This document shows positions 1-64,000 of a DNA stretch of 64,000 nucleotides, in pieces. Location: NCBI GenBank assembly GCA_945865885.1, contig CAMBEZ010000001.1, positions 62,001-126,000 of the forward strand, written 5' to 3'. The position numbers and the translations under genes were made by a program. Below the pieces are notes generated by a model. The model saw nothing but the letters and a program-made list of their open reading frames with translations, did not search any database and was not told the origin of the DNA. Each line of letters begins with the position of its first letter. The stretch's first letter is position 1. Source of the DNA: Owenweeksia hongkongensis DSM 17368 (GTDB taxonomy: Bacteria > Bacteroidota > Bacteroidia > Flavobacteriales > Schleiferiaceae).

Positions 1-1
1 C

Positions 2-907
2 CGCGCGAAGTTTGACGCGTGGTGGGCCAACTGCGGGAATTCTGCTGCGGCAGTCCCAATCGACGGTTCCCCAACCACAGCAACGCGCGAGCAGTCTGCG
101 GTAATTTCCCCCAAAGAATCCAGCTACCGTACTGCGGCCGAATCCCTTTTGGAGGCCATGCGGCAGGGGTCGATTTACGAGGCTAATTTGTGTTTACCGT
201 GGGTGGTTTCCGGTGCGCAGGATGCCGCGGGATTGTATGTTCGCTGGAAGGAGCGCGCGCAGCCGCCGCAGGGCGGCTGCGCGCGCTTCCCCGGCGTCGC
301 CGTGGTCAGCGGAAGCCCAGAGCGCTACCTGCAAGTCCGGGGAAGAACCGTTCGGTCGCGGCCCATCAAAGGCACAGCGCCCCGGTCCGCGAATCCGCAA
401 GCCGATGCGGCTGCCGTGCGGGAACTGTCGGGCAGCAGTAAGGAACGCGCGGAAAACACCATGGTGGTGGACGTGGTGCGCAACGACCTCTCCCGGGTGG
501 CCATTCCCGGCACCGTGTGCGTGCCTCAGTGGTGCGAAGTGGAAACTTTTCCAACCGTGCACCAAATGGTCTCTACGGTTGAGGCGCAACTTGCAGAGCA
601 ACACGACGTTTGGGACGCCGTTGCCGCCAGTTTTCCCATGGCCAGCATGACCGGAGCGCCCAAAATTGAAGCCATGAAGCAAATCAACGCCGTCGAGGGT
701 TTTGCCCGCGGTTGGTACAGCGGCGCACTGGGCTACATCCGGCCCAACGGAGAGGCGGATTTTAACGTGGTCATTCGCTCCGCCGTGGTGGGTTCCCAAG
801 TCCGCCTCGCCGCCGGAAGCGCCCTGACTCTGGCTGCCAACCCCCAAAGCGAATGGGAGGAATGCCAATTGAAAGTAAACCCTTTATTGGAATTGGTCCG
901 TGGCTAA
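2..907 (+). CDS. pabB: Aminodeoxychorismate synthase component I, partial (5' end off the window)
   Basis: This is the chorismate-binding domain of the PabB/TrpE family, which makes 4-amino-4-deoxychorismate for folate. The frame is open from base 2, so the start lies to the left. Visible family motifs are GSPERYL, RPIKGT, KERAENTMVVDVVRNDL and ASMTGAPK. The Lys in PIKGT is the residue used by PabB, whereas anthranilate synthases usually have PIAGT, so PabB is preferred over TrpE. The stop overlaps the GTG start of tilS by 8 nt, so the two are translationally linked. A long perfect hairpin lies inside the gene at 252-287. Confidence 0.88.
   Translation, partial: RAKFDAWWANCGNSAAAVPIDGSPTTATREQSAVISPKESSYRTAAESLLEAMRQGSIYEANLCLPWVVSGAQDAAGLYVRWKERAQPPQGGCARFPGVAVVSGSPERYLQVRGRTVRSRPIKGTAPRSANPQADAAAVRELSGSSKERAENTMVVDVVRNDLSRVAIPGTVCVPQWCEVETFPTVHQMVSTVEAQLAEQHDVWDAVAASFPMASMTGAPKIEAMKQINAVEGFARGWYSGALGYIRPNGEADFNVVIRSAVVGSQVRLAAGSALTLAANPQSEWEECQLKVNPLLELVRG
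252..287. repeat. Perfect 16-bp inverted repeat with 4-nt loop inside pabB
   Basis: The arms 252-267 and 272-287 are exact reverse complements around the loop GCAG. The repeat encodes a variable stretch just before the GSPERYL motif. It is not a terminator, because no T-run follows. It resembles the hairpins in folC and aroA in size and loop length, but not in sequence. Confidence 0.85.
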
Positions 908-2267
908 ACCAAAAGGAACTCCAAACGCTTTGCCCTGGAACCCGCCTGCGGAACCGGTGGTGGCTCTGGTTTCCGGGGGACTGGATTCCACCGTGCTCGC
1001 CAACTTGTTGGCGGAGGTCGGTCGGTTGGCAGGAATGTACCACGCCAACTACGGCCTGCGCGGCGCGGATTCGGACGCAGACGAAGCATTGGTTCACCAA
1101 TGGGCAACCGAACGGAGCATTCCGTTTCGTGCGGATCGTTTTGCTTTAAAACCGGACGTGCCGGATTTGCAGGCCACAGCGCGCCACCAACGCTACTCCG
1201 GTGCCCTCGATTTTGCGGCCTCACTGGGCGTTAAGACCCTGGCTACCGCACACCACGCCAACGACGCCGCGGAAACCTTGCTGATCAATGCCGCGCGCGG
1301 AACGGGATTGGCGGGTTTGGTGTCCCTGGCGGAAGCGCGAGAAGGCTTGGTGCGTCCGCTGTTGAACTGCACCAAAACCGAATTGGAGGCCTGGGCACGC
1401 GCCCAGGGGTGGGTTTGGCGGGAAGATGCTTCCAATGCCGTGCCCAAATACGTGCGCAACCGCATTCGTTTGGAGGTACTACCCGCCTTGGAGCGCGCCC
1501 TGCCGCAGGCTGCTGGGGGGCTGCAAAAAACGGTGGCCCTGCTCCGCCAAACGCAGCGTTTTTTGAACGAATCCTTGGAGCGCGAATCCGGGGGCTACTT
1601 GGTGCCCAGCAATTGGTGGCCGGTCGCTTGGGACCTGGATTTAAGTCTGTGGGAGCATCCGCACGCCGATCTGTTGGCGTACCATTTGTTGGACGCCTGC
1701 GGCGGGTGGGAAGCCGAACACCTCCAGGCCTTGCGCACCGCCCAAGTAGGGGCCCATTTGGTCCGGAACCATTGGGAAATCTGGGTAGAGCGCGATCGTT
1801 GGATTGTGGTGCCGTCGGCGGATAAACCACAACCCATGGCTGCGCCGCAACCTGTTTTTCCGCAGGAAACCAAAAGTTTGGAAGGTTTTATGTGGTCCGA
1901 TCACCGCGTTTTGAGAAACGTTCAATGGTCCTTGGAAACCACCGATGTGGCGCGCACGGCCGACGGTTCTTTGGGCACTGCATCCGAGCCGGTGCTGGCC
2001 TTGCCCCAAGAAGGAGCGGCCTACGTTTGGCGCACGTGGAACGAAGGCGACTGGATGACTCCTCTGGGTCTTTCCGGACGGAAAAACGTATCGGACTTGC
2101 TGACAGACGCCAAAGTGCCGTCTTTTTCCCGAAAATCGTACCCCGTATTGGCGTCGCAAGCGTCCGATAATGAAGTGGTTTGGATTCCGGGCATCCGTCA
2201 ATCGCAATCTGTTGCCGTGCAGGAGACCTCGCGCACCTTTTGGAAATTTCGTGCGCATTACCTTTGA
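900..2267 (+). CDS. tilS: tRNA(Ile)-lysidine synthase
   Basis: TilS uses ATP and lysine to convert C34 of the CAU-anticodon tRNA-Ile to lysidine. The PP-loop motif SGGLDST is near residues 20-26, and ATAHHANDAAETLL matches the second conserved N-type ATP pyrophosphatase block. The length (455 aa) fits the family, with the TilS C-terminal domain (WRTWNEGDWMTPLG, then KVPSFSR) present. The GTG start at 900 lies inside the end of pabB. The TGA stop overlaps the putative -7 promoter element of dsbD. Confidence 0.93.
   Translation: MAKPKGTPNALPWNPPAEPVVALVSGGLDSTVLANLLAEVGRLAGMYHANYGLRGADSDADEALVHQWATERSIPFRADRFALKPDVPDLQATARHQRYSGALDFAASLGVKTLATAHHANDAAETLLINAARGTGLAGLVSLAEAREGLVRPLLNCTKTELEAWARAQGWVWREDASNAVPKYVRNRIRLEVLPALERALPQAAGGLQKTVALLRQTQRFLNESLERESGGYLVPSNWWPVAWDLDLSLWEHPHADLLAYHLLDACGGWEAEHLQALRTAQVGAHLVRNHWEIWVERDRWIVVPSADKPQPMAAPQPVFPQETKSLEGFMWSDHRVLRNVQWSLETTDVARTADGSLGTASEPVLALPQEGAAYVWRTWNEGDWMTPLGLSGRKNVSDLLTDAKVPSFSRKSYPVLASQASDNEVVWIPGIRQSQSVAVQETSRTFWKFRAHYL
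2259..2266 (+). promoter_or_regulatory. -7 element (TACCTTTG) for dsbD
   Basis: An exact TAnnTTTG match. Its TTTG overlaps the tilS stop codon (CTT TGA). The dsbD ATG follows after 5 nt, and a TTTG at 2239-2242 could serve as the -33 box (16-nt spacing). The transcript would be leaderless or nearly so. Confidence 0.6.
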
Positions 2268-2271
2268 AACT

Positions 2272-4332
2272 ATGAACTGGATTAGAATCTTCGCGGTGTT
2301 CCTGTGGGCTACTGCTCAAACCCCGCTTCAGGCGCAAATCCTGGACCCCGTCAAGTGGAAAACCCGCGTGGAGCAAGCGCCGGATCGTCCGGGTGAGGCC
2401 GTTTTGGTGGCAGAGGCCACGTTGGAAGGAGGCTGGCACCTGTATTCTCAGTTCGTGGACCCCAACGGCCCCGTGCCCACCACCTTTAATTTCCCAGCGC
2501 CCAAAGGCGTAAAGGGATTTAAAACCGCAGGAAAAACGGGAGAAGGAAAGCCCATCAGTCAGTTCGACAAAAACTTCGGCATGGAGTTGAAGTTCTTCGC
2601 GAACAAGGCGGCGTTTCGTCAGAAAATAGCGTTTGATCCGTCGTCCAAGTCCTTTGCCGTAGCGGCCACCGTGGAGTACATGGTCTGCAACGACGAAATG
2701 TGCCTGCCTCCGGATTTTCGCGATCTGAATTTCCGGGTAGAGCCCGTTGTTGCCGCAGCAGCAGGATCCCCAGCCGTCCCGGCAGAAACCGCGGCTCCAG
2801 AGGAATCAACCCCCACCAACGACACCGCTACAACCACCGACGCGGACCAGGAAGCCGGCGCGCCGGTGGTCAACGATGCCGCGGGAGCCGACGATTCCGT
2901 CACCCCAGGCACGCCGTGGGGCATCTTTTTGGCCGGAGCTGGAGCGGGTCTTTTGGCCTTGTTCATGCCGTGCATTTTCCCCATGATTCCGTTGACGGTC
3001 AGCTTCTTTACCAAGCAGAGCAAAACCAAAACGGAAGGCGTTCGCAAGGCGTTGGTCTACGGCCTCAGCATCAACTTCATTTACGTGGCCGTGGGCCTGC
3101 TCATCACGGTGCTGTTTGGGTCTTCCGCCTTGAACGAATTGGCCACCAATCCCTGGTTCAACTTGGTGTTTTTTGCTCTTTTTGTGGTCTTTGCCATTTC
3201 CTTTTTTGGCGCATTTGAAATCACCTTGCCCAGTTCTTGGGTCAACAAGGCCGACGAAGCCTCCAACAAGGGCGGCTACGCCGGAATTTTCTTCATGGCC
3301 TTTACGCTTTCCTTGGTCAGCTTCTCCTGCACCGGTCCGCTGATTGGCTCGCTGCTCGTTTCTGCTGCGTCCACCGGTGAATGGATAGGACCGGCCCTGG
3401 GCATGTTTGGCTTCAGCTTGGCGCTCTCCGTGCCCTTCATGCTGTTTGCGGCCTTCCCGGGCTGGCTCAACGCCTTGCCCAAATCCGGCGGATGGCTCAA
3501 CACGGTGAAGGTGGTTCTCGGATTCTTGGAGCTGGCCTTTGCCCTTAAATTCTTGTCGACGGCCGATATGGTGTGGCAAAACCACTGGCTGGAGCGCGAG
3601 ATGTTCCTGGCCATTTGGGTGGCCATTGCCTTCCTCACCACCCTCTACCTCTTGGGCGTTTTCCGCATGCCCAACGACAGCCCCGTGCAGCACATTGGGG
3701 TCTTCCGCATGCTCGTAGCTGCGGTCTTCGCGGTGCTTGGTTTTTACCTGCTCCCGGGCATTTTTGGGGCCCCCGTCAAGTTGGTGGCCGGCTTCCCGCC
3801 GCCCGACTTCTACGCTGAGCAACCCGGCGGTGCGTACACCGGTGGGGGAGGCAACTCCGATGCCCCCAAGTTGGACGCCGAAGCGCATTGCCCCTTGGAC
3901 CTTCCGTGCTTCAACGATTTTGACAAGGCCTTGGCCTACGCCAAAAAGCAAAACAAACCCTTGATGATAGACTTCACCGGATGGGGCTGCGTCAACTGCC
4001 GCAAAATGGAGGAGGAAGTGTGGCGCAACTCGGAAGTAGCACGTCGTTTGCGCGAAAACGTTGTTTTGGTCTCCTTGTACGTAGACGAGCGCACGGAATT
4101 GCCGGAGGCTTTGAAGTACGTATCGCCCACCACCGGCAAAAAGGTGCGGACCGTCGGGAACAAATGGTCCGATTTCCAGGCCGCAAACTTCAACGCCAAC
4201 GCGCAGCCGTACTACGTCATCCTGGGCCACAACGATTTGAAACCGCTGAACGGTCATGCCGCCTACGACCCAGACGTGCAGAAGTTCATCGATTGGTTGG
4301 ACGCCGGTGTTGCCGCGTTCCAAGCGCAATAG
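2272..4332 (+). CDS. dsbD: Thiol:disulfide interchange protein DsbD (CcdA/thioredoxin fusion)
   Basis: DsbD carries electrons from cytoplasmic thioredoxin across the inner membrane to periplasmic thiol proteins. The protein (686 aa) has a signal peptide ending near LQA, an N-terminal periplasmic domain with the Cys pair in VCNDEMCLP, an acidic/Ala linker, a multi-span membrane domain with Cys in FMPCIFPMIP and SFSCTGPL, and a C-terminal thioredoxin domain with the active site WGCVNCRK. The open frame reaches back to 2170, but ATG 2272 was chosen because it starts the signal peptide and sits 5 nt after a -7 element; the upstream part overlaps tilS. Confidence 0.93.
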   Translation: MNWIRIFAVFLWATAQTPLQAQILDPVKWKTRVEQAPDRPGEAVLVAEATLEGGWHLYSQFVDPNGPVPTTFNFPAPKGVKGFKTAGKTGEGKPISQFDKNFGMELKFFANKAAFRQKIAFDPSSKSFAVAATVEYMVCNDEMCLPPDFRDLNFRVEPVVAAAAGSPAVPAETAAPEESTPTNDTATTTDADQEAGAPVVNDAAGADDSVTPGTPWGIFLAGAGAGLLALFMPCIFPMIPLTVSFFTKQSKTKTEGVRKALVYGLSINFIYVAVGLLITVLFGSSALNELATNPWFNLVFFALFVVFAISFFGAFEITLPSSWVNKADEASNKGGYAGIFFMAFTLSLVSFSCTGPLIGSLLVSAASTGEWIGPALGMFGFSLALSVPFMLFAAFPGWLNALPKSGGWLNTVKVVLGFLELAFALKFLSTADMVWQNHWLEREMFLAIWVAIAFLTTLYLLGVFRMPNDSPVQHIGVFRMLVAAVFAVLGFYLLPGIFGAPVKLVAGFPPPDFYAEQPGGAYTGGGGNSDAPKLDAEAHCPLDLPCFNDFDKALAYAKKQNKPLMIDFTGWGCVNCRKMEEEVWRNSEVARRLRENVVLVSLYVDERTELPEALKYVSPTTGKKVRTVGNKWSDFQAANFNANAQPYYVILGHNDLKPLNGHAAYDPDVQKFIDWLDAGVAAFQAQ

Positions 4333-4353
4333 CCCGCTCCAAAGCGCAAACGG

Positions 4354-5001
4354 ATGTCCATAAAAGCCAACGAAGCCTGGGAAGTTTTTGAACGTGCAGT
4401 GGTTGCTTACCACCGTTTGGTTCCAGACACCGCCGGCCCGAAAGTTTCGTGGGATATTCCCGCGCCCGCCGCAGACTCCACCAACGAATGGACCCAACTG
4501 CTTTGGAACAAAGCTTGGATTGACTCGGTGCAATGGCACGCCGAAGACCGCATCCGAGATCCCCACGTGGAGCCCAGCGCAGCTCTGGAACTCAAACGCC
4601 GCATCGACGTTTTGAATCAGCAGCGAACGGATGCGGTGGAATTCTTGGACGACTACCTGGAAAACACCCTGCGCGCACTGCCCGCGCCGGTTGGACCGCC
4701 CACGATGCGGTGGTTGCCCACGGAAACACCAGCTTGGGCCCTGGACCGGTTGTCCATTCTGGCGCTGAAAATCTACCACATGTCCGCGGAAGCAAATCGC
4801 TCCAACGCAGACGAAGAACACCGGCGGCGGTGCCAAGGAAAATCAGCTATTCTGGTGCGCCAAAAAGCCGAATTGATTGAGTCCATCGATGCCTTGTGGC
4901 ACGCTTTGTGCACCCAACAAGCCCCGTACCGACGCTACCAGCAAATGAAAATGTACAACGATCCCACCACCAATCCGGTGCTTTATCGTAAATTGGACTG
5001 A
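4354..5001 (+). CDS. DUF4254 domain-containing protein
   Basis: This 215-residue cytoplasmic protein is rich in aromatic and charged helices. It resembles the DUF4254 family, which in Bacteroidota is commonly encoded next to a family 9 glycosyltransferase, as here (1-nt gap). Characteristic stretches are NEWTQLLWNKAWIDSVQWH, IYHMSAEANR and YNDPTTNPVLYR near the C-terminus. Biochemical function is unknown; the context suggests a link to lipopolysaccharide or other glycan assembly. It is 21 nt downstream of dsbD and probably in the same operon. Confidence 0.75.
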   Translation: MSIKANEAWEVFERAVVAYHRLVPDTAGPKVSWDIPAPAADSTNEWTQLLWNKAWIDSVQWHAEDRIRDPHVEPSAALELKRRIDVLNQQRTDAVEFLDDYLENTLRALPAPVGPPTMRWLPTETPAWALDRLSILALKIYHMSAEANRSNADEEHRRRCQGKSAILVRQKAELIESIDALWHALCTQQAPYRRYQQMKMYNDPTTNPVLYRKLD

Positions 5002-5002
5002 G

Positions 5003-6043
5003 ATGAATCACCTCCTGATCCTCCGTTTTTCTGCACTTGGCGACGTTTCCATGACCGCAACCGTAGTTCGAGCGGCTTTGGAGCAGAATCCGGACCTTCG
5101 CATCACGTGGGTTACCCGGCCGTTGTTGGCTGAAAAAATTCCAGCACATCCGCGTCTTGTTTTTTGGACCACCGATTTCCGCGGCGTCCAGCAAACCCCA
5201 TGGGGGGTGTTGTCTTGGATTCGCCAGCAGATGCGAACTGCGGCGGCCGAAGGCCATCCCGTTGAGGCCGTTGCGGACTTGCACCGAAATCTCCGGACCC
5301 GAGTGGTGTGCGCCGGATTGGGTTGGCGTGGCCTGCCCGTGGAACGCCTCGTTAAGGACCGCATCGAGCGTCGGCAACTTCGCCTCAAAGGCGCGCTCCA
5401 CGCTGATGCCATCACCCCGGTAACCACCCGCATGGCAGAGGTGTTTCAGCGCCTCGGTTTGGCCCTGGAATGGACAGAAAAAACGGCCCAATCGGTTTTG
5501 CCCACACGGGTTGCCCCTGCGGCAAGTAGTGCCCCAAAACTGTATTTTGCTCCTACCGCGCGCCACAAAACCAAGCAATGGCCGTTGAATTACGCCCAAG
5601 AGCTCCTGGTTGCCTGGATGGAGCGCGGCGGAGAGGCCGTCTTGGCGGGTTCGGCAGCAGAACGTGAGGAATTGGAGCGCTGGATCAAGCCGGAATGGAG
5701 TCAACGTTGTACCGTCACCGCAGGAATGAACAACGAAGAAGAGGCTGCCGTGCGACGCACGTGCCACGTAGCCGTCACCTTGGACAGCGCCAACCTGCAC
5801 CTCGCAGTGCAATCCGGTCTTCCCGTAGTTTCCATTTGGGGCGGCACGCACCCCAAAGCAGGTTTTGTGGGCTTAGGACACCCCAATGTACACGTGCTTC
5901 AAGCACCCGACCCGGCCTTTCCCTGCCGCCCCTGCAGCATTTTTGGCAAGTCCACCTGCGCCTTGGGCGACGTCCCCTGCCTCCACGCGGTTGAAGTTAA
6001 GAGCGTGTTGGAGCGGGCTTGGGAAGTGGCTACCTCCGCGTAA
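5003..6043 (+). CDS. Glycosyltransferase family 9 (heptosyltransferase-like)
   Basis: The N-terminus LLILRFSALGDVSMTA and the C-terminal nucleotide-sugar block SIWGGTHPKAGF match GT9 enzymes (WaaC/WaaF/RfaF type), which transfer heptose or similar sugars to LPS inner core on the cytoplasmic face. Four C-terminal cysteines (FPCRPCSIFGKSTCALGDVPC) are common in Bacteroidota members. It follows the DUF4254 gene after 1 nt, so co-translation is likely. The acceptor sugar cannot be told from sequence. Confidence 0.87.
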   Translation: MNHLLILRFSALGDVSMTATVVRAALEQNPDLRITWVTRPLLAEKIPAHPRLVFWTTDFRGVQQTPWGVLSWIRQQMRTAAAEGHPVEAVADLHRNLRTRVVCAGLGWRGLPVERLVKDRIERRQLRLKGALHADAITPVTTRMAEVFQRLGLALEWTEKTAQSVLPTRVAPAASSAPKLYFAPTARHKTKQWPLNYAQELLVAWMERGGEAVLAGSAAEREELERWIKPEWSQRCTVTAGMNNEEEAAVRRTCHVAVTLDSANLHLAVQSGLPVVSIWGGTHPKAGFVGLGHPNVHVLQAPDPAFPCRPCSIFGKSTCALGDVPCLHAVEVKSVLERAWEVATSA

Positions 6044-6051
6044 TGCATTGA

Positions 6052-6513
6052 TTGTCAATTAAAAGCTTCCCATTCGGAACAATTCCGTCCCTTCGTCGTT
6101 CTTTTTTAGTGGAAGAACGCCGCTACCGATTGCGCCAAGGGCCTGAGATTGTTGGATTCCTCCGGGACATCCATGGATCGCTGTTTTATTCCCGCGATGG
6201 ATTTTGGTGGACCGGAATCCCCGTCCGCTACGAGCACGTGGACGAGTGGACCGGTTGGATGGACGTCCAACGCAAGCGCATTTACGAGTGGGATTTGGTG
6301 GAATACACTACCGCAGACAACAAAAAAGACTTGTTCGCAGTCCTTCGGAAGCAAAGCGATCATTTGTTTGGGTTGCGGAATATCAAAACCGATGACTTTT
6401 TCCCCTTCAGCATTCGTGGTGTGGAGCTTTTTGAAGCTTCCCGGTGCAAAGTAATCTCCCACGTTTTTATCAATCCCGAGCTCATGGAGGCCTGGGATTT
6501 GCGCGACGAATAA
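6052..6513 (+). CDS. YopX-family-like protein
   Basis: The protein is 153 aa from TTG 6052; a GTG at 6109 is an alternative start that would give 134 aa. The middle part (EWTGWMDVQRKRIYEWDLVEY) follows the YopX pattern, in which phage proteins have xxTGLxDxxGKxIYEGDIV, and the end (CKVISHVFINPEL) follows the closing motif of that family (VIGNIYENPEL). YopX proteins are typical of prophages and their function is unclear. Here the gene stands alone in a chromosomal setting and the usual Gly of IYEGD is Trp. The match was made by eye. Confidence 0.6.
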   Translation: MSIKSFPFGTIPSLRRSFLVEERRYRLRQGPEIVGFLRDIHGSLFYSRDGFWWTGIPVRYEHVDEWTGWMDVQRKRIYEWDLVEYTTADNKKDLFAVLRKQSDHLFGLRNIKTDDFFPFSIRGVELFEASRCKVISHVFINPELMEAWDLRDE

Positions 6514-6581
6514 GGGCTTTGGGCTAATCGACGGGATTCGCAAGTAATTATATACGCTTACTACCGACTGTCGGACGTGCA

Positions 6582-6610
6582 GGGTTGGAAATTGCCGAAA
6601 ATTTCAACCC
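6582..6610 (+). other. Hairpin abutting the start codon of the ComM-like gene
   Basis: The left arm GGGTTGGAAATT (6582-6593) pairs with AATTTCAACCC (6600-6610) with one bulged G. The right arm ends at the base just before ATG 6611. No T-run follows, so it is not an intrinsic terminator. It could affect translation initiation or stabilise the 5' end of the message. The rest of the 97-nt gap (6514-6581) shows nothing recognisable. Confidence 0.5.
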
Positions 6611-8053
6611 ATGCAACACGCACGTGTCTTCACGATTTCCTCAGGAGCCTGGCCTCGGCCGGTTGAATTGGACGCAACACATCGGCCCGGCATTCGCTGG
6701 GAACTGATCGGTTTTACCGAACGAATTGTTCGGGAGTCCCCGCAGCGTGTGCGCCATGCTTGGCGCAGTACCCGGCAACCGTGGCCTTCCGGCAAGTGGG
6801 TCATCAGTTTGTCACCGGCCGCACTGCCCAAGTCCGGTGCCGCGGTGGACCTCCCGCTCGCTTTGGCCATTCACTTGGCCCACCGAAGAAAAACCACCAA
6901 CCTCTGGGCCATGGGCGAGTTGCACTTCGACGGCCGGGTCCTTCCGGTGCCCGGGATTCCCGCGTTGGTTTCTGTGGCACTCGCTCAGGGAGCCGCTCGA
7001 ATTTTATTGCCCCTGGCCTCGCAGGCCGAAGTAGGCGACCACCCGAAAATTCGGTATGTGGGTACCCTGGAAGAAGCTTTTGCCCAGTTGGATTTCTGGG
7101 AGGACGCCGATGTGCCCGAGACCGTTCTCAAAAGGACTCGAGCGCTTGAACCGCGGAAACTCCCCAGTTCAGCCTTTACTATTTGGGACTCTTTCCAAGA
7201 GAACCCAAAATTGCAATGGGCAGCATTAGTTGCCGTCCACGGAGGACACCACGCGTTCTTTTGGGCGAACCCAAAGTTCCCTTGGCCCAACTGGGTTGCC
7301 GCCGTACAGCACCTCTATTTGGGCCGATTGGAGGCCGCTAAGGCGCCTGTACGAGATTGCCCAACGCGCTTGATCACCAGCATCATGCCGTCCTTGGGCA
7401 GCACCCCAGGGCTGATGGACCCTTTTACCAATGAGGTGACGCAAGCGAATGGTGGAATCTTGGCGATCGGTCGTTGGCTGGAACAAGACCCCCGAATAGA
7501 AGACCGTTTGGCCGCCGTCTTGGAGCGAGGAACCGCTTTGCTGGGCAGGGGGCAAGACCATTGGGCGGTCCCGGCGCGCTTTCAATTGGTCTTGGCAAGT
7601 GCCCCGTGTGCGTGCGGGCCAATTGTTTCGTGCATTTGCAGCAACCACCAACTGCGCGCTTGGAAACAAAAAATCCGCAAGCCTTTTTTGGAGCGGTTGG
7701 ATTTGGGATTGGACGAACAAAAATCGGGGGAATTTTCGGCCCTTTCTTGGCCACAAGCATTAGCTCAACTGGAACAGGGTGAAAAAATATGGACGCAGCG
7801 TTTCGTTCAGTCTTCGGAAGAGCGTTGGACCAACCGTCAGGTGCCCGTACATCGATTGTTGGAGTTGTTCCATGCGAACAAAGAAACGCTGGCTTGGTTT
7901 GAGAAAGAGCAGGCCACTGCCCGTTGGATGGGAAGTCGAATGGCACAAATTTTGCGTGTTGCCCGAAGTTTAGCAGATTTGCAAGGTATAGCCACTTTGG
8001 AGATCCAACACATGAAGCAAGCCGTTCAACTGAATACTGCCTTTACAACCTAA
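6611..8053 (+). CDS. ComM/YifB-like Mg-chelatase-related protein with degenerate ATPase site
   Basis: The whole 480-aa chain follows the ComM (YifB) fold: N-terminal domain (GIRWELIGFTERIVRESPQRV, LSPAALPKSGAAVDLPLA, MGELHFDGRVLPVPG), AAA+ core, the PCACG element at 332-336 (usually PCPCG) and the C-terminal RVARSLADLQG helix at 449-459. ComM is a hexameric branch-migration helicase used in natural transformation. Here the Walker A region after GGH (211-213) reads ANPKFPWP instead of GPPGSGKT, and Walker B reads GILAIGRW instead of GVLFLDEL. ATP binding and hydrolysis are therefore almost certainly lost, yet the frame is intact over its full length, which suggests selection for another role. 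Confidence 0.75.
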   Translation: MQHARVFTISSGAWPRPVELDATHRPGIRWELIGFTERIVRESPQRVRHAWRSTRQPWPSGKWVISLSPAALPKSGAAVDLPLALAIHLAHRRKTTNLWAMGELHFDGRVLPVPGIPALVSVALAQGAARILLPLASQAEVGDHPKIRYVGTLEEAFAQLDFWEDADVPETVLKRTRALEPRKLPSSAFTIWDSFQENPKLQWAALVAVHGGHHAFFWANPKFPWPNWVAAVQHLYLGRLEAAKAPVRDCPTRLITSIMPSLGSTPGLMDPFTNEVTQANGGILAIGRWLEQDPRIEDRLAAVLERGTALLGRGQDHWAVPARFQLVLASAPCACGPIVSCICSNHQLRAWKQKIRKPFLERLDLGLDEQKSGEFSALSWPQALAQLEQGEKIWTQRFVQSSEERWTNRQVPVHRLLELFHANKETLAWFEKEQATARWMGSRMAQILRVARSLADLQGIATLEIQHMKQAVQLNTAFTT

Positions 8054-8295
8054 CCACTCAATTGGCCGTGCGCGAGGCGGAAAAATCCGCGGAGCGGTTG
8101 TACGCACTGGAGACCCGCAAGTTTATTCTGGGCGAAAGTACCTTATTCATTGTCAATGCCCGGGAAGCCAAATACTTGTAGGCCGTGCAAAAACGCGCTA
8201 CCACCGAAGCCAAGTGGTTGGGGTTGGAGGCGGAACTCTACGCCCTTACTTCCAACGGCGATCCTTGGGATCGGGTGCGTTCTTCGTCCAGATAA
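8044..8295 (+). pseudogene. Remnant of a TolC-family outer membrane efflux protein (C-terminal end)
   Basis: In the frame starting at 8044 the translation reads YNLTTQLAVREAEKS, then RKFILGESTLFIVNAREAKYL, a TAG stop at 8179-8181, and after it AVQKRATTEAKWLGLEAELYAL up to TAA 8293-8295. RKFxLGESxxFxVNxRE is typical of the last coiled-coil segment of Bacteroidota TolC-like proteins. No upstream part of such a gene is present; the ComM-like gene occupies that place. The piece is read as a decayed gene end. It overlaps the 3' end of the minus-strand gene that ends at 8246. Confidence 0.55.
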
Positions 8296-8857
8296 GCGGA
8301 CCCTCGCAGCCGTCAAGGTCTACGATGACGGTGGTTTCCGTGCTGAAGTACTTTGCCATTTTGGCGCGCCACTCGCGGAATGCTTGGGCGTCGTACTGGG
8401 CGCAGGGCAGGGTGAGCAGTAGAATGGATTGGTCGTTGATGACGACGATTCCCGGAGGAGCTTCCGGAACGGATTTGGTGTCGCGGCCCGGCCGCACGGC
8501 AGTGGGTCCCAGAAAGGACTTAAGCCAGTTTTTAACGGCCCAGTCGCGATCTTCCACCGAGGCGTAGTGCACAGCAGTTAGGGTGACTGAAAATTTTACC
8601 TTGTTGCCCAGATTGTTGGCGCGCTTTGTTTTTTCCACCAATTCAACTTGCGACCATTGCGCGGCGTCGTCCAAGTTGAGGCCACCAAGGCGCAAGGTGC
8701 TTACGTTGAGTTCCTTGCGCTGAAAATTGCTGCCCAAATCCGCTGCAAAGGCGCTGCAGTTTTGGTTGAGTTCTTCCCAGGTTTGGCCGGATAATTGCAG
8801 GCTACCCACCACCAGTGCGCCCACCCATAAGGTGCGGCCTAAAATCATTCGAGTCAT
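8246..8857 (-). CDS. Hypothetical exported protein
   Basis: A protein of about 203 aa with a clear N-terminal signal peptide (LGRTLWVGALVVGSLQLSGQ) and no family I recognise. The mature part has three Cys and mixed alpha/beta-looking sequence; the fragment PPGIVVINDQSILLLTLPCAQYD looks like a folded core. ATG 8857 was preferred to the TTG at 8863 because it lies 3 nt behind a -7-like element; ATG 8848 is also possible. It is divergent from the DUF481 gene, with a 28-bp gap. Confidence 0.6.
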   Translation of the reverse strand: MTRMILGRTLWVGALVVGSLQLSGQTWEELNQNCSAFAADLGSNFQRKELNVSTLRLGGLNLDDAAQWSQVELVEKTKRANNLGNKVKFSVTLTAVHYASVEDRDWAVKNWLKSFLGPTAVRPGRDTKSVPEAPPGIVVINDQSILLLTLPCAQYDAQAFREWRAKMAKYFSTETTVIVDLDGCEGPLIWTKNAPDPKDRRWK

Positions 8858-8860
8858 AAT

Positions 8861-8868
8861 CAAAGGTC
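8861..8868 (-). promoter_or_regulatory. -7-like element (GACCTTTG) for the gene ending at 8246
   Basis: It matches TAnnTTTG except for the first base and ends 3 nt before ATG 8857 on the minus strand. It is one half of a compact divergent promoter pair with 8874-8881. Confidence 0.4.
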
Positions 8869-8873
8869 GTAAC

Positions 8874-8881
8874 TATTTTTG
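8874..8881 (+). promoter_or_regulatory. -7 element (TATTTTTG) for the DUF481-like gene
   Basis: An exact TAnnTTTG match ending 4 nt before ATG 8886, so the message would be leaderless. Confidence 0.5.
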
Positions 8882-8885
8882 TAGC

Positions 8886-9677
8886 ATGAACGGCAAAGAC
8901 AATGCCAGTTGGGCGCGTTGGGTGCTGTTGGGGTGGTTGTGCGTCAACGGCGTAACCGGCAACGCACAGATTGTGAATATTGAGTCCATGCGCGGTGCCA
9001 CCGGGGATTCGTCGGGCACCCACGGGGTACTGGACGGTCAATTTTACATTGGAGGCGCTCAGAACGTTTTGTTGCGGACCTACGGCGCCGCCAACGTGCG
9101 CAAGAGCGTGGGCAACGAAACGTACTACGGGATCGTCAGCGGCTCTTTCTCCACGCGGGTGGGTGGAGATCAATTGCTCTTTGAAAGCAATGCGTTTTTG
9201 CACGGTCGGTACAACTTGGAGCTGCAACCGCGCTTGACAGTGGAGGCCTTTTTTCAGTATCAGCGGGACAGACCCCTTCGAATTGCACAACGGTACAACG
9301 CCGGCTTTGGGACGCGGATCAAAACGGTACGGGCGAAGTCCTGGGAAGTTTACTGGAGCCCGTTGCTGATGGGCGAATTTGATTTGGAAGAAAAGACCGG
9401 CGTCCTCAACTACGCCTTACGCCTGAGTACCTACGTCAGTTCCGACGTTCGTTTGTCCGATAAATCCCGGTGGAACGCGGTGGTGTATTACCAGCCCGAC
9501 TTGTTTCGGTGGAATGATTTTCGGATGGTGTTCAACACCCGGTTGCAGACTACTTTGACGCGTCGGTTGCAGTGGGTAACCTCTGGCTTTGTCAACTACG
9601 ACGCCTATCCGGCTGATTTTGCAGGGGTTCCCGCGTTTACGTTTGGAACCACCACGGGCCTGAGCTACAAGTTTTGA
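8886..9677 (+). CDS. DUF481-like outer membrane beta-barrel protein
   Basis: A 263-aa protein with a signal peptide ending near VTGNAQ. The rest is made of alternating aromatic/polar strands (FEAFFQYQRD-like repeats, VYWSPLLMGEFDLEE, WNAVVYYQPDLF) ending in the aromatic LSYKF, as expected for an outer membrane barrel. The start QIVNIESMRG and overall pattern resemble Bacteroidota DUF481 proteins, whose function is unknown. The frame is open from 8727, but ATG 8886 starts the signal peptide and follows the promoter; the longer form would run through the divergent gene. Confidence 0.7.
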   Translation: MNGKDNASWARWVLLGWLCVNGVTGNAQIVNIESMRGATGDSSGTHGVLDGQFYIGGAQNVLLRTYGAANVRKSVGNETYYGIVSGSFSTRVGGDQLLFESNAFLHGRYNLELQPRLTVEAFFQYQRDRPLRIAQRYNAGFGTRIKTVRAKSWEVYWSPLLMGEFDLEEKTGVLNYALRLSTYVSSDVRLSDKSRWNAVVYYQPDLFRWNDFRMVFNTRLQTTLTRRLQWVTSGFVNYDAYPADFAGVPAFTFGTTTGLSYKF

Positions 9678-9712
9678 CGACGCGGCTTGCCCAGAGGGCA
9701 TTGCTGTGTTTT

Positions 9713-10948
9713 TTACCGCTGCTCCCAGAAGGTGAGGGCCTCCGCCACCACAAAGTTGGATCCGCCCACAAAGACGAGGTCATAAGGTCCTGCCTCGGCC
9801 AGCGCGTCGGCGACGCCGCGCCCTACGGGGCCGCTGACGCGGCCCCGTAGGGCGTATTCCGCGGCCCGTTCTGCCAGGGCAGCGGCAGACAGTGCCCGGG
9901 GCAAGTTGGCGGCCACCCAGAAGTAGGAGGCGTGGTCAGGAAGCAAGGCCAAAACCTCCCCGGGGTCCTTGTCCGAGACCGTTCCCAACACCACCAGAAG
10001 GCGTCCGCCCGCAGGCATTTCCTCTTGGAGTTGTTGGACTACCAAACGAAGGCCGTGGGCGTTGTGGCCCGTGTCCGCAACAATACGCGGCCCGCTTTCT
10101 TGGAGGATTTCCCAGCGTCCGCGCAGGCCGGTGCGCTGCACCACCTCCAGCAACCCCGTGCGGAGTGCGTCGTTGGAGACGGTCCAATGGGTTTGAGCGG
10201 CGAGTGCGGCTTGAACGCACCGAACGTTGTTTTGCTGGTACGTTCCCAAAAGACCGCAGGGCAAGGGGGTGGGAACAGCTTCTTCCGCCCAGACCAGGGG
10301 GGCGTGGTGCGCGGCTGCTTTTTGCACAAAGACGGCTTCTGTTTCCGGGTCGCGCTCGCCCACTACCACGGGCACGCCCGTCTTGATGATGCCGGCCTTT
10401 TCTCCGGCAATGGCCGCACGGGTGTCCCCCAAATACTGCTGGTGGTCCAGGCCAATGCTCGTGATCACGCACACTTCCGGATGGATCACGTTGGTGCTGT
10501 CCAGCCGACCGCCCATGCCCACCTCCACCACCGCAACGTCCACGCGGTGCCTGCGGAAGGCGTCGAAGGCCATCCCTACGGTGGCTTCAAAAAAACTGCA
10601 CCCAACAAGAACCTCCTGGTGCTTTTCCACAAAGTCCACCACCTCCTGCTCGGAAATAAGGGCGCCGTTTATGCGAATGCGCTCGCGGAAATCCACCAAA
10701 TGCGGTGACGTGTATAGGCCAACGGTGTAGCCAGCGGCCTGAAGGACCGACGCCAACAGGTGGCTGGTGGAGCCCTTTCCGTTGGTACCGGCCACGTGGA
10801 TGGAACGAAAACTCTGTTCAGGACGCCCCAAGGCGTCCAGCAACACCTCCGTTTGGACCAAGTCAATTTTGTAGTGCTCCCCACCTCCGGTGCGTTGGAA
10901 TACCGGAAGGCGGCTGTACAACCACTCCGTGGTCTCCGCGAAGGTCAT
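9713..10948 (-). CDS. folC: Bifunctional folylpolyglutamate synthase/dihydrofolate synthase
   Basis: FolC adds glutamate to dihydropteroate and to folates using ATP. The P-loop is VAGTNGKGSTSHLL, followed by LYTSPHLVDFRERI and a second ATP-binding block SIGLDHQQYLGDT. The C-terminal domain carries ADTGHNAHG and FVGGSNFVVAEAL. Start ATG 10948 overlaps the TGA of the tonB-like gene, so the longer frame to 11017 was rejected. Together with pabB at the left edge it gives two folate genes in the window. A perfect hairpin lies inside it at 9819-9854. Confidence 0.92.
   Translation of the reverse strand: MTFAETTEWLYSRLPVFQRTGGGEHYKIDLVQTEVLLDALGRPEQSFRSIHVAGTNGKGSTSHLLASVLQAAGYTVGLYTSPHLVDFRERIRINGALISEQEVVDFVEKHQEVLVGCSFFEATVGMAFDAFRRHRVDVAVVEVGMGGRLDSTNVIHPEVCVITSIGLDHQQYLGDTRAAIAGEKAGIIKTGVPVVVGERDPETEAVFVQKAAAHHAPLVWAEEAVPTPLPCGLLGTYQQNNVRCVQAALAAQTHWTVSNDALRTGLLEVVQRTGLRGRWEILQESGPRIVADTGHNAHGLRLVVQQLQEEMPAGGRLLVVLGTVSDKDPGEVLALLPDHASYFWVAANLPRALSAAALAERAAEYALRGRVSGPVGRGVADALAEAGPYDLVFVGGSNFVVAEALTFWEQR
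9819..9854. repeat. Perfect 16-bp inverted repeat with 4-nt loop inside folC
   Basis: Arms 9819-9834 and 9839-9854 are exact reverse complements around TGAC. In the folC reading frame they encode ALRGRVSGPVGRG, in a linker ahead of the last conserved block. It resembles the hairpins in pabB and aroA in arm and loop length. Confidence 0.85.
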
Positions 10949-11727
10949 CAGTTTTTCTCGAATCGATAAATAATGGTGCCCACTTGGGTTTCCAAGGCGT
11001 TCGGGTCTGCGGCCCATTTGGTGCGCATTGCGGCTTGCCGGGCCCGATCAAACAGGCACGTTGAGCTCGTGGTACTTCCCCCTGCGCCGGGTTCCGCCGA
11101 TACCACGTTTCCGTTGCGGTCCACATACACCTTGACCACCACGCGTCCTTCGTCCTCGCAATCGTAGCCCGGGCGCGGACGGCTCGTGGCGCTCCTGTTG
11201 CCAAGTTTGTAATCACCGGCTCCTTGTGTGCCCATGCCGGTCCCTCCAGCGCCGCCGTTGGGCGTACCGTTGGGATCTCCTTGGTCTCCTCCGCCTGAGG
11301 TGGTTCCGCTGCCGCTGCCGGTTCCTGTTGTTTTTAGCTTGTTCAAACTACTGGATAACCGATTGGAGGGCTGGGGCTTGGCGATTTCTGTGGGTTTGGT
11401 CTCCGTGGGCTTGGGGCGTTCCACCGGCGTGGGTTTGGGCTTATCGTTCACAGAAACATCCGTAGCTTCCACATCTTGGGTTACGACGGCAGCATCCGTG
11501 GGTTCCGATGGGGTTGGAGGGACGGGTTCCGCAGCTGATTGTTCGGTTTGTCCAAATCCTTGTTCATCGTAACCAAAAGCTAACGAAATCCCTTCCTCGG
11601 GCGGGGGGTCTTGGTAGGTGTGGCCGTAAAACGCAAAGAGCACCAAGACCGCCACATGAAATAATCCCGTGACGATCCAGCCGGCTCGTTGGCTTCTTTT
11701 TTGGTCGCGTTCAAAGGAACTGATCAT
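10948..11727 (-). CDS. TonB-like energy transducer
   Basis: The protein (259 aa) has a short cytoplasmic N-terminus, one membrane helix (GWIVTGLFHVAVLVLFAFYG), a Pro/Thr/Lys-rich periplasmic spacer, a Gly/Ser-rich stretch and a small C-terminal TonB/TolA-like domain (EGRVVVKVYVDRNGNVVSAEPG). It couples the proton motive force harvested by ExbB/ExbD to outer membrane receptors such as the SusC-type protein in this window. It lies 3 nt after exbD and overlaps folC. Confidence 0.85.
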   Translation of the reverse strand: MISSFERDQKRSQRAGWIVTGLFHVAVLVLFAFYGHTYQDPPPEEGISLAFGYDEQGFGQTEQSAAEPVPPTPSEPTDAAVVTQDVEATDVSVNDKPKPTPVERPKPTETKPTEIAKPQPSNRLSSSLNKLKTTGTGSGSGTTSGGGDQGDPNGTPNGGAGGTGMGTQGAGDYKLGNRSATSRPRPGYDCEDEGRVVVKVYVDRNGNVVSAEPGAGGSTTSSTCLFDRARQAAMRTKWAADPNALETQVGTIIYRFEKN

Positions 11728-11730
11728 GGC

Positions 11731-12123
11731 TTACTTGGGGTCCGTGGCCAGGACCAATTTGATTTTGTTGCGGTACGCAATGTCCATTACTTCAACGGAT
11801 TTTCCCGTCGGGACACTTTCGTCCACGCGCAGTACAATGACCGTTTCTGGATTTTTGTTCAGTTCTTGCAGCAAGAAAGCCTCCACATCTTCTGCCGCAA
11901 CTACCTCCGTGCCTACGCTGTAGTTCAAATCTTTGTCAATGGTTACGGTAACCGTGGCTTTTTTAACGGTCTGTGCCTTGCTCTTGGGCAAGACCACGTC
12001 GAGTGCGGCCGGCGTCACCAAAGTAGAAGTCAACATAAAGAAAATGAGCAATAGGAACACCAGGTCCGTCATGGACGACATATTGAATTCCGGCGATACT
12101 TTGTTTCTTTGAGCCAGTTTCAT
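11731..12123 (-). CDS. exbD: Biopolymer transporter ExbD
   Basis: A 130-aa protein with one N-terminal membrane helix (MTDLVFLLLIFFMLTSTLV), which carries the conserved Asp of ExbD/TolR that takes part in proton flow, and a periplasmic domain ending RNKIKLVLATDPK. It forms the inner membrane motor with ExbB and TonB. It lies 43 nt after exbB and 3 nt before the tonB-like gene, in one operon. Confidence 0.9.
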   Translation of the reverse strand: MKLAQRNKVSPEFNMSSMTDLVFLLLIFFMLTSTLVTPAALDVVLPKSKAQTVKKATVTVTIDKDLNYSVGTEVVAAEDVEAFLLQELNKNPETVIVLRVDESVPTGKSVEVMDIAYRNKIKLVLATDPK

Positions 12124-12166
12124 GAGTAAGGTGTTTTAGGAGCGACAGTTGGTTGTTTACCGACCA

Positions 12167-12883
12167 TTAGGCGGGCTCGTCCAATAGATCCAAGAAGTCG
12201 GTGGTGCTGGCCTCCATTTTGTGGATGACGGAGCCCACACGGCCCACTAGGTAGTTGTAGCCAAAATAGGCGAAAATGCCCACAACAAGCCCGGCAACCG
12301 TGGTGATCATGGCCACGTAAATACCTTCTGCGAGCATGGCCACTTGAACCTGGCCGCCGGCCTCGGCCATTTTTTGGAACGACAAAATCATACCCACTAC
12401 CGTTCCTAAAAAGCCCATCATGGGAGCCCCTCCGGCCATGGTGGCCAACAAAGCCAAATTGGTTTCCAACCGTTGAATTTCCAACTTTCCTTGATTCTCA
12501 ATGGAGGCAGAAATGTCTTGCAAGGGTTTACCAATGCGCGTGATTCCCTTCTGGATCATGCGCGAGACAGGGGTGTCGGTACGTTCGCACAATTGAATGG
12601 CGGATTGAATTTTTCCGTTGGCAACGTGGTCGCGGATGTTGTTCATGAATTGTGGGTCCAGTTTGTCTGCCTTTTTGATGGCCAACAAACGCTCAACAAA
12701 CAAGTACACCGTGATGACGGAGAGGAGCAGCAACAAAACCATGATGGTATTGCCGGCTACACCGCCGGAAAAGGCCAATTCCAAAACGGTCATGGTTTTT
12801 TCGGTAGGCATTTCGGGGGCTGTGGCAACGGAAGCGGCAGCAGCGTCTGTGGCCGTATTGTCTAAGGAGATTTGAAGGAACAT
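12167..12883 (-). CDS. exbB: MotA/TolQ/ExbB proton channel family protein
   Basis: A 238-aa inner membrane protein with helices near residues 35-65, 145-170 and 180-210. The block LLATMAGGAPMMGFLGTVVGMI followed by AEGIYVAMITTVAGLVVGI is the diagnostic MotA_ExbB region. It is the proton channel of the TonB motor. It has its own TAAGTTTG element 40 nt upstream and is separated from nhaD by a hairpin. Confidence 0.9.
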   Translation of the reverse strand: MFLQISLDNTATDAAAASVATAPEMPTEKTMTVLELAFSGGVAGNTIMVLLLLLSVITVYLFVERLLAIKKADKLDPQFMNNIRDHVANGKIQSAIQLCERTDTPVSRMIQKGITRIGKPLQDISASIENQGKLEIQRLETNLALLATMAGGAPMMGFLGTVVGMILSFQKMAEAGGQVQVAMLAEGIYVAMITTVAGLVVGIFAYFGYNYLVGRVGSVIHKMEASTTDFLDLLDEPA

Positions 12884-12923
12884 AGGAAAGATTACTTTAT
12901 TAGGAATAACGCAAATTCTGGTC

Positions 12924-12931
12924 CAAACTTA
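12924..12931 (-). promoter_or_regulatory. -7 element (TAAGTTTG) for the exbB-exbD-tonB-folC operon
   Basis: An exact TAnnTTTG match on the minus strand, 40 nt upstream of the exbB ATG. This gives a normal leader, unlike the leaderless cases elsewhere in the window. Confidence 0.45.
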
Positions 12932-12975
12932 TTCAAACCAATTGTTCTTTGCTCGATTGGGGATGCGCAAATATG

Positions 12976-13006
12976 AACAAAGGGCGGTTAACAACCGCCC
13001 TTTGTT
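12976..13006 (-). terminator. Perfect 14-bp hairpin between nhaD and exbB
   Basis: Arms 12976-12989 (AACAAAGGGCGGTT) and 12993-13006 are exact reverse complements with a 3-nt loop. It lies downstream of the nhaD stop. There is no long T-run outside the stem, but the outer base pairs are A/T-rich, so it may act as the nhaD terminator. The rest of the 169-nt gap holds the exbB promoter and leader. Confidence 0.55.
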
Positions 13007-13052
13007 GGGTTTTGGGACCGGTCCAGGCCCCTAATAGGTAGTTTTTGTAGGT

Positions 13053-14366
13053 TCAGCCCGCAAAATGGTGCTGCAGGATGTAGACCGCAATACCGGCCAA
13101 ATACCCCAGTAGGGCCAATCCGCTTACCCGCTTGAGGTACCAACCAAAAGGAATTTTTTCCAATCCCATGACGGCCACACCGGCTGCGGAACCAATGATC
13201 AGGATGGATCCCCCGGTACCTGCAGTAAAGGCCAGGTATTCCCAGAACAAACCGTCGGTTGCAAAGAAAGATCCGCTCGCGAGTTCAATGGGGTACATGC
13301 CCATCGACGCTGCTACCAAAGGCACGTTGTCGATGATGGCAGACAACAAACCAATAAGGCCACCGACCACGTAAACGCCTGTTTCTGAAGAGGTTCCTAC
13401 CCAACGATCCAAAGCCAGTGCCATGTCAGACAGCTGCCCCCCTGCTTGCAGGGCTGCCACCGCCAACAAAATCCCCAAGAAGAAGAGAACCGACGCCGTA
13501 TCGATCTTGTGCAAGGTGTGAACGACGCCCAAGTTCTGGCGGTGTTCGTCTTCCTTGCGTCGGTGCAAAAGATCCGTCAACAACCAAAGGACCCCCAAAG
13601 ACAACATCATGCCCATGAAAGGGGGCAGGTGCGTAACGGTTTTAAAAATGGGCACAAACAACAAGCCCCCAATGCCGGCCAACAAAACAATCAATCGCTC
13701 GCGGTCCGTGACGGATTGATTGCTCAATTTCACGTCTTCGGCGGGACGCTCCAGCGTGCCTTTCAACTGAAAGGACAAGAAGATGACCGGTACCAACAAC
13801 GAAACAAAAGCCGTTAGAAAGACCCCTTTGATGATTGCGCCTGCCGTAATCTGCTGACCAATCCAGAGCATGGTGGTGGTGACATCGCCAATGGGGGACC
13901 AAGCACCTCCTGCGTTTGCGGCAATGACTACCACGCCGGCAAACAACCAGCGAAGCTGCTGGTCTTTAATCAATTTGCGCAACAGGGAAATCATGACAAT
14001 CGCCGTGGTCAGGTTGTCCAGCACGGACGACAGGAAAAAAGTCATTAAGCTCACCGCCCACAGCAAAACCACCGGGTTGTTGGTTTTCAAACGGCTGGTA
14101 ATCACACTGAAACCTTCGTGTGCGTCCACTACTTCCACAATGGTCATGGCGCCCAATAAAAAGAACAGGATGCCCGCAATTTCACTGACGTGTTCCAACA
14201 ACAAAGGCTCCGCGTGGTGGATGTCTGCTCCACCCAAAATGTAGGTGGTCCAACACAGCACGCCCGTTACCAAGGCAGCAGCAGCTTTGTCTATTTTCAG
14301 GTTGTGTTCAAATACGATGGCTGCGTAGCCCAACAAGAAAATCCCTATAATCAGGCCGTAAATCAT
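13053..14366 (-). CDS. nhaD: NhaD-type Na+/H+ antiporter
   Basis: A 437-aa polytopic inner membrane protein of the ion transporter superfamily. Motifs typical of NhaD are IVEVVDAHEGFSVI, SVLDNLTTAIVMI and GGAWSPIGDVTTTMLWI. It exchanges Na+ or Li+ for protons, which suits a marine or saline habitat. It lies upstream of the exbBD-tonB genes on the same strand but is separated by a hairpin and has its own -7 element. Confidence 0.92.
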   Translation of the reverse strand: MIYGLIIGIFLLGYAAIVFEHNLKIDKAAAALVTGVLCWTTYILGGADIHHAEPLLLEHVSEIAGILFFLLGAMTIVEVVDAHEGFSVITSRLKTNNPVVLLWAVSLMTFFLSSVLDNLTTAIVMISLLRKLIKDQQLRWLFAGVVVIAANAGGAWSPIGDVTTTMLWIGQQITAGAIIKGVFLTAFVSLLVPVIFLSFQLKGTLERPAEDVKLSNQSVTDRERLIVLLAGIGGLLFVPIFKTVTHLPPFMGMMLSLGVLWLLTDLLHRRKEDEHRQNLGVVHTLHKIDTASVLFFLGILLAVAALQAGGQLSDMALALDRWVGTSSETGVYVVGGLIGLLSAIIDNVPLVAASMGMYPIELASGSFFATDGLFWEYLAFTAGTGGSILIIGSAAGVAVMGLEKIPFGWYLKRVSGLALLGYLAGIAVYILQHHFAG

Positions 14367-14388
14367 GGCTGTTTTTTTAGTTTGGTTC

Positions 14389-14396
14389 CAAAGGTA
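14389..14396 (-). promoter_or_regulatory. -7 element (TACCTTTG) for nhaD
   Basis: An exact TAnnTTTG match on the minus strand, 22 nt upstream of the nhaD ATG. It lies in the 64-bp gap after anmK. Confidence 0.5.
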
Positions 14397-14430
14397 ATGG
14401 TCAAAGGCGTGGACCTTTTGAACCGAACGA

Positions 14431-15537
14431 TCATTTTTTTGTTACGAACGAATTTTTTAACAGCCTTCCCGCCGAATGATCCCTTTGGGCGCCCGTTACC
14501 GAAGCCAATACATTGTTTTCTCCGCGGACCTTTAAGGCCGCCAAAAGGGCAAAGGCTGCGGCTTCCTTGAAGTTGGAGCGGTGCGCGTCCAAGACTTCCA
14601 ACGGACGTGGAGCCAGGTGCTTCAAGCGGCGCACAAAAAACTCGTTGTGCACCCCACCGCCGCTCAGCAAGGCCGTACCGGGAGCTCCAAAGCGCAAATC
14701 GTTTGCCACGCGCGATGCCGCGTGCTCGGTAAAGGTGCGCAAAACATCGGGCAGGGGGTGTTGGGCCAAGGCCTGCGCCAGGAGCGGTTTCCAATCCCGT
14801 TCGACGTCTTCACGCGCCAAGGACTTTGGATACGGTAGTTGGAAATAGGGCAAGGACTCCAGTTGGGAAAATAAAGAGGGAAGTAGGGTGCCGGAAGCGG
14901 CCAGTAGACCGCGGTCGTCAAAATTAAGGCCCACGCGCTGGGCCAGTTCGTTGGCAACGATGTTCAAGGGAACCACATCCCAGGCACGGCGAAGGCCGTC
15001 TATCTCGCAGGAAGTGTTTGCAAAGCCTCCCAAATTCACGCAATGGGCGTAGGTACCAAATAGGAGCCGGTCCGCAACAGGCACCAGCGGGGCGCCTTGG
15101 CCGCCCAGAGCCACGTCGTCTACCCGAAAGTCACCCACCACGGTACCGGTGAGGTGGGCGGCCATTTCCGGTTCGTTGCCCAGCTGGTAGGTGGTGCCCT
15201 CGTTGGGTCGGTGGTGCACGGTGTTGCCGTGGTGGCCCACCACTTCCGGTTGCGGCAATCCCTCCTCCTTCAAGAAGCGCAGCACTTGTTGGTTGCACCA
15301 GGTGGCATATTCCTGAGACGTGGCTTTCAGGGATTCAATGGACCGGGTGTAGGCCTGCGGCAAATCCTTTTCCCAGCGGGTGTCGGCATAAGAAACAGTG
15401 CGCCCGGGGCCCCATTCCAAGTCCCATTGTTGATTTGGCAGTTGGGTAAACCGAACCCAAACCAGATCCAAGCCGTCCAAGGAGGTACCGGACATGGTCC
15501 CAACGGCGGTAATGCTGTGCTGCGTTGATGATTTCAC
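14431..15537 (-). CDS. anmK: Anhydro-N-acetylmuramic acid kinase
   Basis: AnmK phosphorylates and opens 1,6-anhydro-MurNAc so that peptidoglycan turnover products can be reused. The N-terminus GTMSGTSLDGLDLVWV is the family signature, with VGHHGNTVHHRP and VNLGGFANTS as further conserved blocks and TALLSGGGVHNEF near the C-terminus. Length (368 aa) is typical. The start is GTG 15537, 4 nt behind a -7-like element. It is divergent from the acyl-CoA dehydrogenase gene. Confidence 0.92.
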   Translation of the reverse strand: MKSSTQHSITAVGTMSGTSLDGLDLVWVRFTQLPNQQWDLEWGPGRTVSYADTRWEKDLPQAYTRSIESLKATSQEYATWCNQQVLRFLKEEGLPQPEVVGHHGNTVHHRPNEGTTYQLGNEPEMAAHLTGTVVGDFRVDDVALGGQGAPLVPVADRLLFGTYAHCVNLGGFANTSCEIDGLRRAWDVVPLNIVANELAQRVGLNFDDRGLLAASGTLLPSLFSQLESLPYFQLPYPKSLAREDVERDWKPLLAQALAQHPLPDVLRTFTEHAASRVANDLRFGAPGTALLSGGGVHNEFFVRRLKHLAPRPLEVLDAHRSNFKEAAAFALLAALKVRGENNVLASVTGAQRDHSAGRLLKNSFVTKK

Positions 15538-15541
15538 TTTC

Positions 15542-15549
15542 CAAAGATG
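15542..15549 (-). promoter_or_regulatory. -7-like element (CATCTTTG) for anmK
   Basis: It differs from TAnnTTTG only in the first base and ends 4 nt before the GTG start of anmK, implying a leaderless transcript. Confidence 0.45.
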
Positions 15550-15562
15550 CGCGTTTGCACGC

Positions 15563-15570
15563 TACCTTTG
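15563..15570 (+). promoter_or_regulatory. -7 element (TACCTTTG) for the acyl-CoA dehydrogenase
   Basis: An exact TAnnTTTG match, 28 nt upstream of the ATG, so this gene has a normal short leader. It is back to back with the anmK element. Confidence 0.55.
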
Positions 15571-15598
15571 CACCACTCAGAAATCAAATTCCAGAGCC

Positions 15599-16756
15599 AT
15601 GCATTTTCAATTGACCGAAGAGCACGAAATGATCCGCCAAGCGGCGCGTGACTTTGCACAAACAGAACTCCTTCCCGGCGTTATAGAGCGCGACGAGGAG
15701 CAAAAATTCCCCAAAGAACAAGTGCGCCAAATGGGCGAATTGGGCTTCATGGGCATGATGGTGTCCACCGAGTACGGCGGCTCCGGCATGGATACCCTGA
15801 GCTATGTTTTGGCGATGGAGGAATTGTCCAAAATCGACGCTTCTGCGAGTGTGGCCATGAGCGTGAACAACTCCCTGGTTTGCTGGGGATTGGAGAAGTT
15901 TGGCAACGAAGAACAAAAACGCAAGTACCTAACGCCACTGGCGAAGGGCGAAGTCATTGGTGCTTTTTGCTTGAGCGAGCCCGAAGCCGGTTCCGACGCC
16001 ACCTCCCAAAGCACTACGGCCGTCGATTGCGGCGACCACTACCTGTTGAACGGCACCAAAAACTGGATCACCAACGGCAACTCCGCCAGCATCTATTTGG
16101 TGATTGCCCAAACCGACGTGGCCAAGGGCCACCGCGGCATCAACGTCCTAATTGTGGAGCGCGACATGCCCGGTTTTGTGGTGGGCAAGAAAGAACAAAA
16201 GATGGGCATTCGCGGTTCCGACACGCATTCGTTGATGTTCACGGACGTTAAGGTCCCCAAAGAAAACCGCATTGGCGAAGACGGATTTGGTTTCAAGTTT
16301 GCCATGAAGACGTTGTCTGGCGGCCGCATAGGTATTGCCGCGCAAGCCCTAGGTATTGCGGCAGGTGCCTTGGAATTAGCCACCAAATACGCTCAGCAGC
16401 GACGTGCTTTTGGCAAAGTCATTGCAGACCACCAAGCCATTGCGTTCATGTTGGCGGATATGGCCACCCGCGTAGAGGCTGCTCGCTTGTTGGTGTACAA
16501 GAGCGCTTGGTTGAAAGACCAAGGTTTGCCTTTTGACAAGGAGAGCGCCATGGCCAAGCTGTACGCTTCCGAAACCGCCATGTGGGTTGCCACGCAAGCG
16601 GTTCAGGTGCACGGCGGATACGGCTACGTGAAAGAGTACCACGTGGAGCGCCTCATGCGCGACGCCAAAATCACGGAGATTTACGAGGGCACCTCAGAAA
16701 TTCAGCGCGTGGTCATTTCCCGCGCACACCTGCAGGAGAACGCCATCAACTCCTAG
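15599..16756 (+). CDS. Acyl-CoA dehydrogenase
   Basis: A 385-aa FAD enzyme of the short/medium-chain acyl-CoA dehydrogenase type, catalysing the first step of beta-oxidation or of branched-chain amino acid breakdown. Motifs are [24 protein letters not shown] (FAD binding), [13 protein letters not shown] and the C-terminal [16 protein letters not shown]. The catalytic Glu is in [13 protein letters not shown] 15599 gives the canonical N-terminus; the longer frame from 15494 runs through the promoter. Confidence 0.93.
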
Positions 16757-16790
16757 TTCATTCAGTAGTGCCGGCCCGTGGGCAGCAAAG

Positions 16791-16823
16791 AAAAGGGGCG
16801 GCCTCGCAGAGGCCGCCCCTTTT
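16791..16823. terminator. Bidirectional terminator between convergent genes
   Basis: Arms 16791-16805 and 16809-16823 pair perfectly over 15 bp with a 3-nt loop, flanked by A on one side and T on the other. It serves the acyl-CoA dehydrogenase and the minus-strand lipoprotein gene. Confidence 0.9.
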
Positions 16824-16849
16824 TTGTTGGTGCGCGAGCGCGGTTTCCC

Positions 16850-17266
16850 TTACCGCGTCCAGGTTCCGGTGGTGAAATCCGTGGAACCTCCGTCGTTGAT
16901 GTTGAGGGTGTAGGTTACGCGGTCCGTCAGGATGGAGTAGGAGCCGGTGCCGCTTAACGTTAAGCCGTTGACGGTTTGTTCGGGGACCGTGAGGGCGGTG
17001 CCGTTTACGGTGCCGACGGCCGTGAAGTTCAAACCCTGGTTGTACAGGCCGGAGAGCGTAACGCCGTCCGGATCTGCACCCAAGTCCACCTCAACCGTGT
17101 ACACTTGGGGAGCCAAGTCTCCAGTCTGTTCGTTGCACGTCCAGGTGCCGGCCCAGTAATCCGTGCGGGGGTCTACAGAAACTTCGGGTTCGCAAGCCAC
17201 CAACAGAAGGGCGGTGGCTGCAAGGAGGGAGGACCAGCGTGCGGTCCGTTTGGAGAATAGGCGCAT
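16850..17266 (-). CDS. Hypothetical lipoprotein
   Basis: A protein of about 138 aa with a lipoprotein signal (SLLAATALLLVAC, Cys anchor) and a mature part made of short beta strands rich in Thr, Gly and Asn, ending FTTGTWTR. No known domain was recognised. ATG 17266 was chosen over the TTG at 17272. It is the last gene of a minus-strand set, 18 nt after the OmpH-like gene. Confidence 0.7.
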   Translation of the reverse strand: MRLFSKRTARWSSLLAATALLLVACEPEVSVDPRTDYWAGTWTCNEQTGDLAPQVYTVEVDLGADPDGVTLSGLYNQGLNFTAVGTVNGTALTVPEQTVNGLTLSGTGSYSILTDRVTYTLNINDGGSTDFTTGTWTR

Positions 17267-17284
17267 GAGCAAGTGGGGGGTGGC

Positions 17285-17854
17285 TTATTTTTTTGGGGCG
17301 GCTTTTTTGGGCTCCGGACGGTCCATTTTGTTCAAGACGTCGGCCAATTCTTGGGTGACGTCCAGCTTGTCGGAACCGTAGAGGACGTTGGTTTCGTAGA
17401 CCAAAACCAAGTCGTATCCTTTTTCTTTCGCCAGTTGTTTCAGGGCCACGTCCATTTGGTCCTTGATCTGCGTGTTCAAACCGGACTCTTTTTCCGCCAG
17501 TTCTCCGGTTCGCTGCTGCTCCATTTGGCTGTAGCTCATTTGGATGCGCTGGAAGTCTGCCTGGGCGCGTTGCAATTGGACGGGGTTCAACGACGGCGCG
17601 GCCTTCTCCAGAATGCTGTACTCCGTTTGCAGGTTTTGTTGGGCCCGAACCAGATCGGCTTCCACTTTTTTGGCTTCCAATTCAAACTTTTCCGTTAATT
17701 CGCGGTGGTAGTCGTACAGTTGGGTCAAAGAATCCGCACGAACGTAGGCGATTTTCAGGCCGTCGGTTCCGCCGGTGGGCGTGGATTCCGAGGAGGTGCA
17801 GGAGGCGGCAAGCAGTAGGGTGGCTGCGGCCAAGGAGGTAAGGATCAGTCTCAT
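17285..17854 (-). CDS. OmpH/Skp family outer membrane protein chaperone
   Basis: A 189-aa protein with a signal peptide carrying a lipobox (LLLAASC), then KIAYVRADSLTQLYDY, which is the usual first strand of OmpH proteins, followed by a long Gln/Glu/Ala-rich coiled coil and a C-terminal strand segment DLVLVYETNVLYG. Skp-type proteins hold unfolded outer membrane proteins in the periplasm. A lipidated form is common in Bacteroidota. The start overlaps the hutU stop by 4 nt. Confidence 0.8.
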   Translation of the reverse strand: MRLILTSLAAATLLLAASCTSSESTPTGGTDGLKIAYVRADSLTQLYDYHRELTEKFELEAKKVEADLVRAQQNLQTEYSILEKAAPSLNPVQLQRAQADFQRIQMSYSQMEQQRTGELAEKESGLNTQIKDQMDVALKQLAKEKGYDLVLVYETNVLYGSDKLDVTQELADVLNKMDRPEPKKAAPKK

Positions 17855-19874
17855 GAGGGTGAAGTTACGGAGTTGAGGGCTTTGCGCACCAAGGATTCAT
17901 CGGCAATTTGCGGCACGGTGACTTTCAACCGCGGTGTGCGCACCAGCTCGCGCCCAATGGCAATGAGGGCTTCCGGGTTGCGGGCCCAGGCGCGGCGGGC
18001 AATGCCGTTGTTGACGTCGAAGAAAAGCATGGTTTCCAATTTGCGGTCTGCTTCTTCCGTGCCATCCAAAACCAGGCCAAAGCCGCCGTTGATGACCTCG
18101 CCCCAGCCCACGCCGCCGCCGTTGTGCAGGCTGACCCAGGTGGCGCCGCGGAAGGAATCCCCAATGGCGTTGTGCACGGCCATGTCCGCCGTGAAGCGCG
18201 AACCGTCGTAGATGTTGGAAGTTTCGCGGTAGGGAGAGTCCGTTCCGGAGACGTCGTGGTGGTCCCGTCCCAAGATCACGGTGCCCAGTTCGCCGCGGGC
18301 AATGGCGTCGTTGAAGGCGCGCGCTAGGGCAATGCGCCCCACGCTGTCTGCGTAGAGGATGCGCGCTTGCGAGCCCACCACCAAACGGTTTTCCTCCGCC
18401 TGTTCAATCCAGCGCAGGTTGTCTTCCATTTGCAGGCGGATGTCGTCCGGGGCCGACGCCGCCAGGTTGCGGAGTACCTCTGCGGCAATGCGGTCTGTTT
18501 TGCGCAAGTCGTCCGGATTTCCCGTGGCGCATACCCACCGGAACGGGCCAAATCCGTAGTCAAAGCACATAGGGCCCAGGATGTCTTGCACGTAGCTGGG
18601 GTAGGAGAAGTCCAGGCCGTTTTCTGCCATAACGTCTGCGCCCGCCCGGCTGGATTCCAGCAAAAAGGCGTTGCCGTAGTCAAAAAAGTACATGCCGCGG
18701 GCGTGCAGGGTGTTCACGGCGGCCACGTGCCGGCGCAGGGTGGCTTGCACCTCCACACGGAATTTCTCCGGGTCCGACGCCATCAATGCGTTGGCTTCCT
18801 CGTAAGTAAAGCCCTGCGGGTAGTAGCCGCCCGCCCACGGGTTGTGCAAAGAAGTTTGGTCCGACCCCAGGTCCACGTGCACGTTGCGCTCCACCAGTTT
18901 TTCCCACAGGTCCACGGTGTTGCCCACAAAGGCAATGGAGGTATTTCCGCGCACGGACTGCGCTTCCAAGGCCAAATCCACGGCTTCATCCGCCGTGTAC
19001 ACCAAGCGGTCTACCCAGCCCTGTGCGTGGCGTTTCTCCGCTGCGGCCGCGTTGATTTCTGCGGAAATGCTCACCAAACCGGCAATTTTTGCGGCCTTGG
19101 GTTGCGCGCCGCTCATGCCGCCCAAGCCGGCCGTCACAAACAACTTGCCCTCCAAAGGGCCCTTGGTGAATTTTCGGGCGGCGTTCATCACCGTGATGGT
19201 GGTGCCGTGCACAATGCCCTGCGGCCCAATGTACATGTAGCTGCCGGCCGTCATTTGTCCGTACTGAGAAACCCCCAGGGCGTTGAAACGCTCCAAGTCG
19301 TCCGGTTTGGAGTAGTTGGGGATCACCATGCCGTTGGTCACCACCACGCGGGGTGCCCACGTGCCGGACGGGAAAACGCCTTGCGGGTGGCCGCTGTGCA
19401 GGTGTAGGGTTTCGTCGTCCCGCAATTGGGTGAGGTACTGCATGGTGAGGCGGTACTGGGCCCAGTTTTGGAAGACCGCGCCGTTGCCGCCGTAGGTAAT
19501 GAGTTCGTGGGGGTGTTGCGCCACGGCCGGATCCAGGTTGTTTTGGATCATCAGCATAATGGACGCTGCTTGGCGGCTCGCGGCGGGGTACTCGTCCACC
19601 GGACGCGCGTATAGGGCGTAGGTGGGGCGGTAGCGGTACAGGTAGATTCGGCCGTATTCGTGCAATTCCCGCGCGCATTCCTCCGCCATCACAGCGTGGT
19701 GTGCCTCCGGGATGTAGCGCAACGCATTCCGAACGGCGAGGACTTTCTCGTCTGGGGTCAGGAGGTCCTTGCGCTTGGGCGCGTGGGACACCGTGGGGTC
19801 CCAACCGGGATGTTCGGGGAGAAAGTCCGGAATACCGGAGCGCAATTCGTCTTGAAACGTCATGTTTGGGTGCA

Positions 19875-19875
<1 letters not shown>
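17851..19875 (-). CDS. hutU: Urocanate hydratase
   Basis: Urocanase converts urocanate to imidazolonepropionate in histidine breakdown, using tightly bound NAD+. Motifs include LITYGGNGAVFQNWAQYR, GGMSGAQPKAAKIAG, CFDYGFGPFRWVCATG and SLHNGGGVGWGEVINGG. At 674 aa it belongs to the long form known from Bacteroidota and animals rather than the roughly 556-aa proteobacterial form. No other hut gene is in the window. It sits between a DUF5522 gene (1-nt overlap) and the OmpH-like gene (4-nt overlap). Confidence 0.94.
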
Positions 19876-21012
<1,137 letters not shown>

Positions 21013-21046
21013 AGGGGGGCAGAATGAGGAATTTATTGGGTTAACC

Positions 21047-21092
21047 GCCCCAAGAGCAGATTCGAACTGCTATCTAAAGTTTAAGAAACTTC
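21047..21092 (-). other. tRNA 3'-half-like sequence (possible attachment-site remnant)
   Basis: Read on the minus strand, this stretch gives a 5-bp anticodon stem (GAAGT/ACTTT), a 7-nt loop TTCTTAA with U33 and anticodon CTT (Lys), a 4-nt variable loop, a 5-bp T stem (AGCAG/CTGCT) with the canonical loop TTCGAAT, and CTTGGGG-C as the acceptor 3' strand. There is no D arm or 5' acceptor strand: upstream is the end of the lipoprotein gene, whose TAG stop overlaps the first base. Elements that integrate into tRNA genes leave such 3' fragments. No integrase is visible. Confidence 0.45.
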
Positions 21093-22315
21093 TATTCTCC
21101 TTTGCTTTCCTTTAGTGCCCCTGCCCAGACGGTGAATTGGAGTTCGTCGGGGGTGTGTTCAACCCACTGCACCCACAGGGGGAGGGCGGAGTCGTTGAGC
21201 CGACGGAGGCCAAAAGAGTGGCACTTTTGGGGGGCGTCGTCGAACGGAATTTGCGGAGCACGGAGGGCCTGAACCAAGATGCGCAATTCTTCCTCGCTGG
21301 AGGCCCAGACGGTGGCGGTGGGGGTGGCGCGCACCAGGGCGGAGGGGGCGGCGTGCACCCACCGCTTGCCGTGTTCCCGTTGGTCCCAGGCGGTGGTGGA
21401 GTCCGGAGCGCTCAACAGCCATCCGCGCACGGGAAGGCCTTGGTGGATGCCCTGAACCTCGCCCCACCAGTACCCCGATTCTCGTCCGGGAAGGGGTCTG
21501 CACCAGGTGCAACCGATCATGCGAACCGAATCCGGGGATCCGTCGACGGCTTCCAGTTGCACGCGGCTCCATTCCGGGGCCAACCACAGCGTCCAGGGCA
21601 AACGTCCCGGAGCGGGCAGGGTTTGACCTTGGTCCAGCCGATCCCAGTTGTGTGTGGCGGTTGCGCTCCAGCCCACCCAGGGGGTGCGCAACGAATCCAA
21701 ACGGGTCAATTCCATCGGTCCATTCGGTTTGCCGGTACCTATGGTGTTGTCGGGCAGGAGGGAAAATCCTTGATCGTAGTCCCACCCAGCGTTTGCGAAA
21801 TGCGGTGCGTACTGGGGCTCTTCCACGTCCAACTGCCGGAAGGCCTCGTCGATCAAGGTTTCGTGCGCGGACAGCGCCACCAAGTCGTTTTTCTCGCCCA
21901 AATAGAGGGGGAGTTTGTCGGTGCCCAGGTTCCACACCGTTCCGCCCGCGTAGGCCTTGCTGGTGGGTTGCGCTCCCGGGCGGGAAGAACTTTTGGTGCG
22001 CCAGGCATCAAAATCCCGACGGTCCCCCAGCCAAAGCCACCCGGTGCCCTGAGCTCCGGTTCGGTGCCACACCAACCGACCTTGGGCGTCGGTTTGGGCG
22101 GAGTCCAGCCACGTGGCGGCCAAGGAATCGGAGGCGTCTGTGCGCTCCCAACGGCGCCAGGCGGCGGATTGGTTGCGTTCTTGGTGCATTTCTTGGTTCC
22201 AGGGCAGGGCCAGCAGACTCTGTGCCGGAACGGCGCGTTCGTAGGGCGTCGTGGGGTTGTTGGAAGCGCAGCCAACAAGGATCAACGCCAGCAACAGTGC
22301 GGAAAATAGTTTCAT
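21092..22315 (-). CDS. Lipoprotein encoded within the rnhB fusion (possible separate start)
   Basis: ATG 22315 begins a typical lipoprotein signal (MKLFSALLLALILVGC). The mature 390 or so residues are rich in Trp and contain ATHNWDRLDQG, MIGCTWCRPLPG and VHAAPSALVRATPTATVW; no family was recognised. It would be anchored in a membrane facing the periplasm. A signal peptide in the middle of a protein that begins with a cytoplasmic nuclease makes an independent translation start likely. Confidence 0.5.
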   Translation of the reverse strand: MKLFSALLLALILVGCASNNPTTPYERAVPAQSLLALPWNQEMHQERNQSAAWRRWERTDASDSLAATWLDSAQTDAQGRLVWHRTGAQGTGWLWLGDRRDFDAWRTKSSSRPGAQPTSKAYAGGTVWNLGTDKLPLYLGEKNDLVALSAHETLIDEAFRQLDVEEPQYAPHFANAGWDYDQGFSLLPDNTIGTGKPNGPMELTRLDSLRTPWVGWSATATHNWDRLDQGQTLPAPGRLPWTLWLAPEWSRVQLEAVDGSPDSVRMIGCTWCRPLPGRESGYWWGEVQGIHQGLPVRGWLLSAPDSTTAWDQREHGKRWVHAAPSALVRATPTATVWASSEEELRILVQALRAPQIPFDDAPQKCHSFGLRRLNDSALPLWVQWVEHTPDELQFTVWAGALKESKGE

Positions 22316-22876
22316 TTGGACGGGTTTCCACCGGAAGGTTTTGCGGTGGTGGGGGCTTTCTCCGTGCGCTTCCAGGGCCCTGCGGTGGACGTCCGTGGGG
22401 TAACCCTTGTTGACGTTCCATCCGTAGGCGGGAAACTGGTCGTGGGCGCGTTCCATGAGGGCGTCGCGCTCGGTTTTGGCAAAGATGCTGGCGGCGGAAA
22501 TGCAGGCAAATCGGGCGTCCCCCTTCACTTCGCACCGGTGCGGGATGCCGGGGTAGGGGGCAAACCGGTTGCCGTCCACCAGCAGGTCTGTGGGCGCGGG
22601 GTGGAGTTGGGCGACGGCGCGGTGCATGGCCAAGTAGGTGGCGCGCAGGATGTTGCGCTCGTCGATTTCTTCCGGGGAGGCGGTACCGATGGCCCAGGAG
22701 CCGGGGGGGAGTTCGGCTTCCAGGCGCGCCCGCAGGCGGGCGCGCTGGGCAGCGCTCAGTTTTTTGGAGTCCGTCAGTCCTTCCAAGGCGTAGCCCGGAG
22801 GGAGCACCACGGCAGCGGCCACCACCGGGCCGGCCAAGCAGCCGCGTCCGGCTTCGTCAATTCCGGCTTGCCGCAC
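21092..22876 (-). CDS. rnhB: Ribonuclease HII fused in frame to a lipoprotein
   Basis: Residues 1-187 form a complete RNase HII, which cuts RNA in RNA-DNA hybrids: IDEAGRG (D7, E8), LLVDGN (D101) and ASIFAKTERD (D138) supply the DEDD site. Without a stop codon the frame continues into MKLFSALLLALILVGC, a lipoprotein signal peptide with Cys 203, and a roughly 390-residue exported domain of unknown family. GTG 22876 overlaps the upstream glycosyltransferase by 20 nt. The junction reads QMKLF, which fits a clamp-binding pentapeptide as found at the C-terminus of many replication proteins. The lost stop is either a real fusion or an internal start that makes both products. Confidence 0.8.
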   Translation of the reverse strand: MRQAGIDEAGRGCLAGPVVAAAVVLPPGYALEGLTDSKKLSAAQRARLRARLEAELPPGSWAIGTASPEEIDERNILRATYLAMHRAVAQLHPAPTDLLVDGNRFAPYPGIPHRCEVKGDARFACISAASIFAKTERDALMERAHDQFPAYGWNVNKGYPTDVHRRALEAHGESPHHRKTFRWKPVQMKLFSALLLALILVGCASNNPTTPYERAVPAQSLLALPWNQEMHQERNQSAAWRRWERTDASDSLAATWLDSAQTDAQGRLVWHRTGAQGTGWLWLGDRRDFDAWRTKSSSRPGAQPTSKAYAGGTVWNLGTDKLPLYLGEKNDLVALSAHETLIDEAFRQLDVEEPQYAPHFANAGWDYDQGFSLLPDNTIGTGKPNGPMELTRLDSLRTPWVGWSATATHNWDRLDQGQTLPAPGRLPWTLWLAPEWSRVQLEAVDGSPDSVRMIGCTWCRPLPGRESGYWWGEVQGIHQGLPVRGWLLSAPDSTTAWDQREHGKRWVHAAPSALVRATPTATVWASSEEELRILVQALRAPQIPFDDAPQKCHSFGLRRLNDSALPLWVQWVEHTPDELQFTVWAGALKESKGE

Positions 22877-24002
22877 GACTCAAAACGTTGAAGACGGTCT
22901 CCGCGGAGCGGTCCCAAGAAAAGTCTGCGGCGCGGCGCAAGCCGCGCTCCACCAGGGATTGGCGCTCGGAACGGGGAAGAGCAGTCGTACGCTCCAGGGC
23001 GTTTGCCCAGGCGGTTGCGGAATGCGGATCCACCAGCCACCCGGCGTCGCCCACAATTTCCGGCATGCAGGAGGCGGAGCTGCTGATGACGGGCGTTCCG
23101 GCTTGGAACGCTTCCACCAAAGGAATGCCAAAACCCTCAAAGAAACTGGGGAAACACAGGGCTTCCGCCGCGCCCAGCAAAGACTGCAGGGCGTCGGATT
23201 TGGCCCGGCCGGGGAACACCACGGAAGACCGGTGCTGGGTGTTTTTCAGGGCTTTGTCAAAGGCGGGGTCCGCGTGCAGGGAGTCTCCCACCAGCACCAG
23301 TTCGTGGTTGGAACCGGTCTTTTCTTTGAAGAGATCAAATGCTTCCAGCAGCAGGGCCAGATTTTTCCGGGGGGTGAAGGAGCCCACGGCCAAAAAGTAG
23401 GGCCGGCCGTTGGTCCAGCGGGCGCGGGCGGAATGCGCTTCTTCGGGAGAAAGGGGGGCAAAGGCGCGCTGCGGCGCGTTGTACGCGGTGTGGAGTTGGG
23501 CTAAAGGATAGCCGTAGGTGCGGTGGACGTCGGTCCGCGTGGTTTCGCTCACGGTCAAGAGGGCGTCGGCCTGACGAACGCTGCTGCGGTAGATCCAACG
23601 GTAGTAGGCGCCCAACACCCGCCCCAAATCCTGCGGGCGGTGCACAAAACCCAGGTCGTGGACGGTGCCCACCAGGGGTACGGATCCGCGCAGGGGCAGC
23701 ATGCCGTCTGGAGACCAGTAGACGTCCGGTTGGATGCGTTTTAAGGCGGCTGGAACCGCCGCGCGGTTCCAGAGGTGCCAGAGGGTCCAGTGGCGTGCGG
23801 GGGGCGGAAGCACGTGTACGGTGGCGTTGGTGAGAAAATCCCACGAGGCGGAGGACGGTCGGTCCACCAGAACGTGCCATTCCACTTCCGGATGCTGCGC
23901 CATTAAGCGCTCCAGCAACGCACGCGTGTACCAACCGGTTCCGTCCAATCCGGAGGTCAAGAGCCAACGCCCGTTGACGGCAATGCGAAGTCTGCGGTTC
24001 AT
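22857..24002 (-). CDS. Glycosyltransferase family 1/4 (GT-B fold)
   Basis: A 381-aa enzyme with the GT-B pattern: N-terminal NGRWLLTSGLDGTGWYTRALLE, middle FLAVGSFTPRKNLALLLEAF and the donor-binding FPSFFEGFGIPLVEAFQAGTPVI, with the EGFGIPLVE motif of GT4. It likely adds a sugar to a lipid-linked surface glycan. ATG 24002 was chosen; the frame to 24410 overlaps the divergent flippase. It is divergent from the flippase gene with a 27-bp gap. Confidence 0.87.
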   Translation of the reverse strand: MNRRLRIAVNGRWLLTSGLDGTGWYTRALLERLMAQHPEVEWHVLVDRPSSASWDFLTNATVHVLPPPARHWTLWHLWNRAAVPAALKRIQPDVYWSPDGMLPLRGSVPLVGTVHDLGFVHRPQDLGRVLGAYYRWIYRSSVRQADALLTVSETTRTDVHRTYGYPLAQLHTAYNAPQRAFAPLSPEEAHSARARWTNGRPYFLAVGSFTPRKNLALLLEAFDLFKEKTGSNHELVLVGDSLHADPAFDKALKNTQHRSSVVFPGRAKSDALQSLLGAAEALCFPSFFEGFGIPLVEAFQAGTPVISSSASCMPEIVGDAGWLVDPHSATAWANALERTTALPRSERQSLVERGLRRAADFSWDRSAETVFNVLSRAASRN

Positions 24003-24007
24003 CCATT

Positions 24008-24015
24008 CAAAAGTA
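24008..24015 (-). promoter_or_regulatory. -7 element (TACTTTTG) for the glycosyltransferase
   Basis: An exact TAnnTTTG match on the minus strand, ending 5 nt before ATG 24002. It is separated by one base from the flippase element at 24017-24024. Confidence 0.5.
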
Positions 24016-24016
24016 A

Positions 24017-24024
24017 GACCTTTG
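24017..24024 (+). promoter_or_regulatory. -7-like element (GACCTTTG) for the flippase
   Basis: It matches TAnnTTTG except for the first base and ends 5 nt before ATG 24030. It belongs to the compact divergent pair. Confidence 0.45.
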
Positions 24025-24029
24025 CACCG

Positions 24030-25319
24030 ATGGCGAAACGGAAAATCCCCCCGCATTGGGAGCGTTTGTTGCGCGGGAGTGCTTTGGTGCTCGCGGTCAA
24101 AGTGCTGGGGGCCCTCTCCGGGTACGCCTTTGTCTTTCTGCTGGTGCGCGAATACGGCAAAGAAGGCTACGGTTCGTTTGAGCTGGCCTTCACCATCCTT
24201 TCCCTGGCCAGCGCCCTGAACCGCTGGGGTTGGGACGGGATTGTGGTGCGGGAAGTGTTGGCCCGAAAAGGCAAGAAAAAGAAGCAGAACGCGGTGGTGA
24301 CCGCGGCGTTTTCGTTTGTGTTGGCCACCGGATTGGTGCTCAGCGCTGCACTGTATTGGGGCGCCCCGTTGTTGGGCAAACTGTTTCATTCCGAACAACT
24401 TCCCAAGCATTTGTCCGTAGTTGCGGTCCTCCTGATTCCGTGGGGTTGGTTCCAGTTGCGGTCCGACGTCTTTCGCGCCAAGAACAATTTGCTGGCTTAC
24501 GGCCTGTGGCAGTACGGCTCCCTCACACTGTTAGCATCCATTCTGTTGTTTCTGGTACCGGTAGACGCCTCCGTTTATTCCCCGGTGACCTTATTGCTGT
24601 TGGTTTTGTTGCCGTTTTTAGCGTGGAACCTGTGGAAGTTGCGCGCCTCGGCGGCGTCCGTATCCCTGCAGGAGCAACGCGCGGAGTGGAAGCTGGCCTT
24701 GCCCGGCGCCACGTCCATGCTGGTGAGCAGTTTGCTCTACTTAGTCCTCTCGTGGTCCGACACCCTGATGATTGGCTACTTTCTGGATGAAAGCGCCGTG
24801 GGGCTGTACCGGGTGTCGTTTAAAGTGGCCACCCTCATTGTGTTTGCGCAATTCGCCGTGAACGCCCAAGCGGCGCCGGACATTGCGCGCTACTGGGCCC
24901 AAGGAAACCGCGAGCTGCTGCAAAACGCCGTCACGCGGATAGCTTGGATCAATACCGTGGTGGCCCTGCCGGCTTTTTTGGTTTTAACCCTGGCCGCCCC
25001 TTGGTTTTTGGGCTTTTTTGGCGCCGACTTTATCGCCCAGGCCGGCACCCTCCGGTGGCTGGCGCTGGGTCAATTGACCAACGCTTTGTGCGGTCCGGTG
25101 ATGTACCTCCTGAACATGACCGGTCACGAGAAGTCGGCCCGAAACACCATGGCCGTAGGGGTGGTGGTGAACCTCGTAGGAAATGCCGTATTGATTCCCA
25201 CCGTGGGCATTGCCGGGGCGGCCATTGCCACGAGCTTTACCATGGCCCTCTGGAACGGCTGGGCGATGGTGGCGGTTTACCGCAAAACCGGCATACGAAC
25301 GTTTCTCTTTTGGCGTTGA
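24030..25319 (+). CDS. Oligosaccharide flippase family protein (Wzx-like)
   Basis: A 429-aa polytopic membrane protein of the MOP superfamily with about 12 predicted helices, starting with the typical KVLGALSGYAFVFLLVREYG and including SALNRWGWDGIVVREVL and SLLYLVLSWSDTLMIGYF. It should flip undecaprenyl-linked glycan units to the periplasm. It heads a plus-strand run with a sulfotransferase, Wzz and O-antigen ligase. Confidence 0.87.
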   Translation: MAKRKIPPHWERLLRGSALVLAVKVLGALSGYAFVFLLVREYGKEGYGSFELAFTILSLASALNRWGWDGIVVREVLARKGKKKKQNAVVTAAFSFVLATGLVLSAALYWGAPLLGKLFHSEQLPKHLSVVAVLLIPWGWFQLRSDVFRAKNNLLAYGLWQYGSLTLLASILLFLVPVDASVYSPVTLLLLVLLPFLAWNLWKLRASAASVSLQEQRAEWKLALPGATSMLVSSLLYLVLSWSDTLMIGYFLDESAVGLYRVSFKVATLIVFAQFAVNAQAAPDIARYWAQGNRELLQNAVTRIAWINTVVALPAFLVLTLAAPWFLGFFGADFIAQAGTLRWLALGQLTNALCGPVMYLLNMTGHEKSARNTMAVGVVVNLVGNAVLIPTVGIAGAAIATSFTMALWNGWAMVAVYRKTGIRTFLFWR

Positions 25320-25326
25320 TTGGGGC

Positions 25327-26289
25327 ATGAACGCGGCTCCTGATTTTGCCCTCATTGGCGCAGCAAAAGCCGGCACCACGCAACTGGCGGGGTGGTTGGC
25401 GCTGCACCCGGGAATCTATTTGAGTCCGGTGAAGGAACCGCATTTTTTTGGCCGGGAATTTGACCCCGCCCAGTTCTCCGATGCCTACCGACGCCAGCAT
25501 CCCCCTTTGCCCGCAGACTATTTTTCCCAGCTGCCTCTGGCACCGGTTCACTTGGCCTGTGTGCGCGACTCCACTCAGTACGGGCAACTGTTTGCCGCTG
25601 CCGAACCGCACCAGTTGCGGGGCGAGTGCAGCACGGGCTATTTGTTTTCCACCACCGCTGCTGCGGAATGGTCTGCCGTTCGGCCGGACGCCCGCGCGGT
25701 GGCCCTTTTGCGCGATCCGCGGGACCGAGCCCTCTCGCACTACAGCATGGCGCTTCGTTACGGCTACGTCCAGGGCACTTTTGCGGAGGAGTGGGCGGCC
25801 GACGCCCGACGTTCGCCCAAAGGATGGGGACGGTCCGAGAATTTTTTTGAATTGGGTTGCTACGCAGACGCTGTAGAGCGGTGGTGGTCTGCCTTGGGCC
25901 CGGACCAACTGTTGCTGGTAGATTTTGCCGACCTCCGCGATTTTCCCCTGGAAACGTACAACCGAATCCTCCTCCATTTGGGGTTGGTCCCGGTGGACGC
26001 CGTTCCGGAAGCGGAGCAGTTTTCGGCGCGCACCCCGCGGTTTCCGCGGGTGAACCGCTGGCTGCACGCCAGCGGCACGGCGCACGCGGCACGCCGCCTG
26101 TTCCCAAGCGCCTGGTTCCGTGCCCTGAAAAACAAGTGGCTGGCCCCGGGCAAGCCCACCTTGCCGGCGGACGTGCGCGCGGCGCTGCGCGCCGCCTACC
26201 TCCCAGACCAGCAGCGCCTGCAGGCGCTGCTGGCTCAAAAAGGCCTCCGACTCCGGTCCGTAGACGCCTTTCTGGCGGAAAACGAATAA
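25327..26289 (+). CDS. Sulfotransferase family protein
   Basis: A 320-aa cytosolic enzyme with the two PAPS-binding elements: 5'-phosphosulfate loop GAAKAGTTQLAGWL at the N-terminus and 3'-phosphate site ALLRDPRDRALSHYSMA. It resembles heparan-type (NDST-like) sulfotransferases that act on sugars. Placed between the flippase and Wzz genes, it may sulfate the surface polysaccharide. ATG 25327 gives the usual N-terminus just ahead of the PAPS loop. Confidence 0.87.
   Translation: MNAAPDFALIGAAKAGTTQLAGWLALHPGIYLSPVKEPHFFGREFDPAQFSDAYRRQHPPLPADYFSQLPLAPVHLACVRDSTQYGQLFAAAEPHQLRGECSTGYLFSTTAAAEWSAVRPDARAVALLRDPRDRALSHYSMALRYGYVQGTFAEEWAADARRSPKGWGRSENFFELGCYADAVERWWSALGPDQLLLVDFADLRDFPLETYNRILLHLGLVPVDAVPEAEQFSARTPRFPRVNRWLHASGTAHAARRLFPSAWFRALKNKWLAPGKPTLPADVRAALRAAYLPDQQRLQALLAQKGLRLRSVDAFLAENE
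26208..26233. repeat. 26-bp perfect palindrome inside the sulfotransferase gene
   Basis: The sequence is its own reverse complement with centre CTG/CAG and 13-bp arms. It encodes QQRLQALL, so ordinary codon choice can explain part of it. Confidence 0.7.
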
Positions 26290-26327
26290 TCCCCACCGCA
26301 CGCGGAACCTCACCCCGCGCAAATGCG

Positions 26328-26335
26328 TAAATTTG
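26328..26335 (+). promoter_or_regulatory. -7 element (TAAATTTG) for the wzz-like gene
   Basis: An exact TAnnTTTG match ending 8 nt before ATG 26344. It overlaps the first codons of the longer frame (ATG 26323), which argues for the later start. Confidence 0.35.
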
Positions 26336-26343
26336 TGCCCGTT

Positions 26344-27351
26344 ATGGAATACAACTCCACCTTTCTGCTTCAGTTTTTGTACCAATGGCGCAAGCCTTTG
26401 CTCGCGTTGCCACTGGTAGCCGGGCTCTTGGGCGTCGTCGCCTCCAGCTCCTGGTTCATCATGCCCCTGTACAAGAGCTCCGTCATCGTTTTCCCCGCCA
26501 CCACCAACTCCGTCTCCAAAGTTTTGCTGCCGCAAACCAGCTTTTCCGAAGACGACATGTTGGCTTTTGGTGCCGAAGAACAGGCCGAACAGCTCATTCA
26601 AATTTTGAATTCCGACGAGATTTTTGACACCATTGCCGTCAAATTCAACTTGTTGAAGCACTACGACCTCGACCCCACCGGGAAGTACAAAATGACCTAC
26701 CTGCGCGAGGAATTCAACGACAAAATTTCCTTCCAACGCACCCAGTTCATGTCTGTGGAGATTCAGGTATTGGACACGGATCCCAAAATGGCGGCGGACA
26801 TTGCCAACGAGATTGTGGACATGCTGGACCGCGTCAAGTCCCGCATTCAGCGCAACCGTGCCGGGTTCGGCTTTAAAATTGTCAAAGGCGAGTACGACAA
26901 GGTTCGGGACGACGTCTTGGAAATGGACGCGGAGCTGCGCAATTTGCGCAAAAAAGGCGTGCACGATTACGAGCAACAAAGTGCGGTTATTTCCGAGCAA
27001 TTGGCCACCGCTATTTTGGAGGAAAAAGACAAGAAGATTGTTCGCGAGTTGCAGAACATGCTGGACACGCTGGCGCGCTACGGCGGTCGGTACGTAGCCC
27101 TGCGGGACGAATTGTACTTGCTCAAGCAAGAGGAAGTGAAAATCCGCACGAAATTGGATCAGGCCCGTGTCGATGCGGAGCAGTCCATGCCCGCCACCTT
27201 CCGCGTGACCAAGGCCATCCCGGCCGAACGCAAAACGTACCCCGTTCGGTGGTTGATTGTGGCGGTGTCCATGTTTTCCGCCTTTGTAGGCACCATGCTC
27301 TTCATTTTGGTGGCCAACGCCATTAAAGACCTCCGCCTGAAAGAAGCGTGA
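26344..27351 (+). CDS. Wzz-type polysaccharide chain-length determinant protein
   Basis: A protein of about 335 aa with an N-terminal membrane helix (ALPLVAGLLGVVASSSWFI), a periplasmic region with a long coiled coil (residues about 180-270) and a C-terminal helix (RWLIVAVSMFSAFVGTMLFIL). This is the two-helix topology of Wzz polysaccharide co-polymerases. It probably sets glycan length together with the downstream ligase or a polymerase. Its TGA overlaps the GTG start of the next gene. Confidence 0.78.
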   Translation: MEYNSTFLLQFLYQWRKPLLALPLVAGLLGVVASSSWFIMPLYKSSVIVFPATTNSVSKVLLPQTSFSEDDMLAFGAEEQAEQLIQILNSDEIFDTIAVKFNLLKHYDLDPTGKYKMTYLREEFNDKISFQRTQFMSVEIQVLDTDPKMAADIANEIVDMLDRVKSRIQRNRAGFGFKIVKGEYDKVRDDVLEMDAELRNLRKKGVHDYEQQSAVISEQLATAILEEKDKKIVRELQNMLDTLARYGGRYVALRDELYLLKQEEVKIRTKLDQARVDAEQSMPATFRVTKAIPAERKTYPVRWLIVAVSMFSAFVGTMLFILVANAIKDLRLKEA

Positions 27352-28781
27352 ACGCACCGCTTCCACCGCGTTGGGTTTGGGCCGTTGGCCTTGCCTTGGG
27401 GCTCTTTCTAGCTGCTGCGGTAGCTTGGGAACAGTACGCCCTGCTGGCCGTGCCGGTGGTACTGGCGGTGGTTTGGTTTGCTTTTGTACGGATGGACTGG
27501 TTGGTTTTGGCCGTGGTGGCCATGACTCCCCTGAGCGTCACCCTGCAGGACCGCGGCTTCAACGTGGGCCTCAGCTTGCCCACGGAACCCTTGCTGTTTG
27601 GCATCACCCTCCTTTTGTTTTTCCGACTCATCATGACCGGGCACATCAATCGGGAAGTGGCGCGCCATCCGGTTTCTTTGGCCATCTACTTTTACTTGGG
27701 CTGGATGTTGCTCACCTCCATCACCAGCTCCATGCCCCTGGTCAGCATCAAGCACTGGGTAGCCCGCGTTTGGTTTGTGGTGCCCTACTTCTTTTTGTTG
27801 GTGCACGTTTTTCAAAGGAAATCCTACCGGGAGCTCTTTTTTTGGTTGTACTTGATTCCGCTGGCCTTGGCCGTGGCCTACACCTTGAGCGTTCACGCTC
27901 AGTACGACTTCAGCAAGCAAACCTCCACTTGGGTCATGTTCCCCTTCTTTAAGGAACACACCGTGTACGGAGCCGCTTTGGCCCTCTACATTCCGGCCGC
28001 GCTTTATTTTGCCTTGCGCAAACAGTCCCTGCTCAGCCGCATGGGTACGGGCTTCCTTTTGTCGCTACTGGTTGTGGGATTGGTCTATTCCTTCACGCGG
28101 GCGGCGTGGTTGAGTTTGGTGGCCGCAGCGGGAATTTTCCTCATCCACCGCTTGCGGATCAGTTGGTCCGTGGTGCTGTTTTTGGGTTTGATTGGGTTGG
28201 GCGGGTTGTATACCGTCAAAGACCAAGTGCAGCGGAGTGCAGAGCGCAACAAGTCGGTTTCATCCGATAAATTGGGCGAACACGTGGCCTCCATGAGCAA
28301 CATTTCCACCGACGCCTCCAATCTGGAGCGCCTGAACCGATGGAATTCCGCGCTGCGCATGTTTCAGGAGCGACCCTGGACCGGCTGGGGCCCGGGAACC
28401 TACCAATTCCAGTACGCTCCGTTCCAACACTCGTATGACCTCACCATCATTTCCACCAACGCCGGGGACAACGGAAATGCGCACTCCGAGTACATTGGGC
28501 CCTTGGCGGAGGAAGGTGTTTTGGGCCTATTGGCTGTTTTGCTGTTGTTGGCAACTTTTTTACGAACCGGGGCTGCTGTTTTGCCGTACTACCGGGAAAA
28601 GCCAGCCTCCTTCGCCGCAGATTATTGGCTCGCGGTGGCCGCTGCAACGGGGCTTGTAACGTACTTCACCCACGGGGTTTTGAATAATTTTCTAGACACC
28701 GACAAGGCATCTGCTCCGGTATGGGGATGTGCAGCCTTGCTGGTGGCGCTGGATTTGCAAAGACGCAAGGAAATTGACTGA
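27348..28781 (+). CDS. O-antigen ligase family protein (WaaL/Wzy-like)
   Basis: A 477-aa inner membrane protein with about 11 helices and one large periplasmic loop (residues about 300-380) holding ERPWTGWGPGTYQF and GDNGNAHSEYIGPLAEEGVLG, the typical Wzy_C/O-antigen ligase region. It either polymerises glycan units or joins them to lipid A core; sequence alone does not decide. The GTG start overlaps the wzz-like stop by 4 nt. Confidence 0.85.
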   Translation: MNAPLPPRWVWAVGLALGLFLAAAVAWEQYALLAVPVVLAVVWFAFVRMDWLVLAVVAMTPLSVTLQDRGFNVGLSLPTEPLLFGITLLLFFRLIMTGHINREVARHPVSLAIYFYLGWMLLTSITSSMPLVSIKHWVARVWFVVPYFFLLVHVFQRKSYRELFFWLYLIPLALAVAYTLSVHAQYDFSKQTSTWVMFPFFKEHTVYGAALALYIPAALYFALRKQSLLSRMGTGFLLSLLVVGLVYSFTRAAWLSLVAAAGIFLIHRLRISWSVVLFLGLIGLGGLYTVKDQVQRSAERNKSVSSDKLGEHVASMSNISTDASNLERLNRWNSALRMFQERPWTGWGPGTYQFQYAPFQHSYDLTIISTNAGDNGNAHSEYIGPLAEEGVLGLLAVLLLLATFLRTGAAVLPYYREKPASFAADYWLAVAAATGLVTYFTHGVLNNFLDTDKASAPVWGCAALLVALDLQRRKEID

Positions 28782-28861
28782 AGGTTAGCAATTTGTGAAC
28801 AAAAGTGTTGTTGGAATTAAAAAATTCTTACATTACACCACTTAACACAAAAATAACCTTT

Positions 28862-31800
28862 ATGTCAAACAAACTGTTTGCTGGTGTGCTGGGCGCTGTG
28901 ATGGCGATTGGCGCAGGTGTGGCACCGGTTCGGGCGGCTTCAACGGAATTCCCCGATCAGCGGGATACCACGAAGTCCGGTCAGCTGGGTGAAGTCACCG
29001 TCTCTGCTTTGGGAGTTCAAAGCAGCAAGGATAAGAAGGGCATTGCTTCCGTTATTGTAGCGGGAGGAAGCGTCCAGAAGTCTGGTGAGAGCGGAATCAT
29101 TCAAGGTCTCGCGGGCAAAGGCTCGGGTATCCTGGTGACCCGCAACTCCGGAGACCCCGGTGCCGGGGCGTACATCCAAATCCGCGGTCAATCTACCATT
29201 ACCGGTTCGATTCAGCCGTTGATTGTGGTGGACGGTATTCCCGTGAGCAACTCCAGTGTGGGCCAAGGCGTGGACGGCGTCGTACAACAAAGCCGTTTGA
29301 ACGACTTGAACCCGGACGACATTGCTTCGGTGGAAGTATTGAAAGGTGCCGCGGCAGCAGCCGTTTGGGGTACCCGTGCGGCCAACGGTGTGATCATGAT
29401 CACCACCAAAAAGGGACGCGCCAATGCCAAGGGCTACAGCGTGGAAGCACGTTACTCCGTAGGCGTGGACCGCATCAACCGCGAGTACGAAAAGCAGAGC
29501 ACCTTCGGCCAGGGCGTGAACGGCAACTTTGTTCCGAACAATGCACTGAGCTGGGGCGACAAAATTGCTGATCGCGTGGGCGGTGCGGATTCCGTAAACA
29601 CTACGGGTCGCTACTTTGAAGCAGCGGACGGCACCAAGTACTACCCCATTGCGGAGCGCCGCAGCACGGACGTGTACAACCAGTCCAACCGCGATCAAGT
29701 GTTCCGCGACGGTTTGACCATGGACAAGAGCATCAGTTTGTCCGGCGGCAGCGAGCGCGGCAACTTGTTTGTGAGTGTGTCGGACTGGGACCAGAAGGGC
29801 ATCCTGAACGGTTTCTCCGACTATCGTCGTACTACTGGCCGTATGAATTTCACCAACAACCTGAACAACAACCTAAAAGTGGGCATGAACGCGTTCGTGT
29901 CCAAAGTGAGTTCGAACCGCGTTCAGCAGGGATCGAACTTGAACGGTTTGTACTTGGGTTACTTGCGTACACCGGCAGACTTTGACAACTCCGACTACAC
30001 GGGTACCTACTACGACGCCAACGGAATCCCCACCGTGGGAGCCCACCGCGGATACCGTCGCTACCTGGGAGATGCCGTTCCCACCTACAACAACCCAGGT
30101 TGGACGCTGAACAAGCAAGTCAACACCTCCGAGGTGAACCGCATCATCGTCACCCCCGAACTCAACTTGCGTTGGGGCGGTTCGCACCAATTGACCGCTC
30201 GTTACGGTTTGGACTACAGCGGCGACGACCGCATCACCTTCTTCCCGGTACGTTCGGCCGCCAGTTTGGCCAACGGTTCTTTAACGGATGAACACATCAG
30301 CGAGACGGAATCTTCGTTGTTGGTATTTGACCGTTCTACCTACAAGTTGAACCAAGCGACCAACATGGCTTTAACGGTGGGTTACACCGCGAACTCACGT
30401 CGTTTCCGCTCCATCGGCGGCAACGCGTTCAACTTCATCATCCGCGACCAAGAGCGCTTCACACTGGGCAATGCCACTACGGCGAACAACAGCCCCTTCA
30501 ACAGCCGCTCTACGGTAATCAACAACCGCGGCTACGCCGTAGTGAACTTGGATTGGAAAGATCGTTTGTTTGTAGAATTGACCGGTGCAGCGGAAGCCGC
30601 TTCTACCTTTAAAGGTCAGTTCTTCTACCCGTCTGCCAACTTGGCGTACGACCTGACCAAGGATTTGAACATGGATCCAAGCGGTTTGTCTTTCTTGAAG
30701 GTTCGTGCTTCTGCCGGTACGGTGGGTGTTGAGCCGCCCGCGTACATTTGGACCACCAACTACGTTTCTGCCGGCTCTACTTCCGGTTGGGGTGAGGTTC
30801 TGGACGCCAGCTACTACGGCGGTTCTACGTACCGTTCTACCGTTCAAGGAAATCCGAACATCGCTCCTGAGCGCAAGACGGAATACGAAGTAGGATTTGA
30901 CGCCCGCCTCTTCAACAACAAAGTGAGCTTGAGCGGTACCTACTACCAAAACACCACCGTTGGTGCCATCTTCGCCGTGGACGTTCCGGCCTCTACCGGT
31001 TTCTCCTCCAAGTGGGACAATGCCGCCACCATCTCCAACACCGGTTTGGAATTGGATGCGAAATTGGATGTAGTAGACACCCGCGATTTCAAATGGAATT
31101 TGTACGGCAACTACACCCGCAACCGCAACATGGTTGAGGATCTGCAAGGTGTTCAGTCCATCTTCTTGGCAGGCTTCACCGGTTCTTCTTCCCGTGCGGT
31201 TGAAGGACATGCCTTGGGCGCTTTGTGGGGCGGTAAGTTCCAGCGCAGTGCGGACGGCAAGTTGATCTTGGACGACAACGGATTCCCTCAGCAAGCCATT
31301 GAGGAGGGCGTTATTGGCGATCCAAACCCCGACTACCGTGCTGGTTTCGGAACTTCTATGACCTTCAAGGGCTTGTCCATGAACGTTTTGTTTGAAACCT
31401 CTCAAGGTCAAGACATGTGGGCAGGTACCTCCGGTGTACTGAAGTACTTCGGTGTGGATCCTGAGACCGCCAACGAGATCACGGTTACTGCGGAACAAGC
31501 AGGTTTGGTGAAAAACATCTACGGCGAGTCCATTGCGGACGCTGCAAATGCCAACACCGACGGAACCTACACCGTTCGCGGTAACTTGGGCAACTTCGGC
31601 ACGGACAACGACGTGTGGTTGGACCAAAACTGGTACACCGGTTTGGGCGGTGGCTTCGGCCCGGTTTCCGAGCACTTCATCACCGACGGTTCTTGGACTC
31701 GTTTGCGTGAGTTGAGCTTGGGCTACAGCATCCCGCGCGCCACGGCCAAGAAAATGGGACTTTCCTCATTGGATTTGGGCTTCACCGGCCGCAACCTGTT

Positions 31801-31930
31801 GCTTTGGTCTCCCTTCAAAGGTGTTGATCCTGAATTGAACTTGACGGGCGTTTCCAACGGTCGCGGTTTGGATTACTTCACTAACCCCGGCACGAAGTCG
31901 TTCATCTTCTCCGTGCGTTTGGGCCTTTAA
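28862..31930 (+). CDS. SusC/RagA-type TonB-dependent receptor
   Basis: A 1022-aa outer membrane barrel that imports a substrate handed over by its SusD partner. After a signal peptide (MAIGAGVAPVRA) comes a TonB-box-like GEVTVSALG and the plug (IQIRGQSTITGSIQPLIVVDGIPVSN, PDDIASVEVLKGAAAAAVWGTRAANGVIMITT). The usual N-terminal carboxypeptidase-like domain of SusC proteins is absent: the plug follows the signal peptide almost directly. ATG 28862 starts the signal peptide. The substrate cannot be inferred, since no glycosidase or protease is adjacent. Confidence 0.92.
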   Translation: MSNKLFAGVLGAVMAIGAGVAPVRAASTEFPDQRDTTKSGQLGEVTVSALGVQSSKDKKGIASVIVAGGSVQKSGESGIIQGLAGKGSGILVTRNSGDPGAGAYIQIRGQSTITGSIQPLIVVDGIPVSNSSVGQGVDGVVQQSRLNDLNPDDIASVEVLKGAAAAAVWGTRAANGVIMITTKKGRANAKGYSVEARYSVGVDRINREYEKQSTFGQGVNGNFVPNNALSWGDKIADRVGGADSVNTTGRYFEAADGTKYYPIAERRSTDVYNQSNRDQVFRDGLTMDKSISLSGGSERGNLFVSVSDWDQKGILNGFSDYRRTTGRMNFTNNLNNNLKVGMNAFVSKVSSNRVQQGSNLNGLYLGYLRTPADFDNSDYTGTYYDANGIPTVGAHRGYRRYLGDAVPTYNNPGWTLNKQVNTSEVNRIIVTPELNLRWGGSHQLTARYGLDYSGDDRITFFPVRSAASLANGSLTDEHISETESSLLVFDRSTYKLNQATNMALTVGYTANSRRFRSIGGNAFNFIIRDQERFTLGNATTANNSPFNSRSTVINNRGYAVVNLDWKDRLFVELTGAAEAASTFKGQFFYPSANLAYDLTKDLNMDPSGLSFLKVRASAGTVGVEPPAYIWTTNYVSAGSTSGWGEVLDASYYGGSTYRSTVQGNPNIAPERKTEYEVGFDARLFNNKVSLSGTYYQNTTVGAIFAVDVPASTGFSSKWDNAATISNTGLELDAKLDVVDTRDFKWNLYGNYTRNRNMVEDLQGVQSIFLAGFTGSSSRAVEGHALGALWGGKFQRSADGKLILDDNGFPQQAIEEGVIGDPNPDYRAGFGTSMTFKGLSMNVLFETSQGQDMWAGTSGVLKYFGVDPETANEITVTAEQAGLVKNIYGESIADAANANTDGTYTVRGNLGNFGTDNDVWLDQNWYTGLGGGFGPVSEHFITDGSWTRLRELSLGYSIPRATAKKMGLSSLDLGFTGRNLLLWSPFKGVDPELNLTGVSNGRGLDYFTNPGTKSFIFSVRLGL

Positions 31931-31955
31931 TCAACTCCCATAAAAAATAGAAAAC

Positions 31956-33335
31956 ATGAAAAATTTCGTGAAATTCGGGAGTGCAGTTGGCGTTGCCGCA
32001 GTCTTATTGACGGCGTGCGAACCCAACGACATCAACTCCACCAATCCCAATCAATTTTCGGACGCTTCTCCGGAATTGATGATCACCGGTGCCCAACTGG
32101 CCAACGTTATGGTTCAGGAGGGTGAGCTGGCCCGCATGGGCGGCATCTTTGCCGGTTACTTCCGCGGCTCCGATCGCCAGTACATCTCCGTTGATCAGTA
32201 CAACGTAACAGCTGGCGATTTGGACAACATTTGGGGAACTTTGTATGCCGAAGGCATTGCGCAGTCCCGCATTGTTCAAGCCAAGGCGGAAGCCAAGAAC
32301 AACATGGTGCTAAAGGGCATAGCCCAAGTCAACGAAGCGCAGCTCATGATGACTGCTGCAGCGTTGTGGGGCAATGTGCCGAATGTTGAGGCATGCGATG
32401 TGGAGAACTTCCCCAATCCATCCTACGACAACCAAGCAGATGTTTATGCTGCTGCCATTGCTTTGTTGGACGATGCAATCGCCAACGGAGTAGGCGGTTC
32501 CACCAAGTTTCGTGCGGCGTATGCCGGTTCGTTTGACTGGGAAGAAGTTGCCAATACCTTGAAGGCGCGTGCTTACCTTCATTTGGGTAACTATGCAGCG
32601 GCCAAAACGGCAGCGATGGCCGGTATTTCTGAAGGCAACGACATGTATGCTTTGCACGATGCCGGTTACACGCCGGGCAAGCACAACTTGTTCTACGACT
32701 TTTTGGATTGGAACCGCGGCGGCTACATGAGCTGCTCCGGATCGCACATTGAGAAGTTGATGGACGCCACCAGCGCCAACTACCGCGGCAACACGAAGAC
32801 GGACGAAACCGAGCGTTTCAACTACTACTTCTTCCCCGGTGGTTACACGGCTCTGGATCCCAACTGGGACGATGCTTCCTACGGCGATCACTACGGCATC
32901 TTCGCGTCGGACAACAACTACTTGTTGGTGTCTTACGTAGAGAACCAAATGATTTTGGCGGAGTGCTACGCTCGTGAGGACAACTTGGCGGATGCCTTGG
33001 TGGCTCTGAACAATGTGCGTGCTGCACACGACGCTCAGTTCGGTGGATTTGACGCCTACGCCCTGACGGACTTCGGTCCAGCTGCGTTGGTGGTGGGTGC
33101 AACGCAAAAGGAAGCTTTGATGAAGGAAATCTACACGGAGAAGTACATCTCTATGTTTGGCCACATCGAAGGGTTCAACGACGTTCGCCGCACGGGCAAT
33201 GCCTTGGGCATCGCACCAAACATTGGTTCGTCTTTGCCGCAGCGCATGCTGTACCCGCAAAGCGAAATCAACTCCAATACGAACGTACCTACTCCACGTC
33301 CGACGACTTTTGATAAGGTGCCCATTTGGAATTAA
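31956..33335 (+). CDS. SusD/RagB family nutrient-binding lipoprotein
   Basis: A 459-aa surface lipoprotein with signal peptide and Cys anchor in VLLTACEPNDI, followed by the SusD fold of helical repeats (NTLKARAYLHLGNYAAAKTAA) and a C-terminus (RRTGNALGI, PQRMLYPQSEINSN) typical of the family. It binds substrate over the SusC barrel. It follows the susC-like gene after 25 nt and ends at a strong terminator. Confidence 0.92.
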   Translation: MKNFVKFGSAVGVAAVLLTACEPNDINSTNPNQFSDASPELMITGAQLANVMVQEGELARMGGIFAGYFRGSDRQYISVDQYNVTAGDLDNIWGTLYAEGIAQSRIVQAKAEAKNNMVLKGIAQVNEAQLMMTAAALWGNVPNVEACDVENFPNPSYDNQADVYAAAIALLDDAIANGVGGSTKFRAAYAGSFDWEEVANTLKARAYLHLGNYAAAKTAAMAGISEGNDMYALHDAGYTPGKHNLFYDFLDWNRGGYMSCSGSHIEKLMDATSANYRGNTKTDETERFNYYFFPGGYTALDPNWDDASYGDHYGIFASDNNYLLVSYVENQMILAECYAREDNLADALVALNNVRAAHDAQFGGFDAYALTDFGPAALVVGATQKEALMKEIYTEKYISMFGHIEGFNDVRRTGNALGIAPNIGSSLPQRMLYPQSEINSNTNVPTPRPTTFDKVPIWN

Positions 33336-33363
33336 TTTTTGGGCCCCACAGGTCCTTGTTGCC

Positions 33364-33395
33364 AGCCGCCTCCCTCCGGGAGGCGGCTTTTTTTT
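33364..33395 (+). terminator. Intrinsic terminator of the susC/susD operon
   Basis: A perfect 11-bp stem (33364-33374 with 33378-33388), a 3-nt loop TCC and a run of eight T. Confidence 0.93.
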
Positions 33396-33433
33396 GCGCG
33401 TTCGCCTCTGGCTGGCGCGCGGTTGCGGCAAAC

Positions 33434-33469
33434 AAAAAGGGCTGCCTCCATCCGGAGGCAGCCCTTTTT
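33434..33469. terminator. Bidirectional terminator (efp side)
   Basis: Arms 33434-33449 and 33454-33469 pair over 16 bp with loop ATCC, and include five A and five T at the base. It lies 20 nt downstream of the efp stop on the minus strand and can also back up the susD terminator. The 153-nt gap here holds nothing else. Confidence 0.9.
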
Positions 33470-33488
33470 GTTTGGGAGCGGTTGGCGA

Positions 33489-34052
33489 TTATTTCGCGCG
33501 CTCTTTGTAGGTGCCGTCCGCCGTGTTGACCACAATTTTCTCTCCAATTTCCATGAAGAGCGGAACGCGGATCTCTGCTCCGGTTTCCACGGTAGCGGGC
33601 TTCAGGGTATTGGTGGCGGTATTGCCTTTCATGCCGGGCTCGGTGTAGGTTATTTCCAAGACCACTGTTCCAGGGATTTCACAAGATACCGGACGGTCCT
33701 CGTCTGCGTGCCACAAGATGATGCACTCCATGCCGTCTTTGATGAACTGGGGCGCGTTGATGACGCTTTTCTGCAACGTGATTTGCTCGTACGTCTCCAT
33801 GTTCATGAAGTTGTAGCCGTCGACGTCGTTGTACATGTACTGGTAGTTGCGGTACTCCATCCGGACGACGTCCAACTTGGTGCCGCTGGGGAAGGTGTGC
33901 TCCAAAACCCGACCGTCGTTCAGGTTGCGCATTTTGGTGCGCACGAATGCGTTTCCTTTGCCCGGCTTAACGTGCAAAAATTCAATGATTTGGTACGGAG
34001 CGTGGTTGTGCTGGATGCACAGTCCGTTTTTGATGTCGGCAGTTGTGGCCAT
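33489..34052 (-). CDS. efp: Elongation factor P
   Basis: EF-P relieves ribosome stalling at polyproline stretches. The protein (187 aa) has three beta-barrel domains; the tip loop reads VKPGKGNAFVR with the Lys in the modifiable position (PGKGN). DGYNFMNMETYEQ and PGMKGNTATNTLKPATVETG are standard EF-P blocks. It is the last gene of the lpx cluster but has its own exact -7 element inside the end of the ABC gene. Confidence 0.95.
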   Translation of the reverse strand: MATTADIKNGLCIQHNHAPYQIIEFLHVKPGKGNAFVRTKMRNLNDGRVLEHTFPSGTKLDVVRMEYRNYQYMYNDVDGYNFMNMETYEQITLQKSVINAPQFIKDGMECIILWHADEDRPVSCEIPGTVVLEITYTEPGMKGNTATNTLKPATVETGAEIRVPLFMEIGEKIVVNTADGTYKERAK

Positions 34053-34055
34053 GGT

Positions 34056-34682
34056 TCAAAATTTGGGCAAAGGTACGTCACGGGACGTCAATGCGCGTTC
34101 GTCGGGGTCGTTGTTGGTGGCCACCACCAGGATGCGTGCGCCCCAAGGGGCAAGCGCTCCGCAGTGGTTGCGAACCAGTTGTGCCGCCCAGTGCCGCCCG
34201 GCAGCGTCCAGGTTGCTGAACGGTTCGTCCAGCAGCAAGATGGGGGTGTTGGCCAGAATGGCCGCGGCCAATTTGACGCGTTGCTTCATTCCGGAAGAAA
34301 AAGACTTGATGGGACGATCCCAGGCAGACTCCGGCAAGTCCAGGTGGGCCAAGGCATCTGCGGCAGACACGCGCAGGGGTTGGAATTTTTCGTGCCAACG
34401 CAGGTGTTCTCGCGGGGTAAATTCTTCAAAAAGCTCCGTGTAGGGAGCGGTCAGGGAAACGCATTGAGGCCAGGAACCTTCGGGCAGGCCCAATGCGCGC
34501 GCCACGCCGCGGGAGGGGTCGTTTTGACCGCTCAACAGCTTGATGACCGTGCTTTTTCCAGAACCGTTGGCGCCCAGGAGTGCCACGCTGTCGCCCTCGT
34601 TCAGGAGGAGCGAAAAGTCTTGGAGTACGCGGGTGGCTCCAAACGATTTGGAAACGGACTGCAGTTCCAGTTGTACGGCCAC
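34056..34682 (-). CDS. ABC transporter ATP-binding protein (no permease nearby)
   Basis: A 208-aa nucleotide-binding subunit with Walker A GANGSGKST, signature FSSGMKQRVKLA and Walker B ILLLDEPFSNLD. Small size and the form of the signature resemble CcmA-type heme-exporter or other single-domain ATPases. No permease gene is adjacent. It lies 10 nt after lpxA and 3 nt before efp on the minus strand, so its partner must be encoded elsewhere. Confidence 0.85.
   Translation of the reverse strand: MAVQLELQSVSKSFGATRVLQDFSLLLNEGDSVALLGANGSGKSTVIKLLSGQNDPSRGVARALGLPEGSWPQCVSLTAPYTELFEEFTPREHLRWHEKFQPLRVSAADALAHLDLPESAWDRPIKSFSSGMKQRVKLAAAILANTPILLLDEPFSNLDAAGRHWAAQLVRNHCGALAPWGARILVVATNNDPDERALTSRDVPLPKF
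34068..34075 (-). promoter_or_regulatory. -7 element (TACCTTTG) for efp
   Basis: An exact TAnnTTTG match on the minus strand, 15 nt upstream of the efp ATG, within the 3' end of the ABC ATPase gene. Confidence 0.5.
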
Positions 34683-34692
34683 GCGCGGAGGC

Positions 34693-35463
34693 TTAACGCC
34701 CTTTGACTATACCGCGTTCGGCGGCTTGAACAAAGGACAAGATGGCTTCGATTTCCGGTCCGCCGGTTTCTTCCGCAATCCGGTCCACGGCTTGCGTGGT
34801 GTTCAGACCGCTTTGGTACAGGAGCCGGTAGGCGTGGTGGATGCGTTCTATTTGTTCCGGGGTAAAACCGCGTCGCTCCAGTCCGATGGCGTTCACTCCT
34901 TCAAACGAGAGGGGTTCCTTGGCCACTTTGATGAACGGTGGAACGTCTTTGCGCACCAAGGCGCCGCCCCCAATCATGGCGTGGGCCCCGATGTGCACAA
35001 ATTGATGCACGGCGGAGAGTCCGCCCAAAATGGCGAATTCACCAATTTCAACGTGGCCCGCCAATGCTACGCTGTTGACCAAAATGACGTGGTCCCCCAG
35101 GATGCAATCGTGCGCCACGTGGGCGTAGGCCATGATGAGGCAGTGTTTTCCCACAACCGTTTTGCCGTAGGCCTTGGTGCCGCGGTTGATGGTGGCGCAT
35201 TCGCGAACGGTGGTGTAGTCGCCCAATTCAGCGGTACTGTCTTCCCCAGAAAATTTTAGGTCTTGTGGGATTCCGGATACCACGGCTCCGTTGAATATGC
35301 GCACGCCTTTGCCCAGTCTGGCTCCGGAATGAATGACGGCGTGTGAGTATATGTAGCAATCGTCGCCTAGGACGGTGTTCTCGTGGACCACAGCAAAAGG
35401 CTCAATCGTCACATTGGACCCGATTTTTGCGTCGGGGTGGATGTAAGCAAGGGGAGAATGCAC
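34693..35463 (-). CDS. lpxA: UDP-N-acetylglucosamine acyltransferase
   Basis: LpxA catalyses the first step of lipid A synthesis. The 256-aa protein starts with AYIHPDAKIGSNVTIEPF and shows hexapeptide repeats through residue 190, with CLIMAYAHVAHDCILGDHV containing the catalytic His, then a helical C-terminus (RRGFTPEQIERIHHAYRLLY). It follows lpxC-fabZ after 9 nt. Confidence 0.95.
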   Translation of the reverse strand: MHSPLAYIHPDAKIGSNVTIEPFAVVHENTVLGDDCYIYSHAVIHSGARLGKGVRIFNGAVVSGIPQDLKFSGEDSTAELGDYTTVRECATINRGTKAYGKTVVGKHCLIMAYAHVAHDCILGDHVILVNSVALAGHVEIGEFAILGGLSAVHQFVHIGAHAMIGGGALVRKDVPPFIKVAKEPLSFEGVNAIGLERRGFTPEQIERIHHAYRLLYQSGLNTTQAVDRIAEETGGPEIEAILSFVQAAERGIVKGR

Positions 35464-35472
35464 GGTAGGCTA

Positions 35473-36831
35473 CTATTTATCTTTTGTAATTAACGCAGTG
35501 AGCACGGCTTCTGTTGTGCACTTGTCTCCCACATACGCTTTGCCAATCATTTTAACGATGCCGCGTCGAATGGGTTCCATCAATTCCAAGTGGAACACCA
35601 GGGTGTCGCCGGGGACCACCTTTTGTTTGAATTTGACGTCGTCCATCTTCAAGAAATACGTCAGGTAGTTTTCCGGATCCGGCACGGTGCTCAGCGCCAA
35701 GATGCCGCCGCACTGGGCCATGGCTTCGATGATCAAAACACCGGGCATCACGGGGGCGCCGGGGAAATGGCCCACAAAGTGCGGCTCGTTCATGGTGACG
35801 GCCTTGGTCCCCACCACATGCATTTCGGACATTTCCATGATCCGGTCCACCAACAAGAAGGGTGGGCGGTGGGGCAGTATTTTTTGAATTTGAACCACAT
35901 CCATCAACGGTGCGGCCTGCAGGTCGTAGGGGAACGACGGGGTGGTTTTTTCTTCCATGGTGTTTAGCAACAGTTGTGCAAAAGCGGTATTTGCCACGTG
36001 GCCGGGCCGACGGGCGGTTATTTTGGCGTGCAAGGGAGCGCCCAAGAGGGCCAAGTCTCCGCACAAATCAAGCAGTTTGTGGCGGGCCGCCTCATCGGGC
36101 AAGCGCAAGGGGGTTGCGGCGAGCGGTCCGGGGGAGAGGGGAGGCGAAAGGCGTTCGCCCAAGGGTTCGGTCCATTGGAGATTGTCCTCTGGGGAGTGGT
36201 TGGGGTGAACGTAGACCACACCGGCTCCCGGCGCTAAACCTTGCAGCAGTCCGCTGTTCATCAGCGGCTTGAGTTCGTGCAAAAAGCTGAAGGTACGCGC
36301 GCGGCTGGTAGTGGAAAAGCCATCTTCCAACGCCGCGCTTTGGGGTCCAATGGATTCTTCCGGATAGTCTAAGACCACCGTAAAATCTGAACGGTTTGAC
36401 GGTTCTGCGGTGTACTGGGCGCCCGTATCGGGGTCCGTCCAGTCCATTTTTTGGCGCAATTTTAGGGGAGCGTTAGCTGGGCGGATTCCGTCTGGAAACG
36501 CTGTGCGCAGGGCGTCCATCCAAGGAGCGGCACTGCCGTCCAAAATGGGAACCTCCGGTCCGTCCAACTCAATCAAGGCATTCCACAAGCCAAATTGGGT
36601 GAGTGCGGCAAGCAGGTGTTCCGGAGTAGTAACGCTTGCCCCGTTGGCTTCCAAGCGGGTGCAGCGTGCGGAAGGACAGACGTGTTCCAAACGAGCCGGG
36701 ATGCGCGGCTGATTGGGCAAGTCCGTGCGAACAAACACCAAGCCATGGCCGGTGGGGGCGGCCTGCACCCGCACGCAAGCGTGTTGCCCGGTGTGGATCC
36801 CAATGCCCGATTGTTCCAGAATAGCGCTCAT
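35473..36831 (-). CDS. lpxC/fabZ: Bifunctional UDP-3-O-acyl-N-acetylglucosamine deacetylase / (3R)-hydroxyacyl-ACP dehydratase
   Basis: The fused LpxC-FabZ enzyme is characteristic of Bacteroidota. The LpxC half shows GIGIHTGQ, TPEHLLAAL (zinc His), RHKLLDLCGDLALLG (zinc His and Asp) and RPGH. The FabZ half from about residue 310 shows ILPHRPPFLLVDRI and NEPHFVGHFPGAPVMPGV with the catalytic His and Glu. It commits lipid A synthesis and dehydrates hydroxyacyl-ACP. ATG 36831 overlaps the lpxD stop; the longer frame to 36900 is rejected. Confidence 0.95.
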   Translation of the reverse strand: MSAILEQSGIGIHTGQHACVRVQAAPTGHGLVFVRTDLPNQPRIPARLEHVCPSARCTRLEANGASVTTPEHLLAALTQFGLWNALIELDGPEVPILDGSAAPWMDALRTAFPDGIRPANAPLKLRQKMDWTDPDTGAQYTAEPSNRSDFTVVLDYPEESIGPQSAALEDGFSTTSRARTFSFLHELKPLMNSGLLQGLAPGAGVVYVHPNHSPEDNLQWTEPLGERLSPPLSPGPLAATPLRLPDEAARHKLLDLCGDLALLGAPLHAKITARRPGHVANTAFAQLLLNTMEEKTTPSFPYDLQAAPLMDVVQIQKILPHRPPFLLVDRIMEMSEMHVVGTKAVTMNEPHFVGHFPGAPVMPGVLIIEAMAQCGGILALSTVPDPENYLTYFLKMDDVKFKQKVVPGDTLVFHLELMEPIRRGIVKMIGKAYVGDKCTTEAVLTALITKDK

Positions 36832-37781
36832 TTGCTGAGGCTTTTGAGGGTGGCCCAGGCGCGCAAAAACTGGGACATCGGCATGGCCGGAGTTCCCCAA
36901 ACCACGCTTTTGGGCGCCAAGGATTTGGTGACGCCGGATTGGGCGGCAATTTCACACTGGTCTCCAATGGTGATGTGGCCGTTGATGCCCACTTGGCCGC
37001 CAATCCGAACGTAGTTGCCAATTTTGGTGCTGCCCGCAACGCCCACTTGGGCCGCGAAAACACAGTGATGTCCCACTTGAACGTTGTGCGCCAAATGGCA
37101 CAAGTTGTCTATTTTGGTACCGGTACCGATGCGCGTGGCACCCACGACGCCGCGGTCCACGCAGGTATTCGCGCCAATTTCTACATCGTCGGCAAGCTCC
37201 GCCCACCCAATGTGCGGTATTTTGCCGTACCCGGCTTGGCCTTGGGCCGGCCGGGGGGGCGTGTAGCCAAATCCGTCGGAGCCGACGACGGCATTCGCGT
37301 GCACCACGCACCGTTGGCCCAATACCGAATTGGGATAAATCTTCGCTCCGGAATACAGTACACAATCCGCACCAATCTTAGCACCAGCGCCCACCCAAAC
37401 TCCGGGATGGAGCTGTGCGGTTGCGTCCACCTGCGCGGTGGGATGCACCCAGGCTCCCTGCGGCGTTGCGGTGGCCGCCTCCGTGCGCGCAAACGGCGTT
37501 TCTGCGTGCAGCACGCCCAAAGCCTGTGCCCAAGCTTCGTAGGGGTGCTCCACGCGCAGCAGGGCTGCGCCGTGTTGGTTGTTCAGCGGTAGGTTTAGGG
37601 GGAGGATGATGAGGCCTGCGCGGCTTGCTTCGGCCGCCTTTGTATAGGCCGAACTGGCCAAAAACGAAAGGTGATGGGGCTCTGCTTCCTCCAAAGTAGC
37701 CGCCCCGGTCAACGCGCGTCCGTGCGCCTGTTCCAACGTACCACCCAAGCGCTCAGCCCAATCCTGTTCCGCAATGCCCAT
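36828..37781 (-). CDS. lpxD: UDP-3-O-acylglucosamine N-acyltransferase
   Basis: LpxD adds the second acyl chain in lipid A synthesis. It is 317 aa, slightly short, with the N-terminal uridine-binding domain followed by hexapeptide repeats (WVHPTAQVDATAQLHPGVWVG, NAVVGSDGFGYTPP, CHLAHNVQVGHHCVFAAQVGVAG). ATG 37781 sits 4 nt behind an exact -7 element that overlaps the stop codon of the HD gene upstream. Confidence 0.93.
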   Translation of the reverse strand: MGIAEQDWAERLGGTLEQAHGRALTGAATLEEAEPHHLSFLASSAYTKAAEASRAGLIILPLNLPLNNQHGAALLRVEHPYEAWAQALGVLHAETPFARTEAATATPQGAWVHPTAQVDATAQLHPGVWVGAGAKIGADCVLYSGAKIYPNSVLGQRCVVHANAVVGSDGFGYTPPRPAQGQAGYGKIPHIGWAELADDVEIGANTCVDRGVVGATRIGTGTKIDNLCHLAHNVQVGHHCVFAAQVGVAGSTKIGNYVRIGGQVGINGHITIGDQCEIAAQSGVTKSLAPKSVVWGTPAMPMSQFLRAWATLKSLSK

Positions 37782-37784
37782 CTT

Positions 37785-39050
37785 TCAAAGGTACAAAGAC
37801 TCAGCGGAGTACTCCTTGGGCCAGCACACAAAATGCCGCGTGATCCTGCGGTTCAATACTTCTGCATTCAGGATCTCTGCCGCTTGGGACAAGCAAACCA
37901 CGCTGCCGTCTTTCTGAAGCAGGTGAATTTGGTCCGCGTCGGACTTGTACGGGGTGTTGGAGGAAACTCCTTCCAGCAGGAAGTAGTGCGCGTCTTCACG
38001 GGAGCAATTTTGAAGGGCAACCAAAGCATCCAGGGCACGTTCGCGTTGGGCTTCCGTGAGGGGTTCGTTCAAAAACCGAATGCGGAACAGGCGTCGATCT
38101 ACCAAACGTTGGCTCAATTCCGAAAGCACCGGGTCTGCGTGTTGCGTCCATTCTTTAATGGCGCCCAGTAAATCGGCGTCGTCCAAACGGAGAAAGAGGT
38201 CCAGCCACTTCGGGTCCGTTTCAAAATCGTGCGCGGACGGTTTGTGCTGAAGAAAGGCGCCCAAGGCACTGGAGGCAAACACGGGGGTGCCGGATTGGGT
38301 GAGTTGTACGGCGCGCTCCAAAATGCGCACCAGCATGGTTTCTGCGCTGAGAACGGCCTTGTGCAGGTACACCTGCCAGTACATCATGCTGCGGGCCACC
38401 AGGAACTTTTCCACGGAAGAAATGCCTTTGGCATCGATGACCAATTCGTCGTTGTGCACGTTCAGCATGGCCAACAGCCGCTCGGAATTGACGGCCCCTT
38501 CCGTAACGCCGGTATAAAAGGCGTCGCGGCGCAGGTAGTCCAGTCGGTCCATATCCAATTGACTGGAAATCAACTGGTGCAAGAAACGCTTGGGGTAGCT
38601 ATTTTCGAAAATACTGCGGGCGAGGGTGAGGGCGCCGTTCATTTCAGCGTCCAAACGCTCCATGATCTTGATGGAGAGGGACTCGTGGGAAACCCCGCGC
38701 ACCAGGGCGTGCTCCAGGGCGTGCGAAAACGGACCGTGGCCCACGTCGTGCAAAAGGATGGCCAAACACACGGCTTCCTCTTCTTCGGAAGAAATGGCAT
38801 GACCCTTGCTACGGAGTACCTCAACGGCCCGTTGCATGAGGTGCATGGCCCCCAAAGCGTGGTGAAAACGCGTGTGGTAGGCCCCCGGGTACACGAGGTA
38901 ACTCAGTCCCAGTTGGGTGATGCGCCGCAAGCGTTGGAAGGCAGGATGTTCGAGTACGTCGAAAATCTGCGGCGATGGCAGGGAAATAAACCCGTAGATG
39001 GGGTCGTTAAAAAGTTTAAACTTGTTGGTTTCTACCGAAGGAGCCTTCAT
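37785..39050 (-). CDS. HD domain phosphohydrolase
   Basis: A 421-aa protein of the HD superfamily: YHTRFHHALGAMHLM supplies the first metal His, ILLHDVGHGPFSHALEH the HD motif, and DMDRLDYLRRDAFYTG the later conserved Asp. It is similar to dNTP triphosphohydrolase-like proteins (YdhJ/SAMHD1-related) and probably cleaves a nucleotide; the substrate is unknown. ATG 39050 starts the usual N-terminus and follows a -7-like element by 4 nt. It is regularly found next to lpxD in Bacteroidota and is divergent from porX. Confidence 0.85.
   Translation of the reverse strand: MKAPSVETNKFKLFNDPIYGFISLPSPQIFDVLEHPAFQRLRRITQLGLSYLVYPGAYHTRFHHALGAMHLMQRAVEVLRSKGHAISSEEEEAVCLAILLHDVGHGPFSHALEHALVRGVSHESLSIKIMERLDAEMNGALTLARSIFENSYPKRFLHQLISSQLDMDRLDYLRRDAFYTGVTEGAVNSERLLAMLNVHNDELVIDAKGISSVEKFLVARSMMYWQVYLHKAVLSAETMLVRILERAVQLTQSGTPVFASSALGAFLQHKPSAHDFETDPKWLDLFLRLDDADLLGAIKEWTQHADPVLSELSQRLVDRRLFRIRFLNEPLTEAQRERALDALVALQNCSREDAHYFLLEGVSSNTPYKSDADQIHLLQKDGSVVCLSQAAEILNAEVLNRRITRHFVCWPKEYSAESLYL
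37786..37793 (-). promoter_or_regulatory. -7 element (TACCTTTG) for the lpxD operon
   Basis: An exact TAnnTTTG match on the minus strand, 4 nt before the lpxD ATG. Its TTTG overlaps the TGA stop of the HD-domain gene, the same arrangement as tilS/dsbD. Confidence 0.55.
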
Positions 39051-39054
39051 TCTG

Positions 39055-39062
39055 CAAAGTAA
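39055..39062 (-). promoter_or_regulatory. -7-like element (TTACTTTG) for the HD gene
   Basis: It differs from TAnnTTTG in the second base and ends 4 nt before ATG 39050. The porX ATG lies 22 bp away on the other strand; no clear -7 element was seen for porX. Confidence 0.4.
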
Positions 39063-39072
39063 AGAAAAAGCC

Positions 39073-40635
39073 ATGGAGAATGCCCGCATTTTATGGGTGG
39101 ACGACGAGATCGACGCCCTCAAGCCCCACTGCCTGTTTTTGGAGGCGCGCGGTTTTGCCGTGCACACCGCCAACAACGCGGCCGACGCCTTGCAATTGGT
39201 GTTGGCGGAGCGCTGGGATGCCGTCCTTTTGGACGAGAACATGCCGGGCGGCGGCGGGTTGGAATTGCTGCCCAAAATCAAGCAAGCGCGCCCGTCGCTT
39301 CCGGTGGTCATGATCACCAAAAGCGAGGAAGACGGCGTGATGCAGGAAGCCATTGGCGCTCAGATTTCCGATTATTTGTTGAAACCCGTGCACCCACGCC
39401 AGGTTTTGACGTCCCTGACCAAACTGATTTCCGGCGATAAATTGGCCGCGGCCCAAACGGAAACCAACTACCAGCAAGCGTTTCGCGAATTGTCCGTTGA
39501 GGTCAACGACGCGCGCAGTTGGGAGGACTGGACGGCCGTTCACCGAGCCCTGTATCGCTGGGAAATGGCTTTGGAGAAAACAGGTAATGAAGCTTTTTCC
39601 CAGTTGTTGCAAACGCAGCGAGACGAAGCCAATGCCCTTTTTGCGCGGTTTGTGGAACGCAACTACGCGGACTGGATGGCCGACGAGTCTGCCGCGCCCC
39701 TGCAGGCACACCGTTTTTTGAAGCGTGTTTTGTTTCCGGCGCTCAACAGCGGTCAGCGTGTCTTGTTGTTGGTTCTGGACAACCTGCGTTGGGACCAATG
39801 GAAGGTGCTGCAGCCGCTCCTGGAGGCGGAAGGCCACGTGCGGGAGGAAGGATTTCACGCCAGTTTGCTGCCCACGGCTACACAGTACGCGAGGAACGCG
39901 CTTTTTGCCGGCATGACGCCGATGGAGATTTCCAAACGCTTCCCGCAGTACTGGGTGGAAGACCGCGCGGAGACGGAATCTGGCCGCAATGCATTTGAGG
40001 AACAATTGCTGGGCGCTCAGCTGCAAACCCACGGCTTGGGCGCGTTGGATTGGGCCTACGCCAAACTGACCCACGCGGGTTCCGAGCGCAAGTTTGCGGG
40101 TCAGTGGAACAACTTAAAAAAGAAGCAGTTGGTGGCGTTGGTGGCGAACTTCATTGACCTCCTGTCCCACGCCAAGGCAGAACAGTCCATTGTGCGGGAT
40201 TTGGCCTCCGACGACGCAGGTTACCGCGCCCTTACGCGCACTTGGTGGGAGCGCAGCCCATTGCGGGAAGTGGTGAACGACGCCTTGCTGGGCGGTATGG
40301 AGGTGCTCATCACCACGGACCACGGCACCGTATTGGTAAAGGAACCCGTTAAATTGGCCGGAGACCGTGATTTAACCACCAACCTGCGGTTCAAGCAGGG
40401 CCGCGGAATCCAGGTGAACGCCAAGGAAGTTGTGGCGTTTGATTCGCCGGAAAAAATTGGTTTGCCCTTGCGTGCCTTGGGGGAAAAAGTTGTTTTTGCC
40501 CGCCAATCCAACTTTTTTGCGTACCCCAATCAATACAACCACTACGTACAGCATTTCCGCAACACCTACCAGCACGGCGGGGTCAGTTTGGAGGAAATGG
40601 CCGTTCCCTACGCCTGGCTAACCCGCAAAAAATAA
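39073..40635 (+). CDS. porX: PorX-type T9SS regulator (response regulator with PglZ/alkaline phosphatase-like domain)
   Basis: PorX regulates genes of the type IX secretion system. The 520-aa chain has an N-terminal receiver domain (ILWVDDE, phospho-acceptor D54, YLLKPV) and a C-terminal alkaline-phosphatase-superfamily (PglZ) domain with LLVLDNLRW (D236), PTATQYARN (Thr nucleophile region), ITTDHGT (D416, H417) and YQHGG (H501). All metal-binding positions appear kept, so phosphodiesterase activity is expected. ATG 39073 is the start; the frame from 38998 overlaps the HD gene. Confidence 0.92.
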   Translation: MENARILWVDDEIDALKPHCLFLEARGFAVHTANNAADALQLVLAERWDAVLLDENMPGGGGLELLPKIKQARPSLPVVMITKSEEDGVMQEAIGAQISDYLLKPVHPRQVLTSLTKLISGDKLAAAQTETNYQQAFRELSVEVNDARSWEDWTAVHRALYRWEMALEKTGNEAFSQLLQTQRDEANALFARFVERNYADWMADESAAPLQAHRFLKRVLFPALNSGQRVLLLVLDNLRWDQWKVLQPLLEAEGHVREEGFHASLLPTATQYARNALFAGMTPMEISKRFPQYWVEDRAETESGRNAFEEQLLGAQLQTHGLGALDWAYAKLTHAGSERKFAGQWNNLKKKQLVALVANFIDLLSHAKAEQSIVRDLASDDAGYRALTRTWWERSPLREVVNDALLGGMEVLITTDHGTVLVKEPVKLAGDRDLTTNLRFKQGRGIQVNAKEVVAFDSPEKIGLPLRALGEKVVFARQSNFFAYPNQYNHYVQHFRNTYQHGGVSLEEMAVPYAWLTRKK

Positions 40636-40648
40636 ACCCAGCGGGGTT

Positions 40649-40694
40649 GGGGCGCCGCACCCCATTTTCCACTGGCGTAGGGGCGCTACACCCC
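40649..40694. repeat. Two copies of a 15-bp motif between porX and tsaE
   Basis: GGGGCGCCGCACCCC (40649-40663) and GGGGCGCTACACCCC (40680-40694) are spaced 31 bp start to start. Each has GGGG and CCCC ends that can pair over a 7-nt loop. Function is unknown; they may be a small intergenic repeat or a weak terminator for porX. Confidence 0.6.
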
Positions 40695-40711
40695 GTTTTG
40701 AACCTTCCGCG

Positions 40712-40719
40712 TACCTTTG
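40712..40719 (+). promoter_or_regulatory. -7 element (TACCTTTG) for tsaE
   Basis: An exact TAnnTTTG match ending 4 nt before the GTG start of tsaE, so the transcript is probably leaderless. Confidence 0.5.
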
Positions 40720-40723
40720 CACC

Positions 40724-41137
40724 GTGAATAAGCGCGTTTTGGGTTTAGAGGATTGGCCCCGTTGGGCTGCGGAACACGGCCCGCATCTTCGCGGCGTGGT
40801 GGTGCTTCAAGGGCCCATGGGCGCCGGTAAAACCACGTTGGTTTCTGCCTTGGGCACGGCGCTGGGGTGGCAAGACACCGTGCAGAGCCCCACCTTTGGC
40901 TTGGTCCACACCTACCGCGATGCGTTGGGCGCGCCGGTATACCATTTGGATCTTTACCGACTGCGCAACGAGCAAGAGGGTTGGGGGTTGGGATTGGACG
41001 AGTTGTTTGAAACCGGCTCGCTGTGCTTGGTGGAGTGGGCGGAAAAAATCCCTACCTTCTTACCGGAAAACCCAATGCGCATTCTCATTGATTATCATGA
41101 AGATACGCACTTGCGGACGGTTGAATTGACTGTTTAA
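40724..41137 (+). CDS. tsaE: tRNA N6-threonylcarbamoyladenosine biosynthesis ATPase TsaE
   Basis: TsaE is the small P-loop ATPase that works with TsaB and TsaD to make t6A37 in tRNA. The 137-aa protein shows LQGPMGAGKTTLVSALG (Walker A), SPTFGLVHTYRD and VYHLDLYRL, then LVEWAEKIP. It begins with GTG 40724 immediately behind a -7 element. Alanine dehydrogenase follows after 1 nt. Confidence 0.92.
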   Translation: MNKRVLGLEDWPRWAAEHGPHLRGVVVLQGPMGAGKTTLVSALGTALGWQDTVQSPTFGLVHTYRDALGAPVYHLDLYRLRNEQEGWGLGLDELFETGSLCLVEWAEKIPTFLPENPMRILIDYHEDTHLRTVELTV

Positions 41138-41138
41138 C

Positions 41139-42311
41139 ATGGAACTGTACGTCCCCCAAGAAGAGCGTTTGCTGGTGCAAACCCGCCGACAATCGCTTAC
41201 GTTTGGCGTGCCGCGCGAATCCGTTTGGAACGAGAATCGGGTGGCTTTGACGCCGGAAGGAGTTGATTTATTGGTCAGCCGCGGGCATCAGGTCAAGGTG
41301 GAAACCGGAGCGGGAGACATGGCTCGGTACACGGACGCGGCCTACGCCGAAGCGGGTGCAGAGTTGGTGTACGACACCCCCGAGGTTTTTCGCTGCCCGT
41401 GGGTGGTGAAAGTGCAGCCGCCCACTTTAGAAGAATTGGGGCACATGTCTTTGGGGGCCACCTTGGTGAGCGCCCTTCAGCCGTCTTCCTTGCGCAAAGA
41501 AATTGTGGAGGCCCTCATGCTGAAGCGCATTACGGCGCTTGCCTACGAACATTTGGAAGATGCCCACCACCAAAAACCGTTTGTGCGGAGCATGGGCGAA
41601 ATTGCCGGATCCACCGCTATTTTACTGGCAGCAGATTACCTGAGCACCACCTTGAACGGCCGCGGGTACGTGATGGGCGGTGTCACCGGCGTACCCCCAA
41701 CCGATGTGGTTATTTTGGGTGCCGGCATGGTAGGCACAGTGGCCGCGCGCGTAGCGCGCGGCATGGGAGCTCATGTACGGGTTTTTGATACGTCGTTAAC
41801 GCGTTTGCACCGCTTGCAAAGCCAAGTAGATGCCTCGGTGCACACCGTGGTCATGCAGCCGAGGTTGTTGGCGAAGGCCCTGATGGATTGCGACGTGGCC
41901 ATTGGCGCCTTGCGCGCGGAGAACGGTCGCACGCCGGTGGTGGTTTCGGAGGCCATTGTGTCCCAAATGAAAACGGGGAGTATTGTGGTGGACGTCAGCA
42001 TTGACCAAGGCGGCTGTTTTGAGACGTCGGAAATTACCTCCTGGCAAAGCCCTTCCTTTGAGCGTTTTGGCGTTTTGCACATTGGCATTCCCAATTTGGC
42101 CGCTCGTACCGCACGCACCGCCTCCTTTGCGTTGAACAACCTGACGGCTCCGTTGCTGGATCGATGGTCCGAGGCCGGAGGCTGGGAGGGAATTGTGGAC
42201 CGCTACCCGGGCGTTGCCCGCGGGGTCTACGTTTTTGGCGGAACCTTGACCTCCCGACCGCTGGGCGAACGCTTTGATTTGCCCTATTCGGAAATTGGGT
42301 TGTTGCTTTGA
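41139..42311 (+). CDS. ald: Alanine dehydrogenase
   Basis: A 390-aa NAD-dependent enzyme of the alanine dehydrogenase/PNT family that interconverts alanine and pyruvate plus ammonia. Conserved blocks are ESVWNENRVALTPEGVDLLV, SMGEIAGSTAILLAADYL and the NAD fold VVILGAGMVGTVAARVARGMGA, with VVDVSIDQGGCFETS further on. It is joined to tsaE and followed by a DUF4258-like gene. Confidence 0.92.
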   Translation: MELYVPQEERLLVQTRRQSLTFGVPRESVWNENRVALTPEGVDLLVSRGHQVKVETGAGDMARYTDAAYAEAGAELVYDTPEVFRCPWVVKVQPPTLEELGHMSLGATLVSALQPSSLRKEIVEALMLKRITALAYEHLEDAHHQKPFVRSMGEIAGSTAILLAADYLSTTLNGRGYVMGGVTGVPPTDVVILGAGMVGTVAARVARGMGAHVRVFDTSLTRLHRLQSQVDASVHTVVMQPRLLAKALMDCDVAIGALRAENGRTPVVVSEAIVSQMKTGSIVVDVSIDQGGCFETSEITSWQSPSFERFGVLHIGIPNLAARTARTASFALNNLTAPLLDRWSEAGGWEGIVDRYPGVARGVYVFGGTLTSRPLGERFDLPYSEIGLLL

Positions 42312-42365
42312 TCCGTCGCAAAAACGCGACGCGGTAAATTATCTCTAAATCGAACCGTACAGAAC

Positions 42366-42734
42366 GTGAAGTTTGCCCGTAAAGTAGCTTTTTTTAGTGG
42401 AGGAGTGGTCCTGGGAACCGTATTGGTGGTCTGGATGTTTGGGGAACGCACGGACATTCAATGCACCTATTTTCCGAACGATCGGGTGCTGTACGATTTG
42501 CGCTTGAAAACGTGGGTTTGGCCCGACGGATCTGTCCCTACCGACACCGCCTGGACTTGGGCCGTGCGCAACCGTTCCAAGGTGGATTGGGACGCCACCA
42601 CGGTGGCCACCCGCACGGAATCAAAAGCAGATTCCGCCAACGTGTACGTCCTGCGTTTGGAGTACCAAGGCCGCCCCACGGAAGTGGTGGTGGAAGGCCG
42701 CAAGCACCGAGCAATGGTGCTGCGCTGGAAATAA
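42366..42734 (+). CDS. Membrane-anchored DUF4258-like protein
   Basis: A 122-aa protein starting at GTG 42366 with one N-terminal membrane helix (KVAFFSGGVVLGTVLVVWMFG) and a small soluble domain. TYFPNDRVLYDLRLK and VYVLRLEYQGRPTEVVVE resemble the DUF4258 proteins that Flavobacteriia often encode beside alanine and proline dehydrogenases. Function is unknown. The 54-nt gap before it holds a 6-bp hairpin (42314-42331) and nothing else. Confidence 0.6.
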   Translation: MKFARKVAFFSGGVVLGTVLVVWMFGERTDIQCTYFPNDRVLYDLRLKTWVWPDGSVPTDTAWTWAVRNRSKVDWDATTVATRTESKADSANVYVLRLEYQGRPTEVVVEGRKHRAMVLRWK

Positions 42735-42758
42735 AAAGTTTAGTGCACCGGAGGTTGA

Positions 42759-43961
42759 TCAGAAGGGCCAGAAGCCCTTCCGTTCGGCGCGACGTCGGTT
42801 CATCTCCGCACGCAGGTTGCTGAGTTCACGACCGGTTTGACCGGCCACGCTGGTGTTTTCCTCAGCGCGTCGGAACAAATAGGGAAGAACATCGCGCACC
42901 GGACCGAACGGCAAGTACTTGGCTACCCGATGGCCGTCGTGCGCGGCCACGTAGGAAATGTGGTCGCTCATGCCGTAGAGCTGGGCCAGCCAGACGGGAG
43001 CATCTCCCGGAGCCCAACCATTTTTGGCCAAGCAATCCACCGCCCATTGCGTGGAGGATTCGTTGTGGGTACCCACCACCAGGGCGTGCCCTGTGGGAGC
43101 GCTGGGGGTGCCCAGGGCGTTCACCAGCAAGGCCACGGCGCTGTCAAAATCGCGGTCCGTACCGGCTTTGTCCGGCTGAACGGGGGAGGCGTAGCCCATT
43201 TGAGCGGCGCGCTCGCGCTCCTTTTCCAGGTATGCGCCACGTACGATCTTGACGCCGTATTTGTAGTTCCCTTCTTGGGCCGCTTGCAGATCCGCTTCCA
43301 AAGCCTCAATGCGTCCGGTTCGGTACAGTTGCACGGTGGTGAAGACCACCGGGCGTTCTTGGTTGAACTCCTGCATCAGTTGCCGTGCCGTGCGGTCAAT
43401 GGCCGGTTGAATCCAGGTCTCCTCCGCGTCAATCATGATGCAGCGTCCTTCTTTTTGGGCGTAGGCGGCCAATCGACGGAAGCGGGCCAAAGCGCGTTCC
43501 CATTCCGCTTGTTCTTCTGCAGACAAGACTGCGTCGATCGAAATTTTTTCCAACAGCGCAAAGCGGGACAATCCGGTCATCTTAAAGACGCCCAACGCCA
43601 GGCCGTCGAACTTAGTGTGGGCCGCCAACGTTTGCAACGTGATGTCCAAACCGCGTTGAAAATCTGCCTCGGTTTCTTTGCCTTCAACGGAGTAGTCCAA
43701 AATGCTGGAGATGCGGTAATCCCAGAGTTTCTGGATGGCAGGACCGCAATCGGCGATGCTTTCCCCGCCCACAAACTGCGCGAAAACCGTTTTTTTCACC
43801 AATCCTTTGATGGGCAACCGCAACCACAAGGCCGCTTCCACGGCAGGTTTTCCGAGGCGAACCAGCCACGGATACTGCAGGATTCCAAACAAAAATTGGC
43901 TGCGGCGCAAGTCGGCGTTGGACCGACTGTGGAAGGCGCGGGCGGTGTTGTTAAAATCCAT
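42759..43961 (-). CDS. Proline dehydrogenase
   Basis: A 400-aa FAD enzyme that oxidises proline to pyrroline-5-carboxylate. It starts with MDFNNTARAFHSRSNADLRR, typical for Bacteroidota, and shows CIMIDAEETWIQPAIDR, VKIVRGAYLEKERERA, VGTHNESSTQWAVD and AQLYGMSDHISY, which line the PRODH barrel. The open frame to 44318 runs over aroB and is rejected in favour of ATG 43961. It lies between plus-strand genes. Confidence 0.92.
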   Translation of the reverse strand: MDFNNTARAFHSRSNADLRRSQFLFGILQYPWLVRLGKPAVEAALWLRLPIKGLVKKTVFAQFVGGESIADCGPAIQKLWDYRISSILDYSVEGKETEADFQRGLDITLQTLAAHTKFDGLALGVFKMTGLSRFALLEKISIDAVLSAEEQAEWERALARFRRLAAYAQKEGRCIMIDAEETWIQPAIDRTARQLMQEFNQERPVVFTTVQLYRTGRIEALEADLQAAQEGNYKYGVKIVRGAYLEKERERAAQMGYASPVQPDKAGTDRDFDSAVALLVNALGTPSAPTGHALVVGTHNESSTQWAVDCLAKNGWAPGDAPVWLAQLYGMSDHISYVAAHDGHRVAKYLPFGPVRDVLPYLFRRAEENTSVAGQTGRELSNLRAEMNRRRAERKGFWPF

Positions 43962-43977
43962 GGTTCTGAGCTGTGCA

Positions 43978-43985
43978 CAAAGATA
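43978..43985 (-). promoter_or_regulatory. -7 element (TATCTTTG) for proline dehydrogenase
   Basis: An exact TAnnTTTG match on the minus strand, 16 nt upstream of ATG 43961. It is paired with the aroB element on the other strand. Confidence 0.5.
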
Positions 43986-43994
43986 CATTTGAAC

Positions 43995-44002
43995 CATCTT
44001 TG
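43995..44002 (+). promoter_or_regulatory. -7-like element (CATCTTTG) for aroB
   Basis: It differs from TAnnTTTG in the first base and ends 5 nt before the aroB ATG, implying a leaderless message. Confidence 0.45.
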
Positions 44003-44007
44003 TAGGG

Positions 44008-45138
44008 ATGAAAACCCACAGAAATCCTTGGGGCGATGCCGTTGTGGGCTGGGGTGCGTTGAGCGCCTTGGGCGCCTGGCTGCGCACGGTACCCGCACCG
44101 CGGCGCGTCTTTTTTTTGGTGGACGAAAACACCCACGAGGCCTGTTTGTCGCTGGTCCATCCGGAAGTTCCCGACGGTTGTGCCGTAGAAGTGCTGGAGG
44201 TGCCCGCGGGCGAGAGCAGTAAGGAGCCGGAAATGGCCCTTTCCCTGTGGGAGGCCCTGCGCGAACACGGCGCACATCGGGACGATGTCCTGATTGCCGT
44301 TGGCGGCGGAATGGTCACGGACCTGGGGGGCTTTGTGGCCGCAACCTACAAGCGCGGTATGCGCTACGCCGCCGTCCCAACGTCTTTGTTGGCCATGGTG
44401 GACGCCAGTGTGGGCGGCAAGTCTGGAGTAAATTTAGCGGGCTTGAAAAACGCCGTGGGCACGTTTTACCGCGCCGAGGGCGTTTTTGTGGACCCTATTT
44501 TCCTGGAAACATTGCCTTCCCGGGAAGTCGCCGCCGGTTGGGCGGAGATGATCAAGCACGCCTATTTGGACGGAGGCGAACATTGGAATACCATCGGTCA
44601 ATTTGCGGTAGCCGAAGCAGACACCATGGAACGGTTGATCCAGCTCAGTGTGGCGTTCAAAGCGCGTTTGGTGGAGCAAGACCCCGAGGACCGGAGCGGT
44701 GTTCGTGCGGCGTTGAATGCCGGGCACACCGTCGGACACGCCTTGGAGGCCTTGGCTTGGACGGATGTTTCTGAGGAACAACTGAATGACTTGGCGCCCG
44801 ATTCATTGGCTACTTCGGGTGCGGCTCCCGAACCCTTGCTCCACGGCGAGGCGGTGGCCGCGGGCTTGTGGATGGAGTCTTGGGTTGCGGAGGCACGCGG
44901 ACTGCAACCGGCGGCCGATGCAAACGCTTTGCGCTCCCTGGTGCGCGCCTATTTTGCACGTGTTCCCTTGCCCTCGATGGAAGCGGCATGGACCGTGATG
45001 CAGCACGACAAAAAGAACCGAACCGACGAGGTTCGCATGGCCTTGCTGCAGGCGCCCGGTAGCTCTGTTGTTTTGGCCGCGGTCACGAAAGCAGAATGCG
45101 CAGAGGCATGGGAGGCCTACGCCAAAACCTTTGTTTGA
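44008..45138 (+). CDS. aroB: 3-Dehydroquinate synthase
   Basis: AroB makes 3-dehydroquinate, the second step of the shikimate pathway, using NAD+ and a divalent metal. The 376-aa protein shows AVGGGMVTDLGGFVAATYKRG, PTSLLAMVDASVGGKSGVN, metal ligands in AGWAEMIKHAYLDG and LNAGHTVGHALE, and LLHGEAVAAGLWME. It is followed by aroA after 1 nt, so two shikimate enzymes are produced together. Confidence 0.94.
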   Translation: MKTHRNPWGDAVVGWGALSALGAWLRTVPAPRRVFFLVDENTHEACLSLVHPEVPDGCAVEVLEVPAGESSKEPEMALSLWEALREHGAHRDDVLIAVGGGMVTDLGGFVAATYKRGMRYAAVPTSLLAMVDASVGGKSGVNLAGLKNAVGTFYRAEGVFVDPIFLETLPSREVAAGWAEMIKHAYLDGGEHWNTIGQFAVAEADTMERLIQLSVAFKARLVEQDPEDRSGVRAALNAGHTVGHALEALAWTDVSEEQLNDLAPDSLATSGAAPEPLLHGEAVAAGLWMESWVAEARGLQPAADANALRSLVRAYFARVPLPSMEAAWTVMQHDKKNRTDEVRMALLQAPGSSVVLAAVTKAECAEAWEAYAKTFV

Positions 45139-45139
45139 G

Positions 45140-46588
45140 GTGAACGAGTTCAGCGAGGAAGGTTGGGCTGGGGCTTCTTTGGGGGCGGCGGGCGGCGCAT
45201 TGTCAGGCGCGACGATGGGCGCATTGTTCGGTTCGACGCAGGGCGCGGCTCCAGAACTTGATTTACCACTTTCCAAGAGCCTGTGGAACCGATTGCAGGT
45301 GCTTTGCGCCGTTTTGCCCGATTGCGTAGATCTTAGCGAGTGGCCGGAGGTTGGCGCCTTTGGGGACGAGAGCAAGCCAGAATCAAAGGCCCCCAATCAC
45401 CGCTTGGATCAACCGGAGGACGTTTTGGCCATGGCGCGTTCGGTGGAGGCGGTGCGTCGGTCTTGCGCGACGGGTACCTGGCAGCGGGTGGACGTGGGCC
45501 CCGCAGGCACTGCATGGCGCTTTGGATTGGCGTTGGCCTTGGCCACGCCGGGCGCAAAGGTGGTCCTGGAGGGACACGCCCGATTGCAAGAACGACCGAT
45601 TGAACCTTTGGTGAATGCCCTGAGATCTTTAGGCGCGGAGTTGGAGGGCGGCGTTCCGCCGCACCGGTGCACGGGCCGCCGCCTCCGCGGCGGCCCGTGC
45701 ACCCTGGACGCCTCCGCGTCCAGCCAACACCTCAGCGCCTTGCTCATGATTGCCCCCCTCTTGGAGGAACCCCTCACCGTTCACCTGAGCGCTCCGCTCG
45801 TCAGCGCGCCCTACGCCCACATGACTGCCGCGCTGCTCCGTCGGGTGGGGTATTCTGTGGAATTTGACGAAGCCACCTGGCGCGCGCATCCATTGAGTAA
45901 TTCGAACGAAGTCACGCCTCCCAAGCCCATCGTTTTTGAGCGGGAGCCCGACTGGTCCGCTGCGGCTGTTCACGGTGCTGTTGCTGCCCTGACCGGAAAG
46001 TCGGTTCTGCTGCGGGACCTTCGTTTGGATTCCCTCCAAGGGGACCGCGCCGTAGGGGCGCTGCTGGCCAACTTGGGCGTTCGAATGGGAACGGTCTCCG
46101 GAGGCATCCTCGTTGATGTTCCCCAAGGGGCCCAGGCAGTTCCTTCCACATCCTCAAACATTCGGGGAAAGGTGCACGGCAACGCCCCGTTGGATTGGGA
46201 TTTTGCGGAAATTCCGGACACCGCGCAGCCCTTGCTGGCCGCAGCCATGGCGTTGGGGAGGTCCGGCAAAGCGGTGGGATTGCACACGTTGGCCGGGAAA
46301 GAAATCAACCGAATGGACGGCTTGCTGGAATTGGCCGAGGTTTTGGGCGTCTCTTGCACGGCGGATGCGGATTCCTTCACCTTTTCACCGGGGTCCAACT
46401 TTGGACAAATGCAGGACACGGCCGGAACGGTTTCGTCCCTACACCGCTCCGCTCGGGGCGACCACCGGCAGGCCTTCGCGTGGGCTTTGGTGGGGCTTCG
46501 AGTTCCCGTAACGGTAATCGATCCGGATTGTGTTCGGAAGTCCTACCCGGACTTTTGGCGCAATTTCAGCGTCCACGTGGGGGCGTAG
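45140..46588 (+). CDS. aroA: 3-Phosphoshikimate 1-carboxyvinyltransferase (EPSP synthase), divergent
   Basis: The substrate-binding pieces of EPSP synthase can be followed: LSKSLWNR (Lys, Ser, Arg of SKSxxNR), VGPAGTAWRF (usually GNAGTAxR, here Pro replaces Asn), DASASSQHLSALLM, EIPDTAQPL with the catalytic Asp, GKEINRMDGL (usually KExDR) and DHRQAFAWAL ... KSYPDFW. GTG 45140 is used here; it adds a Gly/Ala-rich tract with an 8-residue repeat before the domain. ATG 45215 is an alternative start that would remove 25 residues. A 17-bp perfect hairpin lies inside the gene. Its 3' end overlaps the convergent gene by 46 bp. Confidence 0.8.
   Translation: MNEFSEEGWAGASLGAAGGALSGATMGALFGSTQGAAPELDLPLSKSLWNRLQVLCAVLPDCVDLSEWPEVGAFGDESKPESKAPNHRLDQPEDVLAMARSVEAVRRSCATGTWQRVDVGPAGTAWRFGLALALATPGAKVVLEGHARLQERPIEPLVNALRSLGAELEGGVPPHRCTGRRLRGGPCTLDASASSQHLSALLMIAPLLEEPLTVHLSAPLVSAPYAHMTAALLRRVGYSVEFDEATWRAHPLSNSNEVTPPKPIVFEREPDWSAAAVHGAVAALTGKSVLLRDLRLDSLQGDRAVGALLANLGVRMGTVSGGILVDVPQGAQAVPSTSSNIRGKVHGNAPLDWDFAEIPDTAQPLLAAAMALGRSGKAVGLHTLAGKEINRMDGLLELAEVLGVSCTADADSFTFSPGSNFGQMQDTAGTVSSLHRSARGDHRQAFAWALVGLRVPVTVIDPDCVRKSYPDFWRNFSVHVGA
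45194..45241. repeat. Imperfect 24-bp tandem repeat at the 5' end of aroA
   Basis: GGCGCATTG recurs at 45194 and 45218, with similar bases following each copy. In frame it encodes GALSGATM and GALFGSTQ followed by GA, so the repeat unit is 8 residues. Confidence 0.6.
45666..45703. repeat. Perfect 17-bp inverted repeat with 4-nt loop inside aroA
   Basis: Arms 45666-45682 and 45687-45703 are exact reverse complements around CTCC. In frame they encode CTGRRLRGGPCT, in the variable stretch before DASASSQ. It is the longest of three similar hairpins inside enzyme genes in this window. Confidence 0.88.
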
Positions 46589-47925
46589 CGGACCCTGAAC
46601 GAGCCGCGTACATTCCAACCATTTTCATTCAACAGCAGGGAGCCGCGCGCCCGACGCAAGCCCGGTTGAAGCGATCCGCGCACGAAAAAAGACCAACTTT
46701 TCCAAGACTTGCCCCATTCCGTGCTCAATACCCACGGGATGCTGCCGTAGGGTTGGGTGCCGTACAGCACCGGCAAACCGGGCGATGCAGAAACCCACGC
46801 CGCGGTGGCGGACCACCGACCCCAGGGGTTGGATTGCCGGTAAGTCAGTTCCACAAGTTCGCTCGTGGGTCGTTTCGCCGGCATCGGCGCCGCTCCCAAA
46901 CCACCCGCCCCCACCGGCCACTTCCCGCTTTGGCTCCAGCGAACGGTCCAACCGTAATAGTGCCCAGAGAACACCACCCGCCACCCGGAATCCGACGTCC
47001 AATTCCACTGCCCCCGAAGCGCATGGTGGGGAGTTGATTTTTCACCCCGTACCCAACCGTCCCATTGGGGCAATTCCCAAGGATTGCGCCGGTGGCGAAC
47101 CGTTGCGGTCCACTGCACCCGCCCAGGAAGACTCGTGTTCCAAGAGGCTTGCATGCGGCGCTGCGGTCCTGTTGCGGCGGCGGTAATTCCCCATTCCGCC
47201 GTCCAACGCTGCCCGGCTTCCGGCGTCCATACCGTCTGGAGCCAAGGGGACCAACCGTGGGTACCCCATCGTATTTGGGCGGTGGAGCGGAACGATCGGC
47301 CCGGAAAGGTGCCCCGCAACTGAAGCCAGTCCGACGAGTTTGGAAACCAGCTGATTAGCGCCGGACCCCATCCGGCCTGACCTTTCCACGGGGTTGGGGA
47401 ACCGACGAATTGTTTTCCCCAAGCAGCGTGCAACCGCCAATTCCAATGAAAGGTAGGAAGCCCGTAGGACCAGCCGGCGGCCGGTTGGCTCAGGGCACGA
47501 ACGGGGGCTTGGCGCAGCAGGTCCAAGGTGCAGTAGTGCCGTACCGTGGCTTGGGTGCACGAGTCTATTCCGTCCACATAGGAGAGCTCGGACCAATCCA
47601 GCAATGCACCGCCCCGGCTCCGGTAATAAGCCAGTGCAGCACCCGGACCAACTTCCCAAAAGGGCAAGTCCACCCATGCCGCTGGGGGAAGGGCATTGAG
47701 TGCCAACGGAGCCTGTTTCCACTGCAAGAGCAATTCGCGTAGTGAATCTTGCGCTGCTTCCGTCACGGGCGCGTTGCGTTCGGACCACCGTTGAACCACT
47801 TCCGACGCTTCCCAGCAGGAGGTTTGGCCGGCCACTTCCAGCCCACCGAGCACCCCAAAAAACCAGACCAACCCCAGGAGGTTGAGGCCGTTGGACCACC
47901 ACCGTTCCAAGCGGTTGATTCCCAC
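46543..47925 (-). CDS. Helix-hairpin-helix domain outer membrane-associated protein
   Basis: The reading frame gives a signal peptide (LNLLGLVWFFGVLGGLEVAGQ) from GTG 47925 or TTG 47910, then a helix-hairpin-helix-like region (LNALPPAAWVDLPFWEVGPGAALAYYRSRGG followed by LLDWSELSYVDGID) and a long Trp/Arg/Thr-rich part that looks like a beta-barrel. This combination is known from Bacteroidota HHH proteins of unknown function. The frame is open to 48528, but the first 200 or so residues of that long form are a shadow of the upstream gene. The start region overlaps the upstream gene by about 160 nt, and the 3' end overlaps aroA. Confidence 0.68.
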   Translation of the reverse strand: MGINRLERWWSNGLNLLGLVWFFGVLGGLEVAGQTSCWEASEVVQRWSERNAPVTEAAQDSLRELLLQWKQAPLALNALPPAAWVDLPFWEVGPGAALAYYRSRGGALLDWSELSYVDGIDSCTQATVRHYCTLDLLRQAPVRALSQPAAGWSYGLPTFHWNWRLHAAWGKQFVGSPTPWKGQAGWGPALISWFPNSSDWLQLRGTFPGRSFRSTAQIRWGTHGWSPWLQTVWTPEAGQRWTAEWGITAAATGPQRRMQASWNTSLPGRVQWTATVRHRRNPWELPQWDGWVRGEKSTPHHALRGQWNWTSDSGWRVVFSGHYYGWTVRWSQSGKWPVGAGGLGAAPMPAKRPTSELVELTYRQSNPWGRWSATAAWVSASPGLPVLYGTQPYGSIPWVLSTEWGKSWKSWSFFVRGSLQPGLRRARGSLLLNENGWNVRGSFRVRYAPTWTLKLRQKSG

Positions 47926-48518
47926 ATCAACTGCACCCCACCCCCTCGGGAAAAAGCGGCCAGAACGTTTTGGCTGCTGCTTTTCCACCGGGCGCCCAGG
48001 GTCCAGGCCGTGGGGAGGCCCGCCGGGAGTAGTTCGCACTGCGCCCAGGCTTCCCAGCGTCCGTCCGGGCGGTATTCGCCGTACAGCCAACCGGTTGGGC
48101 CCGCCGGCGTCCAGCCGGCCCAAGCATGGGCCCGGTACCGGGAGTGTTCCCAGGCGGCGGCCACAAAAGGGTCTACTCGGTTGTTTTGCCAGCTTAAGCC
48201 GGCCGTTCCCCGCCACCCGCGTGCCAGATTTGAGGAGCCCCACGCCGCGGCACGCGGCGCCAGAAAGGCGTCCACGGCGATTTCCCAACCCCACGCACGA
48301 CCCTGCCGCCACGTCCATTGGGCGTGCCCAGGCGGCGCCCCCCATTGCGTCCAGCCCAACCAGTTTTGGGTTGTTGCTCCGGGCGGCCCCAAAGTAGGAT
48401 TCACCGCCGGGTACTGCGGAGACCATTGCGCGTAAAGTGTAGGCCCAAGTCCGGACCCAAACGCGAGCAGTAGGAAAGCGGGGTTCCAAAGTTGATTCCA
48501 TAGTCCAAGAGCGGGCAT
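47763..48518 (-). CDS. Hypothetical exported outer membrane protein
   Basis: A protein of about 251 aa with a signal peptide (LLLAFGSGLGPTLYAQ) and a mature part of alternating aromatic strands (WGWEIAVDAFL, AHAWAGWTPAGPTGWLYGEY, TLGARWKSSSQNVLAAFS), as in small outer membrane barrels. No family name can be given. ATG 48518 is used; GTG 48521 is possible. Its last 54 codons overlap the signal peptide region of the HHH gene in another frame. Confidence 0.62.
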   Translation of the reverse strand: MPALGLWNQLWNPAFLLLAFGSGLGPTLYAQWSPQYPAVNPTLGPPGATTQNWLGWTQWGAPPGHAQWTWRQGRAWGWEIAVDAFLAPRAAAWGSSNLARGWRGTAGLSWQNNRVDPFVAAAWEHSRYRAHAWAGWTPAGPTGWLYGEYRPDGRWEAWAQCELLPAGLPTAWTLGARWKSSSQNVLAAFSRGGGVQLMWESTAWNGGGPTASTSWGWSGFLGCSVGWKWPAKPPAGKRRKWFNGGPNATRP

Positions 48519-48597
48519 CACGACGCAAACGTCGGACGCAAAATCGCCGCTAGCCGTAGTTCACGCACTTGCATACGTTTGAAACAAAAAAAGAGTG

Positions 48598-48605
48598 CAC
48601 CTTTG
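48598..48605 (+). promoter_or_regulatory. -7-like element (CACCTTTG) for the sensor kinase gene
   Basis: It differs from TAnnTTTG in the first base and ends 4 nt before ATG 48610. A TTTG at 48578-48581 is 16 nt upstream and could be the -33 box. Confidence 0.45.
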
Positions 48606-48609
48606 AAGT

Positions 48610-51486
48610 ATGGTCCTGTCGGAGTTCAATGCACACCCCAATCAAGCACATTCGGTCTTTGCGCTGCGCCGTGCGTGGGCGGCCTTGGTGTTTGGGTTCG
48701 CGCTGCTGGTTCCGCAGATAGTTGCAGGGCTGACTTTTCTCCCCAGTGCCGCCGTTGGCACCATTCCGGTTACTGCAACCGTGAACTTGCCGCAATCTAA
48801 CGCTGGGCTTACGGGGCGCGAAGTGCGCGTAGAAGACGGGGTATCGGGCACGGCAAAGCACGTGCTGGAAGCGGCCGACGGCACCCTGTGGGTAGCGTGG
48901 GAAGGTCAGGGCATTTCCGCGCGTTTTGCCGGTAAAGAGCGACGTTACGGGGTAGTGGACGGTTTGCCCTCCCCGGTGGTTTACCGATTGGTGGAAGGAC
49001 AAAGCCGGCAGGAATCCGCTGCCCGCACCCCGCCAACACTTTTTGCCGCCACCGAAAAGGGAATTGCCGCATGGTGGAACGGTCGGTGGGAATTTCGCAA
49101 AGGACTGGGCACGCATCGGTACGTGGATGCGGCAGCATCCCCCAGCGGTTTGGGTTTTTTGTCCGATCGCTTTCTCGTGTTGGAACAGCAGAACAAATCC
49201 CGCGAGAACACGTCCAATCAAGCCTCCAACCCCAAATCCTCCAGCACGTTCCGTTGGTTGCGCGTTCCACTTCCCGCGGACGCAAAGGCCGAGTCCCTAC
49301 TCCCATTCAACGGAAAATGGTACGTTGCAACCCAGCAGGGATTGCTGGTTTGGAACGGAAAAGGGTGGCTACGGATCGGCCCCAACGAACCGTGTTTTTC
49401 CGTGGTTTTGGCGGAGCACAACGGAGAACAAACACCGGTCGCGGCGTACCCCAACAAACTGCGTTGGGTGGCAGCAGGCCAAGAAGTTTCGGTGCCGTGG
49501 GAGCGGTACGGGGTTCATTCTTGGAACCGTGAGTCGTTGATTTTTTGGGGTGAATTTGGGCTGGCGGACGCGGACGGCACGTTGTGGACGGACGAGCGCG
49601 GTCAGTTGTTGCCCGGTGTGCGGGCGGTACACGAAGTGGGCACCTCCTTGTTGGTGTGGACGGACGACGCCTTGTTGCGGTTGCCGGCTCCCCACAGCGT
49701 CCTGGTACCCGAACTGCGTTCGGTTGGTTTTCTAACCGTGGTTCCCGGCCAAACCGCTTGGGACCCTGTGCACTACTGCACCTGGGTGGGATCCAACAAA
49801 GGATTGTGGACGTGGTCCGCCCAATGGGGCCTCCAGTCGGTTGATTTTCCGGGCGGTCGGGTGGTTTTTGACCTGGAGCGTTTGAACGACGGTACCTTGG
49901 TGGTGGCGTCCGAAAACGGCCTGTATTTTCGGTCTCCGGAAGGCAGATGGCGGGCCCATCCGCGCGTGCAGGCGTGCCTGGGAACGGTGGTGCACGGGAC
50001 GAATTTGGTGGTGTCCATGGGGGACAAGACCGTTCGGTACCAACGTTCTTCCGCGGCTATCCCCAGCGACCCCAACGCATGGCGCGCCGTAGACAGTGCT
50101 TCGGGGATGTTTGTGGTGGAGCTACACGGACCGTTTGCAAACGGGGCCGTCTTGGGCTTGGGCACGGACGGCCAAGTATATTCGTACGAAGCCCAGGCGT
50201 CCGGCAGCGCGCAGTGGGTGGCGTACGCTCGGTTTCCGGGCGCGCCCCTAATCCACCTGCAGCGGGACGCTCAGGCGCGGTTGTGGGTGCAGGTGGAGGG
50301 CCGCGGCTGGTGGCTCAAGTCTTCCAAGGGATGGGTTTGGGCGCCGGGCCGGGCAGCAACTGATTTTCCCGCCGCGGAACAGTCCGCACTGCACTGGAGC
50401 AACAGCCAGTGGTTTGGTGAACTTTTTGCCCCATACAAAAGACCCGATTACCGCGCACAATGGGCCGTAGAGGCAACCGAAGGGGAACGCGGGGTCAAGC
50501 TCGGTTTTAAATTGGCGGGTGCTCCGCGGCCGGAAGAATTGGAGTACCGGTTCAAACGCAACAACGGCTCCTGGAACCAATGGTCTGCGTCGTCGGAGAC
50601 GGTTTGGCCCGCGCTACCCTTTGGACGCCACACGTTTGCGGCAGAAGTTCGTAATGCCCGCACCTTGAGCCGGTATGGTCCGTATGCAATGGAGTACACC
50701 TTGCCCCGTCCGTGGCAGCAAAGTCCTTGGCTGATTGGGGCTTTGGTGCTGGTGGTGGTGGGCGTTGGGGCAGGATTTTGGCGCGGTCAAATGCGCCGTC
50801 GGGCCGAGCAACGCGCGTGGAAGGCCGAGCGCGAGGAATTGGAACGACGGGCCCTGCGTTTGCAGATGAATCCGCACTTTTTGTTCAACGCCTTGGAGAG
50901 TATTTCCGGTTTCATCCTGCAGAGCAAGCCGCAAGACGCGGTACTGTATTTGCAGCGTTTTGCCAAGTTGATGCGGCTCACGCTCCAAAGCGCGCAGAAA
51001 ACAACCATTTCTTTAGCCGACGAGTGGAAATTATTGGAGAACTACACCGCTTTGGAACAAATCCGGTTTGGAAAATCTTTTGAAGTGGTTTGGGAGCCGG
51101 ACGAAGCTCTGGACCCGGAGGAGTGGGGCATTCCGCCCATGATTTTGCAGCCGGTGGTGGAAAATGCCATTTTGCACGGATTGCGCCCCCGATCGTCCGG
51201 TGGAATCCTTCGGATTCAGTGGCAAAAATTAGAGGATCAACGAATTGCGGTGGTGGTGGAAGACAACGGCGTGGGCCGAAGCGCCGCAGAACAAGCGGTC
51301 CGCACAGACGAAACCCGCCACCGGTCTGCGGCCACCTCCATTCTGGAAGCGCGTCTGGCCCACCTCGCACAAGAATACGGATCCGGCATCGGCTGGACCC
51401 TCACTGATTTAACCCATCCCGACGGTTCGCCCGCCGGGACCCGCGTCACCGTCGTTCTGCCGACTGAGGCGCTGGAAACCTTTTAA
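48610..51486 (+). CDS. LytS/YehU-type sensor histidine kinase with periplasmic beta-propeller
   Basis: A 958-aa membrane sensor. An N-terminal hydrophobic segment (LVFGFALLVPQIVAG) is followed by two-component propeller repeats (VLEAADGTLWVAWEGQG, YGVVDGLPSPVVYRL), a Y_Y_Y-like domain (YRFKRNNGSWNQWS, LPFGRHTFAAEVRN), a membrane helix (WLIGALVLVVVGVGAGFW) and a His_kinase domain with LQMNPHFLFNALESI (phospho-acceptor H756) and the ATPase motifs PMILQPVVENAILHGL and VEDNGVG. It probably senses an outside signal and phosphorylates the LytTR regulator encoded 11 nt downstream. Confidence 0.9.
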   Translation: MVLSEFNAHPNQAHSVFALRRAWAALVFGFALLVPQIVAGLTFLPSAAVGTIPVTATVNLPQSNAGLTGREVRVEDGVSGTAKHVLEAADGTLWVAWEGQGISARFAGKERRYGVVDGLPSPVVYRLVEGQSRQESAARTPPTLFAATEKGIAAWWNGRWEFRKGLGTHRYVDAAASPSGLGFLSDRFLVLEQQNKSRENTSNQASNPKSSSTFRWLRVPLPADAKAESLLPFNGKWYVATQQGLLVWNGKGWLRIGPNEPCFSVVLAEHNGEQTPVAAYPNKLRWVAAGQEVSVPWERYGVHSWNRESLIFWGEFGLADADGTLWTDERGQLLPGVRAVHEVGTSLLVWTDDALLRLPAPHSVLVPELRSVGFLTVVPGQTAWDPVHYCTWVGSNKGLWTWSAQWGLQSVDFPGGRVVFDLERLNDGTLVVASENGLYFRSPEGRWRAHPRVQACLGTVVHGTNLVVSMGDKTVRYQRSSAAIPSDPNAWRAVDSASGMFVVELHGPFANGAVLGLGTDGQVYSYEAQASGSAQWVAYARFPGAPLIHLQRDAQARLWVQVEGRGWWLKSSKGWVWAPGRAATDFPAAEQSALHWSNSQWFGELFAPYKRPDYRAQWAVEATEGERGVKLGFKLAGAPRPEELEYRFKRNNGSWNQWSASSETVWPALPFGRHTFAAEVRNARTLSRYGPYAMEYTLPRPWQQSPWLIGALVLVVVGVGAGFWRGQMRRRAEQRAWKAEREELERRALRLQMNPHFLFNALESISGFILQSKPQDAVLYLQRFAKLMRLTLQSAQKTTISLADEWKLLENYTALEQIRFGKSFEVVWEPDEALDPEEWGIPPMILQPVVENAILHGLRPRSSGGILRIQWQKLEDQRIAVVVEDNGVGRSAAEQAVRTDETRHRSAATSILEARLAHLAQEYGSGIGWTLTDLTHPDGSPAGTRVTVVLPTEALETF

Positions 51487-51497
51487 AATCTAGAGCC

Positions 51498-52250
51498 ATG
51501 CTGACTGCATTATTGGTTGACGACGAAGCGCAGGGCCGCGCCGCCCTCCGCGGAAAACTGGAGTTGTTTTGCCCCGAGGTGAGCCCCATTCACGAGGCCT
51601 CCACCGTGGAAGAGGCATTGACGGCGGTGTTGGCGCATCGCCCGCAACTCCTGTTTTTGGACATCCACCTGGGCGACCGGCTGGGTTTTGAACTGTTGGA
51701 ATTGCTGGCAGCAGAAGAAAATCCGTGGAACGGAGAGGTCATCTTTGTCACAGCACACGACGAGTTTGCGGTGCGGGCCATCCGCTTCAGTGCCTTGGAT
51801 TACCTGCTCAAACCGATTGATCCCGAAGAGCTCGTTTCCGCGATCCGTCGGGCCGAAGAGCGCAAAGGATTTGCGCCGGGATTGCCGGTTTTGATGGACC
51901 ACCTGCGCGGACATTCGGACGCCGGTAAAAAGATTGTGGTTCCTTGCCAAGACGGCATGCACATCCTGCGGGTCAGCGAAATTGTACGCTGCGAGTCCAC
52001 CAGCAACTACACCCAATTTTTCATGAAGTCGGGCAAAAAACTATTGGCCTCCAAAACACTAAAAGAGTACGACTTACTGCTTTCAGACTACGGTTTTGAG
52101 CGCATCCACAAGAGCCACTTGGTCAACATGGAATTTGTAAAGCGCTACGTCCCCTCCGACGGCGGCTACGTCATTTTGGAAGACGACTCCACCGTTCCCG
52201 TGGCCAACCGCAAGAAAGACGTGTTGGTGGCACGTTTGCGCGCCTTGTAA
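51498..52250 (+). CDS. LytTR family response regulator
   Basis: A 250-aa regulator: receiver domain with LLVDDE, phospho-acceptor D55 in LLFLDIHLGD, and FSALDYLLKPI, followed by a LytTR DNA-binding domain from about residue 150 (VPCQDGMHILRVSEIVRCES, RIHKSHLVNMEFVKRY, VPVANRKKD). It is paired with the kinase in front. The 75-bp gap to purE (convergent) shows no strong hairpin. Confidence 0.92.
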   Translation: MLTALLVDDEAQGRAALRGKLELFCPEVSPIHEASTVEEALTAVLAHRPQLLFLDIHLGDRLGFELLELLAAEENPWNGEVIFVTAHDEFAVRAIRFSALDYLLKPIDPEELVSAIRRAEERKGFAPGLPVLMDHLRGHSDAGKKIVVPCQDGMHILRVSEIVRCESTSNYTQFFMKSGKKLLASKTLKEYDLLLSDYGFERIHKSHLVNMEFVKRYVPSDGGYVILEDDSTVPVANRKKDVLVARLRAL

Positions 52251-52325
52251 AAGCAACTTTTGTATAATGTGCCCAATGCCCTCAGGGGTGACCTCTGCGG
52301 CGCAAAAGTGAACGGCAAAAAGTAA

Positions 52326-52799
52326 TTACAGCTCGCCGGCCATGCGCAGCACGCGCTCTTTTAAAGACTCCTTGTACGCTACCATCTTCGCTTGAATGGC
52401 TGCGTCCGACGTGCCCAAAATTTGAGCTGCCAAGATGCCCGCATTCGCTGCGCCGTTCAACGCCACGGTAGCAACCGGTACGCCGTTGGGCATTTGGAGG
52501 ATGGACAATATGCTGTCCCAACCGTCGATGGAATTGCTGGATTTCACGGGAACCCCAATGACGGGAAGCGGCGTTAAGCTAGCCACCATGCCCGGCAAGT
52601 GTGCGGCGCCGCCGGCGCCGGCAATGATCACTTTCAACCCACGGCCCACCGCAGTCTTGGCGTACTCCACCATGCGCTCGGGCGTCCGGTGGGCGGAGAC
52701 CACGGTCATTTCGTAGGGAATTCCCCATTCGGCGAGCAAGTCTGCGGCCGCTTGCAGGACGGGAAGGTCGCTGCTGCTGCCCATGATGATTCCGACCAT
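52326..52799 (-). CDS. purE: N5-carboxyaminoimidazole ribonucleotide mutase
   Basis: PurE rearranges N5-CAIR to CAIR in purine synthesis. The 157-aa protein starts [12 protein letters not shown] and carries [24 protein letters not shown] and [23 protein letters not shown], all family signatures. It lies 11 nt after purK, which makes its substrate, and also has an exact -7 element inside the end of purK. Confidence 0.96.
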
Positions 52800-52810
52800 G
52801 AGTTTTGGGT

Positions 52811-53980
52811 TTATTGGGACAAAGTTACAACGCGCAAAGCATCGCGGCCTGCGGCCGCTCGCTTCCGCGCTTCATCAGCCGTTTCGGCAACTGCCGTCAG
52901 GTGGCCCATCTTCCGAAACGGCCGTGTTTCACGTTTTCCATACAAATGCAGGTGCACTCCGGGTTGGGCCAAAACGTCCAGCGCCCCTTCGTAGTGCACC
53001 GGCCCTTGGTGGCCTTCGGCTCCGACCACATTGGCCATGGCCGCCGCGGCGTGCGCCGTGGTTTCGCCCAACGGCAGGTCACAGGCCGCGCGCACCAACT
53101 GTTCAAATTGCGATGTGGCGCACGCTTCCAAGGTCCAGTGTCCGGAATTGTGCGGGCGCGGGGCGGCCTCGTTGATCCACAGGTGACCGCTGCGGTCCAC
53201 AAAGAACTCTACGGAGAGCAAACCCACCAGTTCCAAAGATTCCACCAACTTGAGGGCCAATTCTTGCGCTGCGGCCGCTAAAGCAGTGGAGAGTCGGGTA
53301 GGCACCACCACAAATTCAACTTGATTGGCCGTGGGGTGAAAATCCATATCGGTCACCGGGAAAACAGCCGTTTCGCCGGACCGGCTGCGCGCCACTTGAA
53401 CGGCCACCTCCAGGTCCAAGTCCACCAAAGCCTCCGCCAGGCACTCGCCGTTGGGCAGTGCTTGGGCTTGTTCCTCGGTGCGCACCAGGGTAACGCCAAA
53501 ACCGTCGTAGCCGCCGGTGGCTGCCTTCCACACAAAGGGGAGGGGCCACGCGCCTGCGGCGCGGTCTGCGTGCAGCGCTGCGATGGAATCGTACACCGTA
53601 AATGGAGCAGTTGGCAACCCAAATTCAGCAAAAAATGCTTTTTGCCGTGCCTTGTTTTGCAAAATCCGCAACACGCGTCCGGGGGGAAAGCAGGGAATGC
53701 CTTCCACCTCCAATTGGATCAAGGCGTCGGCATTGACGGCTTCCAGTTCTAGAACGACGGACTGGCACTGCCGGCCAAAGTTCAGAACGGTGGCGTAATC
53801 CGTGAGGGAGCCGCGTTCAAAACGGTGCGCTCCGTACTGCGCGGGAGCGTCCGTTGCGGGGTCCAGAACGGCCACGGCGATGTCCATACGGCGGGCAGCT
53901 GCCAAAAGCATTTTACCCAGTTGTCCGCCCCCGACGATGCCAAGGGTGAACAGGGGATTGGAAAACGGAGAGGAGGTCAT
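52811..53980 (-). CDS. purK: 5-(Carboxyamino)imidazole ribonucleotide synthase
   Basis: PurK carboxylates AIR with ATP and bicarbonate. The 389-aa ATP-grasp protein shows [57 protein letters not shown] and [18 protein letters not shown] 53980 overlaps the stop of the SprT-like gene by 4 nt. The longer open frame to 54808 is a shadow. Confidence 0.95.
52820..52827 (-). promoter_or_regulatory. -7 element (TAACTTTG) for purE
   Basis: An exact TAnnTTTG match on the minus strand, 20 nt upstream of the purE ATG and inside the last codons of purK, so purE may be transcribed on its own. Confidence 0.45.
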
Positions 53981-54699
53981 GGGTGCAAGTGGATTTCCGG
54001 AGCAGCAGGGGTTGGAGCGGGAAGCGGGGCGTCGGTCCAAACCACTTCCGCCAGGGGATGCACGGCAAAGGTACGGCCGCTGCCCACTTCCGTGCAGGCA
54101 ATGCGGGTGCGTCGACGTGGCCCTTTCACAAAAGAGCGGCCACTGACCAACCGAAAGGCGGACCCTTCGGGCAGATCCCGAACGTGCGGACGCTCGGTAG
54201 TTTTGGGGCGGAGCACCTGCAGCAGGGCGGGGTCTGCGCCGCACGAAGCTTTGGGTTTGCGCAGGGATTTTTCCAGCACGCGCGCCACCCCCGGCTGAAA
54301 AACACCTTCGGTTAAAAAGGGGGTTACCACCGCGCGGTAGGCGGCTTGCCATTCGCTGCCGTGGGGGGCGGGTTTGGCCGGCCGTGCCGGCCGGCCACGC
54401 AAAACAGAGGTCAATTGCTTCAGCGGAGAAAGTCCGCCGCTGAATGCTGCCCTGCGCGCCAGCCACGCCGCGTCCACGTGGGCGTGGGCCAGTTCGTGCA
54501 AAAGTGTCAGCAGAAAAGCGTCGGGCGGCAAGTCCCGGTTCACCCGAATGCGGGCGGGTTTGCCATCGTGTGCGGGCCTGAAATCGCCCCATTTGGAGCT
54601 GCGCGGTGCCACGGCGTCTACCGTTCCTGCGAACGCCGTCGCCAGCGGAACCACCAGTTCGGCTGCGCGCTCGTTGGGCAGCAGGGAAACCCAGTTCAC
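53977..54699 (-). CDS. SprT-like zinc metalloprotease domain protein
   Basis: A 240-aa protein with the zinc site HELAH (in LLHELAHAHVD) and later PHGSEWQAAYRAVVTP, a His-containing helix typical of SprT-like proteins. The C-terminal third (FRLVSGRSFVKGPRRRTRIACTEVGSGRTF) is a conserved Bacteroidota extension. Its target is unknown. The GTG 54699 start was chosen because it overlaps the stop of the small lipoprotein as GTGA, rather than the TTG at 54723. Confidence 0.8.
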   Translation of the reverse strand: MNWVSLLPNERAAELVVPLATAFAGTVDAVAPRSSKWGDFRPAHDGKPARIRVNRDLPPDAFLLTLLHELAHAHVDAAWLARRAAFSGGLSPLKQLTSVLRGRPARPAKPAPHGSEWQAAYRAVVTPFLTEGVFQPGVARVLEKSLRKPKASCGADPALLQVLRPKTTERPHVRDLPEGSAFRLVSGRSFVKGPRRRTRIACTEVGSGRTFAVHPLAEVVWTDAPLPAPTPAAPEIHLHP

Positions 54700-54815
54700 C
54701 GCGACGCGGAAAAATGCGGACAATCGCAGCCGCGCGCACCGCCGCAGGCCGTTGCCGCGGTTGCCAGCACCACCAGCGCCAAAACCGCGAAAAGAGTTGA
54801 AAAAGCACGTTTCAT
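54696..54815 (-). CDS. Small cysteine-rich lipoprotein (39 aa)
   Basis: Reading back from ATG 54815 gives a short protein with a Lys-Arg n-region, a hydrophobic core (LFAVLALVVLATAATAC, lipobox Cys 24) and a tiny mature part GGARGCDCPHFSASR. The stop overlaps the GTG of the SprT-like gene by 4 nt, and a -7-like element ends 5 nt before the ATG; both support a real gene. The CDCP motif could bind a metal. It is too short for most automatic gene callers. Confidence 0.65.
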   Translation of the reverse strand: MKRAFSTLFAVLALVVLATAATACGGARGCDCPHFSASR

Positions 54816-54820
54816 CCCCG

Positions 54821-54828
54821 TAAAAATA
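54821..54828 (-). promoter_or_regulatory. -7-like element (TATTTTTA) for the lipoprotein-sprT-purK-purE operon
   Basis: It differs from TAnnTTTG only in the last base and ends 5 nt before ATG 54815. It forms a divergent pair with 54832-54839. Confidence 0.4.
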
Positions 54829-54831
54829 ACG

Positions 54832-54839
54832 TAATTTTA
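54832..54839 (+). promoter_or_regulatory. -7-like element (TAATTTTA) for mlaE
   Basis: It differs from TAnnTTTG only in the last base and ends 4 nt before the mlaE ATG. Confidence 0.4.
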
Positions 54840-54843
54840 GGGC

Positions 54844-55590
54844 ATGATTTACCGCTTTTTTGCCGAATTAGGTGCCTACTGGCTCTTTTTGCGTCAAGTC
54901 TTCCGTCGGCCGGAGCGGTTTGCCGAATACCGCAAAGCTTTTTGGCGCGACGTAGACGCCTTGGGCGTGAAAACGTTGCCCTTGGTGGCCATTATCTCTC
55001 TATTTATGGGAGCCGTGGTTACCATTCAGACGGCACTCAATCTGGACGATCCGCTCATACCGCGCTACTACATTGCCATTGCCGTCCGGGAGTCTATTTT
55101 ATTGGAATTTGCGCCCACCATCGTGAGCCTAATTTTGGCGGGCATTGTGGGTTCCAACATCTCAGGTTCCATTGGAAATATGCGTATCACCGAACAAATC
55201 GACGCTCTGGAAGTCATGGGCATCAATCCGGCCGGCTTTTTGGTGCTCCCAAAAATTGTTGCCAACGTTCTGTTCAGCCCAATTTTGCTCATTTTTTCCA
55301 TGGCGGGTGGCCTGGTGGGGGGCTACTTGGCGGGTTGGTGGTTGGGCTTGCTGAGTCCCGGTGAATATCTGTTGGGTCTTCGTTTGGAGTTTCAGCCTTT
55401 TTATATAGCGTATTCCGTTTTTAAGATGACCGTTTTCGCCTTCTTCATTGCCAGTGTACCCTCCTTCTTTGGGTACCGCGTGAAAGGGGGACCTTTGGAG
55501 GTGGGGCACGCCAGCACGCAGGCCGTCATCGCCACCATCTTGGCCATCATCCTGTTCAATTATATCCTGACCAACCTCATCCTGCAATGA
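54844..55590 (+). CDS. mlaE: MlaE family ABC transporter permease
   Basis: A 248-aa inner membrane permease of the MlaE/YrbE family, which moves phospholipids or other lipids between inner and outer membranes. Conserved stretches are LVAIISLFMGAVVTIQTALN, AGIVGSNISGSIGNMRITEQ and IDALEVMGINPAGFLVLPK. Five hydrophobic segments are visible. It overlaps the ATPase gene mlaF by 4 nt. A gene for the MCE-domain partner (MlaD) does not follow here. Confidence 0.92.
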   Translation: MIYRFFAELGAYWLFLRQVFRRPERFAEYRKAFWRDVDALGVKTLPLVAIISLFMGAVVTIQTALNLDDPLIPRYYIAIAVRESILLEFAPTIVSLILAGIVGSNISGSIGNMRITEQIDALEVMGINPAGFLVLPKIVANVLFSPILLIFSMAGGLVGGYLAGWWLGLLSPGEYLLGLRLEFQPFYIAYSVFKMTVFAFFIASVPSFFGYRVKGGPLEVGHASTQAVIATILAIILFNYILTNLILQ

Positions 55591-56348
55591 TTTCCGTGCG
55601 CAACCTCCACAAGTCCTTTGGCGACCAGCACGTGTTGCGCGGCATCGATGTGGACCTGAAGCCCGGCAAGTGCAACTTGATCATTGGCTTGAGCGGCTCC
55701 GGGAAAACCGTGATGCTGAAGTCCATTTTGGGATTGATTCAGCCCGACGAAGGCACCATTTTGTACGACGGCAGGAACCTTCGCCAAATGGAGCACAGCG
55801 ACGCCCGAAAGGTGCGCCAAGAAATGGGCATGGTCTTCCAAGGAAGTGCCTTGTTCACTTCGCAAAGCATCGAGGAAAACGTACGCCTTCCCCTGGACTT
55901 TTTTACGAGTATGTCTGCGGCCGAGAAGAAAGAACGGGTGCGGTTTTGTTTGGAGCGCGTTCGAATTGAAAACGCAGCGCACAAGTACCCCGCGGAGCTT
56001 TCCGGAGGCATGCAAAAACGCGTGGCCATTGCGCGTGCCATTGTATTGAATCCCAAGTATTTGTTCTGCGACGAGCCCAACAGCGGGTTGGATCCAGAAA
56101 CCTCTTTGGTCATCGACGCCCTCATCCAAGACATCACCCACGAGTACGGCATGACCACGGTCATCAATACCCACGACATGAACTCCGTTCTGGAGATTGG
56201 CGAACACGTTCTCCTCTTAAAAGGAGGAGAAAAGGTTTGGGAAGGCACCAACGACGAAATCCTGGAGGCGGAAAACCCGGCCGTTGTGGACTATGTTTTC
56301 CGGTCCAACTTGATGAAAAGAGTGCGCACCGCCCTGAGCGGGCAGTGA
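55587..56348 (+). CDS. mlaF: MlaF-like ABC transporter ATP-binding protein
   Basis: A 253-aa ATPase with Walker A GLSGSGKTV, signature LSGGMQKRVAIARAI and Walker B YLFCDEPNSGLDP, and the Mla-type sequence INTHDMNSVLEIG. It drives the MlaE permease encoded just before it. It ends 25 nt from the convergent kmo gene. Confidence 0.93.
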   Translation: MISVRNLHKSFGDQHVLRGIDVDLKPGKCNLIIGLSGSGKTVMLKSILGLIQPDEGTILYDGRNLRQMEHSDARKVRQEMGMVFQGSALFTSQSIEENVRLPLDFFTSMSAAEKKERVRFCLERVRIENAAHKYPAELSGGMQKRVAIARAIVLNPKYLFCDEPNSGLDPETSLVIDALIQDITHEYGMTTVINTHDMNSVLEIGEHVLLLKGGEKVWEGTNDEILEAENPAVVDYVFRSNLMKRVRTALSGQ

Positions 56349-56373
56349 GCGCGCACCGCGATCCCCCTGCGAT

Positions 56374-57711
56374 TTACCGCGTCGTACGTTCCAACAACAA
56401 TGCCTCAACGTCGGCACTGTCCCAACGCTCTTCTAGGTCCGGCAAAGCCATTACCTCGCGCATGATGGCCTCCTGCCTGCGGCCGTTGGCCAAGGCCTCC
56501 GCGTAGGGCGTGTGCGAAAAGGTAACCTGGGTGTAGAGCGGCGTCCAGCGGTCCGGATGCTTGTTGGAGAACCACGCCTCAATTTTTTTCTGAAGCAGGA
56601 ATTCCGGTTGGCCCACCAAGTCGCGCATCTCAATGAAATTCAACAAGGCCAATTCCGCAATGGCGTCGCCATTGGGTTTCTGAATGCGGCTGTACTCGGG
56701 CAACACGTTGGGCCAGTCCTCGCCGTGTGCGTCCAGCAGGTCGTCCAGCACCGTGCAGTCCTCAAAACCGGCATTCATGCCCTGTCCGTAAAACGGAACG
56801 ATGGCGTGGGCGGCGTCGCCAATGAGGGCGACGGTTCCGTTGAATTGCCAGGGGTCGCACCGCATGATGACCAGGGAACTGGCGGGGTTGGTGTCCCACT
56901 GCGCACGAAAATCAGGCATCAGGGAGAGGGCGTCGGGAAAAATGCGGGCAAAAAAGGCTTCGGCGTCGTCGGTGGTGGGCAAGCTCGCAAAACTTTCGGG
57001 GCCTTCCCACGCAAAAAACAGCGTCAGGGTGAAGCTGCCGTCCGGATTGGGCAAGGCAATGAGCATGTAGCCGCCCCGCGGCCAAATGTGCAGGGCGTTC
57101 TTTTCCATTTGGTAGGCACCGTTTGGCCCGGCCGGGATGTGCAGTTCCTTGTATCCGTGGTCGATGTACTGCTGTTGGTACTGGTAGCGGTCCGTTTTGA
57201 TCATGGCGGACCGGATGGCGCTGTAGGCGCCGTCCGTGGCAAAAAGGAGCCCCGGCTCCACGCGCTCCAGGGATCCGTCGCCGGATTCAAAAGCCGCAGC
57301 GCCGGACTTCAAGTCTACGTCCACGCATCTGCGGTCAAAGTGGAGGTGCACGTTGCCGCTTTGCTCCGCCAAGGTCATCAACTGTTCGTTCAAACCGCCG
57401 CGGGATACGGAATAGATGGCTTGGCCGTCCTTTCCGTAGGGTTGGCGCACCAAGGAGCCATCTACGGCGTGCATCACGCGGTGGCTCATGGGGATGGCTT
57501 CCCGGGCAATGGCCTCCGCCAATCCGGCGCGCTCCAAGGCCTTCCAGCCGCGGTTGGAAAGGGCCAAATTGATGCTGCGTCCGCCGGCGTAGCCTGCCTT
57601 GCGGGAATCCGTCCGACGCTCGTATACGTCCACTCGGTAGCCGCGTTTGGCCAACAAGGCGGTCCACAACGAGCCGACGAGTCCGGCTCCAACTACAGTT
57701 GCTTTTTTCAT
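56374..57711 (-). CDS. kmo: Kynurenine 3-monooxygenase
   Basis: A 445-aa FAD and NADPH enzyme that hydroxylates kynurenine. It has the dinucleotide fold VVGAGLVGSLWTALLAKRG, YAGGRSINLALSNRGWKAL, and GDAAHAIVPFYGQGMNAGFEDC, all typical of KMO. With kynureninase upstream (4-nt overlap) it forms part of the tryptophan-to-NAD or tryptophan breakdown route. Confidence 0.94.
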   Translation of the reverse strand: MKKATVVGAGLVGSLWTALLAKRGYRVDVYERRTDSRKAGYAGGRSINLALSNRGWKALERAGLAEAIAREAIPMSHRVMHAVDGSLVRQPYGKDGQAIYSVSRGGLNEQLMTLAEQSGNVHLHFDRRCVDVDLKSGAAAFESGDGSLERVEPGLLFATDGAYSAIRSAMIKTDRYQYQQQYIDHGYKELHIPAGPNGAYQMEKNALHIWPRGGYMLIALPNPDGSFTLTLFFAWEGPESFASLPTTDDAEAFFARIFPDALSLMPDFRAQWDTNPASSLVIMRCDPWQFNGTVALIGDAAHAIVPFYGQGMNAGFEDCTVLDDLLDAHGEDWPNVLPEYSRIQKPNGDAIAELALLNFIEMRDLVGQPEFLLQKKIEAWFSNKHPDRWTPLYTQVTFSHTPYAEALANGRRQEAIMREVMALPDLEERWDSADVEALLLERTTR

Positions 57712-59000
57712 GGGGTCAAAAGTTCCAACAGGATGGATTCCAGACGGGACAGGTCTTCAAAGGAGTTGTAAAGCGGGACCGGGGCCATGCGGATGCAGTC
57801 CGGCTCGCGCCAGTCTGCCACCACGCCGCGTTCCGTGAGGGCGTCAAAAAACGATTTGCCGCGGCCGGGGAAGCGCACGCTCACCTGGGAGCCGCGTTCG
57901 TGGTCTGCGCGGGGTGTGAAAACTTCTAGGGTCGCGCCGGTGGTTTCGGCCGTGCGGTCCAGCAAACCCATCAGGGCCGCAGAAAGTGCCAAACTCTTGG
58001 CACGGCGCCCGCCCGGGTGCTCCGCATCCGCGCGGTCAAACAGGTCCAATGAGGCCCGGTGCACCGCCATGCTCAACACCGGAGCGTTGGACAACTGCCA
58101 AGACTCCGCGGAGGGAATGGGGTGAAAGTCCGGCTCCATGAGGAAGCGTCGGGTTTTATCTTGGCCCCACCAGCCCGCCAAGCGCAGGGTTTCCGCACCG
58201 TGGTGCCGCTCGTGCACGAAGATTCCTGCCACCCCGCCGGGGCTGCTGTTCAGGTACTTGTAGCTGCACCAGGCCGCAAAATCCACCTTCCAGGCGTGCA
58301 GTTCCAACGGAACGTTGCCCGCCGCGTGCGCCAAGTCCCAGCCCACCAGAACGCCGCTTTCCTGTGCGTAGGCCGTGAGACGTTCCATGGGGAATACCTG
58401 TCCGGTGAAGTAATTCACGCCGCCCACCAACATCAGGGCAATCTCAGAACCGTGTTCGTCCAAAGCCGCTTCAAAATCCTCCGGGCGGTGCGTGCCGCCG
58501 GGGCCGTTGGGGGCGATTTCAACCAAGTCGGTATCCGGGTTGAATCCGTGCCAGCGCAATTGCGAGGCCAGGGCGTACCGATCGGACGGGAAGGCCTTGG
58601 CTTCGGTTAAAATCTTGTACCGCGAAGCCGTGGGGCGGTAAAAACTCGCCATCAAAAAGTGCAAATTGGCGGTCAGGGAGCCCATGGCCACCACCTCACT
58701 GGGTTGGGCGCCGGTCAAGCGGGCCAGGCTGGAGGTCATGCGCTCGTGGTAGGGCATCCACGGGTTTTTGGCGGCAAAATGCCCCTCCACGCCCAGGCGC
58801 TGCCAGTCGTCCAATTCCGCTTGCAGGGCAGCGGACGCCGCCTTGGGTTGCAAGCCCAGCGAATTGCCGGTGAGGTAGACGCAATCTACGCCTGCGTGTT
58901 GGGGGATGAAAAACTCCGACCGGTAGGAAAACAAGGGGTCCGCGGCGTCGCGCAGGCGCGCTTCAGCGAGCGGTAGATAACGTGTTGATAAAGGGTCCAT
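57708..59000 (-). CDS. kynU: Kynureninase
   Basis: A 430-aa PLP enzyme that releases alanine and (hydroxy)anthranilate from (hydroxy)kynurenine. Visible are VYLTGNSLGLQPKAA, AVAMGSLTANLHFL-like EVVAMGSLTANLH, GWDLAHAAGNVPL (PLP Asp) and the Schiff-base Lys in WCSYKYLNSSPGGV. ATG 59000 gives the normal N-terminus; the frame to 59024 is less likely. It precedes kmo in the same operon and is divergent from gcvP. Confidence 0.94.
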   Translation of the reverse strand: MDPLSTRYLPLAEARLRDAADPLFSYRSEFFIPQHAGVDCVYLTGNSLGLQPKAASAALQAELDDWQRLGVEGHFAAKNPWMPYHERMTSSLARLTGAQPSEVVAMGSLTANLHFLMASFYRPTASRYKILTEAKAFPSDRYALASQLRWHGFNPDTDLVEIAPNGPGGTHRPEDFEAALDEHGSEIALMLVGGVNYFTGQVFPMERLTAYAQESGVLVGWDLAHAAGNVPLELHAWKVDFAAWCSYKYLNSSPGGVAGIFVHERHHGAETLRLAGWWGQDKTRRFLMEPDFHPIPSAESWQLSNAPVLSMAVHRASLDLFDRADAEHPGGRRAKSLALSAALMGLLDRTAETTGATLEVFTPRADHERGSQVSVRFPGRGKSFFDALTERGVVADWREPDCIRMAPVPLYNSFEDLSRLESILLELLTP

Positions 59001-59042
59001 CGAAGCTTTCGTTGACCCCTGCAAGGTAGGGCAGTTTTGCAG

Positions 59043-59050
59043 TAATTTTG
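59043..59050 (+). promoter_or_regulatory. -7 element (TAATTTTG) for gcvP
   Basis: An exact TAnnTTTG match, 25 nt upstream of the gcvP ATG. A weaker CTTTG-type site (59063-59070) lies only 5 nt before the ATG, so a second, leaderless start is possible. Confidence 0.45.
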
Positions 59051-59075
59051 TGACCTTCTAAAACCCTTTGTCGCC

Positions 59076-61934
59076 ATGACAACCCCAGACTTTGCGCGTC
59101 GCCACATCGGTCCAAGTGCCGAAGAAACCCAGCAAATGCTGGACGCTCTGAACGTCCCCACGTTGGACGTGCTGATCGAACAGACGGTTCCGGCAGCCAT
59201 TCGAATGAACGAGCCGCTCGACGTTGCACCGGCGCTCAGCGAGAGCGACTACCTGCGCCACGTACACGAGTTGTCCGGCAAGAACCAAGTGTTCCGCAAC
59301 TTCATTGGCTTGGGCTACCACCCCACGGTAACGCCGTCGGTCATCCAGCGCAACATTTTGGAAAATCCGGGTTGGTACACGGCCTACACGCCCTACCAGG
59401 CGGAGATTGCCCAGGGCCGCATGGAGGCGCTTTTGAACTACCAAACCATGGTGGTGGACCTCACCGGCATGGAGTTGGCCAACGCGTCTTTGTTGGACGA
59501 GGCCACGGCCGCAGGCGAAGCCATGACCATGCTGTTGGGCGCGCGAAACCGCGAACAGCAAAAGCGCAACGCAAACAAATTTTTTGTAGACACGGACGCC
59601 CTGCCTCAAGTGAAGTCTTTGTTGTCCACGCGCGGCATCCCCCAAGGCATTGAGTTGGTGGAGGGTCGTGCGGACGAGTTCGTTCCGACGGACGACTTTT
59701 TTGGCGCTTTGCTGCAGTACCCCACCGCTACCGGTGCGGTTCGCGACGGCAAGGCCTTTGCCGCTGCCTGCGCGAAGCACGAAATCAGCGTGGCCGTAGC
59801 CGCCGATTTGATGTCTTTGGCGCTGCTGACTCCTCCCGGGGAATGGGGCGCCGCCGTGGTGGTGGGAACGTCCCAACGGTTTGGCATTCCCATGGGCTTT
59901 GGCGGTCCGCACGCGGCCTTCTTCGCCACCAAGGAAGACTTCAAACGCTTCATTCCGGGCCGAATCATTGGCCGCACCATCGATAAAGACGGCAATCCCG
60001 CTTTGCGCATGGCCTTGCAAACCCGCGAACAGCACATCAAGCGCGACCGCGCTACCTCCAACATCTGCACGGCGCAAGTGCTTTTGTCCGTCATGGCGGG
60101 CATGTACGGCGCGTACCACGGCCCCAACGGCATTCGCCAGATTGCAACGTCCATCCACCGCAAGGCGGTGGCGCTGAACGAAGCGTTGACCGCTTTGGGC
60201 TACACCCAACACAATGCGAACTTCTTCGACACCCTGCACCTGGCCGCCGACGATTCGCTTCAAGCGCGCATCCGCAACGCCACCGAGTCCCGCGGCATCA
60301 ACGTGGGGTACTACAACGGTGGGTTTCTGGTGGCCGCGCACGAGGTAGCCAATACCCAAGACCTTCAGGACGTGGTGGACGCCTTTGCGGAAGCGGCAGG
60401 ACGCGCCACCGTGTCCCTCAATACCCAAGCGTCTACCGCCCTTCCCGCAGAAATGCTGCGCACGTCGGACTTCATGACGCATCCGGCCTTCAACAGCTAC
60501 CACAGCGAGTCCGAAATGATGCGCTACATCAAGAAGTTGGAGCGCAAGGACTTGTCCCTGAACCACTCCATGATTTCCTTGGGCAGCTGCACCATGAAGC
60601 TGAACGCCGCGTCTGAGATGCTCCCGTTGAGCTGGCCGGCCTGGGGCCAAATGCACCCCTTCGTCCCCGCCAAGCAAGCGGCCGGGTACCTGGAGGTCAT
60701 TGAATCGTTGGAGCGTGATTTGGCAGTAGTCACCGGGTTCGACGCCACTTCCCTGCAGCCCAACTCGGGCGCGCAAGGGGAATACGCCGGTTTGATGGTC
60801 ATCCGCGCCTACCACCAGTCCCGCGGGGATCACCACCGCAACGTGGCCCTCATTCCGTCCTCCGCCCACGGCACCAATCCCGCGTCTGCCGTCATGGCGG
60901 GCATGGACGTCGTAGTCGTGGGTTGCGACGACCGCGGAAACATCGACTTGGTAGATTTGCAAGCCAAGGCGGAGCAGTATTCGGATCGTTTGGCGTGCAT
61001 GATGATCACGTATCCGTCCACACACGGCGTATTCGAAGCGTCGGTCAAAGTCGCAACGGGCCTAATCCACCAACACGGCGGCCAGGTATACATGGACGGC
61101 GCCAACATGAACGCCCAAGTGGGGGTGACTTCCCCCGGCCTGATTGGCGCGGACGTGTGCCACTTGAACCTGCACAAGACCTTCGCCATCCCGCACGGCG
61201 GCGGTGGCCCCGGGGTAGGGCCGATTTGCGTGAAGTCGCATTTAGCGCCGTTCTTGCCGTCCCACCCGGTGGTGGCTACGGGTGGGAATCAGCCGATCAC
61301 GGCCATTTCCGCGGCACCTTACGGCAGCGCCTTGGTGCTTTTGATCAGTTATGCGTACATCAAGATGCTGGGTGGGGAAGGGCTGCGCGACGCTACGCGG
61401 TACGCCATCCTCAACGCCAACTACATGAAGTACCGTCTGGAAGCAGACTTCCAAGTTTTGTACACGGGAGACAACGGCAGGTCTGCCCACGAAATGATTT
61501 TGGATTGCCGACCCTTCAAGCGCGATGGCGGCATTGAGGTAGTCGACCTGGCCAAGCGTTTGATGGACTACGGTTACCACGCCCCCACGGTGAGCTTCCC
61601 GGTGGCCGGCACCCTGATGATTGAACCCACGGAAAGCGAATCCAAAATGGAGTTGGACCGCTTTTGCGACGCCCTGTTGGCCATTCGCGCGGAGGTTCAA
61701 GACATCATCGACGGCAAGGTGGATGCGGAGAACAACCTCCTCAAGAACGCCCCACACACCCTGACCATGGTGACCGCCAACGACTGGAACTGGCCCTACT
61801 CCCGCCACGACGCGGCTTATCCGCTGCCGTATGTAGCTGAAAACAAGTTTTGGCCCACCGTTCGCCGCGTGGACGAAGCCTACGGAGACCGCAACCTGCA
61901 GTGCACCTGTGCTCCGGTTTCGTCGTATGCGTAA
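59076..61934 (+). CDS. gcvP: Glycine dehydrogenase (decarboxylating), P-protein
   Basis: The single-chain 952-aa P-protein of the glycine cleavage system decarboxylates glycine with PLP and passes the methylamine to the H-protein. It starts FARRHIGPSAEETQQML, shows FRNFIGLGYHPTVTPSVIQR and the PLP Lys in LNLHKTFAIPHGGGGPGVG, and ends RNLQCTCAP. Both the N-terminal and C-terminal homologous halves are present, so it is not the split form. A terminator follows. Confidence 0.96.
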   Translation: MTTPDFARRHIGPSAEETQQMLDALNVPTLDVLIEQTVPAAIRMNEPLDVAPALSESDYLRHVHELSGKNQVFRNFIGLGYHPTVTPSVIQRNILENPGWYTAYTPYQAEIAQGRMEALLNYQTMVVDLTGMELANASLLDEATAAGEAMTMLLGARNREQQKRNANKFFVDTDALPQVKSLLSTRGIPQGIELVEGRADEFVPTDDFFGALLQYPTATGAVRDGKAFAAACAKHEISVAVAADLMSLALLTPPGEWGAAVVVGTSQRFGIPMGFGGPHAAFFATKEDFKRFIPGRIIGRTIDKDGNPALRMALQTREQHIKRDRATSNICTAQVLLSVMAGMYGAYHGPNGIRQIATSIHRKAVALNEALTALGYTQHNANFFDTLHLAADDSLQARIRNATESRGINVGYYNGGFLVAAHEVANTQDLQDVVDAFAEAAGRATVSLNTQASTALPAEMLRTSDFMTHPAFNSYHSESEMMRYIKKLERKDLSLNHSMISLGSCTMKLNAASEMLPLSWPAWGQMHPFVPAKQAAGYLEVIESLERDLAVVTGFDATSLQPNSGAQGEYAGLMVIRAYHQSRGDHHRNVALIPSSAHGTNPASAVMAGMDVVVVGCDDRGNIDLVDLQAKAEQYSDRLACMMITYPSTHGVFEASVKVATGLIHQHGGQVYMDGANMNAQVGVTSPGLIGADVCHLNLHKTFAIPHGGGGPGVGPICVKSHLAPFLPSHPVVATGGNQPITAISAAPYGSALVLLISYAYIKMLGGEGLRDATRYAILNANYMKYRLEADFQVLYTGDNGRSAHEMILDCRPFKRDGGIEVVDLAKRLMDYGYHAPTVSFPVAGTLMIEPTESESKMELDRFCDALLAIRAEVQDIIDGKVDAENNLLKNAPHTLTMVTANDWNWPYSRHDAAYPLPYVAENKFWPTVRRVDEAYGDRNLQCTCAPVSSYA

Positions 61935-61962
61935 TGTTTAATAAGGAGTCACTTTCTTTTTG

Positions 61963-61999
61963 AAAACAAGCCCTTGCCTCGGTAAGGGCTTGTTTTTTT
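61963..61999 (+). terminator. Intrinsic terminator of gcvP
   Basis: Stem AAAACAAGCCCTT (61963-61975) with AAGGGCTTG and its T-run (61984-61999), loop of 8 nt. The remainder of the gap to the next gene (to 62103) holds an A/T-rich promoter region. Confidence 0.9.
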
Positions 62000-62064
62000 G
62001 AGCGAATTGCGAAAAAGTGGCAAAGAAAAAGCAACGGAGAATCGGAAGTAATTTAATTCTTTCG

Positions 62065-62072
62065 TAATATTG
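62065..62072 (+). promoter_or_regulatory. -7-like element (TAATATTG) for the T9SS cargo gene
   Basis: It differs from TAnnTTTG in one base and lies 31 nt before ATG 62104, so this gene has a leader. Confidence 0.35.
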
Positions 62073-62103
62073 AACCTTGCGTTTAAGCTTTAAAGCCCAT
62101 ATT

Positions 62104-64000
62104 ATGAAAAAAACCTACTTCTTTGCCTTCATGGCAATTGGATTTGCGGCCCTGGCCCAGTCCCCGAAGGCCCGCGTTGAAGCTCAGCGCACGGCCGACA
62201 ACAACGAGCAGCTTCCCGCGCGCTCTTCCGTAACGGCCCGCTACACGGGTACGGAAACGGTCGTTTATTCTGAAACCTTTGCAAGCGGAATTCCAGCCTC
62301 TTGGGACAACACCGGTGGTTTGGCCAACGGCGTTGCCGATGCTGATTCCAAGTGGGAGTACCGCGGTACCACCACCACCCCGGGCGTTGTTACCGGATCC
62401 CGCGGAGGATACGCAGGCACGGCCGCTACCGGCCAGCTGGCCATCCAGAGCCCCACGGCAGCCAACGGTTTTGTGTTGTTTGACTCCGACTTTTTGGACA
62501 ACGCAGGCATTGCAGGCAACTTCGGAAACGGAATTGCAGCTGCTGCCCACGTAGCCAACTTGACTTCAGGCGTCATCAACTTGACCGGCTACACCGAGGT
62601 GGATTTGGTGTTTAACCAATACTACCGTCGTTTCGCGGGCCCAACCGGCCAAGGCGTTCCGGCTACGTACATCGACTTTTCCATCAACGGCGGCACCACG
62701 TGGCCCTACACCGTGATGTTGAATTCTGGTATTGCGGTTAACTCCGCCACTACCCGTACCGACGTTGCAGCTGTACCCATTCCCGCCGCAGTTGCCGGTC
62801 AAGCCAACATGAAGTTCCGTTTCCGTTTCGACGGCGACTACTACTTCTGGCAGATCGACGACGTGAAAATCATCGAGACGCCCAAGCACCGCTTGGAGTA
62901 CATCGTGAACGCCAACGGCGCTCCTAAAGTAGACATCTTGTACGGTCCTGCTTCCGGTTCTTCCAAGCTGGGCAACATGTCCTTGAAGCAAAACCGCTCC
63001 ATCACGTTCGACGGCAACGTGGTCAACACCGGTTCTGCCAACCAAACCAACGTGAAGTTGCAAGTGAAAATCTTGAACAGCACGGGTGCTGTAGTGCAAA
63101 CCTTGAACGGTCCTGTGAAGGCTACCTTGGTTTCCGGCGACACGGCTGACTACAACGATTTGAACACCTTGGCCACTGCTTGGACTCCTGCTGCTGCAGG
63201 CACGTACGGGGTGACGTTCAGTGTTGTTACGGACTCTACGGTTGCTGTGTTCCCGGACACCATGGCCGTAACGGTAACCAACGACTTCAACTCTTTGGAC
63301 TACAGCCGTTTTGATAACTCCATCGGTACCCCGAACATCGGTTTGGACGGTTCTGCCTTTGCAGCACGCCACGATTTTGTGAACGCAGAGCGTTTGTTCG
63401 GCGTCAACGTAGGCATCTCCACCTTGACCACCGGCGGTGGTATTGTTGAAATGTCTGTTTTTGACTCTTCTGCCTTCGACGGTTACACGACCGGTTTTGA
63501 TCAGAACGCCATCTTGGCCTACGTACAGCACACCATCACGGCTGCCGACACGGCTGCGGGCACGATCTACTTTGACTTGACCGACCCCACCACCGGCTTC
63601 CCCATGTTGTTGCCTCAAGGTTCGTACTTCTTTGTATTCACGATGTACTCCAACAACGGGGCTGAGGTAGTGCGCATGCGCAACGACCAAAGCTTTGAAA
63701 ATGCTTCCGGTTCGGCCATGATGTACCTGACCACTGTGGGCGCTACGGCCTACAACCGTTGGTACACGGGCTACAGCAGCGGTCGCTCGTTCGAAAACCC
63801 TTGGATCCGCTCCAAGACGTGTGAATCAGCGAATCCTGTTGCGTGCATGGGCATTGGTTTGACCGAGGAGGCTATGGCTTCCATCACGGTTGCTCCAGTA
63901 CCTGCGAATGAGTTCATGAACGTTGCCTTCGGCGACGCAGACGGTCAGTTTGAATTGACCTTGATCGACATTACCGGTAAAGTTGTTAAGGCCCGCAACG
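62104..64000 (+). CDS. T9SS-secreted protein with C-terminal sorting domain, partial (3' end off the window)
   Basis: From ATG 62104 the frame stays open to the right edge (632 codons). It has a signal peptide (KKTYFFAFMAIGFAALAQ), a first beta-sandwich resembling cleaved-adhesin/choice-of-anchor domains (SETFASGIPASWDNTGG, FWQIDDVKIIE), a middle part with CARDB/Ig-like features (GNVVNTGSANQTNVKLQVKI), a third domain and, at the edge, ITVAPVPANEFMNVAF and LTLIDITGKVVKAR, the start of a type A T9SS sorting domain. It should be exported by the Sec system and then moved to the cell surface by the T9SS, which fits the porX gene in the window. Confidence 0.88.
   Translation, partial: MKKTYFFAFMAIGFAALAQSPKARVEAQRTADNNEQLPARSSVTARYTGTETVVYSETFASGIPASWDNTGGLANGVADADSKWEYRGTTTTPGVVTGSRGGYAGTAATGQLAIQSPTAANGFVLFDSDFLDNAGIAGNFGNGIAAAAHVANLTSGVINLTGYTEVDLVFNQYYRRFAGPTGQGVPATYIDFSINGGTTWPYTVMLNSGIAVNSATTRTDVAAVPIPAAVAGQANMKFRFRFDGDYYFWQIDDVKIIETPKHRLEYIVNANGAPKVDILYGPASGSSKLGNMSLKQNRSITFDGNVVNTGSANQTNVKLQVKILNSTGAVVQTLNGPVKATLVSGDTADYNDLNTLATAWTPAAAGTYGVTFSVVTDSTVAVFPDTMAVTVTNDFNSLDYSRFDNSIGTPNIGLDGSAFAARHDFVNAERLFGVNVGISTLTTGGGIVEMSVFDSSAFDGYTTGFDQNAILAYVQHTITAADTAAGTIYFDLTDPTTGFPMLLPQGSYFFVFTMYSNNGAEVVRMRNDQSFENASGSAMMYLTTVGATAYNRWYTGYSSGRSFENPWIRSKTCESANPVACMGIGLTEEAMASITVAPVPANEFMNVAFGDADGQFELTLIDITGKVVKARN

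Follow-up and report, generated by a model that had tools for sequence, protein, structure and literature searches.

A motor-dead ComM orthologue in the window

The window, the 64,000-nucleotide stretch of DNA analyzed here, encodes a real, complete and open ComM/YifB orthologue in which all catalytic positions checked are changed, confirming a motor-dead ComM. In Gram-negative bacteria, ComM is described as the motor that canonically drives branch migration during transformation. The reading we favor, and consider rather probable, is that this protein, the only ComM of its genome, is retained for transformation as a Lon-ring DNA factor that works without ATP, while RadA would provide the motor. 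If this is true, the structural or DNA-ring role of ComM is separable from its ATPase, and whether the Lon ring acts on its own becomes directly testable. Annotation by domain match (ChlI, Mg_chelatase) would wrongly label the window protein an ATPase.

The comM/yifB gene is defined by its open reading frame, Pfam, AlphaFold/PDB matches and synteny, and runs along the forward strand (6611–8053) from an ATG at 6611 to a TAA at 8051–8053, with 480 codons plus the stop and no internal stop, the uninterrupted frame that an earlier note on this DNA had described. Pfam places a ChlI domain at residues 29–135 and a Mg_chelatase_C domain at residues 400–474, while the Mg_chelatase domain itself is matched in its second half only (residues 269–368, profile positions 95–198). 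The Lon-like ChlI profile PF13541 scores 69.5 bits against a cut-off of 27 and the Mg_chelatase_C profile PF13335 scores 37.4 bits against 26; NCBIfam TIGR00368 reaches 110.2 bits, below its trusted cut-off of 362.4. The N-terminal Lon-like domain (6611–7070, forward strand) is retained according to Pfam, mapping on ComM and structure match, and so, according to Pfam and mapping, is the Mg_chelatase_C domain (7808–8032, forward strand), in which the arginine finger is replaced. ComM has a described zinc finger (PMC11612176), and the window protein keeps its four embedded cysteines (C333, C335, C341 and C343; 7607–7639, forward strand) in the alignments. This C4 zinc finger is absent from some other families of the same order. 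Alignments and Pfam bear out the other elements that the earlier note had listed as present, namely the Lon-like domain and the GGH (residues 211–213), PCACG (332–336) and RVARSLADLQG (449–459) motifs.

Catalytic residues were mapped onto Legionella pneumophila ComM (8RXD; PMC11612176). ANPKFPWP (residues 219–226; 7265–7288, forward strand) aligns to the GPPGxGK[ST] of Walker A, and GILAIGRW (residues 282–289; 7454–7477, forward strand) aligns to the GILFLDEW/L of Walker B, just as the earlier note had read these two positions. The glycines, lysine and threonine/serine of the P-loop are all absent, as is the Asp-Glu pair of Walker B, and neither a GxxxxGK[ST] Walker A nor a Walker B-like motif was found in the six frames of 6501–8200. 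The loss extends beyond the Walker motifs. Firstly, the sensor 1 asparagine is an alanine in the alignment (ATN/AMN to ASA; 7595–7603, forward strand). Secondly, sensor 3 Arg316 is replaced by alanine and the arginine finger Arg463 by serine (8RXD numbering). Finally, the RPFRAPHxS...GGG..PGE stretch is deleted together with the DNA-touching helix-2 insert, which leaves an F272/T273 junction in the alignments (7425–7428, forward strand). Arginine or lysine is kept at the Lon DNA-contact positions 43 and 64 of ComM, and R381 is kept as well. Judged from these replacements, it should be impossible for the window protein to bind or hydrolyze ATP in cis or to complete the active site of a neighbor in trans, a wider deficit than the loss of hydrolysis that the earlier note had predicted. 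Since the catalytic residues are lost, the protein would drive no ATP-dependent DNA translocation or branch migration.

The AlphaFold model of the window protein has a mean pLDDT of 79, and its best PDB matches are the solved ComM hexamers 8RXT and 8RXD (E ~1e-23). Foldseek aligns the model to the ComM Lon domain 8RXS with a TM score of 0.82 by target. The strand-loop-helix around the former P-loop is preserved and the C-terminal helices are modeled confidently, while pLDDT across the core blocks at residues 221–280 is 41–77, versus 72–92 in the control protein from the congener G001.

Selection on the retained protein

The closest comparison comes from G002, a sister species with ~90% DNA identity to the window genome (G000) over 5 kb, whose comM is represented by codons 1–70 at a contig end. 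Over these codons the two copies differ at 12 synonymous sites and one nonsynonymous site (dN/dS 0.024), and neutrality is rejected with P ~2e-6, or ~3e-6 if the G000 branch alone was neutral. With its open frame and this ratio, the gene looks retained rather than decaying, as the earlier note had supposed. Twelve neighboring genes give dN/dS values of 0.02–0.22 between the same genomes, and Walker-retaining ComM pairs give 0–0.08 over codons 1–70, a region that in most control pairs is more constrained than the whole gene. The remainder of the G002 gene was sought in the contigs of that genome and not found: contig C118 stops at codon 70, and contig C22 restarts past the comM stop, behind a tolC/hlyD pair; a truncated G002 copy is possible.

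The dS between G000 and G002 is 0.27, or ~0.14 per branch. Under neutral drift of ~0.14, all ten catalytic positions would have changed with a probability of ~5e-8 to 2e-5, and 7–13 stops would be left in the frame; neutral change of the ten positions needs a distance of ~0.6 per site, at which ~40 stops are expected. Because drift after the split is so improbable and would leave those 7–13 stops, loss of the motor most likely preceded the separation of G000 and G002, with the protein constrained since then, as judged over codons 1–70, the part known in G002. We infer that codons 71–480 are constrained as well.

Constraint also differs among domains. Taking the residues that intact ComMs of the family and order conserve, the window protein keeps 20% of those in the AAA core and G001 62% (p=9e-9), compared with 46% and 61% in the Lon domain (p=0.18); of these two domains, the difference is significant for the core only. 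From sensor 1 through the zinc finger the values are 36% and 50%, and in the C-terminal domain 29% and 34%. Since the other domains are spared, general decay is not the expected explanation of the core loss. The copy in G061, a member of the related genus g12, has a similar domain pattern when judged against its own genus.

Competence genes and gene neighborhood

The window genome comprises 1.8 Mb in 51 contigs and is 94% complete, and the window lies on a 209-kb contig. A PF01078 search of this 94% complete genome found no second Mg_chelatase-domain protein, the window protein being the sole match. The earlier note had suggested that the protein acts on a true ComM, as its structural partner or inhibitor, and had proposed a search for a second, intact comM; none was found, and the residues that act in trans are lost too, so this suggestion is not supported. 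Its other suggestion, a new function in DNA uptake or recombination, is possible and is the one we favor. RadA is encoded by a 475-aa frame (552 bits, versus ~587 in large-genome relatives), and the open reading frames of DprA (393 aa) and ComEC (602 aa) are intact.

Upstream of comM lies a syntenic glycosyltransferase family 9 gene (5003–6043, forward strand), and downstream lies a gene without a Pfam match (8249–8857, reverse strand) that adjoins comM also in g12 and g6 genomes. Further downstream follow a gene at 8886–9674 (forward strand) and a Mur ligase-like gene. The neighbors are shared on both sides with g12, on the upstream side with G001 and on the downstream side with genus g6; the window gene is therefore the positional orthologue of the ComM genes of its relatives.

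Two further features adjoin the gene. Just upstream, 6100–6510 (forward strand) carries a weak match to YopX, a phage-type family, with 86% identity to G002, and is the least constrained neighbor tested against that genome (dN/dS 0.22). Just downstream, 8062–8295 (forward strand) is a 3' tolC-like remnant of ~77 codons with an in-frame TAG at 8179–8181. Its DNA closely resembles the intact G002 tolC (L089:6479–7948, reverse strand), which is located behind an HlyD gene. The secretion genes appear to have been deleted in G000 immediately after comM, and the remnant shows that gene decay is ongoing at the comM locus.

ComM across the family and order

ComM was compared in draft assemblies of 88 genomes of the family (apparently Schleiferiaceae) and ~400 of the order. 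Large-genome family members carry a normal ComM scoring ~320 bits against PF01078, whereas in the small-genome genera g1, g6 and g12 the protein is absent or scores ~50–120 bits, and most of these low-scoring copies have a long open frame. The exception is G001, the g1 congener of the window genome, with 231 bits. All three genera carry strongly altered ComM cores. The earlier note had taken intact relatives together with frameshifts in this lineage as the mark of a decaying pseudogene; the motifs are indeed intact in G001 and most of the family, and the lineage shows no frameshift.

The g6 and g12 copies (G013, G071, G007 and others) resemble the window protein in their small genomes, shared neighbors, fast-evolving AAA core and shortened or remodeled Walker A–B interval. 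Unlike the window protein, they keep both Walker motifs, with GxPGxGK[ST] and the Walker B acidic pair, as well as the sensor 1 asparagine and the arginine finger. In g12 the RPFRAPHHS..GGG..PQPGEISLAH segment with the DNA-binding helix-2 insert is lost, and in g6 it is replaced. Copies of these genera with both Walkers kept (for example those at L042, L055, L035 and L046) have dN/dS values of 0.05–0.12, indicating purifying selection.

Among the aligned family copies, both Walker motifs are lost only in the window protein and in G061. The latter has likewise lost Walker A (GHPDQDKV), Walker B (FVNQ), sensor 3 and the arginine finger within an open frame and with the zinc cysteines kept; unlike the window protein, it retains the sensor 1 asparagine and the P-loop lysine, and the replacement residues differ at each site. 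The tree treats the Walker loss as two independent changes, one in G000 and one in G061, a placement that is unsafe because these are the longest branches (4.27 changes per column for the window protein, against a median of 0.44) and because G000 falls apart from its congener G001. With this long-branch caveat, the tree requires two losses, and the G061 copy would have arisen independently of the window copy. A scan of GTDB contigs with the window protein alone returned no relatives, and one with a G000 plus G001 profile returned 49 ComMs, all 49 with an in-frame Walker A match and thus no further Walker-less copy.

Of the ~400 order genomes, the majority score either normally for ComM or not at all, and a few reach half-scores; apart from G305, intermediate scores of the window kind occur only in g1, g6 and g12. 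RadA shows no comparable change wherever it is complete. A profile search found no hidden ComMs in the genomes scored as ComM-less. Related genera have dispensed with ComM altogether on several occasions; G082, G089 and G102 did so while keeping ComEC and DprA, and some g6 genomes likewise have ComEC and DprA without ComM. Across family genomes at least 85% complete, the presence of ComM tracks that of ComEC (Fisher p=9e-6) and DprA (p=2e-4), uncorrected for phylogeny. Five g12 genomes (G059, G063, G076, G077 and G078) lack ComM, DprA and ComEC, which suggests that one subgroup has lost its entire competence system.

Proposed function and alternative explanations

The window protein resembles ComM/YifB (L. 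pneumophila 8RXD; TIGR00368) in its order of Lon-like, zinc finger-bearing AAA+ and Mg_chelatase_C domains, in its predicted fold and in a gene neighborhood conserved with relatives, and differs in lacking all tested cis and trans ATPase residues and the helix-2 insert. The hexameric planar Lon scaffold is common to ComM and RadA, and in ComM it is present even when no DNA is bound; the Lon domain of ComM touches DNA (PMC11612176). Under the mechanism we propose, ComM would have lost its ATPase core while the ring-forming and DNA-contacting Lon-like domain, the zinc finger and the C-terminal domain stayed. Rings of such a ‘pseudo-ComM’ could tether or scaffold incoming or recombining DNA without ATP in natural transformation, while branch migration itself would be driven by intact RadA, possibly with their assistance. 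RadA/Sms has the same Lon-like hexameric scaffold (PMC11612176), belongs to the same pathway and is intact in G000; unlike the window protein, it has another ATPase domain and domain order. A transposon mutant of ComM/YifB in the flavobacterium Riemerella shows ~400-fold lower transformation (PMC8459023), and this defect, together with the co-occurrence of ComM with ComEC and DprA, places the gene in transformation. According to Nero 2018, as cited in PMC11612176, a normal ComM with a disrupted Walker A no longer binds DNA, and the same could be true of a motor-dead ComM.

AAA+ folds without a working ATPase site also occur in Mg-chelatase D (BchD/ChlD) and the clamp-loader delta subunit. Both act beside active paralogues, and no active ComM paralogue was found in G000. 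In a broader version of our proposal, streamlined flavobacteria would have turned ComM on two or more occasions into a ‘pseudo-ComM’ that needs no ATP, serving as a Lon-ring DNA clamp or an accessory of RadA in a transformation pathway with its canonical motor replaced; this version is tentative and on present evidence doubtful.

The main rival to a retained DNA factor is slow decay: ComM is lost in relatives that keep ComEC and DprA and is therefore dispensable there, and in this streamlined lineage the motor could have died with the frame not yet broken. The repeated losses in related genera, the very long window branch and the adjacent tolC remnant with its stop codon all fit such decay. 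The 12:1 ratio of synonymous to nonsynonymous differences over codons 1–70 does not, nor do the tens of stops that neutral change of the catalytic set would leave, the concentration of loss in the AAA core or the clustering of intermediates in g1, g6 and g12 within an order of mostly normal or absent ComMs. We consider decay unlikely, though a serious contender. Less probable still is that the N-terminal Lon-like domain alone is functional and the remainder a tolerated tail. Direct selection was measured in codons 1–70 only, where most control pairs are more constrained than over the whole gene; a mere tail, however, sits poorly with 330 further codons free of truncation, the kept zinc cysteines, a C-terminal domain at about the G001 level and its confident helices in the AlphaFold model.

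An assembly or sequencing error, such as paired compensating indels, is very improbable. With a cheap frameshift penalty, alignment favors a shifted frame over ~7257–7318, but the gain is not significant, being equaled by 6–15% of random controls and 33% of synonymous recodings; no frame holds a Walker A motif, Walker B, sensor 1 and sensor 3 are lost in frame, and the gene lies on a 209-kb contig. Compensating frameshifts around the P-loop were accordingly rejected against shuffled, resampled and synonymous controls. Most remote is an ATP-driven ComM with a non-canonical nucleotide site, which the predicted overall fold and intact strand-loop-helix would allow but which would have to work without the P-loop lysine, Gly-Gly and Ser/Thr, the Asp/Glu, the sensor asparagine and the arginine finger, in a core modeled less confidently than in G001.

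Interrupted comM genes elsewhere in the order

One half-scoring genome of another family, G036, has a comM split by a ~15-kb element (L037, 1833–17777) that encodes a Mu/TniA-like transposase, TniB, TniQ and a resolvase, with cargo including an AAA ATPase and a subtilase. This gene content suggests a Tn7-like transposon inserted in comM, and recalls Acinetobacter, where comM is the target of AbaR elements. In G038, comM (L036, 1895–3452) is read as two overlapping frames of 223 and 314 aa and is apparently frameshifted.
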